Shown: in pieces, positions 1 to 64,000 of the stretch | Layout: each line of letters opens with the position of its first letter | How positions within the stretch are numbered: the first letter of the stretch is position 1 | NCBI RefSeq assembly: GCF_017939615.1 | Contig: NZ_JAGKSR010000001.1 | Span: forward strand, 1,116,001-1,180,000 | Source of the DNA: Microbacterium sp. BLY | GTDB lineage: Bacteria > Actinomycetota > Actinomycetes > Actinomycetales > Microbacteriaceae | DNA length: 64,000 nucleotides | Direction: 5' to 3' | Position numbers and translations under genes: made by a program | The notes under the pieces: generated by a model | Database searches by the model: none | What the model saw: the letters and a program-made list of their open reading frames with translations, nothing else | Told to the model about the DNA's origin: nothing

Positions 1-1
1 G

Positions 2-547
2 CTGCCCGAGGGCGAGCGCACCTCCGCGACGCAGGCCGTCTATGGCGAGAAGCATGTGGAGCGGCTGCGCGTCATCCGGGCGCTGCTCGACGCTGGCGTG
101 AGCATCGCCGAGACGCGACGGGTGGTCGCGGCGCTGGATGATCCGCCCGCGAACCCGCACGAGCTGCTGGGGACCGCGCATGCCGCGATCACCCCGCCGG
201 CCGATGACGCGTTGGACCTCTCCGGCGCCGAGGCGCTCGCCGCCCGACTCGGGTGGAAGCCGGGGATGTGTGATCCGGCTGTGTTGCATGCGGTCGCGCG
301 CGCGTTGCAGGGGCTGGAGCGCGTCGGGTTCTCGGTGCCGGACGCGGTGATGGCGGAGTACCTCGCAAGTGCGCGGCGAATTGCGGATGCGGAGATCGCG
401 GGGGTGCCGGAGGAGTCGGCGGAAGCGGCGGTGCGGTATGTGGTGCTGGGGTCGGTGTTGGTGGAGCCGTTGTTGCTGGCGTTGCGGCGGGTGGCGCAGC
501 AGGTGAGCTCGGGGGAGCGGTTTGGAGGAACTGGCACCGCCGTGTAA
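2..547 (+). CDS. MerR-family transcriptional regulator (partial, 5' end missing)
   Basis: The reading frame is open from base 2 and ends at a TAA at 545-547, so only the C-terminal 181 codons are present. The first visible residues (LPEGERTSATQAVYGEKHVERLRVIR) up to the helix with 'LLDAGVSIAETRRVVAALD' match the wing and second part of a MerR winged-helix DNA-binding domain. The remaining ~130 residues would be the effector or dimerisation region, with a run of hydrophobic helices near the end. The DNA-binding helix itself lies outside the window. The ligand cannot be told from this half. Its high GC matches the rest of the chromosome and contrasts with the next two genes. Confidence 0.75.
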   Translation: MPEGERTSATQAVYGEKHVERLRVIRALLDAGVSIAETRRVVAALDDPPANPHELLGTAHAAITPPADDALDLSGAEALAARLGWKPGMCDPAVLHAVARALQGLERVGFSVPDAVMAEYLASARRIADAEIAGVPEESAEAAVRYVVLGSVLVEPLLLALRRVAQQVSSGERFGGTGTAV

Positions 548-618
548 CGCTCGCGCAAATCGAGCAGATGTCGACCCCGGTGCGCTGAGTGATCTTCTGC
601 CGCGACTGAACTAGGGAA

Positions 619-630
619 AGACAGATGTCT
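619..630. promoter_or_regulatory. short palindrome upstream of the DUF262/Rel cassette
   Basis: AGACAGATGTCT is a 5-2-5 inverted repeat about 95 bp upstream of the first cassette gene. A TATACT hexamer at 687-692 could be a -10 element, but no convincing -35 lies 17 bp upstream of it. It may be an operator for the cassette; this is inference from position only. Confidence 0.2.
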
Positions 631-724
631 CGACATGCGCCCCGCTAGGCCTGACGTCGGCGAGTCGGTAGCGTAAGCCCAAGCCATATACTGGCGATAT
701 CGTTCGAGCCGAAAAGGAGCCGTC

Positions 725-1738
725 TTGGCGCCGAAGATCACGACCACCACCAAAGATGTCGGTCTACTGAAGCAACTCTACGATGACGGTCAACTGCAAC
801 TAAGTCCGGAGTTTCAAAGAAACGCCATATGGCCTCGCCCCGCGAAGGCGTATCTGATCGATACGATCCTCACAGGAAATCCCATCCCGGTACTCTACTT
901 CCAGCGTTCGGTGAGCGCCCAAACCGGTCGAATCGAATACACGGTGGTCGACGGACAGCAGCGCTTATCGGCGGTGATGGACTTTCTCGCCAATAGATTT
1001 TCGCTAACCGAGTCGGAAGATCAGCCGTGGAGTCGGTTGAGGTGGAAGGGGCTTTCGGCGGAGGATCGTTCCAAAGTTCTCGAGTATGACTTTGTGATTC
1101 AGGAGCTTTCTGGATTTAGTCCCGCTTCGATAAGAGCGATGTTCGCACGAATGAACCGATTCGTCGTCGCTCTCAATCCCCAGGAGCGCCGCCACGCCGG
1201 AGAGGATGGTGAGTTCAAGAAACTGGCGGAGAGCGTCGGGCGCTGGAGTCATTGGAAGCGGATGGGAGTCGTCTCCACTCAAGCCGCGAAGAGAATGAAA
1301 TCTGACGAACTCGCCGCGGAGCTCTTGATTCTAATTCAAGAAGGGCCGCAGGATAAGAAGCAATCCATCGACCTGTATTACGATGCCTACTCCGCTGACT
1401 TCCCGGATGGGGACGCTCTGGAGGCTCGCTTGTTGGGCTATGTCGAGTTGGTGGAGAGAGCGCTCCCAGAAATCAAGCATCTTTTTGTGAAGCGTCCAGC
1501 GAATTTCTATGCACTCATCGGCGCTCTCAGCGAAATCGAGCAGGACGGGGAGCCTCTTCCCTCTGATGATCAAGTCCGCGAACGACTAACGCGGTTTGAC
1601 GCGGAGTTGCGAGATGAGGATGAGGTAAGTCAAAGGAAGGCGGCGTACGAGATGGCGCAGTCCAGGCAGACGGACAATATCAAGCCCCGACGAACACGTA
1701 TAGACATCCTTCGCCAAATTTTGACCGGCCAGATCTGA
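725..1738 (+). CDS. DUF262 domain protein (ParB/Srx-like fold), first gene of a putative defence cassette
   Basis: A 337-aa protein. The TTG start at 725 is chosen because AAAAGGAG sits 5 nt before it. Residues ~10-100 carry DUF262 hallmarks: 'SPEFQRNAIW' (28-36), the hydrophobic 'LIDTILTGNPIPVLYF' segment and the signature DGQQR at 76-80. DUF262 is known from GmrSD-type modification-dependent nucleases and from SspE/BrxU-like phage-defence proteins, where it binds nucleotide. The C-terminal DUF1524/HNH nuclease domain of those proteins is absent. The rest (residues ~110-337) is helical and unrecognised. It is followed after 7 bp by the RelA/SpoT gene, so the two are probably co-transcribed. 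Base composition is clearly lower than the surroundings (31 G/C of 60 in 961-1020 by hand count), which suggests horizontal transfer. Family call is firm; the role in defence is inferred. Confidence 0.8.
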   Translation: MAPKITTTTKDVGLLKQLYDDGQLQLSPEFQRNAIWPRPAKAYLIDTILTGNPIPVLYFQRSVSAQTGRIEYTVVDGQQRLSAVMDFLANRFSLTESEDQPWSRLRWKGLSAEDRSKVLEYDFVIQELSGFSPASIRAMFARMNRFVVALNPQERRHAGEDGEFKKLAESVGRWSHWKRMGVVSTQAAKRMKSDELAAELLILIQEGPQDKKQSIDLYYDAYSADFPDGDALEARLLGYVELVERALPEIKHLFVKRPANFYALIGALSEIEQDGEPLPSDDQVRERLTRFDAELRDEDEVSQRKAAYEMAQSRQTDNIKPRRTRIDILRQILTGQI

Positions 1739-1745
1739 GGATGTT

Positions 1746-2738
1746 GTGGGTATCGTCGCCGACCGATGGCTCGACGAGTATCGGGCGAATTTCAGAGACT
1801 ACGAGGATGCGGCGCTCGAGGTGCGGCAGCAGATGGAGGACGCGCTGAAGGGCCGGGCCCTCGGCGTTCAGATGATCGATGTGAGAGCTAAAGATCCGGA
1901 CTCCGCGGCAGAGAAAGTGTCGCGCAAGAGTTATGGTCGTCCCGCGATCCAAATGACTGACATCATCGGTGCCCGAGTTGTGACGCTCTTCGACCACTCA
2001 ATAAAGCCTGCTGGAGATATGCTTAAGCGCCGCTTCGAGGAAGTGCCTCAGTATTCAGTCAACAAGACCGATGACCTCGGCCCCGGAGAAGTAGGATATC
2101 GGAGTGTGCACCTCGTGCTCAAGCCCAAAGTGACGGGGCTGGGCGGAGTGCGTGCAACACTCAGGAAATCTGTCGTAGAGGTGCAGATCCGAAGCGTAAT
2201 CTCGCATGCTTGGGCGGAGATCGAGCATTCGTTCAGATACAAGGCGGGAGAATCGGTTCCGCCTGCTCTTAAACGGCGATTTGACGCGCTTGCCGGTGCG
2301 CTCGAGCTTGTCGACAGAGAGTTCTCCTCAATCGCAGGAGACGTGGTCACTCACGTGGCGGAGCTCAGCGATGGCTATGAAAAGGGGACCGGGCTGTCGG
2401 AACCCTTGAGCGCTCTACGTCTGCTCGGAGTGTTGTCGGCCAGTCTCAAGAACGCACCAAGGCTTGGTCCGGACGGGCTGCCATTGGAGATCGAGGATGC
2501 GTCGCGACTAGTGACCGTCCTAAGGGACGTTGGTGTGTTGACAGTAGCCGACATGCTGGGGGCTGTAGAGGATCCGCGGACGCTCGCGGTCCTGAGGGCA
2601 TACTCGGACGCCTCGGGACACGACACGGAGCAAGCGTCAGCGATTGTCTATCTGGGAGCGGTTGTCGGAAGCCGTGACTTGGCGGTCCTCAAGAGAACGC
2701 GCTTACTGCACCACGACGCGATGTTGGCCGCTTTTTAA
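1746..2738 (+). CDS. RelA/SpoT-domain protein (small alarmone synthetase or toxSAS-like)
   Basis: A 330-aa protein starting at GTG 1746; GAGG overlapping the upstream stop serves as its ribosome site. Residues ~40-166 match the (p)ppGpp synthetase fold: RAK (47-49) with SAAEKVSRK, D72-IIGAR-77, GYRSVH (117-122), and E145-VQIRS followed by HAWAEIEH (154-161) and YK. All residues normally needed for pyrophosphate transfer seem present, and there is no HD hydrolase, TGS or ACT domain. The C-terminal ~165 residues are unassigned and longer than in RelQ/RelP-type enzymes. It could make an alarmone, or act as a toxin that pyrophosphorylates nucleotides or tRNA as toxSAS proteins do. The tight spacing after the DUF262 gene argues for a shared function such as phage-triggered signalling. 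AT-richer than neighbours (34 G/C of 60 in 1921-1980). Confidence 0.8.
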   Translation: MGIVADRWLDEYRANFRDYEDAALEVRQQMEDALKGRALGVQMIDVRAKDPDSAAEKVSRKSYGRPAIQMTDIIGARVVTLFDHSIKPAGDMLKRRFEEVPQYSVNKTDDLGPGEVGYRSVHLVLKPKVTGLGGVRATLRKSVVEVQIRSVISHAWAEIEHSFRYKAGESVPPALKRRFDALAGALELVDREFSSIAGDVVTHVAELSDGYEKGTGLSEPLSALRLLGVLSASLKNAPRLGPDGLPLEIEDASRLVTVLRDVGVLTVADMLGAVEDPRTLAVLRAYSDASGHDTEQASAIVYLGAVVGSRDLAVLKRTRLLHHDAMLAAF

Positions 2739-2764
2739 GAGTTCGAATGGTGAGAGTCTTATGA

Positions 2765-2974
2765 GGACGTCGATGCTTTGAGCGCACGGCGCTGCGGACC
2801 CTGGAGTGGGCGCAGTACGGCGTCGGGCTGCTCGTGGTGGTCGCGATCATCGTCTCGCACGTGTGGTTCGCGCTGATCCCGCTCGAGCAGTTCACCGGCG
2901 ACTCCTGGACCGTGTTCAGCCCGTTCCCGTTCGGCGCGATCGACGTCGAGGTGACGCCGATGACGACCTCGTGA
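2765..2974 (+). pseudogene. 3' remnant of a membrane-protein gene
   Basis: An open frame of ~69 codons ends at TGA 2972-2974, but an in-frame TGA at 2762-2764 and no ATG/GTG/TTG before the hydrophobic core leave it without a start. It encodes a hydrophobic span ('YGVGLLVVVAIIVSHVWFAL') followed by a polar tail rich in Pro/Phe and ending VTPMTTS. High GC, like the core chromosome, and it ends 4 bp from the convergent phosphodiesterase gene as an intact neighbour would. It is best read as the tail of a gene whose 5' part was lost when the DUF262/Rel cassette arrived. I do not recognise the family. Confidence 0.5.
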
Positions 2975-2978
2975 CCGC

Positions 2979-3857
2979 TTAGTCGCGCCAGTCGATCCCG
3001 ACGCCGGCGATCCGTCGCCCGGCCTCGTCGGCGGCGACCGGCTCTCCGACGTCCGCCCCGCGTTCGAGCGAGACGGCGGAGTGCACGATGGTGTCGGCGT
3101 ACACGTGCACGAGGTTGTAGCCCTGCGCGGCGTCCTGTCCGCGTGTGGCGCCGACGGGCTGCGCGAGGTCCTGTCCGTACGCGCTCGACGAGGCGACGGC
3201 GACGGGGATCCCGGCGAACGTGCCGAACGACGGATGGTGCACGTGGCCGGACAGGATGCCCCGCACGTCCGTCCCCCGCAGCACCTCCGCGAGCGCGTCC
3301 TGATCCCGCAGCTCGACGGTCACGGCGAGGTCGAGCACCGTGGGCAGCGGCGGATGGTGCAGGAGCAGCAGCGTGCCCTGTGGTGCCGCCGTCGACAGCT
3401 CTCCCTCCAGCCACTCCAGCTGCGACGACGGCACCTCCCCCCAATGCGCGCCGGGCACCGTCGAATCGACGACGATGACGCGCATCCCCCCGAACCACCG
3501 CACCTCGACGATCGGCTCGTCACCCGCCCCCGCGAGTCCGAGCTCTGATCGCATGGCACGGCGGTCGTCATGGTTGCCGGCCGCCCACACGACCTCGCAC
3601 CCGAGCGCCGCGGCTGCGGGCGTCACGAGCTCGCGCAGGCGCCCGTACGCGGCGGCATCGCCCCGGTCCGTCAGATCCCCCGTGAACAGCAGCGCGTCTG
3701 GACGGAGCCCCGAGGCGACGAGCCGGTCGAGCATCTCCGCCAGGTTCGCGTCGGCGTCGGCCCCGCTGCCGTACAGCGGCGACCGCTCACCCGGCAGGTG
3801 CGTGTCGGAGATGTGCACGAAGGTGTGCGACGGGCGAGGGTGTTCGGTGAGGATCAT
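2979..3857 (-). CDS. metallophosphoesterase (CpdA/GpdQ-like phosphodiesterase)
   Basis: A 292-aa cytosolic enzyme with the calcineurin-like metal-site order: DTH (18-20), GD (60-61), GNHD (94-97), then LLHHPP and GHVHH. These bind two metal ions and hydrolyse phosphodiesters such as cAMP or glycerophosphodiesters; the substrate is not readable. The ATG at 3855-3857 is preferred to longer upstream frames because homology starts with 'HTFVHISDTH', and it leaves 41 bp to the LacI stop. It is the last gene of the minus-strand operon with ABC importer and LacI regulator, so it may process the imported compound, possibly an organophosphate or phosphodiester (inference). Confidence 0.85.
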   Translation of the reverse strand: MILTEHPRPSHTFVHISDTHLPGERSPLYGSGADADANLAEMLDRLVASGLRPDALLFTGDLTDRGDAAAYGRLRELVTPAAAALGCEVVWAAGNHDDRRAMRSELGLAGAGDEPIVEVRWFGGMRVIVVDSTVPGAHWGEVPSSQLEWLEGELSTAAPQGTLLLLHHPPLPTVLDLAVTVELRDQDALAEVLRGTDVRGILSGHVHHPSFGTFAGIPVAVASSSAYGQDLAQPVGATRGQDAAQGYNLVHVYADTIVHSAVSLERGADVGEPVAADEAGRRIAGVGIDWRD

Positions 3858-3898
3858 GTCTCTTCCTGGTCGGCGGACGGAGGCAGGTCGGGGCGGGG

Positions 3899-4921
3899 TC
3901 AGACGGCGGCGGCCGTGGACCCGGGGACGAGGGTTCCGGTGAAGGAGCGGCGCACGAGCGTCTCCGGCTCGTCCGCGGTGAGCAGCTGCTGCATGGTCTC
4001 GACGGCGGCCGCGGCCACCGCCTCCACGGGAATCCGCAGCGTGGTGAGCCCGAGCAGGTCGGCGCCGGGCAGGATGCCGTCGCAGCCGGTGACGCTCACG
4101 TCCTCCGGGACGCGAAGGCCCGCCGCACGGAGGGCGCGCATGACGGCGAGCTGCCGGTAGTCCGACGCGCACATCACGGCGGTCGATCCGGCGCGCACGG
4201 CCGCGAGGGCCTCGTCGACGCCGTCGTCGGGGCGGGCGCCGGCCGAGATCATCGTGACGGCGACCCCGGCGCGGATCAGCACCTCGCGCATCGCGAGGGC
4301 CCGCAGGTGCTCGGGATAGGACGCCTCAGGACTCCCGGCGAGCACGACGACCTTCCGGTGCCCGAGCGCGACGATGTGCTCCGCGAGCAGGCGCCCGTGC
4401 CCCTCGTCGTCGTAGTGGGCGGTGTGGATGCGGCCCGCCGACTCCACGCGCCCGGCGCGCAGGATCGGCACCTGGTCGGCGAACGGCTCGAGCTGCGCCG
4501 CGGAGATGCCGCCGGTGGCGACGATGAGCCCGGCGACGCGCATGCCGAGCAGTCGGTGCAGCGCATTCACCTGCTTGGCGCCCTGTTCGTCGGCGCCGAT
4601 CGTGACGGTCACGAGGTCGAGGCCGCGCTGATGCGCCTCCTCCTGCAACCGGGAGAAGAGGAGACCGTACGCGGGGTTGCTGGCGTCGCGCAGCATGAGA
4701 CCGACGGTGCCGGTGCGTCCCGCGGCGAGCTCGGCGGCCATCGTGTTGCGCACGTACCCCAGCCGCTCGGCCGCTTCCAGGATGCGCTCCTGCGTCTCCG
4801 GCGCGAACCGGCCCTCACCCTTCAGCGCCCTGGTCGCCGTCGCGCGGGACACCCCGGCCGCCGCGGCGACGTCGCTGATCGTGACCCGCAGGGCGGGCGT
4901 CCCGGCATCCGCCCCGCTCAT
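3899..4921 (-). CDS. LacI-family transcriptional regulator
   Basis: A 340-aa repressor with an N-terminal helix-turn-helix ('VTISDVAAAAGVSRATATRAL', residues ~12-32) and the hinge ('GYVRNTMAAELAAGRTGTVGLM'), then a periplasmic-binding-protein-like ligand domain to the end. The ATG (4919-4921) overlaps the permease stop by 4 nt, so the two are translationally coupled. By position it should control the importer operon in response to the imported ligand. A candidate operator is the perfect 15-bp inverted repeat at 8940-8954, just upstream of the lipoprotein gene. Confidence 0.9.
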   Translation of the reverse strand: MSGADAGTPALRVTISDVAAAAGVSRATATRALKGEGRFAPETQERILEAAERLGYVRNTMAAELAAGRTGTVGLMLRDASNPAYGLLFSRLQEEAHQRGLDLVTVTIGADEQGAKQVNALHRLLGMRVAGLIVATGGISAAQLEPFADQVPILRAGRVESAGRIHTAHYDDEGHGRLLAEHIVALGHRKVVVLAGSPEASYPEHLRALAMREVLIRAGVAVTMISAGARPDDGVDEALAAVRAGSTAVMCASDYRQLAVMRALRAAGLRVPEDVSVTGCDGILPGADLLGLTTLRIPVEAVAAAAVETMQQLLTADEPETLVRRSFTGTLVPGSTAAAV

Positions 4922-6777
4922 GCGCGCTGCTTCCGTCGGCGGGGCGCTCCGGCGCGCGATCCTCGTCCATACACGAGATACATGGTGACACCCATGATGA
5001 TCATGAGCAGCACGGTGTAGACGAACGTGATGGGCATCGCGTCGAGGTTGTTCTCGCCGCGCGTGCTCTCCTGGATCGCGACGCCGAGCGGCTTGTACAG
5101 CGGGTGGTAGAGGAAGATCGCGGCGTCGTAGTCGTCGAGCAGGCTGTTGAAGTTCAGCGCCGTGATCGCGGCCGCGGTCGGCAGCACGAGCGGGATCAGC
5201 ACGCGCCGGAACGTGGTCAGCGAGCGGGCGCCGAGGATGCGGGAGGCATCTTCCAGCGAGTCCGGCACGGACGCGAAGCCGGCCTTGAGCAGCCGCAGCG
5301 TGAACGGGATCTTCACGCAGATGTACGCGACGAGCAGCAGGACCGGCGTCCCCGTGAGCACGATGTTGCCGACGAGGGGCTGCGGGGCATCGAACGCCAT
5401 CACGAACGCCAGGGCGATCAGCACGATCGGCAGGATCCACGGGATGTGCAGCACGTACTCGATCGCCGTGGTGAGCAGGTTGCGGTGCTTCTGCATCATC
5501 CGCGCGACGAACAGGAGCCCGCCCACCACGATGACCGCGGCGAGGGCGCTGTAGACGACGCTCACGACGAACGGCCGGAGGGCCGCCGCGCTGGAGAACA
5601 CGGTGATGTAGTTGTCGAGCGTGAAGTTGTCGAGCGTGATCGACCCGGCGAGGATGCTCCGCGCGTCGACGAACGAGAAGATCACGATGAGCACGACCGG
5701 GATGAGGTAGATCACCCAGAGCAGGTAGGCGACCACGTGCACGACCGCGTTCGCGAACGGGTTGCGGATCCGCTGCTTCTGGATCGGCGTCGCCACCTTC
5801 GCGACCGAGAAGTACACACCGGACTTCTCGGCGCGGTTCATGATCGCGAGCAGGATGATCGTCGCGACACCGAGCACGATCGCCAGCAGCGCCGCGATGT
5901 CACGCGTGATCGGGCTGCGCGACAGGTCGATGATGAGGGGCGCGACGGTCTGGAAGTCCGGCCCGCCGAGCACGAGCGGCGCGGTCAGCGCCCCGAGGCC
6001 GATCAGGAACGTCAGCACCGTGACGGCGAAGAGCATCGGCTTCATGACCGGCAGCACGATGCGGCGCAGGATCGTCCACGTCGAGGCGCCCATGAGTTTC
6101 GCGGCCTCGATCGACGCGTAGTCCACCTTGCCGAGCGACGACGACAGGAAGAGCATGTGGTTCGTCGTCGTCGCGAACGTCATCACGAACACGACCGCGA
6201 AGTAGCCGGAGAACCAGTTGCGATCCATGTCCGGCCAGATGTTCACCATCAGGTTCGTGATGAAGCCGAACTTGCCGTAGATGAAGTTGTAGCCGGCGGC
6301 GAGCACGATGCCGCCGTAGATCAGGGTCGTGGCGTAGCCGAGCCACAGGAGCTTCGCGCCGCGCACCTGGAAGTACTGCGTCACCAGCACGATGAACACC
6401 CCGACGACGTTCACCGTGACCGACAGCGTGATCGCGAGGAGGAAGCTGTTGCCGAGCGTCTTCAGCGCGCGCTCGCTGCCGAGCAGCTTCTCGACGGCAC
6501 GGATGCTGAACTGGCCGTCCGGGAAGAAGGTCGCGGCGAGCAGTTCGGCGTTCGGCAGCACGAGGAAGGCGGCGGCGAACCAGATCACCACGATGCCGGT
6601 CACCCACGCGAGCGGGGAGCGGAGCATCGCCCGCACGCTGCCGGGACGGCCGCGGCGGAGGCGGGGCTTCGTCGCGGTGCCCGCCTCGGCGGCCTCGGTC
6701 GTCAGGGCGCCGGGGGTGTCGGTCATCGCCGCGGACGGCGGCGGCACCGGACGGGAATCGTTCTGCGGAGCGCTCAT
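4918..6777 (-). CDS. ABC transporter permease, fused two-domain (FbpB/PhnV-like)
   Basis: A 619-aa inner-membrane protein with two homologous permease halves, each with the EAA-type loop that contacts the ATPase ('EAAKLMGASTWTILRRIVLP' in the first, 'EDASRILGARSLTTFRRVLIP' in the second). About 12 membrane segments; the N-terminal ~50 residues are Pro/Ala-rich and cytoplasmic. Fused permeases of this kind serve Fe(III), thiamine and 2-aminoethylphosphonate importers. The start at 6775-6777 is chosen because it lies immediately after the ATPase stop (1-bp gap), whereas the upstream in-frame ATG would sit inside the ATPase gene. Confidence 0.88.
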   Translation of the reverse strand: MSAPQNDSRPVPPPSAAMTDTPGALTTEAAEAGTATKPRLRRGRPGSVRAMLRSPLAWVTGIVVIWFAAAFLVLPNAELLAATFFPDGQFSIRAVEKLLGSERALKTLGNSFLLAITLSVTVNVVGVFIVLVTQYFQVRGAKLLWLGYATTLIYGGIVLAAGYNFIYGKFGFITNLMVNIWPDMDRNWFSGYFAVVFVMTFATTTNHMLFLSSSLGKVDYASIEAAKLMGASTWTILRRIVLPVMKPMLFAVTVLTFLIGLGALTAPLVLGGPDFQTVAPLIIDLSRSPITRDIAALLAIVLGVATIILLAIMNRAEKSGVYFSVAKVATPIQKQRIRNPFANAVVHVVAYLLWVIYLIPVVLIVIFSFVDARSILAGSITLDNFTLDNYITVFSSAAALRPFVVSVVYSALAAVIVVGGLLFVARMMQKHRNLLTTAIEYVLHIPWILPIVLIALAFVMAFDAPQPLVGNIVLTGTPVLLLVAYICVKIPFTLRLLKAGFASVPDSLEDASRILGARSLTTFRRVLIPLVLPTAAAITALNFNSLLDDYDAAIFLYHPLYKPLGVAIQESTRGENNLDAMPITFVYTVLLMIIMGVTMYLVYGRGSRAGAPRRRKQRA

Positions 6778-6778
6778 G

Positions 6779-7798
6779 TCACGCCGCCGGGTACTGCAGG
6801 ATCCACCGCGGGTCGACGTCGATGCGCACGGCATCGCCGACGTCCCACCGGTGCGCGCTCGCCGCGGCCGGCACGCTCACCCGGAGCGTCGCATCGGCCG
6901 CCGACACCGTGTAGACGCTGTGGCTGCCGTGGTACGTGCGCTCCGCGACGGTGCCGTCGAGCGACGCCGTGCCGTCGGCGGTGGCGTCGGACGGCGACGC
7001 GAGGTGCAGCTTCTCCGGCCGCACGTAGCTCTCGGCCGTGGCGTCGAGGCCCGCGCCGATCGCGACGAGCTGCGCGGGGCTGAGCCGGTTGTTCTCGCCG
7101 ATGAACCGGCAGACGAAGGGGGTCGCGCTGCGGTCGTAGATCTCCTCCGGCGTGCCCACCTGCTGCAGGGTCCCGGCGTCGAGCACCGCGATGCGGTCGC
7201 TGAGGGTGAGCGCCTCCTCCTGGTCATGCGTGACGTACACGGTGGTCACGCCGACCTCGTGCTGCAGCTCCTTGAGCTGCTCGCGCAGCTGCACGCGGAG
7301 CTTGGCGTCGAGGTTCGACAGCGGCTCGTCGAGCAGCAGGATGCTCGGGGTCAGGGCGAGTGCCCGGGCGATGGCGACGCGCTGCTGCTGGCCGCCGGAC
7401 AGCTCCGCCACGTTCTTCTCCAGCTGCGACGCGGCGAGTCCGGTGCGGTCGGCGACTTCGTCCACGCGCCGCCGCTGCTCGGCCTTCGACACCTTCTGCA
7501 CCGACAGGCCAAACGCGATGTTCTCCCGCACGTTCATGCTCGGGAACAGGGCGTAGTTCTGGAACACCATGCCCACGCCGCGCTTCTCGCTCGGCACCCT
7601 GGTCACGTCGCGACCGGCGATGTGGATGCGCCCGCCGGTGGGCTCGATGAACCCCGCGAGCGTGCGCAGGGCGGTGGTCTTGCCGCATCCGGACGGACCC
7701 AGGAGGGTGAAGAACTCACCCTCCTGGATCTCCAGATCGAGGTGCGAGACCGCACGGTGGTCGCCGAACACGACCTCGACGTCGTCGAAACGGATCAT
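6779..7798 (-). CDS. ABC transporter ATP-binding protein (FbpC/PotA-type)
   Basis: A 339-aa ATPase with Walker A GPSGCGKT (34-41), Q-loop 'FQNYALFPSMNVREN', signature LSGGQQQR, Walker B ILLLDEP, D-loop SNLDAK and H-loop VTHDQ. The last ~110 residues form a TOBE-type domain ('YVRPEKLHL'), as in the iron, polyamine and phosphonate importer class. It energises the permease encoded directly downstream. Order in the operon is lipoprotein, ATPase, permease, LacI, phosphodiesterase. Confidence 0.92.
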   Translation of the reverse strand: MIRFDDVEVVFGDHRAVSHLDLEIQEGEFFTLLGPSGCGKTTALRTLAGFIEPTGGRIHIAGRDVTRVPSEKRGVGMVFQNYALFPSMNVRENIAFGLSVQKVSKAEQRRRVDEVADRTGLAASQLEKNVAELSGGQQQRVAIARALALTPSILLLDEPLSNLDAKLRVQLREQLKELQHEVGVTTVYVTHDQEEALTLSDRIAVLDAGTLQQVGTPEEIYDRSATPFVCRFIGENNRLSPAQLVAIGAGLDATAESYVRPEKLHLASPSDATADGTASLDGTVAERTYHGSHSVYTVSAADATLRVSVPAAASAHRWDVGDAVRIDVDPRWILQYPAA

Positions 7799-7833
7799 CG
7801 TCTTCTCTCTCTGCCGGTGCGGGACTGCGCGGG

Positions 7834-8913
7834 TCAGCCGATGTACTCGAGCGTGACCTTCTCGACCCAGGCGCCGAGGTTCTCGCTCACGAAACCGAAG
7901 TCGATGTCCTGACGGTCGAGCGTGCCCATGAGCTCGACGACCTCGGGGTTGGCCTTCTCGACCGCGCCCTCGTTCACCGGCATGGCGTTGAACTCCGCCG
8001 CGAACTCACCCTGTACCTCGGCGCTGCCGAACCAGTCGATGAACTCCTGTGCCTTCTTCTCGTTGTCCGTGCCGTTGATCTGCGCGATCTGCTCGGTCAC
8101 ATAGGGGACGCCGTACTCGGGCACGATCATGCCGGTGCTGGTGCCGTACTCCGCGTCGCGGGCGGCGATGCCGCTCGACGGCAGCACGCCGTAGTCCACC
8201 TCGTCGCGGGTGATGCGGGCGTAGAGGTCGGTGCCCTCCACGGCGGGCGAGCCGTTGGCGTAGTACGACTTCACCAGGTCCCAGCCCTCGTCGCTCACGC
8301 CGAGGTCACCATCCTCGTCGAGGTGGCGGGTGAGCATGCTGGCGAGCACGAGCTGCGGGGTTGCCTGGCCGAGCGCGGGGTTGACCTCGTAGCGGCCCGC
8401 GAACTCCTCATCGGTGTAGAGGTCGTCGGGGTCGGAGGGCGCATCGGTGATGCGGTTCGAGTCGTAGACCGTGACGATGGCCTGCTCGACGAGCGGCCAG
8501 AACGCGCCGTCCTTCGGGTCGCCGGCGTCCGCGGGCACCTCGCCGCTCCAGCTCGGCTCGTAGGCCGTGATGGCCTCTTCCGTCTTGAGCTGCTCGAAGA
8601 ACATGTTGTTCAGGCCGAAGACCACGTCGCCGACGGGGTTGTTCTTCTCCGCGATGATGCGGTTGGTCAGGTCGGCGCCGCCGAGGCCCACGATCTCGAT
8701 GTCGATGCCCGCGTCCGCCGCCTTCTCGGTGATCCACTCGCCGCGGCCGTCGCTGTTCGAGTTCGTGTAGACGATGAGGGTGTCTCCGGAGCCGCCGTCG
8801 CTGCCACCGTCGCCCGCGTCTCCGTCGCCGCTCGCGGTGCATCCGCTGAGCGCGATCGCCGCCGCGGCCGTCATTCCGATGAGCGCCCAGCGCCTCTGCT
8901 GCCTGTCGGCCAT
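7834..8913 (-). CDS. ABC transporter substrate-binding lipoprotein (FbpA/ThiB-like)
   Basis: A 359-aa extracellular solute-binding protein. The first 25 residues are a lipoprotein signal: Arg-rich start, hydrophobic core and lipobox LSGC with Cys25. An acidic Gly/Ser/Asp linker follows. The mature part has the start of a class-II-type binding fold ('LIVYTNSNSDGRGEW') and the 'GDVVFGLNN' segment typical of thiamine, iron and phosphonate binding proteins. The ATG at 8911-8913 has a GAAAGG ribosome site ~7 nt upstream. First gene of the operon. The ligand is not settled by sequence; the phosphodiesterase at the operon end hints at a phosphorus compound. Confidence 0.88.
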   Translation of the reverse strand: MADRQQRRWALIGMTAAAAIALSGCTASGDGDAGDGGSDGGSGDTLIVYTNSNSDGRGEWITEKAADAGIDIEIVGLGGADLTNRIIAEKNNPVGDVVFGLNNMFFEQLKTEEAITAYEPSWSGEVPADAGDPKDGAFWPLVEQAIVTVYDSNRITDAPSDPDDLYTDEEFAGRYEVNPALGQATPQLVLASMLTRHLDEDGDLGVSDEGWDLVKSYYANGSPAVEGTDLYARITRDEVDYGVLPSSGIAARDAEYGTSTGMIVPEYGVPYVTEQIAQINGTDNEKKAQEFIDWFGSAEVQGEFAAEFNAMPVNEGAVEKANPEVVELMGTLDRQDIDFGFVSENLGAWVEKVTLEYIG

Positions 8914-8939
8914 GTTCGTCCCTTTCTCGCCTTCGAGGT

Positions 8940-8954
8940 GTGTCGATGCGACAC
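8940..8954. promoter_or_regulatory. candidate LacI operator
   Basis: GTGTCGATGCGACAC is a perfect 6-3-6 inverted repeat 26 bp upstream of the lipoprotein start codon, where it would overlap the promoter or transcript start of the importer operon. The operon encodes its own LacI regulator. Assignment rests on symmetry and position only. Confidence 0.35.
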
Positions 8955-9133
8955 TACCGGTTCTTGTGGTGAAGGCACAAAGATTGTCTGGTTTCGTGGG
9001 CGCGGTCGCGCGTCCGCACTCAAGGTAGGCGGGGAGCGTGAACAGGAGGATGCGGTGAGGTGAACGGGCGGGGGATGGTCCCGGACCGGAGTGTGGGGTG
9101 TCCTGCCGGAGGGCGCTGAATGCCGGTATTGAC

Positions 9134-9149
9134 TCGAACATTTCTTCGA
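9134..9149. promoter_or_regulatory. LexA (SOS) box
   Basis: TCGAACATTTCTTCGA matches the actinobacterial LexA operator TCGAAC-N4-GTTCGA at all but one position (C for G in the right half). A TTGACT hexamer (9129-9134) just before it could be the -35 element, so LexA would block the promoter. It lies 30 bp upstream of the DUF222/HNH gene, a family known to include LexA-controlled members in mycobacteria. Confidence 0.6.
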
Positions 9150-9179
9150 AACTCGCGCCTCGCGGAGATAAAATGAAGC

Positions 9180-10523
9180 ATGTCGAAAATGTCCGGGTTG
9201 CGCGAGGCGATGGATCGCCTCGACGAGGCGTGGGGCGCCGCGGACGAGGCGACAGAGCTCTCCCGCGCGCAACTCGTCGACGTCGTCGACGCGATCGGGC
9301 GTCTACAGCGCCGGCTCGACGCGATGCACGTCGACGTGGCCGCCGGCATCGCTCGGGAATCACGCGCGGAGCTCGGGGCCGACAGCCTCGCCAAGCAGCG
9401 CGGATACCGTACGGCGGCGAAGCTCATCGCCGCGATGACGGGCATCTCGACGGGGGAGGCGCAGCGCCTCGTGAAGGTCGGAGAGGCGACGGCGCCGCGC
9501 AGCGATCTGCTCGGCGCGCCGCTGCCCGCGCGGTATCCGCTCCTCCGGGAAGCGCTCGCGTCGGGTGCACTCGGTGCCCCGACGACGGCCCTCCTCGTCG
9601 CTCTTCTCGACCGCTGTCGTGTGGCCGCCGGTGCGGAGCGCATCGCCGAGGCAGAGCGCGTGCTGGTCTCGGCCGCCGAAGGTCTCGAGCTCGACGCCGT
9701 GCGCAAGCTCGTCCTCCGTGCCGAAGCGTGGCTCGACCCCGACGGCGTGGCGCCGCGGGCGGAGGAGCAGCGGGGCCGGCGCGGGCTGCGCATCTTCGAA
9801 CGGGACGGCATGGTGCACCTGCACGCGCAGCTCGATGCCGAGACCGCGGCGCCGGTCGTCACCGCGATCCGCGGTCACGTGTCCGCCGTGTTCGCCGCCC
9901 GCCTCGACGCGCCCGACGCCGACGCGCCCGACGCGGATCGGCGTACGGTCACGATGATCCAGGCCGATGCGCTGTCCCTCTTCTGTGCGCACGTTCTCGG
10001 GTGCGAGAGCGACCGGGTGCCGCTCGCCGGAGCGACGGTGGTCGTCCGGGTGTCGCTGCGCGACTTGCAGGCGGGAACCGGGTCGGCGACCATCGACGGG
10101 CTCGACCAGGTGATCGACATCGGTGCCGCTCGGCGGATGGCCGCCGGCGGCGGCGTCATCCCGTGCGTCCTCGGCGGGGCGAGCGAGGTGCTCGACTGGG
10201 GGCGCCAGAAGCGCCTCTTCACGCGGGCCCAGCGCCTGGCCCTCGTCGAACGGGACGGCGGGTGCGCCATGTGCGGGTTGCCGCCCGGAATGACGAAGGC
10301 TCACCACCTCCGCTGGTGGCAGCGCGACCGAGGCCCGACCGATCTCGCCAACGGGATCCTGCTGTGCGAGACCTGCCACCATCGCATCCACGACAACGGG
10401 TGGGAGATCGTGATCGAGGGGGCCGGTGTGACCGGACGCCCCTGGTTCGTTCCGCCGCGGTGGGTCGACCCGCGGCGTACTCCGCGGCTGGGCGGACGGG
10501 CGCGCTTCGATGTCGCTGCGTGA
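9180..10523 (+). CDS. DUF222 / HNH endonuclease-signature protein (13E12 family)
   Basis: A 447-aa protein. Residues ~20-330 are the DUF222 region (helical, including 'LARRY-like' repeats of LVKVGEATAPRSDLLGAPL). The C-terminus is an HNH nuclease: CAMCGLPPGMTKAHHLRWW, then NGILLCETCHHRIHDNGWEI with the paired Cys of a structural zinc site. Such genes occur in many copies in actinobacteria; their function is poorly known, with DNA repair or intron-like mobility proposed. The ATG at 9180 follows GGAG by ~13 nt. The LexA-like box upstream predicts induction by DNA damage. Transcribed divergently from the importer operon and convergent with the glycosyltransferase gene. Confidence 0.88.
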   Translation: MSKMSGLREAMDRLDEAWGAADEATELSRAQLVDVVDAIGRLQRRLDAMHVDVAAGIARESRAELGADSLAKQRGYRTAAKLIAAMTGISTGEAQRLVKVGEATAPRSDLLGAPLPARYPLLREALASGALGAPTTALLVALLDRCRVAAGAERIAEAERVLVSAAEGLELDAVRKLVLRAEAWLDPDGVAPRAEEQRGRRGLRIFERDGMVHLHAQLDAETAAPVVTAIRGHVSAVFAARLDAPDADAPDADRRTVTMIQADALSLFCAHVLGCESDRVPLAGATVVVRVSLRDLQAGTGSATIDGLDQVIDIGAARRMAAGGGVIPCVLGGASEVLDWGRQKRLFTRAQRLALVERDGGCAMCGLPPGMTKAHHLRWWQRDRGPTDLANGILLCETCHHRIHDNGWEIVIEGAGVTGRPWFVPPRWVDPRRTPRLGGRARFDVAA

Positions 10524-10569
10524 GCAAGATCACACCTGCGTCAGTGTGTGTGGCTGGCGTGTGGTGGGG

Positions 10570-12171
10570 TCAGCGGCGGAGTCGGGCGCGGATGCGTCGA
10601 GCGGTGTGCGCGAGGGCATCGCGCCAGGCACCGCCCGGCCATTCGCGGCGCAGCCGCAGGCTGCCGTCCTCGTTCCGCACGATCTCGACCCGGCGACCCG
10701 CGAGAAGCGGCGACCTGCCGAGGTGCGCCGTCACGTCCGGCGCGGCGGTCAGCGGGGCGGTGAACATCCACCCGGCGAAACGCACGGCCACCGACAGATC
10801 GGCCTCGCGCTCGCCGTCCTCGCGGAACACCTTCATCGGGTCCAGGGCGATCGGCACCGCGTCGAGGCGCTTCGGGCGGCGGCCGCCCACCTTGCGCTCC
10901 GAACCCGCGGTCGACTCCGTCGGCTGTCCGGGCGCCGGCGTATCCCGCGCGACCAGGTCCACACGGTCGGCGCGGCGCTCCTTGCGGGCGTTGAGCAGCC
11001 CCGACGGAAGGTCTGCGGTCGTCGACAGGGGGAGGGAGACGAGGCGGTCGGCGGACCCGACGGTCTCGAACACGAACGCCTCCTCGCCGTCCCGCATCAG
11101 ACGGACGCGCACGGTCAGCTGCAGGCCGCCGCGCGACCAGCGCGCCGCCGTCACGGTGGCCGTGCAGGTGGTCTCCGCCTCGAACGCGGCGAACGCGATG
11201 AGGTCGTCCCGGCGGTCTGCGCGCAGCAGCGCCGCCCGGATCCGCTGCGGGAACGACAGCCCGGCGTCGACCCCCGGGCCGAAGCGCCGCTGCACGAGCG
11301 GCACCACCACATCCAGCAGGCGGTCGCGGTACTCCGCCGGGTACTTCACCATCCGGCGGCCGGCGATCCGGTTGAGGATCTTGCCGCGGAACCAGTGCCG
11401 CAGCAGCCGGTCCCGCACCTTGCCCGGCTCGGTGTTCGCCTCGACCACGTCGAGCACGGTCTCCAGATGAGGGAAGTACGACTCCGGCTCGATGCGGGCC
11501 GAGCTCGCGCTCCCCGGCTCCTTCACCCAGGCGTAGCAGGGCTCGCTCGCGAGCACCGAGATCGTATCGGCGGCGAAGTACGCCTGCATCACGAAGAGGT
11601 GGTCCTCGAGCCGGACCTTGCCGTCGGGGAAGCGGATGCCGTGCTCACGCAGGAACGCCGTACGGAACATCTTGTGCGGCGTCAGCATCTCCAGGATCGG
11701 GTCCTCACCGAGCACCGCCCGCGGGATGTCGCGCTGGAAGATCTTGGCGGGCAGCTTGCGCCCGATGCCCACCTCTTTGCCGATCACGACGTCGGAGCCA
11801 TTCTCGTCCGCGTAGTCGCACAGCCGCTCCAGCGCCCGCGGGTAGAGGCGGTCGTCCTGATCGACGAACTGCACGTACGTGCCGCGGGCCTCCTCGACGC
11901 CGCGGTTGCGCGGCGTGCCGGGCCAGCCGGAGTGCGGCAGGGACAGCACGCGCACGTGCGGGCGGTCCTTCGCGATGTGCGCGAGCCGTTCGGCGGTCTC
12001 CTCTCCGGAGCCGTCGTCGCACAGCAGCACCTCGAACGCGTCGCGGCTCAAAGTCTGGGCGTCGAGCGACGCGATGAGGTCGTCGAACGACTCCTTCGGC
12101 CGGAACACCGGCACCACCACGCTCACCCGCACCCGGCCGTCTGCCGTCTCACCCGCGGTCGCACTGCTCAT
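10570..12171 (-). CDS. family 2 glycosyltransferase
   Basis: A 533-aa protein with a GT-A fold domain at the N-terminus: 'VSVVVPVFRPKESFDDLIASL', a CDDGSGEE acidic motif, 'PGTPRNRGVEEARGTYVQFVDQDDRLYP' containing the metal-binding DxD-type QDD, and a downstream catalytic-base region 'KVRLEDHLFVMQAYF'. The C-terminal ~200 residues form a beta-rich region of unknown role. No membrane segment, so it probably acts at the cytoplasmic face in polysaccharide or teichoic-acid-type glycan synthesis. The start at 12169-12171 has an AGGGGGG ribosome site ~10 nt upstream; two earlier ATGs lack one. Same strand as DUF4127 and GntR but separated by 129 bp, so it may have its own promoter. Confidence 0.85.
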   Translation of the reverse strand: MSSATAGETADGRVRVSVVVPVFRPKESFDDLIASLDAQTLSRDAFEVLLCDDGSGEETAERLAHIAKDRPHVRVLSLPHSGWPGTPRNRGVEEARGTYVQFVDQDDRLYPRALERLCDYADENGSDVVIGKEVGIGRKLPAKIFQRDIPRAVLGEDPILEMLTPHKMFRTAFLREHGIRFPDGKVRLEDHLFVMQAYFAADTISVLASEPCYAWVKEPGSASSARIEPESYFPHLETVLDVVEANTEPGKVRDRLLRHWFRGKILNRIAGRRMVKYPAEYRDRLLDVVVPLVQRRFGPGVDAGLSFPQRIRAALLRADRRDDLIAFAAFEAETTCTATVTAARWSRGGLQLTVRVRLMRDGEEAFVFETVGSADRLVSLPLSTTADLPSGLLNARKERRADRVDLVARDTPAPGQPTESTAGSERKVGGRRPKRLDAVPIALDPMKVFREDGEREADLSVAVRFAGWMFTAPLTAAPDVTAHLGRSPLLAGRRVEIVRNEDGSLRLRREWPGGAWRDALAHTARRIRARLRR

Positions 12172-12300
12172 GGACGTCGTCCCCCCTGTGGTCATGCCCG
12201 GCTCGAATCTCCCCCGCCGGAGATCCCAGCCAACCATCCCTTCCTGTGGGGCGCACCAGGCTTGCGTCGGCTCCGGGTGTATGCAGCCGTCCGGACGCGC

Positions 12301-13803
12301 TCAGCGCAGGGTGAGTCCGATCTCGAAGGAGCGCCGCCAGGGGAGGGTCAGCTCCTCGATCCGCACGTCATCGGCGGGCAGCATCGACTCCAGCAGTGCC
12401 GTCAGCTCCGCGCGGATGACGCGCTCGGCGGTCGCCACCTGTGCGTCGTCGACCATCGGGTAGATGTCAGGGAAGAGCGACGGGCCCACATCCGTGCGGA
12501 CGACGGCCTGGTAGGCGAAGTCGTCGAGCAGGCGGGTGAGCAGGGCGATCCGCGCGGCGCGTTCGTCGAACGAGCCCGTGGCTCGGCCGACGACTCCGGC
12601 CGCCGCCACCGCGACCACGCTGCCGAGCGTGTTCCCCGCCGTGTTCCAGCCGCCGAACGCCTCCAGGCGCCCGAGCAGTCCGGCCTCGGCCAGCGCGCGC
12701 ACGAGCGCCTCGTCCGCGCCGTTCGGATACCGCACGTCGGCCAGGGCCACGTGCTCCCCGGCGTCCAGACGCTCCCGCACGAGGGCGACCGTGCCCGCGA
12801 CGGCCTCCGCGTCGACGACGTCGGGGCGTCCGCGGAACATGTCGTGCCGGTCGGGATCGGGAGCGTGCAGCACGAGCGTGACATCGCCCCTGGCGGTCAC
12901 CTCGACGGCGCCCGCGGCACGGATCTGCCGGCTGGCGGACGCCGCGAGCGACATGTTCTCGTACGGCGGGATGCGCTCCATCCCGGCGGCATCCGCGCAG
13001 GCGACCGAGAACGACGCCGTCACGCCGGCGTTCGCGGCCAGGGCCCGCGCGACCAGCGCCGCGCCCACTTCGTCCGCCCCCGGGTACATCAGCACCTGAC
13101 GACCCGACGGCAGCATCCGCATCCAGTGCCGCAGCCACACCTGCTCGGCGCTGCCCGCCGCGAAGGGCGCGGTGTCGTCGGCGGTGATCGCCAGGAAGTC
13201 GAGGGTCCCGTCCTCCACGAGGCCGAGGGTGGAGAGATTCACGATGTGATTGCGCAGCCGCCGCGACGAGTAGTCGGAGACGACCTCGGCGGGCACCGGG
13301 GTCAGTTCGTCGAGCGGCAGCACCTCGGTCTCGCCGAGCAGTCGGTGCGCGTCGCCGCCGAGCGCGTGGATCTCCTTGCCGTGCTCCGTCCAGTAGGTCG
13401 GCTCCTCGGCCGCAGAGTACGAGTTGCTCGCCCGGGTCACCAGCGACACCGCCGAGATCGGCAGGTCGGGCCGCAGCCGCCGCACCTCGCGCAGCACGTC
13501 CAGGCGCGCCAGCACGTCGCGCGTGGTGTCGGCGCTCGTGCGGCTCGCGATCAGTCCGCCGTACAGGAGCATGTCCACCGACACGACCACGTGCACGGTC
13601 GCCGGGTCTGCAGCCCGCTCGCGCAGCCAGGCGCCCAGCGCGTCGGCGTCGCCCGCGGTGCGGTAGGAGGGGAGGATCTCCGCGGGCGGGACGTCGAGGG
13701 TCACCCCGGCGACGGCCGCGACGTCGCCCGGGAGCTTGACGTTCACCGGCCGGTCGTCGAGGGGGAGCAGCGCGATGCGCGGGCGGAGGGTCGGGTCGGA
13801 CAC
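12301..13803 (-). CDS. DUF4127 family protein
   Basis: A 500-aa soluble protein of a conserved family without an established reaction. Family hallmarks visible: N-terminal 'IALLPLDDRPVNVKLPGDVA', 'SVDMLLYGGLIASR', 'VTRASNSYSAAEEPTYW', 'FLAITADDTAPFA', 'YPGADEVGAALVARAL' and 'GGWNTAGNTLGSVVA'. Length is normal for the family. It lies 67 bp downstream of the GntR regulator on the same strand and opposite the sugar importer/NanE/ROK operon, so a role in processing the imported amino sugar or glycan is likely from context. The conserved Asp/Asn/His-rich motifs look like an enzyme active site. No signal peptide. Confidence 0.85.
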   Translation of the reverse strand: MSDPTLRPRIALLPLDDRPVNVKLPGDVAAVAGVTLDVPPAEILPSYRTAGDADALGAWLRERAADPATVHVVVSVDMLLYGGLIASRTSADTTRDVLARLDVLREVRRLRPDLPISAVSLVTRASNSYSAAEEPTYWTEHGKEIHALGGDAHRLLGETEVLPLDELTPVPAEVVSDYSSRRLRNHIVNLSTLGLVEDGTLDFLAITADDTAPFAAGSAEQVWLRHWMRMLPSGRQVLMYPGADEVGAALVARALAANAGVTASFSVACADAAGMERIPPYENMSLAASASRQIRAAGAVEVTARGDVTLVLHAPDPDRHDMFRGRPDVVDAEAVAGTVALVRERLDAGEHVALADVRYPNGADEALVRALAEAGLLGRLEAFGGWNTAGNTLGSVVAVAAAGVVGRATGSFDERAARIALLTRLLDDFAYQAVVRTDVGPSLFPDIYPMVDDAQVATAERVIRAELTALLESMLPADDVRIEELTLPWRRSFEIGLTLR

Positions 13804-13870
13804 GAGGAGCCTTTCGTCGGTGAAGGGGATCGCAGGTCGGGGGTGGTCGAGTGTCAGGAGCGGGCGAGGA

Positions 13871-14587
13871 TCAGGGGCGGGCGATGGAGACCAGGTACGA
13901 GTACCGGTCGCCGCGGTACACCGACTCGGCGTACTCGATCGGGCGGCTGCGGGCGTCGTAGGTGGTGCGCTTCACGAGGAAGGCGGGCGAGAACGGCGGG
14001 GTCTGGAGTGCCGCCGCCTGCTCCTCGTCCAGGACGACCGCGTGGATCTCCTGGTCGGCACGCACGGCGGTGATGCCGAAACGGGTGCGCAGGTCGTCGT
14101 AGAGCGAGTCGCCCTCGATGCCGTCCTCCAGGCCCGGCACCGCGTCGGCCGCGATCGAGCACACCTCGAGGCAGATCGGGATGTCGTCCGCGGTCCGTAC
14201 CCGGCGGATGCGCACGACGGGCGATTGGGGACTGAGGTGCAGCGCATAACCGGCGGTCTGTCCGGCCGCGGCGGTGCCGACGTCGACGGAGAGGGAGCCC
14301 GGCCGCATGTTGCGCGCGAGCATGTCCTCCGAGAACGAGGTCAGCTCGAACGCCTTGCTGATCCGCGAGGCGCTGACGAACGTGCCGGCGCCCTGCAGGC
14401 GGTACACGAGGCCGTCCCGTTCGAGTTCGTCGAGGGCGCGCCGCACGGTCTGCCGGTTGACCTCGAGGGACTCGGCGAGCTCGCGCTCGGTGGGGAGCTT
14501 CTCGTGGGGCGCGAGACCCTGCTCGATGACGTTCTCCAGATGCCGTCGCACGCGTTCGTGCTTCGTGACGCCCTCGATGGCCGACAT
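13871..14587 (-). CDS. GntR/HutC-family transcriptional regulator (DasR-like)
   Basis: A 238-aa regulator with an N-terminal winged helix ('LPTERELAESLEVNRQTVRRALDELERDGLVYRLQGAGTFVS', residues ~31-72) and a C-terminal UTRA ligand domain. UTRA proteins of the DasR/NagR type bind phosphorylated amino sugars. Two operator-like repeats at 14602-14616 and 14666-14681 resemble the DasR dre site (TGGTCTAGACCA) and flank the divergent promoters of this gene and the sugar importer. This fits autoregulation and control of the NanE/ROK operon by an amino-sugar phosphate (inference). Confidence 0.9.
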   Translation of the reverse strand: MSAIEGVTKHERVRRHLENVIEQGLAPHEKLPTERELAESLEVNRQTVRRALDELERDGLVYRLQGAGTFVSASRISKAFELTSFSEDMLARNMRPGSLSVDVGTAAAGQTAGYALHLSPQSPVVRIRRVRTADDIPICLEVCSIAADAVPGLEDGIEGDSLYDDLRTRFGITAVRADQEIHAVVLDEEQAAALQTPPFSPAFLVKRTTYDARSRPIEYAESVYRGDRYSYLVSIARP

Positions 14588-14601
14588 GTCTTCCCCCTCA
14601 T

Positions 14602-14616
14602 TTGGACTAACCCAAT
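14602..14616. promoter_or_regulatory. DasR-like operator copy 1
   Basis: TTGGACTAACCCAAT has TTGG/CCAA arms spaced by 6 and shares TTGG-CTA--CCAAT with copy 2. It lies 15 bp before the GntR start codon, over the likely start of that transcript. A TTGACA on the minus strand (14643-14638) is a plausible -35 for gntR. Confidence 0.6.
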
Positions 14617-14665
14617 CTTGACGATCACCCCGGATTGTGTCAATGTCTCCTCTCAGCGGTTCTTA

Positions 14666-14681
14666 ATTGGTCTATTCCAAT
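14666..14681. promoter_or_regulatory. DasR-like operator copy 2
   Basis: ATTGGTCTATTCCAAT is a 5-6-5 inverted repeat with the TGGTCTA core of DasR sites. It lies 34 bp upstream of the sugar-binding lipoprotein gene. With copy 1 it brackets the divergent promoter region. Confidence 0.65.
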
Positions 14682-14715
14682 CCTTTGCACGGTCAACGAT
14701 GAGCGGAGAATCCCC

Positions 14716-16005
14716 ATGCACGTGAAGCACAACCTGCGCCGACGCGTCCTGGTCGCCGGAGCGCTGGGCACGGCGACGATCGTCGCCCTGAGCGGCTGCG
14801 CCGGCGGCACCGGCGACGCAGACGGCCCCACCGAGATCACGTTCTCCTACCTGTGGGGCGGCGAGGAGGCGAAGGCGCTGGAGGCGATCATCGCCGACTT
14901 CAACGCCAGCCAGGACGACATCGTCGTCACGGGCGTCTCCAGCCCCGACACCCAGAAGCAGCTCACCTCCATGTCGTCGTCGAACGGCTCGTTCGACATC
15001 TCCGACAACTTCGGCAACACCGTCGGGGCCTGGGCCTCGAAGGGCATCCTCGCCCCGCTCGACGACGCGATCGCGGCCGAGGGCATCGACGTCGACGACT
15101 TCGTCCCCAGCGCCATGGAGCAGATGAGCTACGACGGCAAGATCTACTCCCTGCCGATCGCCATCCACAGCTTCCAGCTGCTCTACAACCCGCAGCTGCT
15201 GGAAGAGGCGGGCGTCACCCCGCCGACCACGATGGACGAGCTCGCCGCCGCCATCCCGAAGCTCACCAAGAAGGACGCCTCGGGCAAGATCACGCAGCTC
15301 GGACTCGGGTCGGCGAACGACAGCACCACGCTCACGACCCTGGGCTACGCGTTCGGCGGCAGCTGGGACGGTGAGGACGGCCCGACCCCCGCGGAGGACG
15401 GCAACCTCGAAGCGCTCCAGTGGTACCAGGACAACGTGATCGAGCCGGTCGGCGCCGACGCCATGGCGACCTTCGTGTCCGGACAGGGCGAGTACCTCTC
15501 CGCGCAGGACCCGTTCTTCAGCGGCCAGGTCGCCATGATCATCGACGGCGAGTGGCGATCGGCCAGCGCCGCCAAGATCGCCCCCGACTTCGAGTGGGGC
15601 GTCACCGCGATCCCCGCCGCCTCGCCCGACCTGGAGAACAGCACGCAGGTCACCGCGAGCACCCTGTTCATCCCCGCCAACTCGAAGCACAAGGAAGAGG
15701 CGGCCACGTTCCTCGCCTACCTCGTGAGTGACGAGCCCATGGAGAAGTTCGCGGTCGCGCTCGGCAACCTTCCCGGTCGCTCCTCGCTCGCCGGCAGCGC
15801 CGCGTTCGACGAGCTGCAGGACTTCGGCGTGTGGGCAGAGGCGGCGTCGTCCCCGAACGCGAAGTCCCTGGCCAGCCGCCCGTACAGCGCCGAGTATGCG
15901 ACCGACCTCGCGACCGCCTTCGACGAGGTCGTGCGGCTCACCGCCACCCCGGAGGAGGCGATCGCGACCGTCGAGGAGCGCATGGCCTCCTACGCCTCGA
16001 AGTGA
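14716..16005 (+). CDS. sugar ABC transporter substrate-binding lipoprotein (CUT1 class)
   Basis: A 429-aa lipoprotein. Signal: three Arg after the start, hydrophobic core and lipobox LSGC (Cys28). The mature part is an extracellular solute-binding protein family 1 fold ('ITFSYLWGGEEAKALEAIIADFN', 'YSLPIAIHSFQLLYN', 'FFSGQVAMIIDGEWR'). ATG at 14716 has GGAG 9 nt upstream. First gene of the importer/NanE/ROK operon, directly behind DasR-like operator 2. The ligand is probably an amino sugar or an oligosaccharide containing one, judged from NanE and the ROK kinase downstream. Confidence 0.9.
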   Translation: MHVKHNLRRRVLVAGALGTATIVALSGCAGGTGDADGPTEITFSYLWGGEEAKALEAIIADFNASQDDIVVTGVSSPDTQKQLTSMSSSNGSFDISDNFGNTVGAWASKGILAPLDDAIAAEGIDVDDFVPSAMEQMSYDGKIYSLPIAIHSFQLLYNPQLLEEAGVTPPTTMDELAAAIPKLTKKDASGKITQLGLGSANDSTTLTTLGYAFGGSWDGEDGPTPAEDGNLEALQWYQDNVIEPVGADAMATFVSGQGEYLSAQDPFFSGQVAMIIDGEWRSASAAKIAPDFEWGVTAIPAASPDLENSTQVTASTLFIPANSKHKEEAATFLAYLVSDEPMEKFAVALGNLPGRSSLAGSAAFDELQDFGVWAEAASSPNAKSLASRPYSAEYATDLATAFDEVVRLTATPEEAIATVEERMASYASK

Positions 16006-16015
16006 GCCGGTCCTC

Positions 16016-16984
16016 GTGACCACGGCAACAGCACCCCGGGCCCGGCAGGAGAGCGCTCCTGCCGGGCCCGGCGCTCCCGTCCGTCGGCGCCGGAGCCGCC
16101 GGACCACGCTGATCGGCCTGGCGTTCGCGTCGCCGTTCATCATCGGCTTCCTGTTCCTGTTCGCCTACCCGATCGCGGCGTCGGCGTACTACAGCTTCAC
16201 CGACTTCAACCTGTTCCAGGCGCCCGAGTGGGTGGGGCTCGACAACTACACCCAGATGTTCGCCGACGGGGTGTTCTGGAAGTCGCTCGCCAACACGGCC
16301 GTGCTCACGGTGTTCGGCGTGCCGCTCGCGATCGGCATCGCCCTCGCCGGCGCGCACCTGCTGAACACGCCGGTGCGCGGCCAGCCGCTCTATCGCGCCC
16401 TCGTCTACCTGCCCTCGATCGTGCCGGTCGTCGTCGGCGGATACCTGTGGCGGTGGCTGCTGAACGCCCAGTACGGCTTCATCAACCACTTCCTCTCCTG
16501 GTTCGGCATCGAGGGGCCCGCCTGGCTGCAGCAGCCGGAGTGGACGAAGCCCGCCATCATCCTCATGTCGCTGTGGACGGTCGGCGGCACCATGATCATC
16601 TACCTCGCCGCGTTGCAGGAGGTGCCGAAGGAGCTGTACGAGGCGGCCGAGCTCGACGGTGCCGGTGCCTGGCGCCGCTTCACGAACGTCACCTGGCCGA
16701 CCGTGTCGCCCGTGACCCTGTTCCAGGTGATCGTGAGCATCATCGGGTTCCTGCAGATCTTCACGCAGCCCTACATCCTTTCGCAGGAGAGGCTGAACCA
16801 GGCCGGGTCAGGGCCCGGTCAGTCGATGCTCTCCTACGCGATGTACCTGTACCAGAACGCGTTCGTGTTCCTGAAGATGGGGTACGCCTCGGCCATGGCG
16901 TGGACGCTCTTCCTCCTCACGCTCGCCGTGAGCCTCATCGTGCTCGCGACCTCGAAGAAGTGGGTGCACGATGGCGCACGCTGA
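16016..16984 (+). CDS. sugar ABC transporter permease (MalF/UgpA-type)
   Basis: A 322-aa permease with six predicted membrane segments and the EAA loop 'ELYEAAELDGAGAWRRFTNVTWP' that docks the ATPase. The GTG at 16016 is 10 bp after the lipoprotein stop; the frame upstream of it is only the shadow of that gene. The N-terminal ~30 residues are Arg/Pro-rich and cytoplasmic. No ATPase is encoded in the operon, which is usual in actinobacteria where one MsiK-type ATPase serves many CUT1 importers. Confidence 0.9.
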   Translation: MTTATAPRARQESAPAGPGAPVRRRRSRRTTLIGLAFASPFIIGFLFLFAYPIAASAYYSFTDFNLFQAPEWVGLDNYTQMFADGVFWKSLANTAVLTVFGVPLAIGIALAGAHLLNTPVRGQPLYRALVYLPSIVPVVVGGYLWRWLLNAQYGFINHFLSWFGIEGPAWLQQPEWTKPAIILMSLWTVGGTMIIYLAALQEVPKELYEAAELDGAGAWRRFTNVTWPTVSPVTLFQVIVSIIGFLQIFTQPYILSQERLNQAGSGPGQSMLSYAMYLYQNAFVFLKMGYASAMAWTLFLLTLAVSLIVLATSKKWVHDGAR

Positions 16985-17837
16985 CCTCTCCGCTGCGGTG
17001 CGCCGGCCCCGTCGCCCCCGCCGCACGCTCCGCCGCGTCCGGCAGCAGATCGGGGTGACGCTGCTCGCGCTGCTGTTCCTGTTCCCGCTGCTGGTGATGC
17101 TGTCGACCGCGTTCAAGACCCCCGGCGACGTGTTCTCGTCCCCGCCGACCCTGCTGCCGGCCGAGTGGACGACGGACAACTTCGCGGAGGCGTTCGCGCA
17201 GATCCCGGTGTGGCGCTACCTCGCCAACACCCTCTTCGTCTCCGGAATGAGCATCCTCGGGACGGTGATCTCCTGCCCGCTCGTGGCCTACGCACTGGCG
17301 AAGGTGAGGTGGCGCGGCGCCCGTCCGCTCCTGATCCTCGTGCTCGCCACGATGATGCTGCCGCCGCAGGTGACGCTGATCCCGCTGTTCCTCGTGTGGA
17401 ACGGGCTGGAGGCGACGAACACGTACCTCCCGCTCATCGTCCCCGCGTTCCTCGGCACGCCGTTCTTCATCTTCATGATCCGGCAGTTCCTGCTCGCGGT
17501 TCCGGACGAGCTCATCGAGGCCGCCCGTCTCGACGGCGCCTCCGAGTTCCGCACGTACGCGACGATCGTGCTGCCGTTGGCGCGTCCCGCCATCGTGACC
17601 GCCGCGATCTTCCAGTTCGTCTGGGCGTGGACCGACTTCCTCAATCCCCTCATCTACCTCAACGACCAGTCGACGTACACGCTGTCGATCGGTCTGTACG
17701 CCTTCTTCGGGGAGAACGACGTGGCCTGGGGGCCGCTCATGGCCGCGTGCGTGATGTTCACGCTCCCGGCCGTGGCGATCTTCCTCCTCGGCCAGAAGTT
17801 CTTCATCGGTGGTGCCAGTGCAGGAGCCCTCAAGTGA
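16971..17837 (+). CDS. sugar ABC transporter permease (MalG/UgpE-type)
   Basis: A 288-aa permease. An Arg-rich N-terminus, six membrane segments and the EAA loop 'ELIEAARLDGASEFRTYATIVLP'. It forms a heterodimer with the preceding permease, whose gene it overlaps by 14 bp, and overlaps NanE at GTGA (17834-17837). The 'MMLPPQVTLIPLFL' and 'GTPFFIFMIRQFLL' segments are typical of the second CUT1 permease. Confidence 0.92.
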   Translation: MAHADLSAAVRRPRRPRRTLRRVRQQIGVTLLALLFLFPLLVMLSTAFKTPGDVFSSPPTLLPAEWTTDNFAEAFAQIPVWRYLANTLFVSGMSILGTVISCPLVAYALAKVRWRGARPLLILVLATMMLPPQVTLIPLFLVWNGLEATNTYLPLIVPAFLGTPFFIFMIRQFLLAVPDELIEAARLDGASEFRTYATIVLPLARPAIVTAAIFQFVWAWTDFLNPLIYLNDQSTYTLSIGLYAFFGENDVAWGPLMAACVMFTLPAVAIFLLGQKFFIGGASAGALK

Positions 17838-18517
17838 CCCATGAAATCCTCGGCCGCCTCCGCGGTCGCCTCGTCGCCTCGGTCCAGGCGTCCGCCGGCG
17901 CCCCCGCCCGGGACACGCACGTGATCGGCGCGCTCGCCGAATCGGCGCTGCTCGGCGGTGCCAGTGGCCTGCGCCTGAACGGACCGGACGACATCCGTCG
18001 GGTGCGGCCCGTGACCGCCGTGCCGATCATCGGCCTCCACAAGGTGTGGAACGGGGTGCGCAACGTCATCACACCGGAGGTCGCGCTCGCCGCCGGGCTG
18101 GCGGAAGCAGGAGCCGACATCATCGCGGTGGACGCCACCGCGGAGCAGCTCGGCACCGACTTCGGGCTGCTCGCGGAGATCGCCGCGGCCACGGGGCGTC
18201 CGGTGATGGCCGACGTGTCCACCGTCGCGGAGGGCGAGCGCGCGTGGGAGGCGGGCGCGGCCGTCGTCGGCACGACCCTCTCCGGCTACACCCCGCACTC
18301 GCCGCGGCTGGACGGACCGGACCTCGACCTCGTCGCCGCGCTCGCCGCCGCCGGCATCCCGACGATCGCGGAGGGGCGGTACCAGACCCCGGCGCAGGTG
18401 CGCGCGGCCTTCGATGCGGGAGCGTTCGCCGTCGTCGTCGGCGGGGCGATCACCGATCCCATCGCCCTCACCCGCCGGTTCGTCGCGGCGACGCCGGCGG
18501 TCCGGGAGCGCGCGTGA
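17834..18517 (+). CDS. nanE: N-acetylmannosamine-6-phosphate 2-epimerase
   Basis: A 227-aa TIM-barrel enzyme that converts ManNAc-6-P to GlcNAc-6-P. Visible family features: 'LLGGASGLRLNGPDDIRRVR', 'VPIIGLHK' with the catalytic Lys (K70), 'GADIIAVDAT', 'VMADVSTVAEGERAWEAGAAVVGTTLSGYT' and 'IPTIAEGRYQTPAQV' with the catalytic Glu. The GTG start overlaps the permease stop and its TGA overlaps the ROK start, so the three are coupled. With the ROK kinase it makes a ManNAc-to-GlcNAc-6-P route. The sialic-acid lyase NanA and the NagA/NagB steps are not in this window. Confidence 0.88.
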   Translation: MTHEILGRLRGRLVASVQASAGAPARDTHVIGALAESALLGGASGLRLNGPDDIRRVRPVTAVPIIGLHKVWNGVRNVITPEVALAAGLAEAGADIIAVDATAEQLGTDFGLLAEIAAATGRPVMADVSTVAEGERAWEAGAAVVGTTLSGYTPHSPRLDGPDLDLVAALAAAGIPTIAEGRYQTPAQVRAAFDAGAFAVVVGGAITDPIALTRRFVAATPAVRERA

Positions 18518-19425
18518 TCGTCGGCATCGACATCGGCGGCACCAAGATCGCCGTCGCCGGGTTCGCCGGGGGTCCGGGCGGCTCCGTCCGGCGTGTCACC
18601 GCCGTGCACACCCGGCCGACGCCGGCCCGCGAGGGCGGCGAGGCGATCGTGCGCGCGGTGGCGGACGCGGTCGCGATGGTCGCCGGGACGGCGGAGATCA
18701 CGGCGGCCGGGGTCGGTACGGCGGGGGTCGTGGGGGCCGACGGCGGCATCGCCTCGGCGACCGATGCGATCCGCGGCTGGGCGGGCTTCCCGCTGCGGGC
18801 GGCCCTCGGGCATGCCCTCGGCGTTCCGCCGGCGGTGGTGAACGATGTGCACGCGGCGGCGGTCGCCGAAGCCGCGGCGGGAGCGGGGCGCGGGGCGCGC
18901 GGCCTCCTCATGGTGACGGTCGGCACCGGCATCGGCGGCGCTGTCGTGCTTCCCGACGGTCTCCGCACCGGCGTGACGGGCACGGCGGGGTCGGTCGGGC
19001 ACACGGAGCTCGCGCTCCCGACGGCGTTGGCCGACCGCCGCTGCGGCTGCGGAGCGATCGGACACGTCGAGGCCGTCGCCTCCGGTCCGGCGCTCGAGCA
19101 GACCTACCGGGAGCGCACGGGCGTCGCCCTCCCGCTCCGCGAGGTCGATGCGGCCGCCCGCGCCGGAGACCCCGTCGCGAGCGAGGTGATCGCCGAGGGG
19201 GCGCGGTTTCTCGGACGTGCGCTGGCCGGGGCGCAGGCCGTCCTCGACGTGGAGGTCGTCGCTGTGGGCGGCGGCGTCGCGGCCATCGGCGAGCGGTACC
19301 TCGATGAGGTGGCCCGGGCGTATCGCGCGGCCGCGATGCCGGGGCCTGCGGTCGCCCGCGTGCGTCCGGCGGAACTCGGCATCGACGCGACGCTCACGGG
19401 AGCTGCACTGCTCGCCGTGTCCTGA
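18514..19425 (+). CDS. ROK-family sugar kinase (probable N-acetylmannosamine kinase)
   Basis: A 303-aa kinase with the phosphate-binding GIDIGGTK at 4-11, 'VVNDVHAAAVAE' containing the catalytic Asp, 'VTVGTGIGGAVV' and the zinc motif RRCGCGAIGHVEAVASG. In most ROK proteins the motif is C-x-C-G-x-x-G-C; here the third Cys is His, an unusual but possibly zinc-compatible change. Context (downstream of NanE with GTGA overlap) favours ManNAc phosphorylation giving the NanE substrate, but glucose or another hexosamine cannot be excluded. Confidence 0.85.
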   Translation: MIVGIDIGGTKIAVAGFAGGPGGSVRRVTAVHTRPTPAREGGEAIVRAVADAVAMVAGTAEITAAGVGTAGVVGADGGIASATDAIRGWAGFPLRAALGHALGVPPAVVNDVHAAAVAEAAAGAGRGARGLLMVTVGTGIGGAVVLPDGLRTGVTGTAGSVGHTELALPTALADRRCGCGAIGHVEAVASGPALEQTYRERTGVALPLREVDAAARAGDPVASEVIAEGARFLGRALAGAQAVLDVEVVAVGGGVAAIGERYLDEVARAYRAAAMPGPAVARVRPAELGIDATLTGAALLAVS

Positions 19426-19454
19426 GCGCGGATTCCCACCCCACACCCAGCGTT

Positions 19455-19478
19455 AACGATATATCGTTGACTATCGTT
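19455..19478. promoter_or_regulatory. PadR-type operator with extra half-site
   Basis: AACGATATATCGTT (19455-19468) is a perfect 14-bp palindrome, followed by another TATCGTT half-site (19472-19478). The site ends 18 bp before the PadR start codon and would cover its promoter, as expected for an autorepressor. The ATATAT centre could also serve as a -10 element. Confidence 0.6.
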
Positions 19479-19496
19479 CACGACTGGGAGGTCATC

Positions 19497-20120
19497 ATGA
19501 ACAACGCATTCCCCTCCACCCCGTTCGGCGGCACCCCGGGCAACGGTTCCGGCGGCGACTTCGGCGCCGGACTCGGCAACCTCTTCGGGGGTGCCCACGG
19601 TCCGGCCGGGGCGCTCTTCGAGGCGATGGACCAGCTCCGCAAGTCGTTCGAGTCGCGTCCGTCCGGCGGATCCCGCATGGCCCGCGGCGACGTGCGCGCC
19701 GCCGTCCTCTCGCTCCTCACCGAGCGCCCGATGCACGGCTACCAGATCATCAACGAGATCGCGGAGCGCAGCGGCGGCACCTGGAAGCCGAGCGCCGGCT
19801 CCGTCTACCCCACCCTCCAGCTCCTCGCCGACGAGGGCCTGATCGAGGCCGAGGAGCAGAACGGTCGCAAGACCTACGCGCTCACCGAGGCCGGCCGGGC
19901 CGTCGCCGCCGAGAGCACCGAGACCCCGCCGTGGGTGCCGTCCTCCGACAAGGACCGCAGCCGCGACGCCCGCTACAGCGCGCTGCCCAAGGCCGGGGTC
20001 GACCTCGCCGCCGCGGCCGCGCAGGTCGGACGCAGCGGCTCCGCGGAGCAGGTGCAGCAGGCCATCGAGGTGCTCGACGAGGCCCGCCGTAGGCTGTACA
20101 CGATCCTCGCCCAGGACTGA
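19497..20120 (+). CDS. PadR-family transcriptional regulator
   Basis: A 207-aa regulator. Residues 1-60 are a Gly/Pro-rich flexible tail with no known domain. The PadR winged helix follows ('MARGDVRAAVLSLLTERPMHGYQIINEIAERSGGTWKPSAGSVYPTLQLLADEGLIE'), then a helical dimerisation part. The ATG at 19497 is preferred because GGGAGG lies 5 nt upstream; an in-frame ATG at 19467 sits inside the operator palindrome. A perfect palindrome just upstream suggests self-control. Confidence 0.9.
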   Translation: MNNAFPSTPFGGTPGNGSGGDFGAGLGNLFGGAHGPAGALFEAMDQLRKSFESRPSGGSRMARGDVRAAVLSLLTERPMHGYQIINEIAERSGGTWKPSAGSVYPTLQLLADEGLIEAEEQNGRKTYALTEAGRAVAAESTETPPWVPSSDKDRSRDARYSALPKAGVDLAAAAAQVGRSGSAEQVQQAIEVLDEARRRLYTILAQD

Positions 20121-20165
20121 CCGCGTCGTGCGGCGTCCGGCGCGGAACGGCGGAAGGATGACGCG

Positions 20166-21944
20166 ATGACGGCAGCGACGGCCCCGGGTCCTCATCGCGC
20201 CCGGTACCGCCGCATCCTGTCTTTCGCGAGCCGCGAGTTCGTGGCCATCTGGTGGTTCGAACTCGTCCTTCCGCGCTTCGGGCTGTCCGGCGTGGCGGAG
20301 CGCACGCGCGCGCACCGCATGCAGCGGTTCGCGCGGCGCTTCCACACCCTGGCGGTCGAGCTCGGCGGCCTGATGATCAAGGTCGGACAGTTCATGTCGT
20401 CGCGCCTCGACGTTCTGCCGCCCGAGATCACGGCCGAGCTCGAAGGACTGCAGGACGAGGTCCCGGCGGTGCCCACCCCGCAGATCCGGGCGCTCGCGGA
20501 GGCCGAGCTCGGCATGCCCCTCGACCGGGTCTACGCCTGGTTCGACGACACCCCGGTCGCCGCCGCGTCGCTCGGGCAGGTGCACCGGGCGCGGCTGTCG
20601 CCGCTCGATGCCCAGGACACCGGGCTCGACGAGGTGGTCGTCAAGGTGCAGCGCCCGGGCATCGACGAGATCGTCGCGGTCGACCTCGCCGCCCTCCGCC
20701 GGGTCGCCCGCTGGCTGACCAGGGTCAGGATCGTCGCCGACCGCGTGGACGCCCCCGCCCTGGTCGAGGAGTTCGCGGTGACGAGCCTGGAGGAGATCGA
20801 CTACCTCCACGAGGCCCGCAGCGCCGAGCGGTTCCGCGAGAACTTCGCCGACGACCCGCGGGTCGCCGCCCCCGAGATCGTCTGGGAGCGCACGACGCGT
20901 CGGGTGCTCACCCTGTCCGACGTGACGGCGATCAAGATCAACGACACCGCCGCCCTCCGCGCGGCCGGCATCGACCCGTCCGCCGTCGCCGACGCGTTCG
21001 CGGAGGTCATGTTCGACCAGGTCTTCACCCACCGGTTCGTGCACGCCGACCCGCACCCCGGCAACATCTTCGTCACGCCCGTCCCTTCGACGAGCTCAGG
21101 GACCCAGGCGGGCTCAGGGACCCAGGCGGGCTCAGGGACCCAAGGGGGCCCAGGGACCCAAGGGGGCTCAGGGACCCAAGGGGGCTCGGGGGGCTTCCGG
21201 CTGACGTTCATCGACTTCGGCATGATGGCGGACGTCTCCGACAACCTCCGGCAGGGCCTGCGGACGCTCCTCATCGCGGTGACCGCGCGGGACAGCAGGG
21301 GCCTGGTGCGGGCGGCGCAGGAGATCGGCGTGCTCCTGCCGTCCGCCGACACGGGGGAGCTGGAGCGGGCGCTGACGGCGCTCTTCGCGCGCTTCGGCGG
21401 CATGGGATTCGCGGAGCTGAGCCGGGTCGATCCGCGGGAGTTCACCGACTTCGCGGAGGAGTTCGGCGACATGGTGCGCCGCCTCCCGCTGCAGCTGCCG
21501 GAGGACATGCTGCTGCTGATCCGCGCCGTGTCCCTCACCTCCGGCATGTGCAGCGGCCTGGATCCCGCGTTCAACGTGTGGGACGCGGCCGAACCGTACG
21601 CCGCCCGCCTCCTCCGCGACGAGTCCGGCTCCCTCATGCAGGACATGGCGGCGCAGGCGATGGCGAACGCGGCCACCACCTGGCGGCTCCCGAAGCGCAT
21701 CGACGACATCATCACCCGCGTCGACGACGGCAACGTCTCCTTCGACACCTCGCGGCTGGAGCGGCGGCTCGACCGGCTGGAGGGCATCGCGCGGCGGATC
21801 GCCTCCGGCGTGCTGTTCGCCGCGATGCTCGTGGGCGGCGCACTGCTCGTGACGCCGCTGCCGCCGTTGGGCATCACCCTGCTGTGCGTGTCCGTACTGC
21901 CGCTGCTCGGCGCCCTGTTCCTGGGCCGACGCCGCCCCCGCTGA
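20166..21944 (+). CDS. ABC1/AarF/UbiB-like atypical kinase with a repeat-encoded insertion
   Basis: A 592-aa protein of the UbiB/ABC1 family. Visible: KxGQ motif (K72-VGQ), 'AAASLGQVHRA' Ala-rich loop, VVVKVQRPGI with the ATP Lys (K160), catalytic HADPHPGN (293-300) and the metal-binding DFG (D350). Two C-terminal membrane spans (~545-590) anchor it. Family members affect quinone or lipid metabolism; the actinobacterial role is unclear. Between HADPHPGN and DFG sits a ~37-residue insert (307-343) of PSTSSGTQ and GSGTQ(A/G)G repeats encoded by repeat DNA at 21083-21194. The family normally has ~12 residues there. Being a flexible loop it may leave activity intact. Confidence 0.88.
   Translation: MTAATAPGPHRARYRRILSFASREFVAIWWFELVLPRFGLSGVAERTRAHRMQRFARRFHTLAVELGGLMIKVGQFMSSRLDVLPPEITAELEGLQDEVPAVPTPQIRALAEAELGMPLDRVYAWFDDTPVAAASLGQVHRARLSPLDAQDTGLDEVVVKVQRPGIDEIVAVDLAALRRVARWLTRVRIVADRVDAPALVEEFAVTSLEEIDYLHEARSAERFRENFADDPRVAAPEIVWERTTRRVLTLSDVTAIKINDTAALRAAGIDPSAVADAFAEVMFDQVFTHRFVHADPHPGNIFVTPVPSTSSGTQAGSGTQAGSGTQGGPGTQGGSGTQGGSGGFRLTFIDFGMMADVSDNLRQGLRTLLIAVTARDSRGLVRAAQEIGVLLPSADTGELERALTALFARFGGMGFAELSRVDPREFTDFAEEFGDMVRRLPLQLPEDMLLLIRAVSLTSGMCSGLDPAFNVWDAAEPYAARLLRDESGSLMQDMAAQAMANAATTWRLPKRIDDIITRVDDGNVSFDTSRLERRLDRLEGIARRIASGVLFAAMLVGGALLVTPLPPLGITLLCVSVLPLLGALFLGRRRPR
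21083..21194. repeat. intragenic short repeat array (PST-S/G-SGTQ-encoding)
   Basis: The left end (21083-21105) is the 23-bp element also found, with two mismatches, twice at 43902-43948. It is followed by five degenerate 18-bp units built on GGGCTCAGGGACCCA. The array length is a multiple of three and is read in the same frame in both genes, giving Ser-Gly-Thr-Gln peptides. It has no spacers and is not CRISPR. Confidence 0.8.
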
Positions 21945-21958
21945 CCCCGCGAGACGGT

Positions 21959-22013
21959 CCGCGAGAACAGGCCAACCCCGCGAGATCAGGCGCTCCTGCG
22001 CCGGAGCGCCTGA
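21959..22013. terminator. intergenic repeat with terminator-like hairpin
   Basis: TCAGGCGCTCC (21986-21996) pairs perfectly with GGAGCGCCTGA (22003-22013) over a 6-nt loop. No U-tract follows. The 14-mer CCGCGAGAACAGGC just upstream (21959-21972) recurs on the other strand at 32297-32310. Lies between the ABC1 kinase and BCCT genes. Confidence 0.5.
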
Positions 22014-22059
22014 CCTCCCGCGTTCGCCTGACCCCGCGCAGGTGGAATGATGGTTTCTC

Positions 22060-24036
22060 ATGGACACGCCTGACGAGAAGCCCACCGAACGCTCCGCAGG
22101 ATCCCCGACCCGTCCGCGCACCGACGCCGTCGTGACCGCGACGCACCGCCAGGCGGCCAAGGCGTCCGAGACCGCGCGCAAGATCGTCCGCGACATCACG
22201 ACCGTCCCGCCGCGCAGCGTGCACCCGGCGCTCGTGCCCGGGGTCTCGGTCGAGGAGACGGGGCGCACCTACCGCACCGACCCGCTCGTGTTCGGTGTCG
22301 CCGCCGCGTTCGCCCTCGCCTTCATCGCGTGGGGCGTGTTCGCCGGGGACAACCTCGCCGGCACCACGAGCACGGTCCTCGCCTGGGTGGTGGAGTACTT
22401 CGGATTCTTCTTCACGACGATCGCCACGGTCATCCTCGTGTTCATGCTGTTCGTCGGGTTCAGCCGCTACGGGCGGATCCCGCTCGGCCGCGACGACGAG
22501 GAGCCCGAGTACTCGATGTTCTCGTGGATCTCGATGCTCTTCGCCGCCGGCATGGGCATCGGTCTCGTGTTCTGGGGTGCCGCCGAGCCGCTGACGTTCT
22601 TCGAGAACCCGCCGCCCGGGACCGTCGAGGCGAACACGCTCGAGGCCATGCACACCGCGCAGACGCAGGTGCTCTACCACTGGGGTCCGCAGGCCTGGGC
22701 GTTCTACGCGCTCGTCGGCGGTGCCATCGCGTACGGCGCGTACCGGCGCGGCCGCACCCCGCTGATCTCCTCGATCTTCGCCCCGCTGCTCGGTGAGAAC
22801 CGCACGACGGGTCCGGTCGGCCGCACGATCGACATCTTCTCCATCATCGTGACGCTGTTCGGCACCGCGGCCTCCCTCGGCCTCGGCGCGCTGCAGATCG
22901 GCCACGGCGTCGAGATCGTCAGCGGTGCAGGGCCACTCGGCAACGGCGTCCTCATCGCGGTGATCGCGGTCCTCACCGCATGCTTCATCGCGTCCGCCGT
23001 GTCGGGTGTCTCCAAGGGCATCCGGGCGCTGTCGAACATCAACGCCGTCGTGGCCATCCTGCTCGCGTTCTTCGTGTTCTTCGTCGGGCCGACGCTGCTG
23101 ATCCTCAACGTGATCCCGTCGGTCGCCGTGCAGTTCCTCGGCGATCTGCCGACCATGATCGGCCGCTCCGCCTCGCAGGGGGAGGCCGCGCAGGCCTTCC
23201 TGTCGAGCTGGACGATCTTCTACTGGGCGTGGTGGATCTCGTGGTCGCCCTTCGTCGGCATGTTCATCGCGAAGATCTCGCGCGGCCGCACGCTCCGTCA
23301 GTTCGTGTCGGTCGTCATCGTCGTGCCGTCCGCGATCTCGCTCGTGTGGTTCGCGATCTTCGGCACCACCGCGATCCAGCAGCAGATGGACGGCGCCGGC
23401 CTCGTCGTCGATCCGCCGGAAGAGGTCCTGTTCGGGGTGCTCGAGAACCTGCCGTTCCCGCTGATCACGAGCATCATCCTCATCCTGCTCATCGCGATCT
23501 TCTTCATCACCGGTGCCGACTCGGCCTCGCTCGTGATGGGGACGCTGTCCCAGCAGGGTCGCCCGGATCCCTCGCGCTGGGTCGCCGTCGTCTGGGGCGT
23601 CCTGGTCGGGGTGATCGCGGCCGTGCTGCTGGTGAGTGGTGTCGAGGGCAGCGGGCTGCAGTCGCTGCAGAACGCGACGATCATCGCGGCGCTGCCGTTC
23701 GCGATCATCATGGCGTTCATGATGATCGCGTTCATGAAGGATCTGCGGCGCGATCCGCTGATCCTGCGCGACCGGTATGCGCGGGCCGCCGTCCGGCACA
23801 GCGTGATGGCCGGTCTCGAGGAGTACGGCGACGACTTCGCGCTCGTGCCCGTCGAGTACGACCACTCGGAGGACGACCTCGCCTGGATCGACGAGGACAC
23901 CGTGGATGACACCCTCGCGGAGGTGTACGAGGCGGCCACCGAGGCGATCGACATCATCCCGCCGGCCGAACTGGAGGCCCCCGTCGACCCCGCGCCGGAC
24001 GCCCCTGCGGAGCCCACGGCCCCGCGCGCGGACTGA
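22060..24036 (+). CDS. BCCT-family betaine/choline/carnitine transporter
   Basis: A 658-aa transporter with 12 predicted membrane segments. The signature aromatic stretch 'FYWAWWISWSPFVGMFIAKISRGRT' forms the quaternary-ammonium binding box, and 'FAAGMGIGLVFWGAAEP' is the glycine-rich first-repeat helix. The first ~65 residues and the last ~90 (acidic, Asp/Glu/Pro-rich) are cytoplasmic; the acidic tail could be an osmosensory domain as in BetP, though BetP's tail is basic. It should import glycine betaine or a related osmolyte with Na+. Single-gene unit bounded on both sides by repeat hairpins. Confidence 0.9.
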   Translation: MDTPDEKPTERSAGSPTRPRTDAVVTATHRQAAKASETARKIVRDITTVPPRSVHPALVPGVSVEETGRTYRTDPLVFGVAAAFALAFIAWGVFAGDNLAGTTSTVLAWVVEYFGFFFTTIATVILVFMLFVGFSRYGRIPLGRDDEEPEYSMFSWISMLFAAGMGIGLVFWGAAEPLTFFENPPPGTVEANTLEAMHTAQTQVLYHWGPQAWAFYALVGGAIAYGAYRRGRTPLISSIFAPLLGENRTTGPVGRTIDIFSIIVTLFGTAASLGLGALQIGHGVEIVSGAGPLGNGVLIAVIAVLTACFIASAVSGVSKGIRALSNINAVVAILLAFFVFFVGPTLLILNVIPSVAVQFLGDLPTMIGRSASQGEAAQAFLSSWTIFYWAWWISWSPFVGMFIAKISRGRTLRQFVSVVIVVPSAISLVWFAIFGTTAIQQQMDGAGLVVDPPEEVLFGVLENLPFPLITSIILILLIAIFFITGADSASLVMGTLSQQGRPDPSRWVAVVWGVLVGVIAAVLLVSGVEGSGLQSLQNATIIAALPFAIIMAFMMIAFMKDLRRDPLILRDRYARAAVRHSVMAGLEEYGDDFALVPVEYDHSEDDLAWIDEDTVDDTLAEVYEAATEAIDIIPPAELEAPVDPAPDAPAEPTAPRAD

Positions 24037-24056
24037 GCGTCGGAGAGGTCAGGCGC

Positions 24057-25655
24057 TCACGCCGGGTCAGGCACATCCTCACGGGGTGCGCCTGACCCGG
24101 CGTCGTCGCCTGCTGCGGCGGGCGGCGTTTCGGCCGCCGCCGTGATCCGGGCGGCCATGCCCGAGAAGATGAGCCCGTGGAACGGCAGCACGGCGAGCCA
24201 GTACAGGCGTCCGAGCAGCCCCCGGGGGAAGAACACGGCCCGCTGCTCGTAGCGGGCGCCCTCACCATCGGGCACGGCCCGCAGTTCGAGCCACGCCTCG
24301 CCGGGCACCTTCATCTCGGCGCGGAGCCGCAGCAGATGCCCGGTGTCGGTCTGCTCGACCGCCTCGACGCGCCAGAAGTCGATCGCATCCCCGACTCGCG
24401 CGGCCGTGCGGCTCCGGCGTCCGCGCCGCAGGCCCACGCCGCCGATCACGCGGTCCATGAGCCCCCGCACCGCCCAGAGCAGCGGTGACGAGTACCAGCC
24501 GTTCTCCCCGCCGATCCCGAGGATCACACGCCACAGCTCCGCGACCGACGCCCGGGTCGCGACCGAGCGCTGGTCCGTGAACACGGTGCGTCCGGCCCAG
24601 TCCGGGTCGCTCGGGAGCGGGTCGCTCGGGGCGCCCGTGACCTCGGCGTCCTGCCAGCTGGTCTCCACGGCGTCCGCGTCGACCCGGCCGAGTGCGAGCG
24701 CCACCGACCGGCGATACGGGGTGAGGCCGCCTTCCGGGCGCGGGATGAGCGCGTCGACCGCGTGATCCTTCATGATGCACTCGTTCTGCAGCGAGGCCAC
24801 CAGCGGGCGGGCGATGGAGCGCGGCACGGGCGTGACGAGGTTCACCCAGTGCGAGGCCAGCTCCGGCGTCAGGACGGGGAGCGCGGCGATGGCGCGCTGC
24901 CGGAGCCCCGCCTCCACGGCGTAGCCGTTCATCATCTGGCCGTAGCGCAGCACGTCGGGTCCGCCGATGTCGACGGCGCGATTGACGTCGGCGTCGACGC
25001 GCGCGGCGCCGAGCAGATAGTGCAGCACGTCGCGCACGGCGATGGGCTGGATGCGGTTGCGCACCCACTTCGGCGCGGGCATGTAGGGCAGCACGTCGGT
25101 CAGGTGCCGGATCATCTCGAACGAGGCGGAGCCCGAGCCGATGACGACACCCGCCTGCAGGACGAGGGTGGGCACGCCCGAGCGGAGGAAGATCTCGCCC
25201 ACGTGCACCCGCGAGCGCAGGTGCGGGGAGAGGCGCACGTCGTCGGGGTGCAGGCCGCCGAGGTAGACGATCCGCCGTACCCCGGCGCGGGCCGCGGCGG
25301 TGGCGACGGTGGTCGCGGCGCGTTCGTCGCTCTCCTCGAAGCCCTTCCCGGCCGACATGGAGTGGATGAGGTAGTAGACGACGTCGACGTCGTCCATCGC
25401 GGCCGCCACGGCCGCGTCGTCGTCCGCGGAACCCTCGACGATCTCGCACTCCTCGCCCCACCCGAACGAGGCCGCCCGGGCCGCGTCGCGGGCGAGCACC
25501 CGCACCCGGTAGCCGGCGCCGAGCAACCGCGGGGTCAGGCGCCCGCCGATGTAGCCGGTGGCGCCGAGCACGAGGGCGCGGGGTGCCGAGCCGTCGTCGC
25601 GGGGGACCGCCCGCAGGGCCTCTTCGCGACCGGTGGGCTGGGTGAGCTCGCTCAT
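24057..25655 (-). CDS. NAD(P)-binding SDR/epimerase with DUF2867 domain
   Basis: A 532-aa protein. N-terminal extended-SDR Rossmann domain ('ALVLGATGYIGGRLTPRLLGAGYRVRVLARD', GxxGxxG) with NmrA-like features to ~residue 330, then a DUF2867 region ('VAELWRVILGIGGENGWYSSPLLWAVRGLMDRVIGG', 'GDAIDFWRVEAVEQ', 'FPRGLLGRLYWLAVLPFHGLIFSGMA'). The reaction is unknown. The stop codon lies within the repeat hairpin shared with the convergent BCCT gene, so the last ~15 residues (GAPREDVPDPA) are repeat-encoded. Confidence 0.85.
   Translation of the reverse strand: MSELTQPTGREEALRAVPRDDGSAPRALVLGATGYIGGRLTPRLLGAGYRVRVLARDAARAASFGWGEECEIVEGSADDDAAVAAAMDDVDVVYYLIHSMSAGKGFEESDERAATTVATAAARAGVRRIVYLGGLHPDDVRLSPHLRSRVHVGEIFLRSGVPTLVLQAGVVIGSGSASFEMIRHLTDVLPYMPAPKWVRNRIQPIAVRDVLHYLLGAARVDADVNRAVDIGGPDVLRYGQMMNGYAVEAGLRQRAIAALPVLTPELASHWVNLVTPVPRSIARPLVASLQNECIMKDHAVDALIPRPEGGLTPYRRSVALALGRVDADAVETSWQDAEVTGAPSDPLPSDPDWAGRTVFTDQRSVATRASVAELWRVILGIGGENGWYSSPLLWAVRGLMDRVIGGVGLRRGRRSRTAARVGDAIDFWRVEAVEQTDTGHLLRLRAEMKVPGEAWLELRAVPDGEGARYEQRAVFFPRGLLGRLYWLAVLPFHGLIFSGMAARITAAAETPPAAAGDDAGSGAPREDVPDPA
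24060..24102. terminator. bidirectional terminator-like hairpin overlapping a stop region
   Basis: CGCCGGGTCAGG (24060-24071) pairs with CCTGACCCGGCG (24091-24102), 12 bp perfect. It belongs to the CAGGCG repeat family and lies between convergent genes, running into the 3' coding end of the minus-strand SDR. Confidence 0.5.
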
Positions 25656-25730
25656 GGTCCGAGCGTAGATGCCGGTGGGGCCGCCGGGAACGGGCTTGCG
25701 CCGCGCACCCCGGCGGGGGCAGGCGTCCGG

Positions 25731-26270
25731 CTAGGCCTGGACGAGCTCCGGTCCGTCGTGGTCGGCGTCGGCGTCCGCCGCCTCCTGGATCGCGGCGGTC
25801 ATGCCGACGAGGAATCGCATGACGACCGCGCGCTCCTCGTCGGTGAGGTCGTCCACGAGGGCGAGCATCCGGCGGTGCATCGCGCCGAGGGTCGCACGCA
25901 CCTCATCGTCGCTGCTCACGGTCGGCACGACGATGCCCGCGCGCCGGTCGGTCGGGTGCGGTTCGCGACGCGCGTGCCCGCCCTTCTCCAGCCGGTCGAT
26001 GAGCGTCGTCGTCGACGCGGTCGAGATGTCGAGCATGCGGGCGAGGTCGATCGGCCGCACGATGCGTCCGGCCTTCTGCTCGCGCAGCAGGAAGCGGAGC
26101 GCGACGAGGTCGGTCTCGTTCATCCCCATCGATGCGCGCGTGCGGGCGCGCATGGCCGTCTCGGCGCTGCGATAGCGCCGCAGCATGTTGAGCACGTCCA
26201 CCGTGGTGGCTCGTTCGCTGTCGGGGTACCAGTACCCGGAGGCGTGGAACTCGCCGGTGCTGTCGGTCAC
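25731..26270 (-). CDS. MarR-family transcriptional regulator
   Basis: A 179-aa winged-helix regulator: 'MNETDLVALRFLLREQKAGRIVRPIDLARMLDISTASTTTLIDRLEKGGHARREPHPTDRRAGIVVPT' is the classical MarR DNA-binding region with the DxR wing. A helical dimerisation segment precedes and follows. The GTG start overlaps the stop of the upstream 78-aa gene (GTGA), with AGGAGAGG ~5 nt before it, so the two form one coupled unit. Ligand and targets unknown. Confidence 0.88.
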   Translation of the reverse strand: MTDSTGEFHASGYWYPDSERATTVDVLNMLRRYRSAETAMRARTRASMGMNETDLVALRFLLREQKAGRIVRPIDLARMLDISTASTTTLIDRLEKGGHARREPHPTDRRAGIVVPTVSSDDEVRATLGAMHRRMLALVDDLTDEERAVVMRFLVGMTAAIQEAADADADHDGPELVQA

Positions 26271-26503
26271 GCGACCTCTCCTTCGTCGCTGGTACCGGCC
26301 TCCCGCTCGAGCATCTCCATCGCGCCGGTCTCGACCTCGGCCGGGACGATGCGCAGGAGCCCGCCGGTGATCGCGTCGGTCTCGGCGGTGATGATCTGCT
26401 CGATCCGGCGCCGCGGGACGGAGGGGAAGGTCTCCTCCAGGCGTGCGAGCAGATCGGCGTAGCGGATGTACGACGCCTCCTCGAGACTGAGTCGCTCGGG
26501 CAT
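26267..26503 (-). CDS. small helical protein (three-helix-bundle-like), coupled to MarR
   Basis: A 78-aa acidic protein with three predicted helices: 'LSLEEASYIRYADLLARLEETFPSV', 'RRRIEQIITAETDAITGG' and 'AEVETGAMEMLEREAG'. The layout resembles the actinobacterial three-helix-bundle dimerisation domain found in many small proteins, but identity is weak. Its overlap with the MarR gene suggests co-expression, perhaps as a partner of the regulator. Confidence 0.65.
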   Translation of the reverse strand: MPERLSLEEASYIRYADLLARLEETFPSVPRRRIEQIITAETDAITGGLLRIVPAEVETGAMEMLEREAGTSDEGEVA

Positions 26504-26634
26504 GGCATCCTTTCGGGGGGCAGGGGTTCCATCATCGCACCTCCGGAAGTCCCTGGTCTCCCCGCAATATCGCTAGTCCGTCTTATTGTCAGGCTGTCGA
26601 GGTACCATGGAGAGCGGGGAAGGAGGATCTCTGC

Positions 26635-27081
26635 ATGGGGAACACGAGCACCGACGTCACGACCTCTGCGCTGGCGCGCGATGTCGACGACTTCCGTCGT
26701 GCCGACGCGCAGTTGAACCGCCGACTGGCTGCCCGTCGCGAACCCAACGATACCGACCGCGCCGCGATGCACTTCATCAGCACGGCGCCGGTCGAGAAGC
26801 CCGTCACTCCGCGCGACCTCGCGACCTATCTCGGCATCAGCACCGCTGCGGTCACCAGCGTGGTGCGGCGGATGTCGGAGCGGGGGCAGATCGTCGTGGC
26901 CCCGCATCCCCTCGATGCGCGCTCCAAGGTGCTGCGCCCGTCCCTCCGCGATCTGCAGGGCCAGGGCGACGAGCTCGCCCGCCGCGTGGCGGCGCTCGAG
27001 GGCGAGTTCGACCCGGAGGAGGCGGCCGCGATCTCCCGTTTCCTGCGTCGTCTCACCGACGAGATCGCCGATCTCCCCTGA
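26635..27081 (+). CDS. MarR-family transcriptional regulator
   Basis: A 148-aa winged-helix protein with 'ATYLGISTAAVTSVVRRMSERGQIVVAPHPLDARSKVLRPS' as recognition helix and wing. ATG 26635 has AGGAGG 8 nt upstream. It is divergent from the MarR/three-helix pair (131-bp intergenic region with no clear palindrome) and upstream of the DUF7882-like gene, whose promoter carries a MarR-type palindrome. This regulator is the natural candidate to bind there. Confidence 0.87.
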   Translation: MGNTSTDVTTSALARDVDDFRRADAQLNRRLAARREPNDTDRAAMHFISTAPVEKPVTPRDLATYLGISTAAVTSVVRRMSERGQIVVAPHPLDARSKVLRPSLRDLQGQGDELARRVAALEGEFDPEEAAAISRFLRRLTDEIADLP

Positions 27082-27090
27082 TCGATTTGA

Positions 27091-27115
27091 TTTAACTAGT
27101 TAAACTAGTAAACTA
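27091..27115. promoter_or_regulatory. MarR-type operator
   Basis: TTTAACTAGTTAAA (27091-27104) is a perfect palindrome, followed by an overlapping ACTAGTAAACTA repeat to 27115. This AT-rich block starts 9 bp after a MarR gene and lies ~35-60 bp before the DUF7882-like gene, where TAAACT could be the -10 hexamer. Confidence 0.6.
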
Positions 27116-27149
27116 TCCTCGTCCAGTCTTTCTGCACGAGGAGAAGATC

Positions 27150-27476
27150 ATGGGAACCCTCGCCTACGCGAACCTCGCGACCCCCATCGAGATCGACGAC
27201 CTGGTGCTCGCGCATCTCCGCGCCGCCACCGTCACCAAGCTGCGCCGCAACGAGCCGTTCGCGCTCACCGTCCAGACCGGCGCCGACCGCACCGAGACGC
27301 TGTGGATCCACGCGTCCATCCCGATCCGCTTCGTCGTCGACTCCTCCATCACGCTGGACCGGCCGCTGCTGGCCCGGCTCATGCGCGCGGCAGGGTCGAC
27401 CGGAGGCCTCGACCTCACCGATCCCGAGCTCTCGTTCGAGACGGCACCGCGCGAACTGCACGCGATGACCGCCTGA
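27150..27476 (+). CDS. DUF7882-like small protein
   Basis: A 108-aa protein starting 'MGTLAYANLATPIEIDDLVLAHLRAATVTKLRRNEPFAL', the hallmark of a Microbacteriaceae family often mislabelled as ATP-dependent DNA ligase. No ligase motif (KxDG) is present. Later segments ('ETLWIHASIPIRFVVD', 'LDRPLLARLMRAAGSTGGLDL') match the family layout. Function unknown. GAGGAGAA precedes the ATG. Likely controlled through the MarR-type palindrome just upstream. Confidence 0.75.
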   Translation: MGTLAYANLATPIEIDDLVLAHLRAATVTKLRRNEPFALTVQTGADRTETLWIHASIPIRFVVDSSITLDRPLLARLMRAAGSTGGLDLTDPELSFETAPRELHAMTA

Positions 27477-27591
27477 TCACGGAGGGGCACAGACCCGCCG
27501 CACCGTCTCGGGATCCTCTTCCAGGGCTCTCGGATCCCCCGATGGTGACGGCTACGGCGTGAACGGAGCGGGGGCTCTCGATCGCCGACCG

Positions 27592-27641
27592 CGGCATCCG
27601 GCCGCCGGGATTCGGGTTCCCGGCAGCCGGATGCCGTTTCT
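27592..27641. terminator. strong hairpin terminator
   Basis: CGGCATCCGGC (27592-27602) pairs with GCCGGATGCCG (27626-27636), with an inner stem GCCGGGA/TCCCGGC, followed by TTTCTT on the plus strand. Lies between convergent genes, so it can serve the DUF7882-like gene and possibly the SDR gene. Confidence 0.7.
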
Positions 27642-27644
27642 TCG

Positions 27645-28397
27645 TCAGAGGGCGGTGTAGCCGCCGTCGACCAGGTGGTAGCTGCCGGTGATGAAGCTGG
27701 CGGCGTCGCTCGCGAGGAACACGACGAGGTTCGCCACCTCGTCGGCCTGGCCGAGGCGCCCGATCGGGTGCTTCGACACGAGGAAGTCCTTCGCCTCGTC
27801 GCCCATGTTCGCCAGGAGCGGGGTGTCGATGAAGCCGGGGCCGACCGAGTTCACGCGGACGCCCTGCGCGGAGTACTCGAGGGCGGCGGTCTTCGTCATG
27901 CCGACGACGCCGTGCTTGGCGGTGACGTAGGCGGGGGAGCCGGCGAAGCCGACGCTGCCGAGGATCGAGGCGATGTTCACGACCGAGCCGCCGCCGTTCG
28001 CGAGGATCGACGGGATCTGCGCCTTCATGTTGCGGAACACGGCGTTGAGGTTGATCGCGATCACCTTGTCCCAGGCGTCCTCCTCGTAGTCCGCGGTGGG
28101 GGCGGTGGCGCCGCCGATGCCCGCGTTGTTGACGCCGATGCGGAGCGGGGCGAGCGAGTTGGCGAGCTCGACCGAGGAGGCGATCCAGGCGGCGTCCGTC
28201 GCGTCGCCGACCGACGCCTCCGCGGTGCCGCCGGCGGCGCGGATCTCCTCGACGACCGCGTTCGCGTGCTCCGCGTTCAGGTCGTTCACGACCACGGCGG
28301 CGCCGTTCTGCGCCAGCAGCAGCGCGACCGCGCGGCCGATGCCGCTGCCTGCTCCCGTCACGATGGCCGAGCGATTCGAGACGTCGTACTGAGCCAC
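27645..28397 (-). CDS. SDR-family oxidoreductase (FabG-like)
   Basis: A 250-aa classical short-chain dehydrogenase: cofactor motif TGAGSGIG, 'NNAGIG', catalytic Ser in 'VVNIASILG', YxxxK in 'AYVTAKHG' and the C-terminal 'VVFLASDAASFITGSYHLVDGG'. The GTG at 28395-28397 has GGAAGGAG ~9 nt upstream; the longer frame before it runs through the promoter region. 'VNDLNAEHANAV' after strand 2 (Asp) suggests NAD(H). Substrate unknown. A TetR-type palindrome lies upstream. Confidence 0.88.
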   Translation of the reverse strand: MAQYDVSNRSAIVTGAGSGIGRAVALLLAQNGAAVVVNDLNAEHANAVVEEIRAAGGTAEASVGDATDAAWIASSVELANSLAPLRIGVNNAGIGGATAPTADYEEDAWDKVIAINLNAVFRNMKAQIPSILANGGGSVVNIASILGSVGFAGSPAYVTAKHGVVGMTKTAALEYSAQGVRVNSVGPGFIDTPLLANMGDEAKDFLVSKHPIGRLGQADEVANLVVFLASDAASFITGSYHLVDGGYTAL

Positions 28398-28443
28398 TTT
28401 TCGGGCTCCTTCCCGGGCGGGCACGGTGCCGGGAGATCTTCTC

Positions 28444-28456
28444 GGACGGTCCGTCC
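28444..28456. promoter_or_regulatory. TetR-type palindrome upstream of SDR gene
   Basis: GGACGGTCCGTCC is a perfect 6-1-6 palindrome 47 bp upstream of the SDR start. TetR-family operators often have this form, but no TetR gene is in the window. A second short palindrome ATTCATGTGAAT lies at 28491-28502. Confidence 0.3.
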
Positions 28457-28554
28457 TTGCCTCCAGCCTACGCCCGGAATACCGGTGTGGATTCATGTGA
28501 ATGGAAACGGCAGGTCGGTTGGCTACGCTGTGGGGACCGTCCGCGGGGAAACCC

Positions 28555-28598
28555 TTGACGCGATCCCGATGCAGGTCTAACGTACAACCAAATGGTTG
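28555..28598 (+). promoter_or_regulatory. promoter and ArsR-type operator, leaderless transcript predicted
   Basis: TTGACG (28555-28560) and TAACGT (28578-28583) are spaced by 17 bp. The transcript start would fall at ~28590-28592, on the ATG of the ArsR gene. CAACCAAATGGTTG (28585-28598), a perfect 6-2-6 inverted repeat, spans the start codon and is well placed for autorepression. Confidence 0.6.
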
Positions 28599-28999
28599 CA
28601 CAAACGGAGTTGAGCGAAGCGGAGGTCGACCGTGTGTTCCACGCACTGGCGACGTCGACCCGGCGCGACATCCTGCGCCGGACGATCGAGCGGGAGCAGT
28701 CCGTCTCGACCCTCGCCTCCGAGTACGAGATGTCGTTCGCGGCGGTCCAGAAGCACGTGGCCGTGCTGGAGGCGGCGAACCTCATCGTCAAGCGCGCCGA
28801 GGGACGCGAGCGGCTCGTCCGCGCGAACCCCGAGATGATCGCCCGCGCCAGGGCGCTCCTCGCCCGATACGAAGAGCTGTGGCGATCGCGCATCGCCCGG
28901 CTCGACGATCTCCTGGCCGAACCGTCCCCACCCGCGGGGAAGCGACCGGCCACCACCGACCCCACCAGCAGTCAACGCACCGAATCGCAAGGAGACTGA
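28592..28999 (+). CDS. ArsR-family winged-helix regulator
   Basis: A 135-aa metalloregulator-fold protein without obvious metal-binding Cys: 'ALATSTRRDILRRTIEREQSVSTLASEYEMSFAAVQKHVAVLEAANLIVKRAEGRERLVRANPE'. This subgroup is regularly paired with an SRPBCC (AHSA1) protein, as here, where the SRPBCC gene starts 1 bp after the stop region. No ribosome site precedes the ATG, consistent with a leaderless message, and a palindromic operator overlaps the start codon. Confidence 0.88.
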   Translation: MVAQTELSEAEVDRVFHALATSTRRDILRRTIEREQSVSTLASEYEMSFAAVQKHVAVLEAANLIVKRAEGRERLVRANPEMIARARALLARYEELWRSRIARLDDLLAEPSPPAGKRPATTDPTSSQRTESQGD

Positions 29000-29000
29000 C

Positions 29001-29978
29001 ATGCCTGTCACGGACATCATCACGGATGCCGAGAACCTCACCATGACCGTCGTCGCCGACCTGGCCGCGCCCGTCGAGCGCGTCTGGGCCGCCTACACCG
29101 ACCCGCAGCAGCTCGAGCGGTTCTGGGGTCCTCCCGGCTGGCCGGCCACCTTCACCCGGTGGGACCACACCGTCGGCGGCCGAGCCGTGTACACGATGAA
29201 CGGTCCCCGCGGGGAGAAGGCCTCCGGCACCTGGGAGTTCCTGGAGATCGACGCGCCGCGCAGCTTCACGGTGCTCGACTCGTTCGCCGATGAGGAGGGC
29301 ACGCCGGACGCCAACCTCCCCTCCATGCGCATGACCTTCACGTTCGAGCCAACGGCCGAGGGCACGCGCATGGTCAACACGAGCCACTTCACGTCTGCCG
29401 AAGCGCTCGAGCAGGTCGTCGCGATGGGTGCCGTCGAGGGCACCCGGATGGCCATGGCCCAGCTCGACGCCGTGCTGCAGGACCTCCGCGACTACGCCCA
29501 GGGCAAGGGCACCCGGGTGGAGCTGCTGGACGACACGCACGTGCGCATCACCCGGCTCGTCGAGGGTCCGCGCGAGCTGGTGTGGCGCGCCCACTTCGAG
29601 CCCGACCTCATCCGCCAGTGGATGCTCGGGCCGGACGGCTGGGAGATGACGGAGTGCGTCGTGGCGACCGAGGTCGGCCAGTCGTACCGGAACTCCTGGG
29701 CGCCCGTGGGTGACACGGAGGGCGAGCCGTTCGGCTTCGAGGGGGAGGCACTGCTGATCGACGCCCCGAAGCGTGCCGTCACCACCGAACGCATGCAGGG
29801 CATGCCGACCGAGACGCTCAACGACCTGAACCTCTACGAGGAGGACGGCGCGACCCTCGTCACGGTGCTCATCGAGTATCCGGACAAGGAGACGCGCGAC
29901 ATGATCCTCGCCACCGGCATGGCCGACGGCATGGAGGCCTCGTTCGCGCGGCTGGAGCGGCAGCTGCTGTCCGTCTGA
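29001..29978 (+). CDS. SRPBCC protein with two AHSA1-type domains
   Basis: A 325-aa protein with two tandem START/AHSA1-like domains, residues ~10-155 ('PVERVWAAYTDPQQLERFWGPPGWPATF') and ~165-320 ('GPRELVWRAHFEPDLIRQWMLGPDGWEM'). Each would form a hydrophobic cavity for a small ligand. AHSA1-like proteins next to ArsR genes are common and of unknown function; 'GWEM/TTERMQGMPTETLNDL' is typical. GGAG 6 nt before the ATG. Same operon as the ArsR regulator. Confidence 0.85.
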   Translation: MPVTDIITDAENLTMTVVADLAAPVERVWAAYTDPQQLERFWGPPGWPATFTRWDHTVGGRAVYTMNGPRGEKASGTWEFLEIDAPRSFTVLDSFADEEGTPDANLPSMRMTFTFEPTAEGTRMVNTSHFTSAEALEQVVAMGAVEGTRMAMAQLDAVLQDLRDYAQGKGTRVELLDDTHVRITRLVEGPRELVWRAHFEPDLIRQWMLGPDGWEMTECVVATEVGQSYRNSWAPVGDTEGEPFGFEGEALLIDAPKRAVTTERMQGMPTETLNDLNLYEEDGATLVTVLIEYPDKETRDMILATGMADGMEASFARLERQLLSV

Positions 29979-29993
29979 CACGCAGGCACTCGC

Positions 29994-30035
29994 GCCGGAA
30001 CAGGCGGTTCTCCAGGGGAGCGCCTGTTCCGGCGC
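29994..30035. terminator. terminator-like hairpin of the CAGGCG repeat family
   Basis: CGCCGGAACAGGCG (29994-30007) and CGCCTGTTCCGGCG (30022-30035) are perfectly complementary over 14 bp with a 14-nt loop, directly after the SRPBCC stop. No U-run. Related to the elements at 21986, 24060, 32237 and 50705. Confidence 0.55.
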
Positions 30036-30072
30036 TTCCGCCTGTGGGAAAGCGGGATAAAGTGGCGGCACG

Positions 30073-31425
30073 ATGAGGATCACGCGCCGTACCCTGCTCC
30101 TCGGCGCCGGAGCCGGTGCCGTCTCGGTGCTTCTCGCCTCCTGCGCCCCGGAGCCGGCCCCCACGCCGAGCCCCACCCGGACCCGCGAACCGGAGCCGCC
30201 GCCCGGTGTCCCCGCCCCGAGCGGAAGCATCCGCAGCACCTGGACCACCGATCCCTTCGCCCGGGGCGCCGCGAGCTTCACCCCCATGGGGGTGCTCGCC
30301 GCGACCCGCACGGCGCTCGCGCAGCCCGTCGACGACCGGCTCTTCTTCGCGGGCGAGGCGACCGACGATGAGGCGCCCGGCACGGTCCGCGGCGCCCTGC
30401 GCTCGGGCCGGCGTGCGGCACGGGAGCTCACCGTCGCCGCGGAGGACGGCGAACGGGTGGCCGTGATCGGTGCCGGCATCGCGGGAGCGACCGCATCCGC
30501 GCAGCTCGCACAGGACGGCCTGCAGGTGACGGTGTTCGAGGCGCGGGACCGGATCGGCGGCCGCATCCTCTCCCGCACGGACGACGACTGGCCGGTGCCG
30601 GTGCAGCTCGGTGCGTGGCTGTTCGGCACCGCGGACGCGGACCTGCTCGACATGATCGGCGAGGGCGACACGGACCTCGTCGACATCGAGGGGGAGCAGT
30701 GGCGTTCCGCCGACGGCGACGTGGACCCCGTCGACCCGGCGCCGGTGCAGGCCGCGGTGACGACCGCGCAGTCCGCCCCGCAGGACTCCTCCGTCGCCGA
30801 CGCGCTCGTCGCCGCGGGCCTCGACCCCGATGACCCCGCGACCGCTGCGCTGCTCGCGCTGCTGGCCGCACGCACGGGCGCCGATGCCACCGACCTCTCG
30901 AGCTGGTTCGCGCCGCCGCTTCCGGAAGCGGAGCTGCAGGGCGTCGGCGACGACCTGACCCCGTTCATCGAGCGCACCCTGGACGGTGTGGAGGTCGGAT
31001 TGAGCTCGCCCGTCACGCGTCTCGCCTGGGACGACAGCGGGGTGAGCGTCCGCCTCGGCACCGGGGAGGCCCTCTCCTTCGACCGGGTGCTGCTGACCGT
31101 GCCGCTCGGGGTGCTGCAGGAGCAGGGCATCGAGTTCGAGCCGCCGCTCCCGTTCGACAACCGGGGAGCCGTGTCCGCGCTGGGCATGGGGGCCATCGAG
31201 ACGGTGTGGCTGCGGTGGGACGAGCCGTTCTGGGACGGCGACGAGGCGATCTGGCACGCGGTCGGCGACGACATCGCGATCCCCACGTGGATCAACCTCC
31301 GCCCCGCGACCGGCGAGAACGTGCTCGTCGGGATCGTCGGGGGTGCGGCGGCGCGGGAGTTCGCCGAGCTCGGGGACGCCGAGGCCGTCGAGGCGGCGCT
31401 CGCGTCGCTGGCGCTCTACGCCTGA
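30073..31425 (+). CDS. secreted flavin amine oxidase with circularly permuted domain order
   Basis: A 450-aa protein. The N-terminus has a twin-arginine-like start (ITRRTLLL) and lipobox LASC (Cys24), then a Pro/Glu-rich linker to ~50. Residues 57-118 ('WTTDPFARGAASFTPMG', 'FFAGEATDDEAPGTVRGALRSGRRAARE') are what normally forms the C-terminal end of monoamine/polyamine oxidases. The FAD dinucleotide-binding start 'VAVIGAGIAGATASAQLAQDGLQVTVFEARDRIGGR' appears only at ~129-164. The chain ends at 'EAVEAALASLALYA', exactly where the usual C-terminal segment would begin. So the order is permuted, with no frameshift visible. It should oxidise an amine extracytoplasmically after Tat export with FAD bound. 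Overlaps the convergent Pr6Pr gene by 10 bp. Confidence 0.85.
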   Translation: MRITRRTLLLGAGAGAVSVLLASCAPEPAPTPSPTRTREPEPPPGVPAPSGSIRSTWTTDPFARGAASFTPMGVLAATRTALAQPVDDRLFFAGEATDDEAPGTVRGALRSGRRAARELTVAAEDGERVAVIGAGIAGATASAQLAQDGLQVTVFEARDRIGGRILSRTDDDWPVPVQLGAWLFGTADADLLDMIGEGDTDLVDIEGEQWRSADGDVDPVDPAPVQAAVTTAQSAPQDSSVADALVAAGLDPDDPATAALLALLAARTGADATDLSSWFAPPLPEAELQGVGDDLTPFIERTLDGVEVGLSSPVTRLAWDDSGVSVRLGTGEALSFDRVLLTVPLGVLQEQGIEFEPPLPFDNRGAVSALGMGAIETVWLRWDEPFWDGDEAIWHAVGDDIAIPTWINLRPATGENVLVGIVGGAAAREFAELGDAEAVEAALASLALYA

Positions 31426-32123
31426 ACCGGCGCCGCCTCGCGCGAGGGATCGACGGGCGCGTCGACCTCCGGCGGCGGATCGTCGCGGTCGCGGTGCTCC
31501 CCCGGCGCCGGTAGCCGGCTGATGAGGATGAGCGCGGTCGCCACAGCCGCGAAGGCCGTCAAGGCGATGGCACAGGAGACGGTGAACTCGATGGGTCCGC
31601 TCACCTGTCGCGGGTCGAGGAAGTAGTAGGGGTACCAGCCGATCAGCGGTCCGCGGATGAGCGTGGCGACGCCCCACAGCACCGGGTAGGCGAGGGCGGC
31701 CGGGATCACCCGCCACGGCACCCTCCGATGCCCGGGCGCGAGGACCCACGCGGCGACCGTGACCGCGGGCAGCCAGAAGTGCAGCACCTGGTCCGACCAC
31801 GGCACGTCGATGCGGATGCCGCGGACGCCCGCCTGCCACACGAGGATCGCGAACACCAGCCCGGCGGTGATCGTCCAGGTCAGCACGAGCGCGAGAGCCA
31901 CGGTGAGCCAGCGCGGGTCACGGGCCCGACGTAGCGCGAGGACTCCGGCGATGGTGAGGAGGACGACGAACGCGATGTTCGACTGATTCGTCAGATACGC
32001 GAAGAAGTTCTGGCTCGCGATGGTGTTCGACGCCAGTCCCCAGGCGAGGCGATGGATGAGCGCGACGAGACAGACGGCGGCGGCGGCGAGTCGGAGCAGG
32101 CCGAAGACGGTGCGCTGCGTCAC
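31416..32123 (-). CDS. Pr6Pr-family integral membrane protein
   Basis: A 235-aa protein with about six membrane spans. Features of the family: 'FFAYLTNQSNIAFVVLLTIAGV' in the second span region, 'WTITAGLVFAILVW', 'DQVLHFWLPAVTVAAWVL' and 'YPVLWGVATLIRGPLIGWYPYYFLDP'. The charged Pro/Asp-rich C-terminus is cytoplasmic. The eukaryotic relatives (AIG1/FAR-17a) hydrolyse lipid esters; the bacterial role is unknown. Confidence 0.8.
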   Translation of the reverse strand: MTQRTVFGLLRLAAAAVCLVALIHRLAWGLASNTIASQNFFAYLTNQSNIAFVVLLTIAGVLALRRARDPRWLTVALALVLTWTITAGLVFAILVWQAGVRGIRIDVPWSDQVLHFWLPAVTVAAWVLAPGHRRVPWRVIPAALAYPVLWGVATLIRGPLIGWYPYYFLDPRQVSGPIEFTVSCAIALTAFAAVATALILISRLPAPGEHRDRDDPPPEVDAPVDPSREAAPVQA

Positions 32124-32236
32124 CGTCGCTTCGTCCTTTCCGCCATCCGCCGAGTCTACGGAGCCGACCCGGGGTGACGCCGCATCAGGCCGCCGCGCCG
32201 GGTCAGGCGCGGGTGGGTCTGGGGGCCTGTTCTTGG

Positions 32237-32310
32237 GTGAGGGCTTGTTCTCGCGGTGTGGCCTGACATCACGTGAGGGCCTGATGGTGCGTGAGGGCCT
32301 GTTCTCGCGG
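32237..32310. repeat. tandem degenerate intergenic repeat
   Basis: Three units beginning GTGAGGGC(T/C)TG at 32237, 32273 and 32291. The last contains GCCTGTTCTCGCGG (32297-32310), the exact complement of the 14-mer at 21959-21972. The block fills most of the gap between the Pr6Pr and DoxX genes (32124-32316); I see no gene there. Confidence 0.6.
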
Positions 32311-32316
32311 GGTGGG

Positions 32317-32703
32317 TCAGCGGCGCGGGGCGCGCGTCGACCACAGGGCCAGCGCGATCAACGCCGGCTGGAAGAACAGCCGCACGAAGCGCTTCATGTC
32401 GGTGTCGAGGCCGAAGCCGTCGCGATGATGCATCCACTGCGCCACGTTGCCGGGGAAGACCGCGGCGAAGAAGAGGGCGGCGACGGTGCCGACCGTGCGA
32501 CGGCGGCGATGGTCGAAGAGCAGGGCGGAGCCGAGCGCGACCTCGGCGACACCGGACGCGAGCACCGTGGTGTCCGGATCGAGCGGCAGCGACTCCGGCA
32601 CCTGCGCCTGGAACTCCCTGCGGGCGAACGTGAGGTGCGAGACGCCGGCGAACACGAGCGAGGCGCCGAGGAAGATCCGGCCGATGGTGCGGGGAGTCGA
32701 CAT
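32317..32703 (-). CDS. DoxX-like membrane protein
   Basis: A 128-aa protein with about four membrane spans: 'IGRIFLGASLVFAGVSHLTF', 'VLASGVAEVALGSALLF', 'VGTVAALFFAAVFPGNVAQW' and 'RLFFQPALIALALW'. The 'AGVSHLTFARREFQAQVPESLP' segment is typical of the DoxX/SURF4-like subgroup. Function unknown. Stop codon directly abuts the repeat block. Confidence 0.75.
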   Translation of the reverse strand: MSTPRTIGRIFLGASLVFAGVSHLTFARREFQAQVPESLPLDPDTTVLASGVAEVALGSALLFDHRRRRTVGTVAALFFAAVFPGNVAQWMHHRDGFGLDTDMKRFVRLFFQPALIALALWSTRAPRR

Positions 32704-32731
32704 GGTGCGAGTGTACGCCTCGCCGTCTCCG

Positions 32732-33526
32732 TCAGATCAGGCGGCGGAGCGCTTCTTCGAGGGTGATGCCCTGCGCTTCGGCGCGGTCCCGGAGGCGCGC
32801 GTGTTCGTCGGGCGACAGCGGGAGCTGGAGCACGATGGGGTCGTCCTGCGCGAGGTCGAGTCCGTCGAGGAGGTCGGAGGTCTCGGCCCACAGTGGCGCG
32901 GCGAACTCCGCCTCGGCGACTGGCGCCGAGGCGCGGGACGAGGGTGCCGTCGAGGAGGATGCCGGGGCTTCCGCAGGGGCGGGGGCGGGGGCGTCCGCAG
33001 GGGCAGCGGCAGCGGCGACCGGGGCGGAGGCGGAGGCGGCGACGGCGGCTCCGGCATCGGTGGCACGCGTGAAGCCCGGACCCCGGCGCGGCTCCTGCTT
33101 CTGCTGGTAAGCCTTGGCCGCGGCGTTCGCGCGCTCGTCGGCGGCCTCGTTCAGCGGATGACCGGCATGGCCCTTGACCCAGGAGAACTCGACGTCGCGA
33201 CCCCGCAGGGCCTCATCGATGCCCTCCAGCAGATCGCGGTTGAGTACGGGACCGCCGTCGGACTTCCGCCAGCCGCGGCGCTTCCAGCCGGGCATCCACT
33301 TCGTCACCGAGTCGATCACGTAACGGCTGTCGCACTCGATGAGCAGCTTCTCGTCGGTGCCGGCTGTGGCCCGGAGCAGTTCGAGGACGGCGCGCAGCTC
33401 GCCCTGGTTGTTCGTGCCGTGCGGCGAGCCGCCGGCCGCCCAGTTCGCGTCGTCGATGTACCAGGCCCAGCCGTTCGGGCCGGGATTGCCCAGGGCGGAG
33501 CCGTCTGCGGCGGCGGTGATGGTCAT
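32732..33526 (-). CDS. ribonuclease HI with C-terminal extension
   Basis: A 264-aa protein. Residues 1-145 are an RNase H domain with catalytic D8, E43 (NNQGE), D66 (ECDS) and D130 (NEAADE), and the basic 'WKRRGWRKSDGG' handle. It cleaves RNA in RNA/DNA hybrids. Residues ~150-210 are an Ala/Pro-rich linker, and the last ~45 ('PIVLQLPLSPDEHARLRDRAEAQGITLEEALRRLI') look like a strand-helix-helix (ribbon-helix-helix-like) unit, which could aid nucleic-acid binding or dimerisation. The extension is not part of the standard enzyme. Confidence 0.88.
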   Translation of the reverse strand: MTITAAADGSALGNPGPNGWAWYIDDANWAAGGSPHGTNNQGELRAVLELLRATAGTDEKLLIECDSRYVIDSVTKWMPGWKRRGWRKSDGGPVLNRDLLEGIDEALRGRDVEFSWVKGHAGHPLNEAADERANAAAKAYQQKQEPRRGPGFTRATDAGAAVAASASAPVAAAAAPADAPAPAPAEAPASSSTAPSSRASAPVAEAEFAAPLWAETSDLLDGLDLAQDDPIVLQLPLSPDEHARLRDRAEAQGITLEEALRRLI

Positions 33527-33625
33527 CCGTCCACCGTATCGCTGGCCGCGGACGCACCTTCACGCCGGGGTCGCACGGAATTCCCGGAACCAGCGACGGG
33601 AGTGCGAGACAGCGCCGCGCGGGTG

Positions 33626-33847
33626 TCAGTCCTCGGGGTCGGCGTTCTCGGTGCTCGCGGCCTCAGGGGCGGGTGGGGTGACGGGGAACACGATCGAGCT
33701 CACCGACGACGGGGTGTCGAGGCCGAGGGTCAGCGGGTCGAGCGCCGGTGCGGCATCGAGCGTGTCCGCGGCCGAGCTCTCGAGAGGTTCAGAGGGGAGA
33801 CCCCACTGCTTCTCTTCTTCCTCGGGTCGCTGCTGGAAGAGTCCCAT
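33626..33847 (-). CDS. conserved small hypothetical protein
   Basis: A 73-aa acidic protein beginning MGLFQQRPEEEEKQWGLPSEPLE, a start I associate with a short Microbacteriaceae family of unknown function. The rest is low-complexity, rich in Pro, Ala, Asp and Ser, and probably disordered. It has no membrane segment. Sits alone between the RNase H gene and the inhibitor gene, same strand. Confidence 0.6.
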   Translation of the reverse strand: MGLFQQRPEEEEKQWGLPSEPLESSAADTLDAAPALDPLTLGLDTPSSVSSIVFPVTPPAPEAASTENADPED

Positions 33848-33868
33848 GCCTCCATTGTCACCCCGACC

Positions 33869-34180
33869 TCACCTCTCGCGCGCGGCTTCCCGCACGGCGT
33901 CGACGAGCGTGCGCCACGGACCGTCCACGGCGGAGTCGGGCAGCTCGCGCTCCCGGCGCTCGGATGGGGTGCGGGCGCGGATGCTCCAGACGAACCGGTC
34001 GGCTCCCGGGGCGGTCTCGTCGTCGTCGTCCCAGGGGCAGCTGTCGATCAGGGCGATCCACTCCGCGGCGGCCGGTGGCTCGGCCTCGACGCGCCACTGG
34101 CGACGGACGCCGGCGATCCCTCCCGAGCGCACCACGGCGATGACGACGGGCGCGTCAGGCGGAGTCGGGTCCTCGCTCAT
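33869..34180 (-). CDS. emfourin-like protealysin inhibitor
   Basis: A 103-aa protein resembling emfourin: 'VVIAVVRSGGIAGVRRQWRVEAE', 'WIALIDSCPWDD', 'DRFVWSIRAR' and 'LPDSAVDGPWRTLVDAVRE'. Emfourin is a slow tight-binding inhibitor of protealysin-type M4 proteases and is encoded beside them. The second ATG (34178-34180) is chosen since GGGAG is 9 nt away, against 3 nt for the first at 34186. It overlaps the protease stop region by ~26 bp, so expression is coupled. Confidence 0.8.
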   Translation of the reverse strand: MSEDPTPPDAPVVIAVVRSGGIAGVRRQWRVEAEPPAAAEWIALIDSCPWDDDDETAPGADRFVWSIRARTPSERRERELPDSAVDGPWRTLVDAVREAARER

Positions 34181-35225
34181 CCTCATAGACTCCCACGGTC
34201 GTCCAGGCGCGTCGAGCGGCAGCGACCGCCTCCTGATCGACCGTGTCCGCTGCGGCGACCGTGGCGTCGGCGAACTCCGCGAAGCTCGCGGAGTTCGACA
34301 GCCCGCCGGTGAGCGCCCGGTACCAGACCGTGCCGGCGCGCTCCCAGGCGTTGCCCCCGAGGTCGAGGGCGAAGAGGGCGAAGGCGCGGTTCGGGATGCC
34401 GGAGTTGATGTGCACGCCCCCGTTGTCCTCCGTGGTGCGCACGAACCCGCTCATGTGGTCGGGCTGCGGGTCCTTGCAGAGCTCATCGTCGTCGTAGGCG
34501 GTGCCCGGCGCGATCATCGAGCGCAGGGCCGAGCCCTGCACGGCATCCGTGAAGATCTCCGCCCCGATGAGCCAGCGCGCCTGGTTGGCGGACTGCCCCA
34601 GGGCGTACTGCTCGGTGAGGGCGCCGAACACGTCGGCCACGGACTCGTTGAGTGCCCCGGGCTGACCCTGGTACTCCAGGTTGGCCGTGTGCTGCACGAC
34701 ACCGTGGGCGAGCTCATGCCCGATCACGGTGAGCGAGCCGGTGAAGTGCTGGAACACCTCGCCGTCGCCGTCGCCGAACACCATGCGCTCGCCGTCCCAG
34801 AACGCGTTGTCGTAGTCGACGCCGTAGTGGACGGTCGCGTCGAGAGGAGCGCCGGCGTCGTCGAGCGAGTTGCGGCCAAACGCGGAGAGCAGCATCTCGA
34901 ACGTCGCGCCCAGGCCGTCGAACGCCTCGTTGACCGCGGTGTCGGCCACCGGTTCGTCGTCCTCCGTGCGGACAACGGCCCCCGGGAGCTGCTGCGTGTT
35001 GCCGGCGTCGCTGATCGTGCGGTTCGGCGCATCGGAAAGCTGCGCCACGAGGTCGCCGTTCTCGTCGATCGAGAGGTCGATGCGGGCGCGGAACGGCGGG
35101 CGTCCGGCGGTGAGCGTCTGTCGCGCCGCGGCGGCGGCCTTCGGGAAACGACCCGACTCCGCCAGGCGCGCGAGCAGGTAGGAGGGGACGACGCCGGGAT
35201 GCCGGAAGGATTCTGCGCTGCTCAT
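34155..35225 (-). CDS. M4 metallopeptidase, protealysin-like
   Basis: A 356-aa thermolysin-family protease with zinc site H170-E-L-A-H174, E194 (NESVAD) and the catalytic His in 'DNGGVHINSGIPN' (H272). The short N-terminus with 'HPGVVPSYLLARLAESG' is the protealysin-type propeptide, which is cleaved autocatalytically. No signal peptide, so it acts in the cytoplasm or leaves by an unusual route, as with protealysin. The emfourin-like inhibitor gene overlaps its end, the same arrangement as in Serratia. Confidence 0.9.
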   Translation of the reverse strand: MSSAESFRHPGVVPSYLLARLAESGRFPKAAAAARQTLTAGRPPFRARIDLSIDENGDLVAQLSDAPNRTISDAGNTQQLPGAVVRTEDDEPVADTAVNEAFDGLGATFEMLLSAFGRNSLDDAGAPLDATVHYGVDYDNAFWDGERMVFGDGDGEVFQHFTGSLTVIGHELAHGVVQHTANLEYQGQPGALNESVADVFGALTEQYALGQSANQARWLIGAEIFTDAVQGSALRSMIAPGTAYDDDELCKDPQPDHMSGFVRTTEDNGGVHINSGIPNRAFALFALDLGGNAWERAGTVWYRALTGGLSNSASFAEFADATVAAADTVDQEAVAAARRAWTTVGVYEDERGPDSA

Positions 35226-35292
35226 GCGTCGACCCTACGCCGGGGTGCCGACACGGCGGAGACGTCCAGGACCGTCGCGTAAAATCGGCCCA

Positions 35293-36810
35293 ATGACCGA
35301 CGCGCCCGACGCCACCCCCGACCTGGGCCCCGGCATCGACCCCGACGACCTCGCCACGACGCTGCGCGTCCTCGCCGAGCTGCACACGATCGACAACGAG
35401 CACCCCGACTTCGTGGCCGTGCGCCACGCGACCGCGGCGATGTTCAAGGCGGTCAAGCGCGTGCGGCGCAAGGAGATCAGGGACGCGATCGCCGAGGCCG
35501 ACAAGGCCGTCGTCGCGCGCACCGCCACCGGTGCCCCCGACCGCATCGACGATGAGACGCGCGGGCACGACCTCGCGTCCCGCGTGATCGACGCCCCCAT
35601 CGCGGGCGAGCTGCTCAAGCCCCGCAACTGCTACATCTGCAAGCAGCCGTACACGCTCGTCGACGCGTTCTACCACCAGCTCTGCCCCGACTGCGCCCGC
35701 TTCAGCCACGGCAAGCGCACCGCCCGTACCGACCTCACCGGCAAGCGCGCCCTGCTCACCGGCGGCCGCGCGAAGATCGGCATGCACATCGCGCTCCGGC
35801 TCCTCCGCGACGGCGCGCACACCACCATCACCACCCGGTTCCCGCGCGACGCCGTCCGCCGGTTCTCGGCCCTGCCCGACGCCGCGGACTGGCTGCACCG
35901 GCTGCGCGTGGTCGGCATCGACCTCCGCGACCCCGCTCAGGTGATCGGGCTCGCCGACTCCGTCGCGGCGCAGGGGCCCCTCGACATCCTCATCAACAAC
36001 GCCGCGCAGACGGTCCGCCGCTCGCCGGGGGCCTATTCGCTGCTCGCCGATGCCGAGCTCCAGCCGCTGCCCGACGGCCCCCTGCCGGAGATGGAGACCT
36101 TCGGACACACGGTCGACCCGCACCCGCAGGCGCTGCAGGCGTCCGTCGACGCGCACCCGCTGCTGTCGGTGGCCGCGCTCGGCGGCACGGTCGCCGAGCA
36201 GGGGGGCCAGGCGCTCACGGCCGAAGACCTCGCGCGCCTGGCGATGGCGCCCGGTTCCTCCTCGCTGGAGAAGCACGCGGACGGCACGGCGATCGACGCG
36301 GGCGGGCTCGTGCCGGACGTGAACCGCGTCAACAGTTGGGTGCAGTCGGTGGATCAGGTCGATCCGCTGGAGATGCTCGAGGTGCAGCTCGCCAACACGA
36401 CCGCGCCGTTCCTGCTCATCAGCCGGCTGCGGGCGTCGATGGCCGCATCGCCGTCGCGCCGCAAGTACGTCGTGAACGTCTCCGCGATGGAGGGGCAGTT
36501 CTCCCGGCGCTACAAGGGCCCCGGCCACCCGCACACGAACATGGCGAAGGCCGCGCTCAACATGCTCACCCGCACGAGCGCGGGGGAGATGCTCGAGAAG
36601 GACGGCATCCTCATGACCGCCGTCGACACGGGCTGGATCACGGACGAGCGTCCGCACTACACCAAGGTGCGACTGGCCGAGGAGGGCTTCCACGCCCCGC
36701 TCGACCTGGTGGACGGCGCGGCCCGCGTGTACGACCCGATCGTGCGCGGCGAGGCCGGCGAGGACATCCACGGCGTCTTCCTCAAGGACTACGAGCCCAG
36801 TCCCTGGTGA
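35293..36810 (+). CDS. large SDR oxidoreductase with N-terminal zinc-ribbon-like motif
   Basis: A 505-aa protein. Residues ~110-135 hold CYICKQPY...CPDC, two CxxC pairs spaced for a zinc site. An SDR domain follows: 'GKRALLTGGRAKIGMHIALRLL', 'GPLDILINNAAQTVRR', Ser in 'YVVNVSAMEG' and 'PHTNMAKAALNMLTRT' in place of the common YxxxK (Lys kept, Tyr replaced or shifted to 'RRYKGPGH'). It is much longer than classical SDRs and contains a ~90-residue insert after NNAAQ. The ATG at 35293 is preferred; the upstream frame crosses the divergent M4 protease promoter. Substrate unknown. Confidence 0.8.
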   Translation: MTDAPDATPDLGPGIDPDDLATTLRVLAELHTIDNEHPDFVAVRHATAAMFKAVKRVRRKEIRDAIAEADKAVVARTATGAPDRIDDETRGHDLASRVIDAPIAGELLKPRNCYICKQPYTLVDAFYHQLCPDCARFSHGKRTARTDLTGKRALLTGGRAKIGMHIALRLLRDGAHTTITTRFPRDAVRRFSALPDAADWLHRLRVVGIDLRDPAQVIGLADSVAAQGPLDILINNAAQTVRRSPGAYSLLADAELQPLPDGPLPEMETFGHTVDPHPQALQASVDAHPLLSVAALGGTVAEQGGQALTAEDLARLAMAPGSSSLEKHADGTAIDAGGLVPDVNRVNSWVQSVDQVDPLEMLEVQLANTTAPFLLISRLRASMAASPSRRKYVVNVSAMEGQFSRRYKGPGHPHTNMAKAALNMLTRTSAGEMLEKDGILMTAVDTGWITDERPHYTKVRLAEEGFHAPLDLVDGAARVYDPIVRGEAGEDIHGVFLKDYEPSPW

Positions 36811-36859
36811 CGGGTGCGCCCCTCCGTTCGCGTCGCGCGGATGGCGCGATTCGCAGGTG

Positions 36860-37186
36860 TCAGGCGAGGTTCGCCGAGGCCCAGCGACCGAGCTGATCGA
36901 GGATCGGCAGCAGGCCGTCGCCGCTCGGGGTGAGGGCGTACGACACCGTCACTGGTGGGCCGGCATCGACCGTGCGAGCGACGAGCCCGGCGTCGGCGAG
37001 CTCCGCGAGGCGGTCGGAGAGCATGGTGTCGCTGATGCCGCCGACCGCGCGGCGCAGCGCGGCGAAGGTGGACGGGCCCGAGCCCAGCGACGAGAGGATC
37101 ATCCCGTTCCAGCGTTTGCCGAGCACGCTGAAGGCCAGGGTGACGGCGGTATCGCACACCCGATGCTCCTCGTCGACCTCGGCCAT
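36860..37186 (-). CDS. HxlR-family transcriptional regulator
   Basis: A 108-aa winged-helix protein: 'VCDTAVTLAFSVLGKRWNGMILSSL' with the single conserved N-terminal Cys, then 'GISDTMLSDRLAELADAGLVAR'. HxlR/YodB-type proteins sense electrophiles or oxidants through this Cys and repress azoreductases or nitroreductases. It is divergent from the azoreductase gene with repeated operator-like DNA between them, a classic YodB-AzoR layout. Confidence 0.9.
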   Translation of the reverse strand: MAEVDEEHRVCDTAVTLAFSVLGKRWNGMILSSLGSGPSTFAALRRAVGGISDTMLSDRLAELADAGLVARTVDAGPPVTVSYALTPSGDGLLPILDQLGRWASANLA

Positions 37187-37218
37187 GCCCCCATCCTACC
37201 CGTGCTACGTTAACCGGT

Positions 37219-37241
37219 GTCGCTAAGAAAAACGGAGCGAC
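37219..37241. promoter_or_regulatory. HxlR-type operator
   Basis: GTCGCT (37219-37224) and AGCGAC (37236-37241) form an inverted repeat with an 11-nt A-rich centre. The half-unit CTAAGAAAAACG is repeated as CTAGGAAAACG at 37241-37251. Located between hxlR and the azoreductase gene. Confidence 0.5.
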
Positions 37242-37263
37242 TAGGAAAACGAGAGGTAGGCTC

Positions 37264-37920
37264 ATGTCCCTGTTCCGCCTGGATGCCAGCATCCTTCCCG
37301 CGTCGTCCGCCAGCCGCGCGCTCGCCGACATCGTCGAGGCCGAGTGGACCGCGTCGCACCCCGACTCGCGCGTCACCCGCCGCGACCTCGCGAGCGACCC
37401 CGTGCCCGCGACCGCCTGGGCGGATGTCGTGACCGGCGGCTTCGTCGACGAGGCCCAGCGCACGCCCGCCCAGAACGAGGCCCGCGCACTCGCGACCCGG
37501 CTGGCCGACGAACTGATCGGCGCGGACGCGCTGCTGTTCGCGGTCCCGCTCTACAACTACGGGGTCTCGCAGCACTTCAAGACCTGGTTCGACCTGGCCT
37601 ACACCGACCAGCGGATCGACCCCACCGGCACCGCGCTCAACGGAAAGCCGGCGACCCTCGTGACCGTCCTCGGCGGCAACTACTCGCCCGGCTCGCCCAA
37701 GGAGGGCTGGGACCACTCGACCGGCTGGCTGCGCCGCGTGCTCGAGGACGTCTGGGGTCTCGACCTGCGCGTCGTCCAGCGGCCGTTCACGCTCGTGGGG
37801 GTCAACCCGGCGCTCGACGCGTTCGCCGACACCGCTCGGGAGCTCAAGGAGAACGCCGAGGCCGCCGCGCGCACCTACGGCCGGGAGCTCGCCGCGACGC
37901 GTGATCCCCGCGTGGCCTGA
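37264..37920 (+). CDS. FMN-dependent NAD(P)H oxidoreductase (AzoR-like)
   Basis: A 218-aa flavodoxin-fold enzyme. FMN phosphate loop in 'RLDASILPASSASRALADIVEAEW', 'ADALLFAVPLYNYGVSQHFKTWFDLAYTDQRI' and 'VLGGNYSPGSPKEGWDHSTGW' match quinone/azo reductases. It would reduce quinones or azo compounds by two electrons and protect against electrophiles. GAGAGGTAGGCTC gives a ribosome site before the ATG. Probably repressed by the divergent HxlR protein. Confidence 0.88.
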   Translation: MSLFRLDASILPASSASRALADIVEAEWTASHPDSRVTRRDLASDPVPATAWADVVTGGFVDEAQRTPAQNEARALATRLADELIGADALLFAVPLYNYGVSQHFKTWFDLAYTDQRIDPTGTALNGKPATLVTVLGGNYSPGSPKEGWDHSTGWLRRVLEDVWGLDLRVVQRPFTLVGVNPALDAFADTARELKENAEAAARTYGRELAATRDPRVA

Positions 37921-37926
37921 CCGCGG

Positions 37927-39027
37927 TCAGGTGCGGGCGGCGGGGAACGGATGGGGGAACCAGACCGTCACGATGAGGCCGCCGCTCGCGCGCGGGGTCA
38001 GCACGAGGGTGCCGCCGTGGGTCTGCGTGATCCGCTGGACGATCGCGAGGCCCAGGCCGACCCCGGCGTGATCGGCCGACCGGACGCGATCCGTGCCCCG
38101 CTGGAAGGGCTCGACGAGGGTCGCGACCTGCGCCGCGGTGAGCGGGGCCCCCGTGTTCTCCACCACGAGAGCCACGGCCTCCGGGAGGGCGTGCGTCCGC
38201 ACCGCCACGGAGCCGCCGCCGTCCGTCCTGTTGTGGACGATCGCGTTCGCGACGAGATTCGTGGCGAGCTGCGGCAGCAGCGCCGCCGAGCCGAGCACCG
38301 TCGCCGGGACGCCGCTCACCTCCACGGCGACCCCGAGGCGGTCGGCCAGCGGCACGAGGGCCTCGACGGACTCCTCGGCCAGGAGGGACAGATCGACCAG
38401 GGTGCGCGGGAACGTGCGCTGATCCGCCCTACTCAGCAGCAGCAGCGCCTCGGTGAGGTCGATCGCACGCGTGTTGACCTCGCGCAGCCGGTCGATCAGC
38501 GCGTCCACGTCCCGGTCGGGGTCGGTGCGGGCCACGTCCAGGAGCGTCTGCGAGATCGCCAGCGGGGTGCGCAGCTCGTGCGAGGCGTTGGCGGCGAAGC
38601 GCTGCTGTTCGGCGACGTGCGCCTCCAGCTGCTCCAGCATCGTGTCGAAGACGTCGGCGAGATCGCGGAACTCATCGCTCGGACCCTCCAGGCGGATCCG
38701 GTGGGAGAGGGAGCCCTGGGCTGCGAGCCGCGCCGCATCGCCGATGCGTTCGAGCGGAGCCAGCATCCGCCCCGCGAGCAGCCACCCGCCGCCGAGGCCG
38801 ATCGCGAGCAGCGCGACCATGACCATCGCGGCGACCGGCACGAACGCCCGGATCAGGTCCGAGCGGTTGGGGACGAAGAACTCCACGACGGGGATCTGGA
38901 CGTCCGGCACGTAGCGCAGCAGATACGCCGCCACCGCCCCGAGGAGCAGCGCGCCGGAGACGACGACGATGCCCGCGTAGCTCAGCGTGAGCTTGAGGCG
39001 GACGCTCAGCCCTCTCCGCCTAGGCAT
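37927..39027 (-). CDS. sensor histidine kinase (VanS-like)
   Basis: A 366-aa membrane kinase: span at ~14-38, a short extracellular loop (~39-61), span at ~62-86, HAMP domain, then the H-box 'FAANASHELRTPLAIS' with phosphorylated H150. N-box 'NLVANAIVHN', 'GVGLGLAIVQRI' G-box and C-terminal ATP lid follow. Its gene overlaps the response-regulator stop by 8 nt. The short sensing loop resembles VanS-type kinases of actinomycetes. Divergent VanY/Alr/Ddl genes suggest it senses cell-wall damage or a glycopeptide. Confidence 0.9.
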   Translation of the reverse strand: MPRRRGLSVRLKLTLSYAGIVVVSGALLLGAVAAYLLRYVPDVQIPVVEFFVPNRSDLIRAFVPVAAMVMVALLAIGLGGGWLLAGRMLAPLERIGDAARLAAQGSLSHRIRLEGPSDEFRDLADVFDTMLEQLEAHVAEQQRFAANASHELRTPLAISQTLLDVARTDPDRDVDALIDRLREVNTRAIDLTEALLLLSRADQRTFPRTLVDLSLLAEESVEALVPLADRLGVAVEVSGVPATVLGSAALLPQLATNLVANAIVHNRTDGGGSVAVRTHALPEAVALVVENTGAPLTAAQVATLVEPFQRGTDRVRSADHAGVGLGLAIVQRITQTHGGTLVLTPRASGGLIVTVWFPHPFPAART

Positions 39028-39691
39028 CCGCGTCGTCCCCGATCCGGTAGCCGACGCCGGGCACCGTGAGGATCAGCCACGGCTCGCCGAGGCGCTTCCG
39101 CAGCGACGAGACCGTGATGCGGACGGCGTTCGTGAAGGGATCGGCGTTCTCGTCCCAGGCGCGCTCCAGCAGCTCCTCGGCGCTGACCACCCCGCCCTCG
39201 GCGTCGACGAGCACCTCCAGCACGGCGAACTGCTTGCGCGTGAGGGCCACGTACCGGCCGTCGCGGTACACCTCCCGGCGGAAGGGATCCAGGCGCAGGC
39301 CCGCGATCTCCAGTACCGGCGGCCGCGATCGCTGTCGCCGGCGATCGAGCGCGCGCAGCCGCAGCACCAGCTCGCGCAGCTCGAACGGCTTGGTCAGGTA
39401 GTCGTCGGCGCCGATCTCGAAGCCCGATGCCTTGTCGTCGAGGCGATCGGCGGCGGTGAGCATGAGGATGGGGATGCCGCTTCCCGAGGCGACGATCTCC
39501 CGCGCGATGTCGTCGCCGGAGGGGCCGGGCACGTCGCGGTCGAGGACGGCGATGTCGTACGCGTTGATGGTCAGCAGCTCCAGCGCGGTGTCGCCGTCGC
39601 CGGCGATGTCGGCGGCGATCGCCTCGAGCCGGAGGCCGTCGCGGACCGCCTCGGCGAGGTAGGGCTCGTCCTCGACGATCAGCACACGCAT
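39020..39691 (-). CDS. OmpR/PhoB-family response regulator (VanR-like)
   Basis: A 223-aa regulator: receiver domain with acidic pocket (VEDEP), phospho-acceptor D51 (AVLDRDVPG), 'MLTAADRLDD' and K in 'DDYLTKPF', then a winged-helix domain ('YVALTRKQFAVLEVLVDAEGGVVSAEELLERAW', 'TNAVRITVSSLRKRLGEPWLILTVPGVGYRI'). First gene of the two-component operon; partner kinase overlaps its end. Likely target is the divergent vanY-alr-ddl promoter. Confidence 0.92.
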   Translation of the reverse strand: MRVLIVEDEPYLAEAVRDGLRLEAIAADIAGDGDTALELLTINAYDIAVLDRDVPGPSGDDIAREIVASGSGIPILMLTAADRLDDKASGFEIGADDYLTKPFELRELVLRLRALDRRRQRSRPPVLEIAGLRLDPFRREVYRDGRYVALTRKQFAVLEVLVDAEGGVVSAEELLERAWDENADPFTNAVRITVSSLRKRLGEPWLILTVPGVGYRIGDDADA

Positions 39692-39778
39692 GGCTGTGAT
39701 CCTACGCAGTGGGGTATATCGGCGATGTATGGAAAACGGCATACGCCGGGGCAACCGCGACCTCTCTTCACTGGAGGC
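39692..39778. promoter_or_regulatory. divergent promoter region of the vanR-like and vanY-like operons
   Basis: 87 bp containing GTATATC (39713-39719), GTATGG and CGGCATACGCCGG stretches: short GTAT-type repeats and a CGGCG/CGCCG inverted pair. TATATC could be a -10 element. The vanY ATG has GGAGG only 1 nt upstream, closer than usual. Control by the adjacent response regulator is inference. Confidence 0.35.
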
Positions 39779-40441
39779 ATGAACGACCTCCGCCCCTCCC
39801 GAGACGTCCGGACGCGGCGACGCCGCCGGATCGTCGCCACGGTCGCTGCGCTCGCGCTCGTCGTGCTCGCCGCCGTCGCCGTCCAGCAGTCGCTGTCGGC
39901 CGCCTTCGCCGGGACGGCCCCGGCCGCCACCGGTCCCGCCCCCTCCGGCGGATCGCACGAGGCCTCCGGCGCGTCCGGCGCGCCGAGCGAGGCCGACGGC
40001 GTGATCCGCGACGGCGACCAGCCCACCGTGTTCGACACCGACCGGGTCGCGATCGCCCGCCTCGACCCCGCGCTGCTCGACGCCCTGCAGCGTGCCGCGA
40101 CGGACGCACGGGCCGACGGCGTCACGTTCCTCGTGAACAGCGGATGGCGCTCGGCGGCGCTTCAGGAGCACCTGCTCCGGGAGGCCATCGCCGAGCGAGG
40201 CGAAGAGGAGGCGCGACGCTGGGTGGCGACCGCCGAGACCTCCGCGCACGTCTCCGGCGACGCCGTTGACCTCGGCCCGCTGCCGACCCTCGACTGGGTC
40301 GTCCAGCGCGGATGGCGGTACGGACTCTGCCAGACCTATGCGAACGAGTCCTGGCACTACGAACTGCGACCAGAGGCCGTCGACGACGGGTGCCCGGCCG
40401 CGTACGCCGACCCCACCGAAGACCCGAGGATGCGGCGATGA
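39779..40441 (+). CDS. membrane-anchored D,D-carboxypeptidase, VanY/M15B family
   Basis: A 220-aa protein with an Arg-rich N-terminus and one membrane span (~18-38), then a Gly/Ser/Ala-rich linker to ~75. The peptidase domain has 'VNSGWRS', zinc ligands H157 and D164 (SAHVSGDAVDLG), and E190/H193 (ESWHYEL). It trims the terminal D-Ala of peptidoglycan stems outside the membrane. It overlaps the alanine-racemase-like gene at ATGA (40438-40441). VanY in resistance clusters removes D-Ala targets of glycopeptides. Confidence 0.88.
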   Translation: MNDLRPSRDVRTRRRRRIVATVAALALVVLAAVAVQQSLSAAFAGTAPAATGPAPSGGSHEASGASGAPSEADGVIRDGDQPTVFDTDRVAIARLDPALLDALQRAATDARADGVTFLVNSGWRSAALQEHLLREAIAERGEEEARRWVATAETSAHVSGDAVDLGPLPTLDWVVQRGWRYGLCQTYANESWHYELRPEAVDDGCPAAYADPTEDPRMRR

Positions 40442-41562
40442 CCGCCGTGCTCGCCCCGGAGGGGGCGATCCTCCGGCGACCGCACGCCCCGACCCTGCGC
40501 ACGCTCCCCGACGCGGTCGCCGCGAACGTCCGCCGGGTCGGCGCGACCGCGGCGGTCCCGATCATGGCCGTGGTCAAGGCCAACGGCTATGGCCACGGAG
40601 CCCTCACGGTCGCGACGGCCGCCGTCGCCGCCGGCGCCGACTGGCTCGGGGTCACGGACGTCGCCGACGGCGTCGCGCTGCGGGAGGCCGGACTGCGCGT
40701 GCCGATCCTCGCCTGGCTGCACCCCGCCGGCATCGACGCGCCGCTCGCCACCGCCGCGGGCATCGACGTCGCGGTGGGGTCCGTCGACGAGCTCCGCCAG
40801 CTCGTCGCCGAGGCCGACGGGCGCGTGCGCGTGCACCTGCACCTGGACACCGGGATGGCCCGCGGCGGGTGTCCGGTGGAGGACTGGGACGCCCTGCTCC
40901 GGACCGCGAGAGCCACCGACGGCCGGGTCGAGGTCGTCGGGGTCATGGGCCACCTGCCACGCGCGGAGGCCGCGGATCCGCGCGCCAACGCGGCCGCCGT
41001 GCTGCGGATGCGGCAGGGGAGGGACGCGGTGCTGCGCGCCGGCTTCGGACCGCTGCTGGTGCACCTCGCGGCGACGGCGGGCGCGCTCACCGACCCGTCC
41101 ACCCACTTCGATCTCGTGCGGATCGGGGCCGGACTCGTCGGGATCGATCCGTCGGACACGGTCCCGCTGGCCGGGGCCTCCCGCTGGACGGCGCCCGTCG
41201 TCCACAGCGCCGCCGTCCCGGCCGGGACCGCGGTGGGCTACGGCAGCACGTATACGACGCGGGTGGCCACGCACCTCAGCGTCGTCGGCGTCGGGTACGC
41301 CGACGGCATCCCCCGCGAGCTCGCGCCGGGGGTGGGCATTGCGATCGGAGGGGAGCGGCACCCGCTCGTCGGAAGGGTGTCGATGGACCAGATCGTCGTC
41401 GACACCGGCGACAGGGTCTACCCGCGCGGGGCGGTGGCGACGGTGTTCGGCCCGGACGGCGGCGCGGTGCCGTCGGTGCAGGACTGGGCACGGTGGGCGG
41501 GGACGATCCCGCACACCATCGTCACGGGCATCGGCCCGCGAGTACGGAGGAGTGCGGCATGA
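40438..41562 (+). CDS. alanine-racemase-like PLP enzyme (Alr/VanT-type)
   Basis: A 374-aa fold-type III PLP enzyme. PLP Lys is K47 ('AVVKANGYGHG'), the other catalytic base Y268 ('AVGYGSTYTT'), with 'LDTGMARGG' and 'GRVSMDQIVVD' also present. It interconverts L- and D-alanine, or L- and D-serine as in VanT. No membrane domain, unlike VanT proper. Located between VanY and the ligase with ATGA overlaps on both sides, so it should supply the D-amino acid used by the ligase. Confidence 0.88.
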   Translation: MTAVLAPEGAILRRPHAPTLRTLPDAVAANVRRVGATAAVPIMAVVKANGYGHGALTVATAAVAAGADWLGVTDVADGVALREAGLRVPILAWLHPAGIDAPLATAAGIDVAVGSVDELRQLVAEADGRVRVHLHLDTGMARGGCPVEDWDALLRTARATDGRVEVVGVMGHLPRAEAADPRANAAAVLRMRQGRDAVLRAGFGPLLVHLAATAGALTDPSTHFDLVRIGAGLVGIDPSDTVPLAGASRWTAPVVHSAAVPAGTAVGYGSTYTTRVATHLSVVGVGYADGIPRELAPGVGIAIGGERHPLVGRVSMDQIVVDTGDRVYPRGAVATVFGPDGGAVPSVQDWARWAGTIPHTIVTGIGPRVRRSAA

Positions 41563-42509
41563 CGTCGAAAGTGCTGGTCATCGGAGGAGGGCGGAACGCG
41601 GAGCACGAGGTGTCGCTGGCCTCGGCCGCGGCGGTCGCCGCGGCCCTGCGGCAGGGCGGACACACCGTCACCACGGTCACGATCGATCGCGACGGGGTCT
41701 GGCGGGCGGACGGGATCCCGCCGGGCGCGAGCCCCGTCGCGTCCCTCGAGCGCGCCTTGCCGCTGCTCGCGGCGTGCGATGTCGTCTTCCCGGCGGTGCA
41801 CGGCGTGCTCGGCGAGGACGGCGCCCTCGCGGCGCTGTGCGCGCTCGCCGGGGTGCCCGTGGTCGGATCGGCGCTGGGCGCGGGAGCCCTCGGCATGGAC
41901 AAGTGGGCCACGAAGCTGGTGGCGCAGGCCGTGGGCCTCCGGACCGCTCGCGGACGCCTGGTCGCGGCGGACGACATCGGCGACGTGGAGTTCGACGGCG
42001 CCGTCGTCGTCAAACCCGTGACGGCCGGATCGAGTCACGGGGTGAGCCTGGTGACCGCCGCGGACGACCTCCTTCCCGCCCTGCGGGAGGCGGCCCGTTT
42101 CGACCGGCGGATCCTCGTCGAGGAGGTCGTGCGCGCCCGCGAGATCGACGTCGCCGTGCTCCGGGAGAAGGGCGGGGTGCGGTGGGCGGCGCCGCCGCTC
42201 GAGATCCATGCGCCCGGGCTCTTCGACACCGCGACGAAGTACGACGGCACGGCCCGCTTCACCGTCCCCGCGGCGCTCGACGCGGCCGCCACCTCGGCGC
42301 TCCGGCGGGCGGCGATCGCGATGTTCGATGCGCTGGGATGCGCCGGCGTCGCCCGCATGGACTTCTTCCTCACCGACGACGGCCCGGTGCTCAACGAGGT
42401 CAACACCATGCCGGGGCTGACGGCGGCGTCGCAGGTGCCGCGGATGTTCGCGGCGGCCGGGGTGGACTACGTCGACCTCGTGGACCGGCTGGTGCGCGCG
42501 GCCGTCTGA
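41559..42509 (+). CDS. D-alanine-D-X ligase (Ddl-type, secondary copy candidate)
   Basis: A 316-aa ATP-grasp enzyme: 'GGGRNAEHEVSLASA' N-terminal motif, 'GVLGEDGALAALCALAGVPVVGS', 'MDKWATK', 'VVKPVTAGSSHGVS', omega-loop 'FDTATKYDG' with the K-Y pair, and 'MDFFLTDDGPVLNEVNTMPGLT'. The K-Y pair favours D-Ala or D-Ser, not the D-lactate that VanA-type ligases (His) use. A cell-wall ligase, likely alternative to a housekeeping Ddl elsewhere on the chromosome. Third gene of the vanY-alr-ddl operon. Confidence 0.87.
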   Translation: MTSKVLVIGGGRNAEHEVSLASAAAVAAALRQGGHTVTTVTIDRDGVWRADGIPPGASPVASLERALPLLAACDVVFPAVHGVLGEDGALAALCALAGVPVVGSALGAGALGMDKWATKLVAQAVGLRTARGRLVAADDIGDVEFDGAVVVKPVTAGSSHGVSLVTAADDLLPALREAARFDRRILVEEVVRAREIDVAVLREKGGVRWAAPPLEIHAPGLFDTATKYDGTARFTVPAALDAAATSALRRAAIAMFDALGCAGVARMDFFLTDDGPVLNEVNTMPGLTAASQVPRMFAAAGVDYVDLVDRLVRAAV

Positions 42510-42551
42510 GAGGGTCTCGACACGGGGCGTCCGGAGGCGGATGCTGGGGAG

Positions 42552-42941
42552 ATGGCAGCCTTCACAGCGGAGAACGCGTTCAGCGGGTTCAGCGTCGACG
42601 ACATCGACGCGGCGAAGGAGTTCTACGGCACGACCCTGGGGCTCGACGTCGAGGTCAATGCGATGGGTTTCCTCGAGCTGCGGCTGTCCAGCGGCGGATC
42701 GATCCTCGTGTACGCGAAGCCGAACCACAGCCCGGCGAGCTTCACGATCCTGAACTTCCCGGTGGACGACGTCGACGCCGCCGTGGACGAGCTCAACGCG
42801 CGCGGGGTGCAGACCAAGATCTACGGGGACGACGAGTTCCCGTCCGATTCGCGCGGCATCGTGCGCGGGAACGGGCAGGGTCCGGACATCGCGTGGTTCC
42901 GCGACCCGGCGGGCAACGTCCTCGCCGTCCTGCAGGCGTGA
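42552..42941 (+). CDS. VOC-family (glyoxalase-like) protein
   Basis: A 129-aa protein of the vicinal-oxygen-chelate fold: '[27 protein letters not shown]' and '[26 protein letters not shown]', ending '[18 protein letters not shown]'. It has the paired beta-alpha-beta modules typical of glyoxalase/bleomycin-resistance proteins. The metal ligands are not all obvious, so it may be a binding protein. Ribosome site is close to the ATG (GGGGAG adjoining). Role unknown. Confidence 0.82.
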
Positions 42942-42957
42942 TCCCGGGCCGTGCCGG

Positions 42958-45543
42958 TCAGAGCCGGTCGACGGCCGTCACCGTGAGGACGGCCTCGCCG
43001 GCCTCATCGGACGCCGCCAGGTCGACGGTGGCGCTGATGCCCCAGTCGTGATCGCCCGCCGGGTCGTCGATGATCTGCCGCGCGGTCCACTCCGTCGGTC
43101 CTTCCGTGAAGAGCAGCATGCGGGAGCTGCGGGCGTCCGGACCGGTGCCGATCTCGTCGTGCTCGGCGAAGTACGCATCCAGCGCGTCCGACCAGGCGGC
43201 GCCCCCGAACGACGGATCGAGGTCGGCCAGGGCGTCCACGTCCTCCCGCGCGGCGAGCTGCACGCGCCGGAAGAGCTCGTTGCGCACCAGGGTGCGGAAG
43301 GCGCGCGTGTTGCTCGTGAGGCGCTTCGGGGCGGGCGGCACGATCGGTTCGTCGTCGTCTCCCCGGGCGACCGGCCCCGCGGCCAGCTCGCTCCACTCGT
43401 CGAGCAGGCTGGAGTCGATCTGGCGGACGAGCTCGCCGAGCCACGCGATGAGGTCGTGGAGGTCCTCGTCCTTCCGCTCCTCCGGGATCGTCTGGGAGGC
43501 GGCACGATACGCGTCCGACAGGTACCGCAGGACGACGCCCTCGGAACGGGCGATCTTGTAGAACGCGACGTACTCGCCGAACGACATAGCCCGCTCGTAC
43601 ATGTCGCGCACGACGGACTTCGGGTGCAGCTCGAAGTCGCGGATCCACGGCTGCGCCGCGCTGAACGTCTCGAACGCGGCCTCGAGCAGTTCCTCCAGCG
43701 GCTTCGGGTAGGTGATGCCCTCGAGGAGTTCCATGCGCTCGTCGTACTCGATGCCCTCCCGTTTCATCGCCGCGACGGCCTCGCCCCGGGCCAGGAACTC
43801 CTGCTGGCTGAGCACGGCGCGGGGGTCGTCGAGCGTCGCTTCGACGATGGAGATCATGTCGAGCGCGTACGACCCCGTCCCCACCTGGGTCCCTGAGCCC
43901 TGGGTCCCTGAGCCTGTCGAAGGGTGGGTCCCTGAGCCTGTCGAAGGGTCCAGTAGGTCGAACGCGGCGAGGGCGAACGGCGACAGCGGCTGGTTGAGCG
44001 CGAAGTTCGGCTGCAGGTCGACCGTGAGGCGGACGCCCGGGGGTGCACCGGGCACTCCCGTGTCGAACGTCTGCACGACCCCGGACTCCCGGAGGGTGCG
44101 GAAGATCGCGAGGGCGCGGAGGGCGAGCGCGCGCTGGCGGGCGCGGGGCTCGTGGTTGTCGAAGACGAGTCGGCGGACGTTGCCGAACACGTCGCCGCCC
44201 CGCGCGATGACGTTGAGCAGCATCGCGCTGGTGATCTGCATGTGCGAGGTGAGGGTCTCCGGCGTCGCGTCGATGAGCTTGCGGAACGACGGCTCGCCCC
44301 ACGACACGAACCCGTCGGGTGCCTTCTTGCGGATGATCTTTCGCTTCTTCTTCGGGTCGTCGCCGGCCTTGCGGATCGCGGCGAGGTTCTCCGTCTCGTG
44401 CTCCGGCGCCTGCGCCACGACGGTGCCCGCGGTGTCGTAGCCCGCGCGTCCGGCCCGGCCAGCGATCTGGTGGAACTCCCGGGCGTTGAGCTGGCGCATC
44501 CGGGTGCCGTCGAACTTCGTCAGCGCGGTGAGGAGCACGGTCCGGATGGGGACGTTGATGCCCACGCCGAGCGTGTCGGTGCCGCAGATCACGCGGAGCA
44601 GGCCGCGCTGGGCCAGCTGCTCCACGAGCCGGCGGTACTTCGGCAGCATGCCGGCGTGGTGCACGCCGATCCCGGCACGGAGGAAGCGGGAGAGCGTCTT
44701 GCCGAACGCCGTCGTGAACCGGAAGCCGCCGATGAGCGCGGCGATCTCGTCGCGCTGCTCCCGCGTCGCCACCTTCGTGCTCGACAGCGCCTGCGCCCGC
44801 TCCATGGCGGCGGCCTGCGAGAAGTGCACGATGTAGATCGGCGCCTGGCCCGTGTTGAGGAGGTCGTCGATGGTCTCGTGGATCGGCGTCGTCTCATAGA
44901 AGAAGTGCAGCGGGACCGGGCGCTCGACGCCGGTGACCGAGGCGGTGTCCCGCCCGGTGCGGCGCGTCAGGTCGGCGGCGAGGGTGGTGACGTCACCGAG
45001 GGTCGCCGACATCAGCACGAACTGCGCCTGCGGAAGCTCGAGGAGCGGCACCTGCCACGCCCACCCGCGGTCGGGGTCGCCGTAGAAGTGGAACTCGTCC
45101 ATGACGACGAGACCGACGTCCGCGGCCTCGCCCTGCCGTAGCGCGAGGTTCGCGAGGATCTCGGCGGTGCAGCAGATCATCGGGGCGTCGGCGTTCACCG
45201 ACGAGTCGCCCGTCACCATGCCGACGTTCTCCGCCCCGAACACCTCGGCGAGGGCGAAGAACTTCTCGCTCACGAGGGCCTTGATCGGCGCCGTGTAGTA
45301 GCTGCGGCGTCCGCCGACCATCGCCGCGAAATGGGCGCCGACCGCGACGAGCGACTTCCCAGTGCCGGTTGGCGTGGACAGGATCAGGTTCGCGCCGGAG
45401 ACGATCTCGATCAGCGCCTCGTCCTGCGCGGGATACAGGCGGATGCCCGTCGACTCCGCCCACTCCACGAACGTCAGATACACCGCATCCGCGTCCGCCG
45501 CGTCGGGGACGAGAGAGGGGTCGAGCCGCGGCGTGGGAGTCAT
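42958..45543 (-). CDS. DEAD/DEAH-box RNA helicase with DUF3516, with repeat insertion
   Basis: An 861-aa SF2 helicase: motif I 'TPTGTGKS', II DEFH, III SAT, VI 'HQIAGRAGRAGYDT'. N-terminal two RecA domains up to ~430, then a Ski2/MTR4-related region and the DUF3516 C-terminal part ('WGEPSFRKLIDATPETLTSHMQITSAMLLNVIARGGD', 'HPKSVVRDMYERAMSFGEYVAFYKIARSEG'). Actinobacterial homologues probably unwind structured RNA. A repeat-coded loop 'DPSTGSGTHPSTGSGTQGSGTQ' interrupts the region around residues 530-555 (DNA 43884-43950). The ATG at 45543 is the natural start. Confidence 0.9.
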   Translation of the reverse strand: MTPTPRLDPSLVPDAADADAVYLTFVEWAESTGIRLYPAQDEALIEIVSGANLILSTPTGTGKSLVAVGAHFAAMVGGRRSYYTAPIKALVSEKFFALAEVFGAENVGMVTGDSSVNADAPMICCTAEILANLALRQGEAADVGLVVMDEFHFYGDPDRGWAWQVPLLELPQAQFVLMSATLGDVTTLAADLTRRTGRDTASVTGVERPVPLHFFYETTPIHETIDDLLNTGQAPIYIVHFSQAAAMERAQALSSTKVATREQRDEIAALIGGFRFTTAFGKTLSRFLRAGIGVHHAGMLPKYRRLVEQLAQRGLLRVICGTDTLGVGINVPIRTVLLTALTKFDGTRMRQLNAREFHQIAGRAGRAGYDTAGTVVAQAPEHETENLAAIRKAGDDPKKKRKIIRKKAPDGFVSWGEPSFRKLIDATPETLTSHMQITSAMLLNVIARGGDVFGNVRRLVFDNHEPRARQRALALRALAIFRTLRESGVVQTFDTGVPGAPPGVRLTVDLQPNFALNQPLSPFALAAFDLLDPSTGSGTHPSTGSGTQGSGTQVGTGSYALDMISIVEATLDDPRAVLSQQEFLARGEAVAAMKREGIEYDERMELLEGITYPKPLEELLEAAFETFSAAQPWIRDFELHPKSVVRDMYERAMSFGEYVAFYKIARSEGVVLRYLSDAYRAASQTIPEERKDEDLHDLIAWLGELVRQIDSSLLDEWSELAAGPVARGDDDEPIVPPAPKRLTSNTRAFRTLVRNELFRRVQLAAREDVDALADLDPSFGGAAWSDALDAYFAEHDEIGTGPDARSSRMLLFTEGPTEWTARQIIDDPAGDHDWGISATVDLAASDEAGEAVLTVTAVDRL
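43884..43950. repeat. intragenic PSTGSGT-type repeat, two exact 23-bp copies
   Basis: The same 23-bp element as at 21083-21105 (two mismatches) occurs exactly at 43902-43924 and 43926-43948 (24-bp period), plus a partial unit at 43884-43899. On the coding strand it reads PSTGSGTH/Q, the same frame as in the ABC1 kinase gene. Confidence 0.85.
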
Positions 45544-45567
45544 GATGCTTCGATCATCCCATCTGCG

Positions 45568-46038
45568 TCATGCCGCCGATCCCGTGACCCCGAGCGCGGT
45601 GAGCAGCTCGTACGCGGTGGAGCGGGCATGCACGATGACCGTGCCGAGCTGCGACGAGGACGCCGACACCGACAGCAGCAGCTGTCCGTACGGCACGAGG
45701 ATGAAGCTCAGCAGCGCCATCTGATTCTCGCCGATCGACAGCGACACGATCGCCGACAGGGTCGGCTCGGTCCCGCCGGCGATGATCTCCGCCTCGGCCC
45801 GCGCGACCCCGAACAGGGTGCCGTTCATGGCGGCGAGCCGCTCGCCACCGTCTTCATCGACGCCGACGGCGGCGATGGGGAGGCCGTCGGCCGTGCTGAG
45901 GACCGCGGTCGTCAGCTCCGGGAAGCGCTCCTCCAGCTCCTGCAGCCGGGTCCGTGCGGACAGCCCGACGATCTTCGACCACAGCGTCCAGTTGCCGGCG
46001 ACGTCGGGATGCATGTGGGACGGATCGGGTGTGGTCAT
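45568..46038 (-). CDS. roadblock/LC7-domain protein
   Basis: A 156-aa protein with a roadblock fold: 'LQELEERFPELTTAVLSTADGLPIAAVGVDEDGGERLAAMNGTLFGVARAEAEIIAGG' then 'LSFILVPYGQLLLSVSASSSQLGTVIVHARS'. Roadblock proteins bind or regulate small GTPases of the MglA/CvnD type. Its start overlaps the GTPase stop at ATGA (46035-46038). Third gene of the roadblock-GTPase-roadblock operon. An internal ATG (residue 9) could be the true start. Confidence 0.8.
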   Translation of the reverse strand: MTTPDPSHMHPDVAGNWTLWSKIVGLSARTRLQELEERFPELTTAVLSTADGLPIAAVGVDEDGGERLAAMNGTLFGVARAEAEIIAGGTEPTLSAIVSLSIGENQMALLSFILVPYGQLLLSVSASSSQLGTVIVHARSTAYELLTALGVTGSAA

Positions 46039-46595
46039 GACTTCTCCTCCGGAAGGTCGAGGGCGACGCTGACGGCGCGCATCACGTCGTCGCGGTCACG
46101 GGCGTCGGCGAGGAGGACGCGCGTGAGGGGGATGCCGTGGTGTTGCAGGACGTCGGCGAGCGTCCGCCGGATCTCGCGGAGCGGGCGGCCGGCATCGTGG
46201 CTGATCGCGATGGCCACGCGGTGCTCCTCCCCGGCGAACACCCCGAGCCATTCCGCGGCGTCGGCGACGAGCGTGTCGCTGTCGGCGCGGAGCCAGAGCA
46301 GCACCCGCGTGCCGGCGACCGCGGCACGCTGGCGCGCGGCGGCGAACCGCTGCTGCCCGGGGATGCCGATGAGCGCGACCGTGACGCCCGGCGCCGGGCG
46401 CCAGGTCCCGAAGTCGAGCCCCACAGTCGTGGTGGTCTTGCCGTCGCCGCGCGTGAGGGTCATCGGCACATCGGTGTCCACCGGCGGCGCGTCGCTCAGG
46501 GCGCGGATCGCCGTCGTCTTGCCGGCGCCGACCGGGCCGGCGAACAGCACGCGGTACCGCGAGGGCAGATCCGTCCGGCGGCGGCGCGGACGCAT
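46035..46595 (-). CDS. small GTPase of the MglA/CvnD type
   Basis: A 186-aa P-loop GTPase: G1 GPVGAGKT (20-27), switch I region 'TTVGLDFGTW', then 'ALIGIPGQQRF' in place of the classical DxxG; the GQ-R-F part matches MglA and conservon GTPases. G4 is degenerate ('AISHDAG' in place of NKxD). The MRPRRRR N-terminus is basic. The ATG at 46593-46595 has GGGAG 7 nt upstream. Encoded between two roadblock genes, which should regulate its nucleotide cycle. Conservon GTPases act with membrane sensors in Streptomyces; no sensor kinase is visible here. Confidence 0.8.
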   Translation of the reverse strand: MRPRRRRTDLPSRYRVLFAGPVGAGKTTAIRALSDAPPVDTDVPMTLTRGDGKTTTTVGLDFGTWRPAPGVTVALIGIPGQQRFAAARQRAAVAGTRVLLWLRADSDTLVADAAEWLGVFAGEEHRVAIAISHDAGRPLREIRRTLADVLQHHGIPLTRVLLADARDRDDVMRAVSVALDLPEEKS

Positions 46596-46666
46596 GATCC
46601 CGCTCCCGCCTCGACGGCTCCTCCGCGGCCGGGGACCGCCGGGGCCGCTCCCCACGGCCCCGGTGG

Positions 46667-47038
46667 TCACGCGCGGAGAGCGGCGACGCGGCGGTTGACC
46701 GAGGAGCGCAGCAGCGCGAGGTTCGTCGCCTGGCGGTCGGCGGCGAGGTAGATGAACAGGTCGTCGTCGAGCATCTTGAGCAGGTGCAGCTGCGTGTTCA
46801 GCGTCAGCAGCATGTCCTCCAGCTCCGCGTCGATGCCGAGGGCCTCGATCGTGCGCCTCTTGTTCTTCACGATCTCGCTGTTGAACGCGCTCGCGACCTC
46901 GAGGTCGAAGTCGGGACGGACCGAGCTGGAGGCGAGCGGCAGCCCCGACTCGAGGTCGACGATCGAGGCGCCGATGAATCCGTTGACGTCGTGCTTGATG
47001 TCCGCGAGCAGCGTGTTGAGCTCGTCTTGTGTGGCCAT
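46667..47038 (-). CDS. roadblock/LC7-domain protein
   Basis: A 123-aa protein with 'LNTLLADIKHDVNGFIGASIVDLESGLPLASSSVRPDFDLEVASAFNSEIVKNKRRTIEAL' and 'LLTLNTQLHLLKMLDDDLFIYLAADRQATNLALLRSSVNRRVAALRA', the layout of MglB-type roadblock proteins. First gene of the roadblock-GTPase-roadblock operon. GGAGAGG lies ~4 nt before the ATG. Sequence differs clearly from the second roadblock protein, so the two may have distinct roles. Confidence 0.82.
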   Translation of the reverse strand: MATQDELNTLLADIKHDVNGFIGASIVDLESGLPLASSSVRPDFDLEVASAFNSEIVKNKRRTIEALGIDAELEDMLLTLNTQLHLLKMLDDDLFIYLAADRQATNLALLRSSVNRRVAALRA

Positions 47039-47117
47039 GGTCCTCTCCCCAGTTCCTGTTCGTGGTGTGCGGCAGCGGCCGCGGTCTGCGATCCCCCAGC
47101 GCCGCACGACCTGTGAA

Positions 47118-47127
47118 GTGTATAACG
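47118..47127 (-). promoter_or_regulatory. AT-rich promoter-like spot upstream of the roadblock operon
   Basis: On the minus strand TTATAC (complement of 47120-47125) lies ~80 bp upstream of the first roadblock gene and stands out in a GC-rich region. No clear -35 partner. TAACGTTA inside it is palindromic. Confidence 0.25.
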
Positions 47128-47178
47128 TTACCCGCCGACAGACCAGTCGTGGACCGGATTCCGGCGGTGGGATCGCGG

Positions 47179-47838
47179 TCAGCCCTCGCGGCGGCGGACG
47201 ATCTCCGCGATCCAGAGAGGCGCGAACGGGGACGTGCAGCCGGGGGCCGTGGGATAGTCGGCGAGCACCTGCAGGCGCTCGCCGATGCGCACCGCGCGGG
47301 CACGCAGCTCGGGGTGGAAGATGCCGATGTTCGCGAGGGTCTCGTTCATCGCCCACTGCAGGCGCGGCGCGGCGTCCTTCAGGTCGCGCTCGATGAGGTC
47401 GAGCAGGTGCGGCAGGTCGAGACCGTCGGCGTCCTTCGTCACACGGACCGTCGTGAGGGACCACGCGGCGGCGGCGACGGTGGGGTCGTCGTCGTCGAAC
47501 CAGCGCCGCCGGAGCTCCTCCGCCAGGGGCGACTTCTTGAGGACGTAGTTCACGAACCAGTCGTTCACCTTGGGTGGCCGGGTCTCCCGCAGCATCGCGT
47601 CGAGTTCGTCCGCGGAGAAGTCGGCCGGACGGCACACCAGCAGCGCGAGCAGCCGCGCCGCCGTGTCCCCCGTCGCCCACAGTTCGCGTGCCAGGGCGTG
47701 GTCGGTCCGGATGCGCTTCGCCAGCGCGCGCATCCGGCTGAGGTTGATGCCGTGGTCGTCGCCGCGCTTCTCGTTCGCCGCGCGCTGCTTCGGATCCTCC
47801 AGCGCCGCGAGCTCCGCCAGCGCCTCCTCGACTGTCAT
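47179..47838 (-). CDS. AlkD-like DNA alkylation repair (HEAT-repeat) protein
   Basis: A 219-aa all-helical protein with HEAT-like repeats: 'LSRMRALAKRIRTDHALARELWATGDTAARLLALLVCRP', 'VNDWFVNYVLKKSPLAEELRRRWFDDDDPTVAAAAWSLTT' and 'LDLPHLLDLIERDLKDAAPRLQWAMNETLANIGIFHPELRARAVRIGERL'. This fits the DNA alkylation repair enzyme (AlkD) family, which excises bulky or cationic alkyl purines. The conserved active-site Trp/Asp/Arg set is suggested by W/D residues in 'WAMNETLANIG' but not proven. Start at 47836-47838 chosen as the first ATG of homology. Confidence 0.7.
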   Translation of the reverse strand: MTVEEALAELAALEDPKQRAANEKRGDDHGINLSRMRALAKRIRTDHALARELWATGDTAARLLALLVCRPADFSADELDAMLRETRPPKVNDWFVNYVLKKSPLAEELRRRWFDDDDPTVAAAAWSLTTVRVTKDADGLDLPHLLDLIERDLKDAAPRLQWAMNETLANIGIFHPELRARAVRIGERLQVLADYPTAPGCTSPFAPLWIAEIVRRREG

Positions 47839-47857
47839 CCCGTCAGGGTAACCCCCG

Positions 47858-47935
47858 CGACCCACCCCTTTCGGTGCGTCCCGGCCCGTTGCGGACGCAC
47901 GCACGGGGCCGGGAGGCGCGAAAGGGGGTGGGTCG
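47858..47935. terminator. long imperfect hairpin
   Basis: CGACCCACCCCTTTCG (47858-47873) pairs with CGAAAGGGGGTGGGTCG (47919-47935) apart from one extra base, with a shorter inner inverted repeat GTGCGTCC/GGACGCAC. It follows the FUSC stop and may end that transcript. No U-tract. Confidence 0.45.
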
Positions 47936-47941
47936 GCGAAA

Positions 47942-48979
47942 TCAGTCCTCGTCGAGGAGCTCGCCGCGGATGCGGCGGAGGTCTTCCATGAGCGAGCCGA
48001 TGAGGATCCAGTGCTGCGAGGACGGCGGGCGGATCACGAGCGGAGCCGTCAGAGCGGGGATCGCGGAGGTGAGGGCCTCCGGCTCCGGAGCCGGCGCCGC
48101 GGTCTGCACGGCCAGGCGCACATCGTGCCCGGCGCGGCGCAGCTGCTCCGCGATGGCGGCGACCGCCGGCTCCTCGCCGAGGCGGTCGTCGTAATGGTCG
48201 AAGTAGGCGCGAGTCATGCCGATGGTCTGCGTGACGATGGGGGAGAGCCGGTCGAGCAGCGCCTTCAGCTCCTGCAGATCGGCCCGGTGGGTCGAACGCC
48301 GCGGATTCAGCGTGAGCGACTCCTCCCCGGCGGCGATCGCGGCGTCGGCGGCATCCTTCATGGGGCGCAGCAGCCGCACCTCGAGCATGAGCTCCTGGAG
48401 CCGCGCCGGGGTCTGCGGCTCCGGCAGCGCCTCCGCGAGGCGGTCGAGACTCGCGGCGAGCTCGCGCCCCAGCATGCCCACGTTCTGCCGGGCCGGCTCC
48501 ACGAGGACGGGAGGCACGATCAGCGCGTTCACGACGATCCCGATCACGACCCCGATCAGGGTCTCCCCGATCCGGGCGACCGCGTACTCCGGACTCGACG
48601 ACCCGAGCGCGAGCACGAGCATCGCCGAGATCGCGACCTGGTTGCCGGTGCCCGGCGACGCCCGGAAGACCCACGCCACGAGCATCGCCACGACGATCGC
48701 CAGCAGCACGATCCAGCTCGGCGAGCCCAGCAGCAGGCCGAGGCCGACCGCGATCACCACCCCGACGATGACGCCGATGCTGCGCTCCAGCGCCTTGGAC
48801 AGCGACTGGTTGACGCTCGGCTGCACGACAAGCAGCGCGGCGATCGCCGCGAACACCGGCAGCTGCCCCGGGAACACCAGGCCTGCGATCAGCCACGCGA
48901 CGATCGTGGCCGCGGCCGACTTCACCACCTGCAGGAGGGGCGAGCGCTGGGAGGCGCGGATCGCGGCGGGGATGCGCAT
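47942..48979 (-). CDS. FUSC-family transporter (aromatic-acid-exporter-like)
   Basis: A 345-aa protein with the FUSC membrane domain in the first ~170 residues, about five or six spans ('VVKSAAATIVAWLIAGLVF', 'LPVFAAIAALLVVQPSVNQSLSKALERSIGVIVG', 'WIVLLAIVVAMLVAWVF'), then a long cytoplasmic helical region with acidic tail. FUSC proteins export aromatic acids or other organic anions; the ligand here is unknown. The start at 48977-48979 is chosen over 49019-49021 because GGAGG lies just before it, though spacing is short. Confidence 0.8.
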   Translation of the reverse strand: MRIPAAIRASQRSPLLQVVKSAAATIVAWLIAGLVFPGQLPVFAAIAALLVVQPSVNQSLSKALERSIGVIVGVVIAVGLGLLLGSPSWIVLLAIVVAMLVAWVFRASPGTGNQVAISAMLVLALGSSSPEYAVARIGETLIGVVIGIVVNALIVPPVLVEPARQNVGMLGRELAASLDRLAEALPEPQTPARLQELMLEVRLLRPMKDAADAAIAAGEESLTLNPRRSTHRADLQELKALLDRLSPIVTQTIGMTRAYFDHYDDRLGEEPAVAAIAEQLRRAGHDVRLAVQTAAPAPEPEALTSAIPALTAPLVIRPPSSQHWILIGSLMEDLRRIRGELLDED

Positions 48980-49080
48980 GACCTCCACGGTAGTCGCGCC
49001 GATGTCAACCCCATCGCCCATCCCGCGCGGAGCGGGCTGAATAGAAACACACGAACGACGAACAAGTGAGGAGCATCCCC

Positions 49081-49536
49081 ATGGTGCAGATCATCGAGAC
49101 CATCGACGTCGACGTTCCCGTCCGCACGGCGTACAACCAGTGGACGCAGTTCGAGAGCTTCCCGAAGTTCCTCGACGAGGTCGTCTCCATCACGCAGATC
49201 GACGAGACCCACACGCACTGGAAGGTGAACGTGGGGGGCGCGGAGCGTGAGTTCGACGCCGAGATCACCGAGCAGCACCCGGATGAGCGCGTCGCGTGGA
49301 ACAGCGTCGGCGGCGAGACCGAGCACGCGGGCGTCGTGACGTTCCACAAGCTCGACGACAGCACCACGCGGGTCACGGTCCAGCTGGACTGGGAGCCGGA
49401 GGGGCTGCTGGAGAAGGTGGGCGCCCTCGTCGGCGCCGGATCCCACGCGGTGAAGAAGGATCTGAAGAACTTCAAGGAGTTCATCGAGGGCCGCGGTGTC
49501 GAGACCGGCGCCTGGCGCGGTGACGTGGACGCCTGA
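49081..49536 (+). CDS. SRPBCC-family protein (polyketide-cyclase-like)
   Basis: A 151-aa START-like protein: 'IIETIDVDVPVRTAYNQWTQFESFPKFLDEVVSITQIDETHTHWKV' and 'VTVQLDWEPEGLLEKVGALVGAGSHAVKKDLKNFKEFIEGRGVETGAWRG'. The second half with the conserved 'DLKNFKEFIE' helix is typical of the small stress-related cyclase family of actinobacteria. No enzyme activity is predictable. GAGGAG before the ATG at 49081. A strong hairpin follows. Confidence 0.85.
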   Translation: MVQIIETIDVDVPVRTAYNQWTQFESFPKFLDEVVSITQIDETHTHWKVNVGGAEREFDAEITEQHPDERVAWNSVGGETEHAGVVTFHKLDDSTTRVTVQLDWEPEGLLEKVGALVGAGSHAVKKDLKNFKEFIEGRGVETGAWRGDVDA

Positions 49537-49545
49537 CGTCCCCTT

Positions 49546-49588
49546 CGACGAGGCCCGGGATCGCCCTGTGCGGTTCCGGGCCTCGTCG
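49546..49588 (+). terminator. Rho-independent-type hairpin
   Basis: CGACGAGGCCCGG (49546-49558) and CCGGGCCTCGTCG (49576-49588), 13 bp perfect with a 17-nt loop, just after the SRPBCC stop. No long U-run follows. Confidence 0.6.
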
Positions 49589-49632
49589 CGTCTGGGCGTG
49601 CGGACGTCGGACGGGCGTGCTTGCATGGGCGC

Positions 49633-50721
49633 ATGGACACGAGGGAGCGTCTGCGCGGTGAGGCTCGGGCGGTGCTCGCGACCGTGGTCTGCTTCGTCGC
49701 GGGAGCTGTCGCCGGAGCGCTGCTCCTCGCCGGCCCGCCCCGCCCGCTGACCGGGGAGGGCTCGCTGGCGCTCCCGGCCGCGGGCGTCGCCGGCGTGGTC
49801 GCGGCGCTCGCGTTCGTCGTCTCCACCAGCCGGCACCGGCGAGGGGAGACGGCGCAGATGCCGCGGTGGCAGCGCATCGTGTCGCACCTGTCCGCCGCCG
49901 CGCTCACCGTCGCGTTCGGCGCGGTCACGGCACTGGGCGTGCTGCTGACGACCGAGGTGCTCGCGGTCGGGCTGCAGGGACTCGCGCTCGGCGCGATCGG
50001 CGGCGGGCTGCTCACGGGCGTCGCGTCCGCGGTCGGCGGACGGCTCGCGTTCGGCGCGGGCATCGGCCTGCGCACGGCCGACCTCGCCGCGCTCCTGTTC
50101 GCCTTCCTCGTGATCGGCACCCTGTTCGCGATGGTGACGGCGGCGGACCCGCGGTGGTGGGAGCAGAACTTCTCGCAGCTCGGCGTCGGGTGGGCCTTCA
50201 ACGGCACCCTCGTCGTGGCGGGGCTGCTGGTGGCCACCGTCGGGGCCTACATCGGTCGCGACCTGCACCGGCTGCGCGGGGACGCCGCTCTGCCCCGCAT
50301 CGCGACGGTGGTCCTGCTGTGGGCGGCCGCCGGTCTCGCACTCGCCGCGGTCGGGCTCCTTCCGTTGTCGCGCGGACCCGTGCCGCACGACATCGCGGCC
50401 GTCGCGGCGCTGCTCCTGTTCCTCGCGGCCGCCGGTGCGACGACCCTCGCCGTCCCGGGGCGCCCCCCCGCTCTCGTGGCGACCTCCGTCGCCGTGGGGG
50501 TGCTGGTGGTCGTGGCCGTGCTGCTGTGGTGGCCCCTCGGGTTCTTCCCGGTCACCGCGGTGGAGGCGGTCGTCGTCGGGCTCGGTCTGCTCTGGATGAC
50601 GACGCTCGTGCGGGTGCTCGCGATCCTCTCGCCGGACCGGTCCCGTCCCTCCGCGCGGAGCTCGCTGTGGCCGGGCAGGCGGTCGCGCGCGCTCAGGCCG
50701 GTTCGCGGCGCAGGAGCCTGA
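49633..50721 (+). CDS. DUF998-type multi-span membrane protein
   Basis: A 362-aa integral membrane protein with about ten predicted spans. The segment 'FAMVTAADPRWWEQNFSQLGVGWAFNGTLVVAGLLVATVGAYIGRDLHRL' has the N-x-S-x-LG pattern of DUF998 proteins. Function unknown. Start at ATG 49633; the ribosome site is weak, and a short leader or leaderless message is possible. The last codons (~50690-50721) run into a degenerate GGAGCCTGAA repeat related to the intergenic CAGGCG family, which continues to ~50750. Confidence 0.75.
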   Translation: MDTRERLRGEARAVLATVVCFVAGAVAGALLLAGPPRPLTGEGSLALPAAGVAGVVAALAFVVSTSRHRRGETAQMPRWQRIVSHLSAAALTVAFGAVTALGVLLTTEVLAVGLQGLALGAIGGGLLTGVASAVGGRLAFGAGIGLRTADLAALLFAFLVIGTLFAMVTAADPRWWEQNFSQLGVGWAFNGTLVVAGLLVATVGAYIGRDLHRLRGDAALPRIATVVLLWAAAGLALAAVGLLPLSRGPVPHDIAAVAALLLFLAAAGATTLAVPGRPPALVATSVAVGVLVVVAVLLWWPLGFFPVTAVEAVVVGLGLLWMTTLVRVLAILSPDRSRPSARSSLWPGRRSRALRPVRGAGA

Positions 50722-50866
50722 ATCGGCGCGGGAGCCTGAACCGGCGCGCGGGCGTGTGGAGGTAGGGAGTCGAACGGGAGGGGGATGCGGAAGATAGGGC
50801 ATCCGTCCGATGTCGAGGGGGCACCTCAGAGCGGAGTGTAGGGATACGAGCCGTCGAGGAGACATC

Positions 50867-51094
50867 ATGTTCGAGCACCCCTATCTCACCCCGCAGATCA
50901 CCGCCTTCGAGCAGGAGCGGATCGAGCGCGAAGCCGCCCGGCGGCGCCTGCTCATCGAGAGGGCCGATCAGATCGTGCCGCGCCCGGCGGGACCGCTCCG
51001 CCGGCTGCTGCAGCGGCTCGCCCGGCAGGGAGCGCGGCACGCGGCGCGTCCCGCGGCCGCCTCGGGCGCCGGCGAGCCCGTCGGCGCCCGATGA
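50867..51094 (+). CDS. small Arg-rich protein coupled to a LAL regulator
   Basis: A 75-aa basic protein: 'MFEHPYLTPQITAFEQERIEREAARRRLLIERADQIVPRP', then a basic segment and an Ala/Gly-rich tail. Not recognised as a family. AGGAG 7 nt upstream supports the ATG at 50867. It overlaps the LuxR gene at ATGA (51091-51094), so the pair is translationally coupled and may function together, for example as a partner of the regulator. Confidence 0.65.
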   Translation: MFEHPYLTPQITAFEQERIEREAARRRLLIERADQIVPRPAGPLRRLLQRLARQGARHAARPAAASGAGEPVGAR

Positions 51095-54030
51095 CCGATG
51101 GTGTGATGCTGCCGTTCCCGGCCGGCCGTCCGGATGTCGGCGGCGAGTGGCACCATGGATCCATGGCTCCCGCCCCCAGTGCCGCGATGGTCGGGCGCGC
51201 TGCCGAGCTCGCCCAGCTGCATCGCCTGTTCGACGACGCGCGGGCGGGCGTGCCCGCCGCGCTGCTCGTCGAGGGCGAGGCCGGGATCGGCAAGTCGCGG
51301 CTGGTGCGCGAGTTCGGACTCGAGGTCGCGAACGCCGCCGACGTGCACGGCGGCTGGTGCCTCGACCTCGGGTCCTCCCGTGCCCCGTTCGGCCCGCTCC
51401 CCGGCATTCTCCGATCGATCGTGGGACGGCTGGGGGCCGAACGCGTGCGTGACGCGGTCGGCGTGGGGGTCGAGGCGCTCGGGGTGCTGCTGCCCGAGCT
51501 CGTCGACGCGCCCGCGGCCAGGGACCGCACCAGCCCGGAGCGCCTGCGCGACGCGATCGCCTCGCTCATCGAGGCGGCCACGGAACTGGCGCCGCAGGTC
51601 ATCCTCATCGAAGACCTGCACTGGGCCGACGATTCGACTCTCGCGATCCTGTCCTTCCTGCTCCGCACCCTCGACCGCGGGCGGCTGCTGCTGCTCCTCA
51701 CCTGCCGCACCGACGACGTGCGCCGAGGCGACGCGGTGAGCCGGTTCATCGGCGAGGCGACGCGCGCCCGGCTGCTCGAGCGGATGACCGTGTCGCGCCT
51801 CGACGACGACGCGGTCGGTGAGCTCGTCACGCAGATCACCGGGCGGGCGCCGACCGCGACGGCGCTGGCGCGGCTGCAGGTGCGTGCGGAAGGCGTGCCG
51901 TTCTTCGTCGAGGAGATTGCCGGCTGCGACCAGGGGCCGCTCCCGGAGAGCCTGCGCGACCTGCTGCTCGCCCGGTTCGACCGCCTCGGCGACGACGCAC
52001 GGCGAGTGGTGCAGGTCGTGTCCGGTGCCGAGCGTCCGCTGACGGATCCCCTCCTCCGCCACCTCGTCCCGCTCTCGCAGGACCGCATCGAGGACGCGGT
52101 CCGCGAGGCCGTCCGCAGCGGCATCATCGTCGTGGGCGAGGACGACTACCGCTTCCGGCACGCGCTGCTGCGCGAGGCCGTGCACGACGACCTGCTGCCA
52201 GGGGAGCGGGCGCGACTGCACCGCGCCTACGCCGAGGCCCTGGAGGAGGCCGGGGGCGACGACGCCGCGGCGCTGGCGCACCACTGGCAGCTCGCGCAGG
52301 ACGACCGCCGGGCCCTCACCGCCGCGGCGGATGCCATGCGGCAGGCCAAGGCCCAGTACGCGTTCGCGAGTGCCGCCCGCTTCGGTGAGCTCGTCCTCGA
52401 ACTGTGGCCCCTCGTGCCGGACGCCGCGGAGGCGACGGGCTTCGCGCGCCTCGACCTCCTCCACCTGCTCGGCTCCGTCCTGCGCAACGCCGGGGACGGG
52501 GAGCGCGCGCTCGCCGTCGCCAACGTCGCCCTCAGCGAGGTCGATCCGGCGACGGTGGACCCGCGGCTGCACGCCCGGCTCCTGCGCAACAAGGCCCTGT
52601 ACCTCGTCAATCTCGGGCGTCTGGGGGCGATCCCGCTGCTGCAGGAGGCGCTCGCGCTCGCGGAGCGCGTCGACGACGACGTCTTCCGGGCGGAGCTGCT
52701 GAACCAGCTCGCGAGCCGTCGCATGATCGCGGGGGATCGCGAGGAGGCGATCCGGCTGACGGACGAGGCGGAGCGCCGGGCGACGGGCGCCCCCACGACG
52801 GATCAGCTGTCGATCGCCGCGAACGTGCGCGGCGGATCGCTGGCGCACCTCGGCCGGGTCTCCGAGGGGGTGCGCGAGTACGCCCGCGCGCGCGACCTGG
52901 CGGAGGGGGCGACCGCGGAGATGCGGTACCGCGTGAACTACTCCGATCTGCTGACGCTGCTCGGCCGCTACCGGGAGGCGGTGGCCGTCGCGGAGGAGGG
53001 CCTGCGGCGGGCCCGCGAGCTGCGGGTCGAGCGCACGTCGGGTTCGATCATGGCGCAGAACATGATCGTGCCGCTGCTCGAGCTCGGGGAGATCGACCAG
53101 GTGGAGGACATGCTCTCCCGCGACTTCCTGCAGGGCACGCTGCGCGTCTTCCGGATGTACATGAGCATGACCCGGGTGCGCGTGCTCGCCTGGCGGGGCC
53201 GGGCGGCGGAGGCGGCGGAGACCCTGCGGGAGTGGCTGCCCGCGTTCGAGGAGACCGGGGGCTCGGAGCGGCAGATCTGGTACGACCGGATCACGATGCA
53301 GGTCGCCGTGGCCGAGAGCCGGGGCGAGCTCCGCGCGGCGCTCGACGCGATCCGGGAGATGGTGGAGGACGAGCGCCCGGCGCTCCTGCACCAGCGCCGG
53401 CTGCTGCTGGAGGGCGGAGCCCTCGTGTCCGTGCTGCGCGCGGACGGCGCCGATGCGGAGGGCGTGACGGAAGTGCTGCGGGCGTCCTGGGAGGCGCAGC
53501 CGGCGGAGTTGCAGGACGACGCCTGGTCGACCGTGCTGCATGCGCTGCTCGACCCGGACCCCGCGGCGGTCGACGCGGCCCTGCGGCAGGCCGATGGCGA
53601 CGATGTGCCGGTGACCCTCCGGGTGGTTCTGCGGCTCGAACGGGCCCGACTCCACGTGGCCGACGGCGAGCGTGCGGAGGCGGCGAGCGTCCTCGCGGCG
53701 GCGACCGCCATCGCCGACCGCCTGGGGCATGTGCCGCTGCAGCACGCGCTCACGCGGTTCGGCGAGGCGGCCGGGCTGCGGCCCTCCGCCCCGCGCGGAG
53801 GGGCGGAGGGGGAGCAGCTCACCGCGCGCGAGAGGCAGGTGCTCGCGCTCATCGCCGAGGGGCTGAGCAACCGTCAGATCGGGGAGCGCCTGTTCATCAG
53901 CGTGAAGACGGTGAGCGTGCACGTCTCGGCGGTGCTGCGCAAGCTCGGGGTGAGCACCCGCACCGAGGCCGCTGTGGTCCATCGCGCCGACGGCGACGGG
54001 GCGTCCCGTCAGCCGGCCGTGGTAGCGTGA
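51091..54030 (+). CDS. LuxR-family LAL-type transcriptional regulator (AAA ATPase)
   Basis: A 979-aa regulator. An AAA/STAND-type NTPase near the N-terminus: Walker A GEAGIGKS (62-69), Walker B in '[15 protein letters not shown]', then a long TPR-like helical region (~400-880) and a C-terminal LuxR helix-turn-helix ('[53 protein letters not shown]', ~908-960). Such large ATP-binding LuxR (LAL/MalT-type) proteins switch on target operons when a ligand and ATP bind. The ATG at 51091 is chosen for the ATGA overlap; a later ATG at 51163 lacks a ribosome site. The inducer is unknown. Confidence 0.9.
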
Positions 54031-54104
54031 CCGAGCATGCATGTCGGATCATCGGCATGATGCAGGCCGCGCGAGCGGCCGGTTCAACAGAAAGTAGAAA
54101 ACAC

Positions 54105-54308
54105 ATGGCCACTGGCACTGTGAAATGGTTCAACGCGGAGAAGGGTTTCGGCTTCATCGCTCCTGATGACGGCACCGAAGACCTCTTCGCCCACTACTCG
54201 GCTATCGCCGGCTCCGGTTTCAAGGAGCTCCGCGAGAACCAGAAGGTCGAATTCGACGCTGAGCGTGGCCCCAAGGGCATGCAGGCGGCGAACATCCGCG
54301 CTCTCTGA
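54105..54308 (+). CDS. cspA: cold shock protein (CspA family)
   Basis: A 67-aa OB-fold protein: '[32 protein letters not shown]' contains the RNP1-like KGFGFI and RNP2-like DLFAHY motifs that bind single-stranded RNA and DNA. Acts as an RNA chaperone. A 74-bp stretch lies upstream before the LuxR stop, possibly a cold-responsive leader. Followed by a clear Rho-independent terminator. Confidence 0.95.
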
Positions 54309-54328
54309 GCGTGCGCTGACTTCCTGAA

Positions 54329-54362
54329 GCCGGTCGGATCCGTACGGATCCGGCCGGCTTTT
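54329..54362 (+). terminator. Rho-independent terminator of cspA
   Basis: GCCGG-TCGGATCC pairs with GGATCCGG-CCGGC around a GTAC loop, and TTTT follows. Starts ~20 bp after the cspA stop. Confidence 0.85.
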
Positions 54363-54465
54363 CGCATGCCCGCCCGCTTCGAATCGCGCAACGGGCGGCA
54401 TCCGGGCGCCGACTGGGACAAGGTGAGTGACTCGAGACGGGAGTGAGGTCGCCCTAACCTCCGTG

Positions 54466-54484
54466 TTAGATTAGGCGAGGCTTA
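54466..54484. promoter_or_regulatory. DtxR/IdeR iron box
   Basis: TTAGATTAGGCGAGGCTTA matches 14 of 19 positions of the consensus TTAGGTTAGSCTAACCTAA. It lies 57 bp upstream of the first siderophore-uptake gene, so iron-loaded DtxR/IdeR should repress the operon. A further CCTAACCT half-site is at 54453-54460. Confidence 0.75.
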
Positions 54485-54541
54485 CCAAAGGCCTGATGCT
54501 CTCGCGTCGACACCCCATCTCCCACCCCGAAGGGAACGCCT

Positions 54542-55567
54542 GTGCGCACCTCTCGACTTCTCGCCCTCGGCGCGGCCGCCGCGCTCGCCGTGACGCTCTC
54601 CGCCTGCTCGTCCTCCGCGCCGGAGTCGACCGCGACCACCGGAGCCAACCCGGCCTCCGACGACGCGTTCCCCGTCACCATCGAGCACGTCTACGGCGAG
54701 ACCACCATCGACGAGAAGCCCGAGCGCGTGGCCACCGTCGCGTGGGCCAACCACGAGGTGCCGCTGGCCCTCGGCATCGTGCCGGTCGGCATGAGCAAGG
54801 CGACCTGGGGCGACGACGACGACAACGGCATCCTGCCCTGGGTCGAGGAGAAGCTCGACGAGCTCGGCGGCGAGGCCCCGGTGCTCTTCGACGAGACCGA
54901 CGGCATCGACTACGAGGCCGTGGCCGACACCGAGCCCGACGTCATCCTCGCCGCGTACTCCGGCCTCACGCAGGAGGAGTACGACACGCTCTCCAAGATC
55001 GCGCCGGTCGTCGCCTACCCCGACGTCGCCTGGGGCACGTCCGTCGACGACATGGTCGAGATGAACTCCAAGGCCCTGGGTCTCGAGGCCGAGGGCGAGG
55101 CGCTGATCGACGACCTCCACGCCGACGCCGACGCCGCCCTGGAGAAGTACAGCATCCTGAAGGACAAGAAGGTCCTCTTCACGTACTTCGACCCGAGCGA
55201 CCTGAGCCAGATCGGCTACTACACCGCGGCCGACACCCGTCCCGGCTACCTGCACGACCTCGGCCTGCCGCTCCCCGCGATCGTGGAGGAGAACGAGGAC
55301 AGCGATCAGTTCTTCCTGGAGGTGAGCGCGGAGCAGGCGCAGAAGTTCGACGACGTCGACGTGCTCGTCACCTACGGCGACGACTCCACGCTCGCCACGC
55401 TGCAGGCCGACCCGCTGCTGTCGAAGATCCCCGCCATCGCGGAGGGCCGCGTCGCGATCCTGCCCGACGCCACGCCCATCGCCGCGTCGGCGAACCCGTC
55501 GGCGCTGTCGATCCCGTGGGGTCTCGAGGACTACCTGGCCATCCTCGCCGCGCCGCTCGAGAAGTAA
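54542..55567 (+). CDS. iron-siderophore ABC transporter substrate-binding lipoprotein
   Basis: A 341-aa FepB/FhuD-type binding protein. Lipoprotein signal with LSAC (Cys22). The class III fold is seen in 'FPVTIEHVYGETTIDEKPERVATVAWANHEVPLALGIVPVGMSKATW' and 'GIDYEAVADTEPDVILAAYSGLTQEEYDTLSKIAPVVAYPD'. It captures a ferric siderophore for the two permeases downstream. GTG 54542 with GAAGGGAA ~6 nt upstream. First gene behind the iron box. Confidence 0.92.
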   Translation: MRTSRLLALGAAAALAVTLSACSSSAPESTATTGANPASDDAFPVTIEHVYGETTIDEKPERVATVAWANHEVPLALGIVPVGMSKATWGDDDDNGILPWVEEKLDELGGEAPVLFDETDGIDYEAVADTEPDVILAAYSGLTQEEYDTLSKIAPVVAYPDVAWGTSVDDMVEMNSKALGLEAEGEALIDDLHADADAALEKYSILKDKKVLFTYFDPSDLSQIGYYTAADTRPGYLHDLGLPLPAIVEENEDSDQFFLEVSAEQAQKFDDVDVLVTYGDDSTLATLQADPLLSKIPAIAEGRVAILPDATPIAASANPSALSIPWGLEDYLAILAAPLEK

Positions 55568-55599
55568 GCTCCGCGTCCGCCCCCCAGCGGAGACTCGTC

Positions 55600-56643
55600 G
55601 TGATCTCAGCACCCGTCCTCGCGCCGGACGCCGCCACCCTGCGGCGTCCGGCGGTGGTGCGCACCCTCTGGCTGCTCGCCGGGGTCGGGGTGATCCTCGT
55701 CCTCGTCGTGCTCTCCGTGTCGTTCGGGGTGCGTGCGGTCACGATCGATGACATCCTCGCCGGGCTCGCGGGTCACACGGACACGATCTCCGAGGCCGCG
55801 GTCGTCAAGCGCATCCCCCGCACGGTGCTCGCGCTCCTCGTGGGGGCGGCGCTCGCCCTCGCCGGGGCGACCATGCAGGCCGTCACCCGCAACCCCGTCG
55901 CCGACCCCGGCATCCTCGGGGTCTCGAACGGCGCCTCCTTCGCGGTCGTGCTCGGCATCGCGTTCTTCGGGTTGAGCAACCCCTACGGGCAGATGGCGTT
56001 CGCGATCGTCGGCGCCGCGGTGGCCGCCGTGTTCGTCTACACCGTCGGCTCGCTCGGCCGCGGCGGGGCCACCCCGCTCAAGCTGGCCCTCGCGGGGGCG
56101 GCGACCTCCGCCGCGTTCGCCTCGCTCATCAGCGCGGTCATGCTGCCGCGGGTCGACCTGCTGCAGACGTTCCAGTCGTGGCAGATCGGCGGCGTCGGCG
56201 GGGCGGAGTGGCCGCGCATCGCGATCACCGCTCCCGTCCTCGCGGTCGGCGCCCTCATCTGCTTCCTGTGCGCGCGGGGCATGAACTCCCTCGCCCTCGG
56301 CGACGACATGGCCACCGGGCTCGGCGAGCATGTGCTGCGCACCCGGATGCTGTCGGCCCTGGGCGCGGTCATCCTCGCCGGCGCGGCGACCGCGATCGCG
56401 GGGCCGATCGGGTTCGTCGGCCTCATCGTCCCGCACATGTGCCGGATGCTCGTGGGAACGGACCACCGCTGGCTGCTGCCGTTCTCGGCCCTGGCCGGCG
56501 CCGCGCTGCTCACCGCCAGCGACATCGTCGGGCGCGTGATCTCGCCATCCTCCGAGGAGATCCAGGTGGGCATCATCACCGCGATCATCGGGGCGCCGTT
56601 CTTCATCTGGATCGTCCGCCGACAGAAGGTGAGGGAGCTGTGA
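55600..56643 (+). CDS. iron-siderophore ABC transporter permease (FecCD family)
   Basis: A 347-aa permease with 8-10 spans and the FecCD signature 'RIPRTVLALLVGAALALAGATMQAVTRNPVADPGILGVSNGASFAVV' and 'GPIGFVGLIVPHMCRMLVGTDHRWLLPFS'. The GTG at 55600 has GGAG 8 nt upstream; the earlier frame is the shadow of the lipoprotein gene. Overlaps the next permease at GTGA (56640-56643). Confidence 0.92.
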   Translation: MISAPVLAPDAATLRRPAVVRTLWLLAGVGVILVLVVLSVSFGVRAVTIDDILAGLAGHTDTISEAAVVKRIPRTVLALLVGAALALAGATMQAVTRNPVADPGILGVSNGASFAVVLGIAFFGLSNPYGQMAFAIVGAAVAAVFVYTVGSLGRGGATPLKLALAGAATSAAFASLISAVMLPRVDLLQTFQSWQIGGVGGAEWPRIAITAPVLAVGALICFLCARGMNSLALGDDMATGLGEHVLRTRMLSALGAVILAGAATAIAGPIGFVGLIVPHMCRMLVGTDHRWLLPFSALAGAALLTASDIVGRVISPSSEEIQVGIITAIIGAPFFIWIVRRQKVREL

Positions 56644-57713
56644 GCACGACGGAGCACACCCTCGTCCGCGGCGACGAGTCGGCCGCCGCCCGCATCGCAC
56701 GGGTCATCGCCGGGCGCCGGGCGCGGCACCGCCGTCACGCGCTGGTCACCGTCGCCCTCGGCGTCGTGGTGGTCGTGCTGTTCGTGGTGGCGCTCATGGT
56801 CGGCAACACGTTCTACCCGCTGGACGAGGTCATCCGCGTGATCCTCGGCGAGACGGTGCCCGGGGCCTCGTTCACGGTCGGCGACCTCCGGCTCCCGCGC
56901 GCGGTCCTCGCCGTCCTCACCGGTCTCGCGTTCGGCATGGCGGGCGTCACCTTCCAGACCATGCTGCGCAATCCGCTGGCCTCCCCCGACATCATCGGCA
57001 TCTCGAACGGCGCCGGGGCGGCCGCGGTCTTCGGGATCGTCGTGCTCTCGCTCAACGGCCCCGCCGTCTCGCTGCTCGCGCTCGTCGGCGCCCTCGTGAC
57101 GGCGCTGGCGATCTACCTCCTCGCCATCAAGGGCGGCTTCGCGGGCACCCGCCTCATCCTCATCGGGATCGGCGTCGCGGCCATGCTGCAGAGCGTCATC
57201 TCGTACCTGCTCTCCCGGGCCGCGAACTGGGACATCCAGACCGCGATGCAGTGGCTCACCGGCAGCCTCAACAACGCCTCGTGGGAGCGGGTGCTGCCGA
57301 TGGCCATCGCCGCGGCGATCCTCGTGCCGCTGCTGCTGTCGCAGGGGCGGGCGCTGGGGGCGCTCCAGCTCGGGGACGACTCCGCCGCGGGGCTCGGCGT
57401 GCGGGTCACCGCCACACGCCTCGTCTTCATCCTCGGCGCCGTGGCCCTCCTCGCGTTCGCGACCGCCGCCACCGGGCCGATCGCCTTCGTCGCCTTCATG
57501 GCCGGACCCATCGCCGCGCGACTCACCGGTCCCGGCGCCACGCTGCTGCTGCCCAGCGGTCTCGTCGGTGCGGTGCTCGTGCTCGGCGGCGACCTCATCG
57601 CCCAGTTCGCACTCGGCGCGCGCTACCCGGTCGGCGTCGTCACCGGCGTCGTGGGTGCGCCGTACCTGATCTACCTGCTCATCCGCACCAACCGCACCGG
57701 AGGCTCGCTGTGA
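56640..57713 (+). CDS. iron-siderophore ABC transporter permease (FecCD family)
   Basis: A 357-aa permease, partner of the preceding one: 'RLPRAVLAVLTGLAFGMAGVTFQTMLRNPLASPDIIGISNGAGAAAV' and 'GPIAFVAFMAGPIAARLTGPGATLLLPSGLVGAVLVLGGDLIAQ'. The start overlaps the first permease's stop and its own stop overlaps the ATPase start (57710-57713). The N-terminal ~35 residues are Arg-rich. Confidence 0.92.
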   Translation: MSTTEHTLVRGDESAAARIARVIAGRRARHRRHALVTVALGVVVVVLFVVALMVGNTFYPLDEVIRVILGETVPGASFTVGDLRLPRAVLAVLTGLAFGMAGVTFQTMLRNPLASPDIIGISNGAGAAAVFGIVVLSLNGPAVSLLALVGALVTALAIYLLAIKGGFAGTRLILIGIGVAAMLQSVISYLLSRAANWDIQTAMQWLTGSLNNASWERVLPMAIAAAILVPLLLSQGRALGALQLGDDSAAGLGVRVTATRLVFILGAVALLAFATAATGPIAFVAFMAGPIAARLTGPGATLLLPSGLVGAVLVLGGDLIAQFALGARYPVGVVTGVVGAPYLIYLLIRTNRTGGSL

Positions 57714-58510
57714 CCGCCGCCCACCGCCTGTCCGCCGAGGGGATCACCCTCTCGTACGGCGACCGCACCGTGGTCGAGGGGCTCGACCTGCAGATCGCGC
57801 CCGGGAAGATCACCACGATCGTCGGCGCGAACGGCTGCGGCAAGTCGACGCTGCTGCGTGCCCTCGCGCGGCTGCTGTCCCCGGCGAACGGCGAGGTGGT
57901 CCTCGACGGGAAGTCCATCCACGCCCGTCCGACGAAGGAGGTCGCCCGCATCCTCGGTCTGCTGCCGCAGTCGCCCGTGGCCCCCGAGGGCATCGCCGTC
58001 GCCGACCTCGTCGGCCGCGGGCGCCACCCCCACCAGCGGGCGCTGTCGCGGTGGAGCGCGCACGACTACGAGGTCGTCGCCGACGCCCTCGACGCGACCG
58101 GCATCAGCGACCTCGCCGACCGCAGCGTCGACGAGCTCTCCGGCGGTCAGCGGCAGCGGGTCTGGATCGCGATGGCGCTCGCGCAGGAGACCGACATCCT
58201 GCTGCTGGACGAGCCGACGACCTTCCTCGACGTCGCCCACCAGGTCGAGGTGCTCGACCTGCTCACCGACCTCAGCGTCGCCCGCGGCACCACGATCGTG
58301 ATGGTGCTGCACGACCTCAACCTCGCCGCGCGCTACGCCGACGAGCTGGTCGCCATGAAGGACGGCCGCGTGCATGCGACCGGCGCCCCGCAGGAGATCG
58401 TCACCGCCGAACTCGTGCAGGAGGTCTTCGGCCTCCCCAACCAGATCACCATCGACCCGGTCTCCGGCAAGCCGCTGGTCACCCCCATCGGGAGGCATCA
58501 TGTCCGCTGA
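57710..58510 (+). CDS. iron-siderophore ABC transporter ATPase (FepC-like)
   Basis: A 266-aa ATPase: Walker A 'GANGCGKS' (39-46), 'LPQSPVAPEGIAVADLVGRGRHPHQ' typical of siderophore importers, signature LSGGQRQR, Walker B DILLLDEP, 'MVLHDLN'. Supplies energy for the first permease pair. Overlaps the siderophore-interacting protein gene by 11 bp. Confidence 0.93.
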   Translation: MTAAHRLSAEGITLSYGDRTVVEGLDLQIAPGKITTIVGANGCGKSTLLRALARLLSPANGEVVLDGKSIHARPTKEVARILGLLPQSPVAPEGIAVADLVGRGRHPHQRALSRWSAHDYEVVADALDATGISDLADRSVDELSGGQRQRVWIAMALAQETDILLLDEPTTFLDVAHQVEVLDLLTDLSVARGTTIVMVLHDLNLAARYADELVAMKDGRVHATGAPQEIVTAELVQEVFGLPNQITIDPVSGKPLVTPIGRHHVR

Positions 58511-59456
58511 GTCCACCACGACGGAGCGCCCCACCTACATCCTCACCCGCGCCGAGGTGCGCGCCGTCGAGCGCGTCTCCCCGTCGTTCGTGCGGGTGAC
58601 CCTCGGCGGCGACGAGCTCAGCGACCTGGGAACGCCCGGCGAGGTGTACGACAGCCGCATCAAGCTCGTCTTCCCGCCCGCGTCCGGCGTGCTCGCCGAG
58701 ATCGACCGGTCCACGGACGACTGGTGGGGCTCGTACCTGGCCGTCCCGGAGGAGGAGCGCGGCTCGATGCGCACCTACTCCATCCGCGCGCTGCGGATCG
58801 CCGACGACGGCCGCACGGAGGTCGACGTCGACTTCGTGCTGCACCTCGAGCCCGGCCTCACCGGTCCGGCCTCGCGCTGGGCGAGCACGGCCGCGGTGGG
58901 GCAGGAGCTGTGGCTCGTCGGTCCGCGGCGGGGTGTCCTGGCGCACGGCGGAGCGGAGTATCAGCCGGGGGCGGCGACCTCGGTCGTCCTCGTCGGCGAC
59001 GAGACGGCGGCCCCCGCCATCGCCCGCATCCTGGAGGACGCCCCGCGCGACCTCCGCGGGGTCGCGTTCATCGAGGTGCCGTCGCCCGCCGACGTGCTGG
59101 CGATCGACGTGCCGGCCGGGGTGGACGTGCACTGGCTGCCCCGGGACGCCGGGGACCCCCACGGCCTGCGCCTCATCCCCGCGGTGCTCGAGTACCTGGG
59201 TGACGACGACGCCGCGGACGAGATCCGGGTCGCCGACATCGAGGGGGAGGACCTGCTCTGGGAGACGCCGGCGTACTCGGGACTCGGGGAGGAGATCGCC
59301 CGGGAGGACGACCCCGCCGGTCGCTACTTCTGGATCGCGGGCGAGAGCGGTGTCGTGACGACGCTGCGCCGGCACCTCGTGAAGGACCTCGGGGTCGACC
59401 GCGCGCAGGTCGCGTTCATGGGCTACTGGCGCCGCGGCGTCGCGATGCGGGGCTGA
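58500..59456 (+). CDS. siderophore-interacting protein (FAD-dependent ferric reductase, SIP)
   Basis: A 318-aa cytosolic flavoprotein. N-terminal FAD-binding beta-barrel with 'MRTYSIRALR' (RxYS flavin motif) and C-terminal NAD(P)H domain: 'SVVLVGDETAAPAIARILEDAP', 'YFWIAGESGVVTTLRRHLVKDLGVDRAQVAFMGYWRRG'. These enzymes reduce ferric siderophores after import and release iron. GGGAGG 4 nt before the ATG at 58500. Sits between the two ATPase genes. Confidence 0.92.
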   Translation: MSAESTTTERPTYILTRAEVRAVERVSPSFVRVTLGGDELSDLGTPGEVYDSRIKLVFPPASGVLAEIDRSTDDWWGSYLAVPEEERGSMRTYSIRALRIADDGRTEVDVDFVLHLEPGLTGPASRWASTAAVGQELWLVGPRRGVLAHGGAEYQPGAATSVVLVGDETAAPAIARILEDAPRDLRGVAFIEVPSPADVLAIDVPAGVDVHWLPRDAGDPHGLRLIPAVLEYLGDDDAADEIRVADIEGEDLLWETPAYSGLGEEIAREDDPAGRYFWIAGESGVVTTLRRHLVKDLGVDRAQVAFMGYWRRGVAMRG

Positions 59457-59457
59457 G

Positions 59458-60297
59458 ATGACCGACACCATCGATCGCCACGGCCTGGCGGGGGAATCCC
59501 TCGTCCTCGCCTACGGCCGCACGCGCGTCGTGCACGACGTCTCCCTGCGCCTCGCGCCGGGGCGGGTGACCGCGCTGATCGGACCGAACGGCAGCGGCAA
59601 GTCGACCGTCCTGCGGGCCCTCGCGCGACTGCACCGCATCGAGGCGGGAACCGTGCGGATCGGCGGCGCGGAGTCTCGCGACGCCGCCGCCCTCTCCGCC
59701 AAGGAGTTCGCGAAGACGGTCGCGATGCTGTCGCAGTCCCGGCCGCACCCGTCCGGGATCGAGGTCGCCGATGTCGTCGCCTACGGCCGGCACCCGCACC
59801 GCGGACGCTTCTCCGGCGTGAGCGACGCCGACCGGGCCGCCGTGGCGCGCGCCCTCGCCCTCACCGGTCTGTCGGCCATGGCCGCCCGCCCGGTGGACCA
59901 GCTCTCGGGCGGCGAGCTGCAGCGCGTCTGGCTGGCGACCGCGCTCGCTCAGGACACCGGGGTGCTGCTGCTGGATGAGCCGACCAACCACCTCGACCTG
60001 CGGTACCAGGTGGAGACCCTCGACCTGGTGCGCGAGCTCGCCGACGACCACGGCACCGCGCTCGGCGTCGTGCTGCACGATCTCGATCACGCCGCCTCGG
60101 TCGCCGACGACGTCGTGCTGATGCACCGCGGGCGGGTGCACGCGGCGGGGGCTCCCGCCGAGGTGCTCACCGGCGAGAACCTGTCGCACGTGTACGGCCT
60201 GCGCATCGACACCGCCCTCGACGAGGAGACCGGACTGGTGCGGGTGCGTCCGCGCGGCCGCCATCACGGTCGCCTCCGCACTCCCTCCGCCTCCTGA
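59458..60297 (+). CDS. second iron-siderophore ABC transporter ATPase
   Basis: A 279-aa ATPase with Walker A 'GPNGSGKS' (42-49), 'MLSQSRPHPSGIEVADVVAYGRHPH', signature LSGGELQR, Walker B VLLLDEPTNHLDL and 'VVLHDLDHA'. Starts 1 bp after the SIP gene. Probably energises the fused permease encoded at the end of the operon. Confidence 0.92.
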   Translation: MTDTIDRHGLAGESLVLAYGRTRVVHDVSLRLAPGRVTALIGPNGSGKSTVLRALARLHRIEAGTVRIGGAESRDAAALSAKEFAKTVAMLSQSRPHPSGIEVADVVAYGRHPHRGRFSGVSDADRAAVARALALTGLSAMAARPVDQLSGGELQRVWLATALAQDTGVLLLDEPTNHLDLRYQVETLDLVRELADDHGTALGVVLHDLDHAASVADDVVLMHRGRVHAAGAPAEVLTGENLSHVYGLRIDTALDEETGLVRVRPRGRHHGRLRTPSAS

Positions 60298-60322
60298 CCC
60301 CGACCCCCAGAAGGACCCCCCG

Positions 60323-61354
60323 ATGAAGAAGACCCCCCTCGCCGCCCTCGCCCTCGGCGGTGCCCTCACCCTCGCGCTCGCCGGCTGCGGCACCACGCAG
60401 ACGCCGTCCGCCGAGGGGTCGGACGCCCCGACCTCGACGAGCGCGGGCTGCGCCGACGACACCACGAGCACCTCGACCGGGGCGGTCTCCGTCACCGACG
60501 ACCTCGGCCGCACGGTCGAGCTCGACAAGCCGGCCGAACGCATCGCGGTGCTCGAGTGGCAGCAGATCGAGGACGCGCTGTCGCTGTGCGTGACGCCGGT
60601 CGCGGTGGCCGATGCCGAGGGCTACAGCACCTGGGTCACGGCCGAGGAGCTGCCGGAGGGCGTCGTCGACGTGGGCACCCGTCAGGAGCCGAACCTGGAG
60701 ACGCTGTTCGGGACCGACCCCGACCTCGTGATCGTCGAGGTCAGCGCCGCGGACGACCCCATCGTCGCGCAGCTCGAGGCCTACGACGTGCCCGTGCTCG
60801 CGACGGTCGGCGCCGATGCGAAGGACCCGATCGCCAAGATGCTGAACACGTTCGACCTCATCGCGCAGGTGACCGGCCGCGAGGAGCGCGCCGACGTCGT
60901 CACCGCGGAGTTCCAGGAGCACCTCGACACCGCGAAGGCCGAGCTCGCCGACCGCGATCTCGCGACCACCGACTTCGTGTTCTTCGACGGCTGGGTCGAC
61001 GGCGGCAACGTGGCGCTGCGTCCGTTCGGCCAGGGCTCGCTCGTCGGTGAGGTGGGCGAGGAGCTCGGGCTGACGAACGCCTGGACCGGCGAGGTCGACC
61101 CCGTGTACGGCCTCGGCCAGACCGATGTCGAAGGCATGACGACGGTCGGCGACGCGAACCTCTTCTACACGGGCACCGAGGCCCCGGACTCCGAGAGCTT
61201 CGTCGACGCCCTCGCGGACAACCCCGCCTGGACGTCGCTCCCCGCGGTGGCGGAGGACCGGCTGACCGCATTCCCGGCCGGCATCTGGACCTTCGGCGGC
61301 CCGCGCTCGACCGGGCAGATCATCGACGGGTACCTCGAGGTGCTCGCGAAGTGA
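60323..61354 (+). CDS. second iron-siderophore ABC transporter substrate-binding lipoprotein
   Basis: A 343-aa lipoprotein with lipobox LAGC (Cys22) and a Ser/Thr-rich linker, then a class III binding fold ('SVTDDLGRTVELDKPAERIAVLEWQQIEDALSLCVTPVAVADAEGYSTW', 'DPDLVIVEVSAADDPIVAQLEAYDVPVLAT'). Unlike the first binding protein, so it may take a different ferric siderophore. Overlaps the fused permease at GTGA. Confidence 0.92.
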   Translation: MKKTPLAALALGGALTLALAGCGTTQTPSAEGSDAPTSTSAGCADDTTSTSTGAVSVTDDLGRTVELDKPAERIAVLEWQQIEDALSLCVTPVAVADAEGYSTWVTAEELPEGVVDVGTRQEPNLETLFGTDPDLVIVEVSAADDPIVAQLEAYDVPVLATVGADAKDPIAKMLNTFDLIAQVTGREERADVVTAEFQEHLDTAKAELADRDLATTDFVFFDGWVDGGNVALRPFGQGSLVGEVGEELGLTNAWTGEVDPVYGLGQTDVEGMTTVGDANLFYTGTEAPDSESFVDALADNPAWTSLPAVAEDRLTAFPAGIWTFGGPRSTGQIIDGYLEVLAK

Positions 61355-63426
61355 CGGAGACCCTCCGCCTCGACACGACGGCGACCGCGGAGCCCGCCGG
61401 CCCGGCGTCCGCCGTCCCCGCGGAGGCGGAGGGGCAGAAGCCCGCGCTGTGGACGGGCGTCGGCGTGCTCGTCGCTCTCGCCGCGGTGCTGGTGGCGGTC
61501 GCCTGCTGGCACCTCACGCAGGGCACGAGCGGCGCGGTGTTCGCCGACACCGACGTCCTCTGGGGATCGCGGGTGCCGCGGCTCGCCGCCGGCGTCGCGG
61601 TGGGCGTCGCGCTCGGCGTCGCCGGCATGCTGCTGCAGTCCCTCGCCCGCAACGCCCTCGCGTCGCCGGACACGCTGGGTGTGACCGCCGGGGCCTACCT
61701 CGCCGTCACGGCGCTCGCCGCGTTCGGGATCGCCGTGCCGGTGTGGGCCTCCGGGGCGGTGGCGTTCGCGGGCGGCATCGTCGCCGCGGGCATCGTGCTC
61801 GGGCTGGCCGGCGGCGCAGGGTCGTCCACGACCCGCCTCATCCTCGCCGGCACCGCGCTGGCGCTCGCCTTCCAGGCCGCGACCTCGACCCTCCTCATCC
61901 TGTTCGACGAGGAGACCAAGGGACTGCTGGCGTGGGGGAGCGGGAGTCTGTCGCAGCTCGGACTCACCGCGTTCCTGCAGGCGGCGCCGGTCGTCGTGGT
62001 CGTCACGGTGCTCGCACTCCTGCTCGCGCGGCGCCTCGACATCCTGTCGCTGGGGGACGACACCGCGTCGTCGCTCGGGGTGCCGATCCGGTCGACCAGG
62101 GCCATCGGGATCCTCCTCGCGGTCACCCTGACGGCGGTCGCGGTGACCCTCGCCGGGCCGATGGGCTTCGTCGGGCTGTGCGCGCCGGTGCTCGCGCGCC
62201 TGCTGACCCGGGTGGTGCCGAGCCTGAACCGCCACGTGCTGCTGCTCCCGGCGGCGGGCCTGCTCGGTGCGCTCGTCGTCATCCTCGCCGACGCGCTCCT
62301 GCGTGCCCTCATCGGCGCCGAGGCCGCGATCCTCATCCCCACCGGGGTCGCGACGACGCTGCTCGGCGCGATCGTGCTCGTGCTCATGGCCCGGCGGCTC
62401 CGCGACGCCGGACCCACGCGCGAGCCTCCGCGGGTGCGCTTCGGAGTCCGCAGCCGTCGGCGCTTCCGGATCACCCTCGCCCTCGTCGCCCTCGGCCTGA
62501 TCGGGGTGCTGCTGCTCGGACTGCTCGCCGGCCACACCTGGCTGCTCACCGGCGACATCGCGCTGTGGCTGCAGGGACAGGCTCCCGCGCCCATCGCCTT
62601 CGCGCTCGACGAGCGGGCGCCGCGGATCGTGGCCGCCGTGGTCGCCGGCGCCGCGCTCGCCCTCTCCGGCACCGTGATCCAGGGCGTGAGCCGCAACCCG
62701 CTCGCGGACCCGAGCATCCTCGGCGTCACCGGCGGCGGCGGGCTCGGCGCGGTGCTGGTGCTCACGAGCATCACGTCGTCGACGGGTGGGCTGATCGCGG
62801 GGGCGGTGACGGGCTCGCTGCTCGCCTTCGCCCTGGTCTATCTGCTCTCGTGGCGGGGCGGCCTGAACGCGGACCGGTTCCTGCTGATCGGCATCGGGGT
62901 GTCGTACTTCACGGTCTCCCTCACGACCTTCTTCCTGCTGCGCTCGAATCCGTGGGACACCCCGAAGATCTACACCTGGCTCTCCGGGACGACGTACGGC
63001 CGGGTGTGGGAGCAGATCGTCCCCCTGGCGATCGTGCTCGTGATCGCGGTGCCGTTCGTGGCGATGAGCCGCCGGGAGCTCGACGTGCTGTCGCTCGATG
63101 AGGACACCCCGCGACTGGTCGGCATCCGGCTGGAGCCGGTCCGGTTGACGCTGTTGCTGGTGGCGGCCGTCCTCGCGGCGCTGAGCGTGACGGCGATCGG
63201 GGTCATCGGCTTCGTGGGGCTCGTGGCCCCGCACGCCGCCCGGGCGCTGGTGGGGGCGCGGCATTCGCGGGTGATCCCGACGGCGGTGCTCCTCGGCGGG
63301 CTGCTCGTGGGCATCGCGGACACCATCGGCCGGACGGTGATCGCCCCCGCGCAGCTTCCGGCGGGTCTCGTGGTCGCCCTGATCGGCGCCCCGTACTTCG
63401 TCTGGCTGCTCTGGCGCTCCCGCTGA
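61351..63426 (+). CDS. fused double permease of siderophore importer (FhuB-like)
   Basis: A 691-aa protein of two consecutive FecCD permease halves (~30-345 and ~370-690). Each half has its own copy of the signature: 'RVPRLAAGVAVGVALGVAGMLLQSLARNALASPDTLGVTAGA' and 'RAPRIVAAVVAGAALALSGTVIQGVSRNPLADPSILGVTGGG'. The cytoplasmic linker is Arg-rich. Together with the second binding protein and ATPase it makes a complete second importer. GTG 61351 overlaps the preceding stop. A strong hairpin follows the operon. Confidence 0.92.
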   Translation: MTETLRLDTTATAEPAGPASAVPAEAEGQKPALWTGVGVLVALAAVLVAVACWHLTQGTSGAVFADTDVLWGSRVPRLAAGVAVGVALGVAGMLLQSLARNALASPDTLGVTAGAYLAVTALAAFGIAVPVWASGAVAFAGGIVAAGIVLGLAGGAGSSTTRLILAGTALALAFQAATSTLLILFDEETKGLLAWGSGSLSQLGLTAFLQAAPVVVVVTVLALLLARRLDILSLGDDTASSLGVPIRSTRAIGILLAVTLTAVAVTLAGPMGFVGLCAPVLARLLTRVVPSLNRHVLLLPAAGLLGALVVILADALLRALIGAEAAILIPTGVATTLLGAIVLVLMARRLRDAGPTREPPRVRFGVRSRRRFRITLALVALGLIGVLLLGLLAGHTWLLTGDIALWLQGQAPAPIAFALDERAPRIVAAVVAGAALALSGTVIQGVSRNPLADPSILGVTGGGGLGAVLVLTSITSSTGGLIAGAVTGSLLAFALVYLLSWRGGLNADRFLLIGIGVSYFTVSLTTFFLLRSNPWDTPKIYTWLSGTTYGRVWEQIVPLAIVLVIAVPFVAMSRRELDVLSLDEDTPRLVGIRLEPVRLTLLLVAAVLAALSVTAIGVIGFVGLVAPHAARALVGARHSRVIPTAVLLGGLLVGIADTIGRTVIAPAQLPAGLVVALIGAPYFVWLLWRSR

Positions 63427-63443
63427 CCCGCTGCGCATTGCGC

Positions 63444-63478
63444 GAATGGCTCCATCTCCGGGGGAGATGGAGCCATTC
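63444..63478. terminator. operon-end hairpin
   Basis: GAATGGCTCCATCTCC (63444-63459) and GGAGATGGAGCCATTC (63463-63478) are perfectly complementary over 16 bp with a 3-nt loop. Between convergent genes; no U-run, but the stem is very strong. Confidence 0.7.
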
Positions 63479-63495
63479 AGGCGATTCGAACGGGG

Positions 63496-64000
<505 letters not shown>

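Follow-up and report, generated by a model that had tools for sequence, protein, structure and literature searches.

A REP-like palindromic repeat in the loop before the DFG motif of an ABC1-type kinase of Microbacterium sp. BLY: probable repeated entry and filtering by reading frame

The kinase gene and its insert

The gene of an ABC1-type kinase in Microbacterium sp. BLY raises the question of how an array of repeated units came to lie between two catalytic motifs of an enzyme. The window considered here is the whole stretch of DNA that was analysed, 64,000 nucleotides in length. An initial annotation, made from the sequence of the window, placed a repeat-derived insert in open frame between the HADPHPGN and DFG motifs of this kinase, and both the place and the open frame were borne out, as the reading frame runs uninterrupted across a 22-bp repeat copy and a tandem array (Table 1). 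The same annotation gave the insert a length divisible by three, which is not the case for the segment proposed (21083-21194, 112 nt) but applies to the net difference from the relatives (loops of 48, 21 and 16 codons).

Table 1. Features of the window connected with the repeat
Feature	Positions	Strand	Basis
Insert-bearing gene of an ABC1/UbiB-type atypical kinase (592 aa)	20166..21944	+	ORF, PF03109, Foldseek
48-codon loop, HADPHPGN to IDFG, containing the insert	21066..21209	+	Alignment; strands of the model flank it
Type A repeat copy in the kinase gene, translation PSTSSGT(Q)	21083..21104	+	Exact pattern match
Tandem array, period 18, from the 3' half of the repeat, GSGTQ-like units	21094..21191	+	Tandem Repeats Finder, score 154
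DEAD-box helicase with DUF3516, the other window gene containing copies in frame	42958..45543	-	PF12029, E 9.9e-192
Type A repeat copy in the helicase	43903..43924	-	Pattern match
Type A repeat copy in the helicase	43927..43948	-	Pattern match
Partial repeat unit adjoining both helicase copies	43884..43902	-	Array 43884-43914, period 15 (Tandem Repeats Finder), and sequence reading

The host protein belongs with the ABC1/UbiB/COQ8 kinases by its domain, its catalytic and DFG motifs and its fold. It matched the ABC1 profile PF03109 with an E-value of 7.2e-68 in a Pfam profile search; its structural model matched COQ8A in Foldseek (E 1.6e-13), where the nearest solved folds were COQ8A, MSMEG_1954 and Rv3197. 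The DPHPGN and DFG motifs are unchanged in all 39 aligned kinase sequences. In the AlphaFold2 model, which was built from 39 sequences and has a mean pLDDT of 72.6, residues 309-340 have a pLDDT below 50 and are flanked by strands 301-305 and 344-348. The low pLDDT is consistent with a disordered insert, short of proof with so shallow an alignment. The open frame, the predicted fold and the unchanged catalytic motifs lead us to infer that the protein has been kept intact, and the insert probably barely affects the kinase.

The kinase gene has CCCTTCGACGAGCTCAGGGACC at its type A position, and the repeat pattern was found three times in the window, against 0.00 expected from shuffles of the window. 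The array comprises 5.4 copies with 93% matches, and the in-frame translation of the insert gives PSTSSGTQ followed by GSGTQ-like units. A search of the window against Rfam returned zero matches.

The repeat family and its distribution

The units of the family are 22-25 bp long and fall into two types, A (CCCTTCGACRRGCTCAGGGACCCA), with an outer stem CCCT/AGGG, and B (GCTTCGACAGGCTCAGCGACCCA), with an outer stem GCT/AGC; a conserved 11-nt interior is present in both. Mapping of the element across the genome, which the initial annotation had suggested, gave 54 exact matches of the core TTCGACNRGCTCAGG in the 3.24-Mb BLY genome and none for the reversed control. Type B has 27 copies there. Among 149 Microbacterium genomes, the type A core is present in 91, with 0 to 331 copies each and the highest number in genome G063, and type B is present in 61. 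A shorter core was found in 86 of 396 genomes of the phylum, mostly in one or two copies. The top count outside the genus, 37, belongs to a genome from another family of the class (G435) and is not matched by its sampled relatives, with few copies or none; a patchy distribution of high copy numbers thus extends beyond Microbacterium.

These copies bear on the reading of the insert as a low-complexity Pro-Ser-Thr-Gly loop that arose by slippage or convergence, with no mobile repeat involved. Such residues are abundant in many relatives and a tandem array is present; however, the match is one of DNA and retains rare codons (TCA in 15 of 639 serine codons and ACA in 8 of 773 threonine codons of the training ORFs), and the 54 genome-wide copies, to which the reversed control has no counterpart, are in many cases non-coding. 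Such an origin is extremely unlikely.

Of the 46 copy clusters scored in the BLY genome, 16 were called coding and 30 were not; 25 of these 30 are flanked by the stop codon of a gene, and 23 lie within 38 bp. The calls are based on a codon-usage score trained on the ORFs of the window and applied to 153-bp flanks, with clusters near the ends of loci excluded. All 54 type A copies of the BLY genome were read, and those of genomes G029, G063, G099, G107, G078, G138 and G129 in part. The layout of the clusters is that of REP repeats, and a REP-like hairpin family located mostly behind stop codons had not been foreseen by the initial annotation. As in the broad definition of REPs, the units are short, similar and present in many copies, lie mostly outside genes and close to gene 3' ends, and form inverted dimers and BIME mosaics.

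The sequence tags of REPs are rare in this family. GTAG occurs within 14 nt of one of 73 BLY copies on one side and of none on the other, and beside 0 and 5 of the 77 copies sampled in G063; its variant GTGG is frequent, but belongs to the type B stem or tail. CGTC accompanies 3 and 6 of the 73 BLY copies on the two sides and 0 and 3 of the 77 in the G063 sample. The unit of 22-25 bp also departs from the pattern of MITEs and Rickettsia palindromic elements (RPEs), with its 100-150-bp unit, terminal inverted repeats and target duplication.

The outer stem covaries, both between types A and B and in the flanks of viral copies described below. Inverted dimers of A followed by B are common behind genes in the BLY genome and fold strongly, one of them at -24.1 kcal/mol (z -8.5), and for a single unit folding is no stronger than in shuffles (z 0.56 for A and 0.89 for B). 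In G063, A and B alternate as tandem mosaics, and the outer stems have 7 bp, GGTCCCT/AGGGACC in A and GGTGGCT/AGCCACC in B, with compensatory changes around a common core. This genome has 331 A and 269 B cores, and on its contig C11 (L166-L172) long BIME-like A/B mosaics stand behind genes with a spacing of ~70-130 bp. A replication-strand bias of the copies in G029 and G063 was ruled out by a fuller listing, in which the strands are mixed.

The core CTTCGACAAGCTCAGG was also found on at least 120 metagenomic viral-contig stretches (L273-L352), where it is often followed by GCGAACGG or ACGAACGG. In the flanks, analysed for 80 of these stretches, the next pair outward is complementary in 65 of 83 distinct cases against a shuffle mean of 36.3 (0 of 2000 shuffles reach 65), mostly as C-G (42) and T-A (18). 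The second pair outward is slightly above chance (52 of 2000 shuffles), and pairs farther out are at chance level. Because of this covariation, the hairpin appears to be constrained outside Microbacterium as well, and the viral-contig cores suggest that the repeat family is spread across many bacterial groups. A similar stretch was found on one Microbacterium plasmid and on none of the phage records searched.

The kinase loop in relatives and other invaded genes

The proposal of the initial annotation that the repeat has spread into coding DNA is supported by the loops of relatives together with the genome-wide copies. Among 80 kinase relatives the loop has 15 to 52 residues. The window kinase has 48; its sister from Microbacterium sp. 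LCT-H2 (L037) has one unit in a loop of 21 residues; and the next nearest, from M. sufflavum (L038), has zero units and 16 residues. As had been expected, the insert is missing from near relatives or differs there in copy number, and an ancestral loop of one length in all orthologues, which had been named as the finding that would speak against an insertion, is not the case. The family loop was also said to be normally short, which did not hold: it varies from 15 to 52 residues (median 21) in the 67 of 82 kinase rows without the element.

These 82 rows comprise the window kinase, its 80 relatives and L229, from genome G129. Element A or B (at most one mismatch to an 18-mer) is carried by 15 of them, and a tree built without the loop requires at least 13 state changes for the element; L229 was included because it bears the element, a biased draw that contributes one of the 15 rows and up to one or two of the 13 changes. 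The position within the loop varies among the kinases, both A and B are found, the copies of L229 are reversed, and L101 looks reversed as well. Because of the number of changes, the varying place, the occurrence of both types and the reversed copies, the loop must have been entered many times, with some losses possible. Neither the many invasions of this loop in different species nor the strong filtering of the frame described below was foreseen in the initial annotation. L229 itself (contig C20, locus positions 1089-1212) is a diverged ABC1 kinase with two reversed A units and one B unit in its loop.

As an overall explanation, a REP-like repeat that has entered the kinase loop and other loops repeatedly and has been filtered by frame is highly probable. 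Copies of the palindromic repeat have come to lie more than once in the loop between the catalytic loop and DFG, the 3' half then multiplied in tandem in some lineages, and the PST(G/S)SGTQ frame is strongly preferred among the five stop-free frames, a pattern read as selection.

Exact cores occur in 11 of the 80 kinase loops (10 of 79 when L037, which shares the copy of the window, is excluded), and three further clusters lie outside the loop in ~0.59 Mb of the same 80 loci. The loop, which was chosen for study since the window has the element there, is ~430-fold denser in copies per base than the rest of these loci, or ~43-fold if all three other clusters sit in an assumed 10% of intergenic DNA. 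Tolerance alone fails to account for this density, and a target preference or a benefit may be involved. Retention of the insert for a benefit to the kinase, such as a linker role in regulation or interaction, would agree with the high occupancy of the loop and the single preferred frame, yet 67 of the 82 kinases have loops of 15 to 52 residues without the element, two rows (L101 and L229) have it reversed, the identical peptide occurs in many unrelated enzymes and the loop is predicted to be unstructured, so that this explanation is improbable.

Repeated entry is also indicated by other genes. The initial annotation had the helicase of the window share an identical 23-mer with the kinase; the family is indeed the same, with 20 of 22 bases in common, but AG replaces GA at the variable dinucleotide. 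The helicase loop, resolved in 14 of 30 loci (the other 16 were off-motif), contains A in the window genome and B in G005, and the 12 other resolved relatives have loops of 8-16 residues without the element. For PEP carboxylase, 25 loci were compared, from 57 genomes with a match. Its loop has one unit in the BLY genome, three 39-bp units in G029 and a decayed unit in G033, and the 22 other relatives are without the element. The insert occupies the place of PGREDAA-like residues in relatives, with a divergence too great to call this a single replacement. Judging from these alignments, the helicase and PEP-carboxylase loops were each entered in more than one species. Further genes entered in the BLY genome include what we take to be those of phenylalanyl-tRNA synthetase beta, riboflavin synthase, a semialdehyde dehydrogenase, an HrpA-type helicase, ABC ATPases, a P-type ATPase (in two places), a PIF1-like helicase, an M20 peptidase, a TipA-like regulator and an HhH-GPD protein.

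The peptides of the kinase loop of L040 (PATGSGTPGG) and the PEP-carboxylase loop of L412 (PTSSGAP) resemble that of the repeat; these loops look like decayed copies in which the peptide has outlived the DNA match.

One of the six reading frames of type A contains a stop. In 15 of the 16 coding clusters of the BLY genome a single orientation and frame is used, which reads PST(G/S)SGT (ASTGSAT in the single B case; P ~4e-10 with the five open frames taken as equal), and the one remaining cluster has a degenerate copy, in topoisomerase I. In the seven other genomes, partly sampled, the favoured frame was found in 10 of 18 cases (P ~9e-4), with the off-frame copies giving mainly PEPVEG and LRQAQG readings; the filter is clearly weaker outside the BLY genome. 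Since a moving element is blind to codon phase, the bias is taken to reflect selection in favour of a linker that is small, polar and unstructured. In the kinase, the helicase and PEP carboxylase, enzymes of known fold, linkers have been inserted naturally and repeatedly into loops, and such loops can reveal how proteins gain new unstructured segments.

Possible means of spread and relation to known repeats

The repeat is probably non-autonomous. Y1_Tnp (PF01797, the RAYT transposase family) was detected in one of 149 Microbacterium genomes, with control genomes matched as expected, and the profile search found it absent from the BLY genome, so a RAYT is not supported as the present-day mover. 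The sole Y1_Tnp gene (L135, G041 contig C15, E 1.9e-42) belongs to a genome with one A copy. Reverse transcriptase occurs in 18 of the 149 genomes, the BLY genome not among them, and does not track the repeat; by a count made by eye, 43 genomes have at least 10 A copies, two of which (G005 and G083) contain it. TnpB-like proteins, above the cut-off in four of the 149 genomes and absent from the BLY genome, do not track it either, and the matches of this search at E ~1e-4 were mostly a short conserved 134-aa protein. The 80 kinase loci were also examined for a young empty site; they contain only three other clusters, none of which gave a usable pair.

The repeat might be a classical REP relic, spread by a since-lost RAYT of the IS200/IS605-type Y1 kind and now subject to inheritance, decay and local amplification. 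Its layout, dimers and mosaics match those of RAYT-moved REPs, and excerpts of the literature contain a RAYT-linked Coxiella REP with a similar interior, GGGCTGAGCTTGCGAAGCCC. This history seems doubtful in view of the single genome with Y1_Tnp among 149 (G041, with one A copy), of GTAG being within 14 nt of one of 73 BLY copies, and of the changes in one loop, at least 13, which together with the differences between sisters favour spread within the genus.

Alternatively, no dedicated Y1 transposase may be needed, and new copies may come from template switching or patch repair in which hairpin copies and short matching stretches take part. This route is favoured tentatively and at low confidence, and an unrecognised trans-acting enzyme is about equally likely. 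The latter, a possible though rather uncertain agent, would be of another HUH or DDE family or borne by a mobile element, and would have a target preference. Recurrent entry into the same loops, the strong differences in copy number between species, and the presence of the core on metagenomic viral contigs and of a similar stretch on one Microbacterium plasmid would agree with it; reverse transcriptase (18 of 149 genomes) and TnpB-like proteins (4 of 149), neither of them present in the BLY genome, yielded no candidate, and no target duplication was seen in a comparison without a close empty-site pair.

More broadly, and again tentatively, the repeat may represent a hairpin family of Actinobacteria that spreads today without Y1/RAYT, by an undescribed route preferring certain coding loops, and mutagenises housekeeping enzymes naturally by inserting linkers; loops would be entered repeatedly across species, filtered by frame and then extended by tandem duplication. 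With 0 to 331 copies and almost no Y1, the genomes allow gene content and repair background to be compared directly with copy number.

The comparison with described systems draws on excerpts of the papers cited. Like GTAG REPs, BIMEs and REPINs (PMC2817692, PMC3733652), the Microbacterium repeat is a short palindrome in many copies, with inverted dimers and mosaics, located behind genes and occasionally within them; unlike GTAG REPs, it has rare GTAG, no Y1 in 148 of 149 genomes and recurrent entry into the same loops of the same genes. With CGTC REPs (PMC3733652) it shares inverted dimers, intragenic units and the circumstance that no dedicated transposase is known, and it differs in the rarity of the CGTC tag. 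The stems of CGTC REPs have 8-9 bp and begin with AT pairs, with loops of 4-5 bp (PMC3733652), whereas the Microbacterium outer stems CCCT/AGGG or GCT/AGC surround a conserved 11-nt interior. The five phyla named in the excerpts of that CGTC REP survey do not include Actinobacteria; according to the same excerpts, GTAG and CGTC REPs that lie within genes, often those of repair, code for 20 to 30 residues, and the conclusions call the spread of palindromic repeats without a dedicated transposase an open question (PMC3733652). In the excerpts of PMC12306157, where REPs are broadly defined, counts are given for three actinobacteria. Like the Microbacterium repeat, RPEs (PMC10969869, PMC2229807) are palindromes in frame in conserved protein genes, with the protein apparently retained. 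RPEs are ready-made peptide inserts of 105-146 bp, in contrast to the Microbacterium unit of 22-24 bp, which grows locally in tandem and re-enters one loop in different species.

In-frame palindromes are already known, from Rickettsia and other REPs. A literature search by core strings, which space-broken sequences and figures escape, had no paper on a bacterial repeat among the matches listed, and a search for Microbacterium with REP had no paper on this repeat among the matches listed. In the literature searched, no description was found of the Microbacterium family, of its RAYT-less spread or of its recurrent entry into the same loops.

In the excerpts of PMC2817692, a Coxiella REP, GTAGGTTGGGCTGAGCTTGCGAAGCCCAAC, is paired with a RAYT in Table 1 of that paper. 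It resembles the interior of the Microbacterium repeat, CTGAGCYTGTCGAAG, and a common origin of the two is possible.
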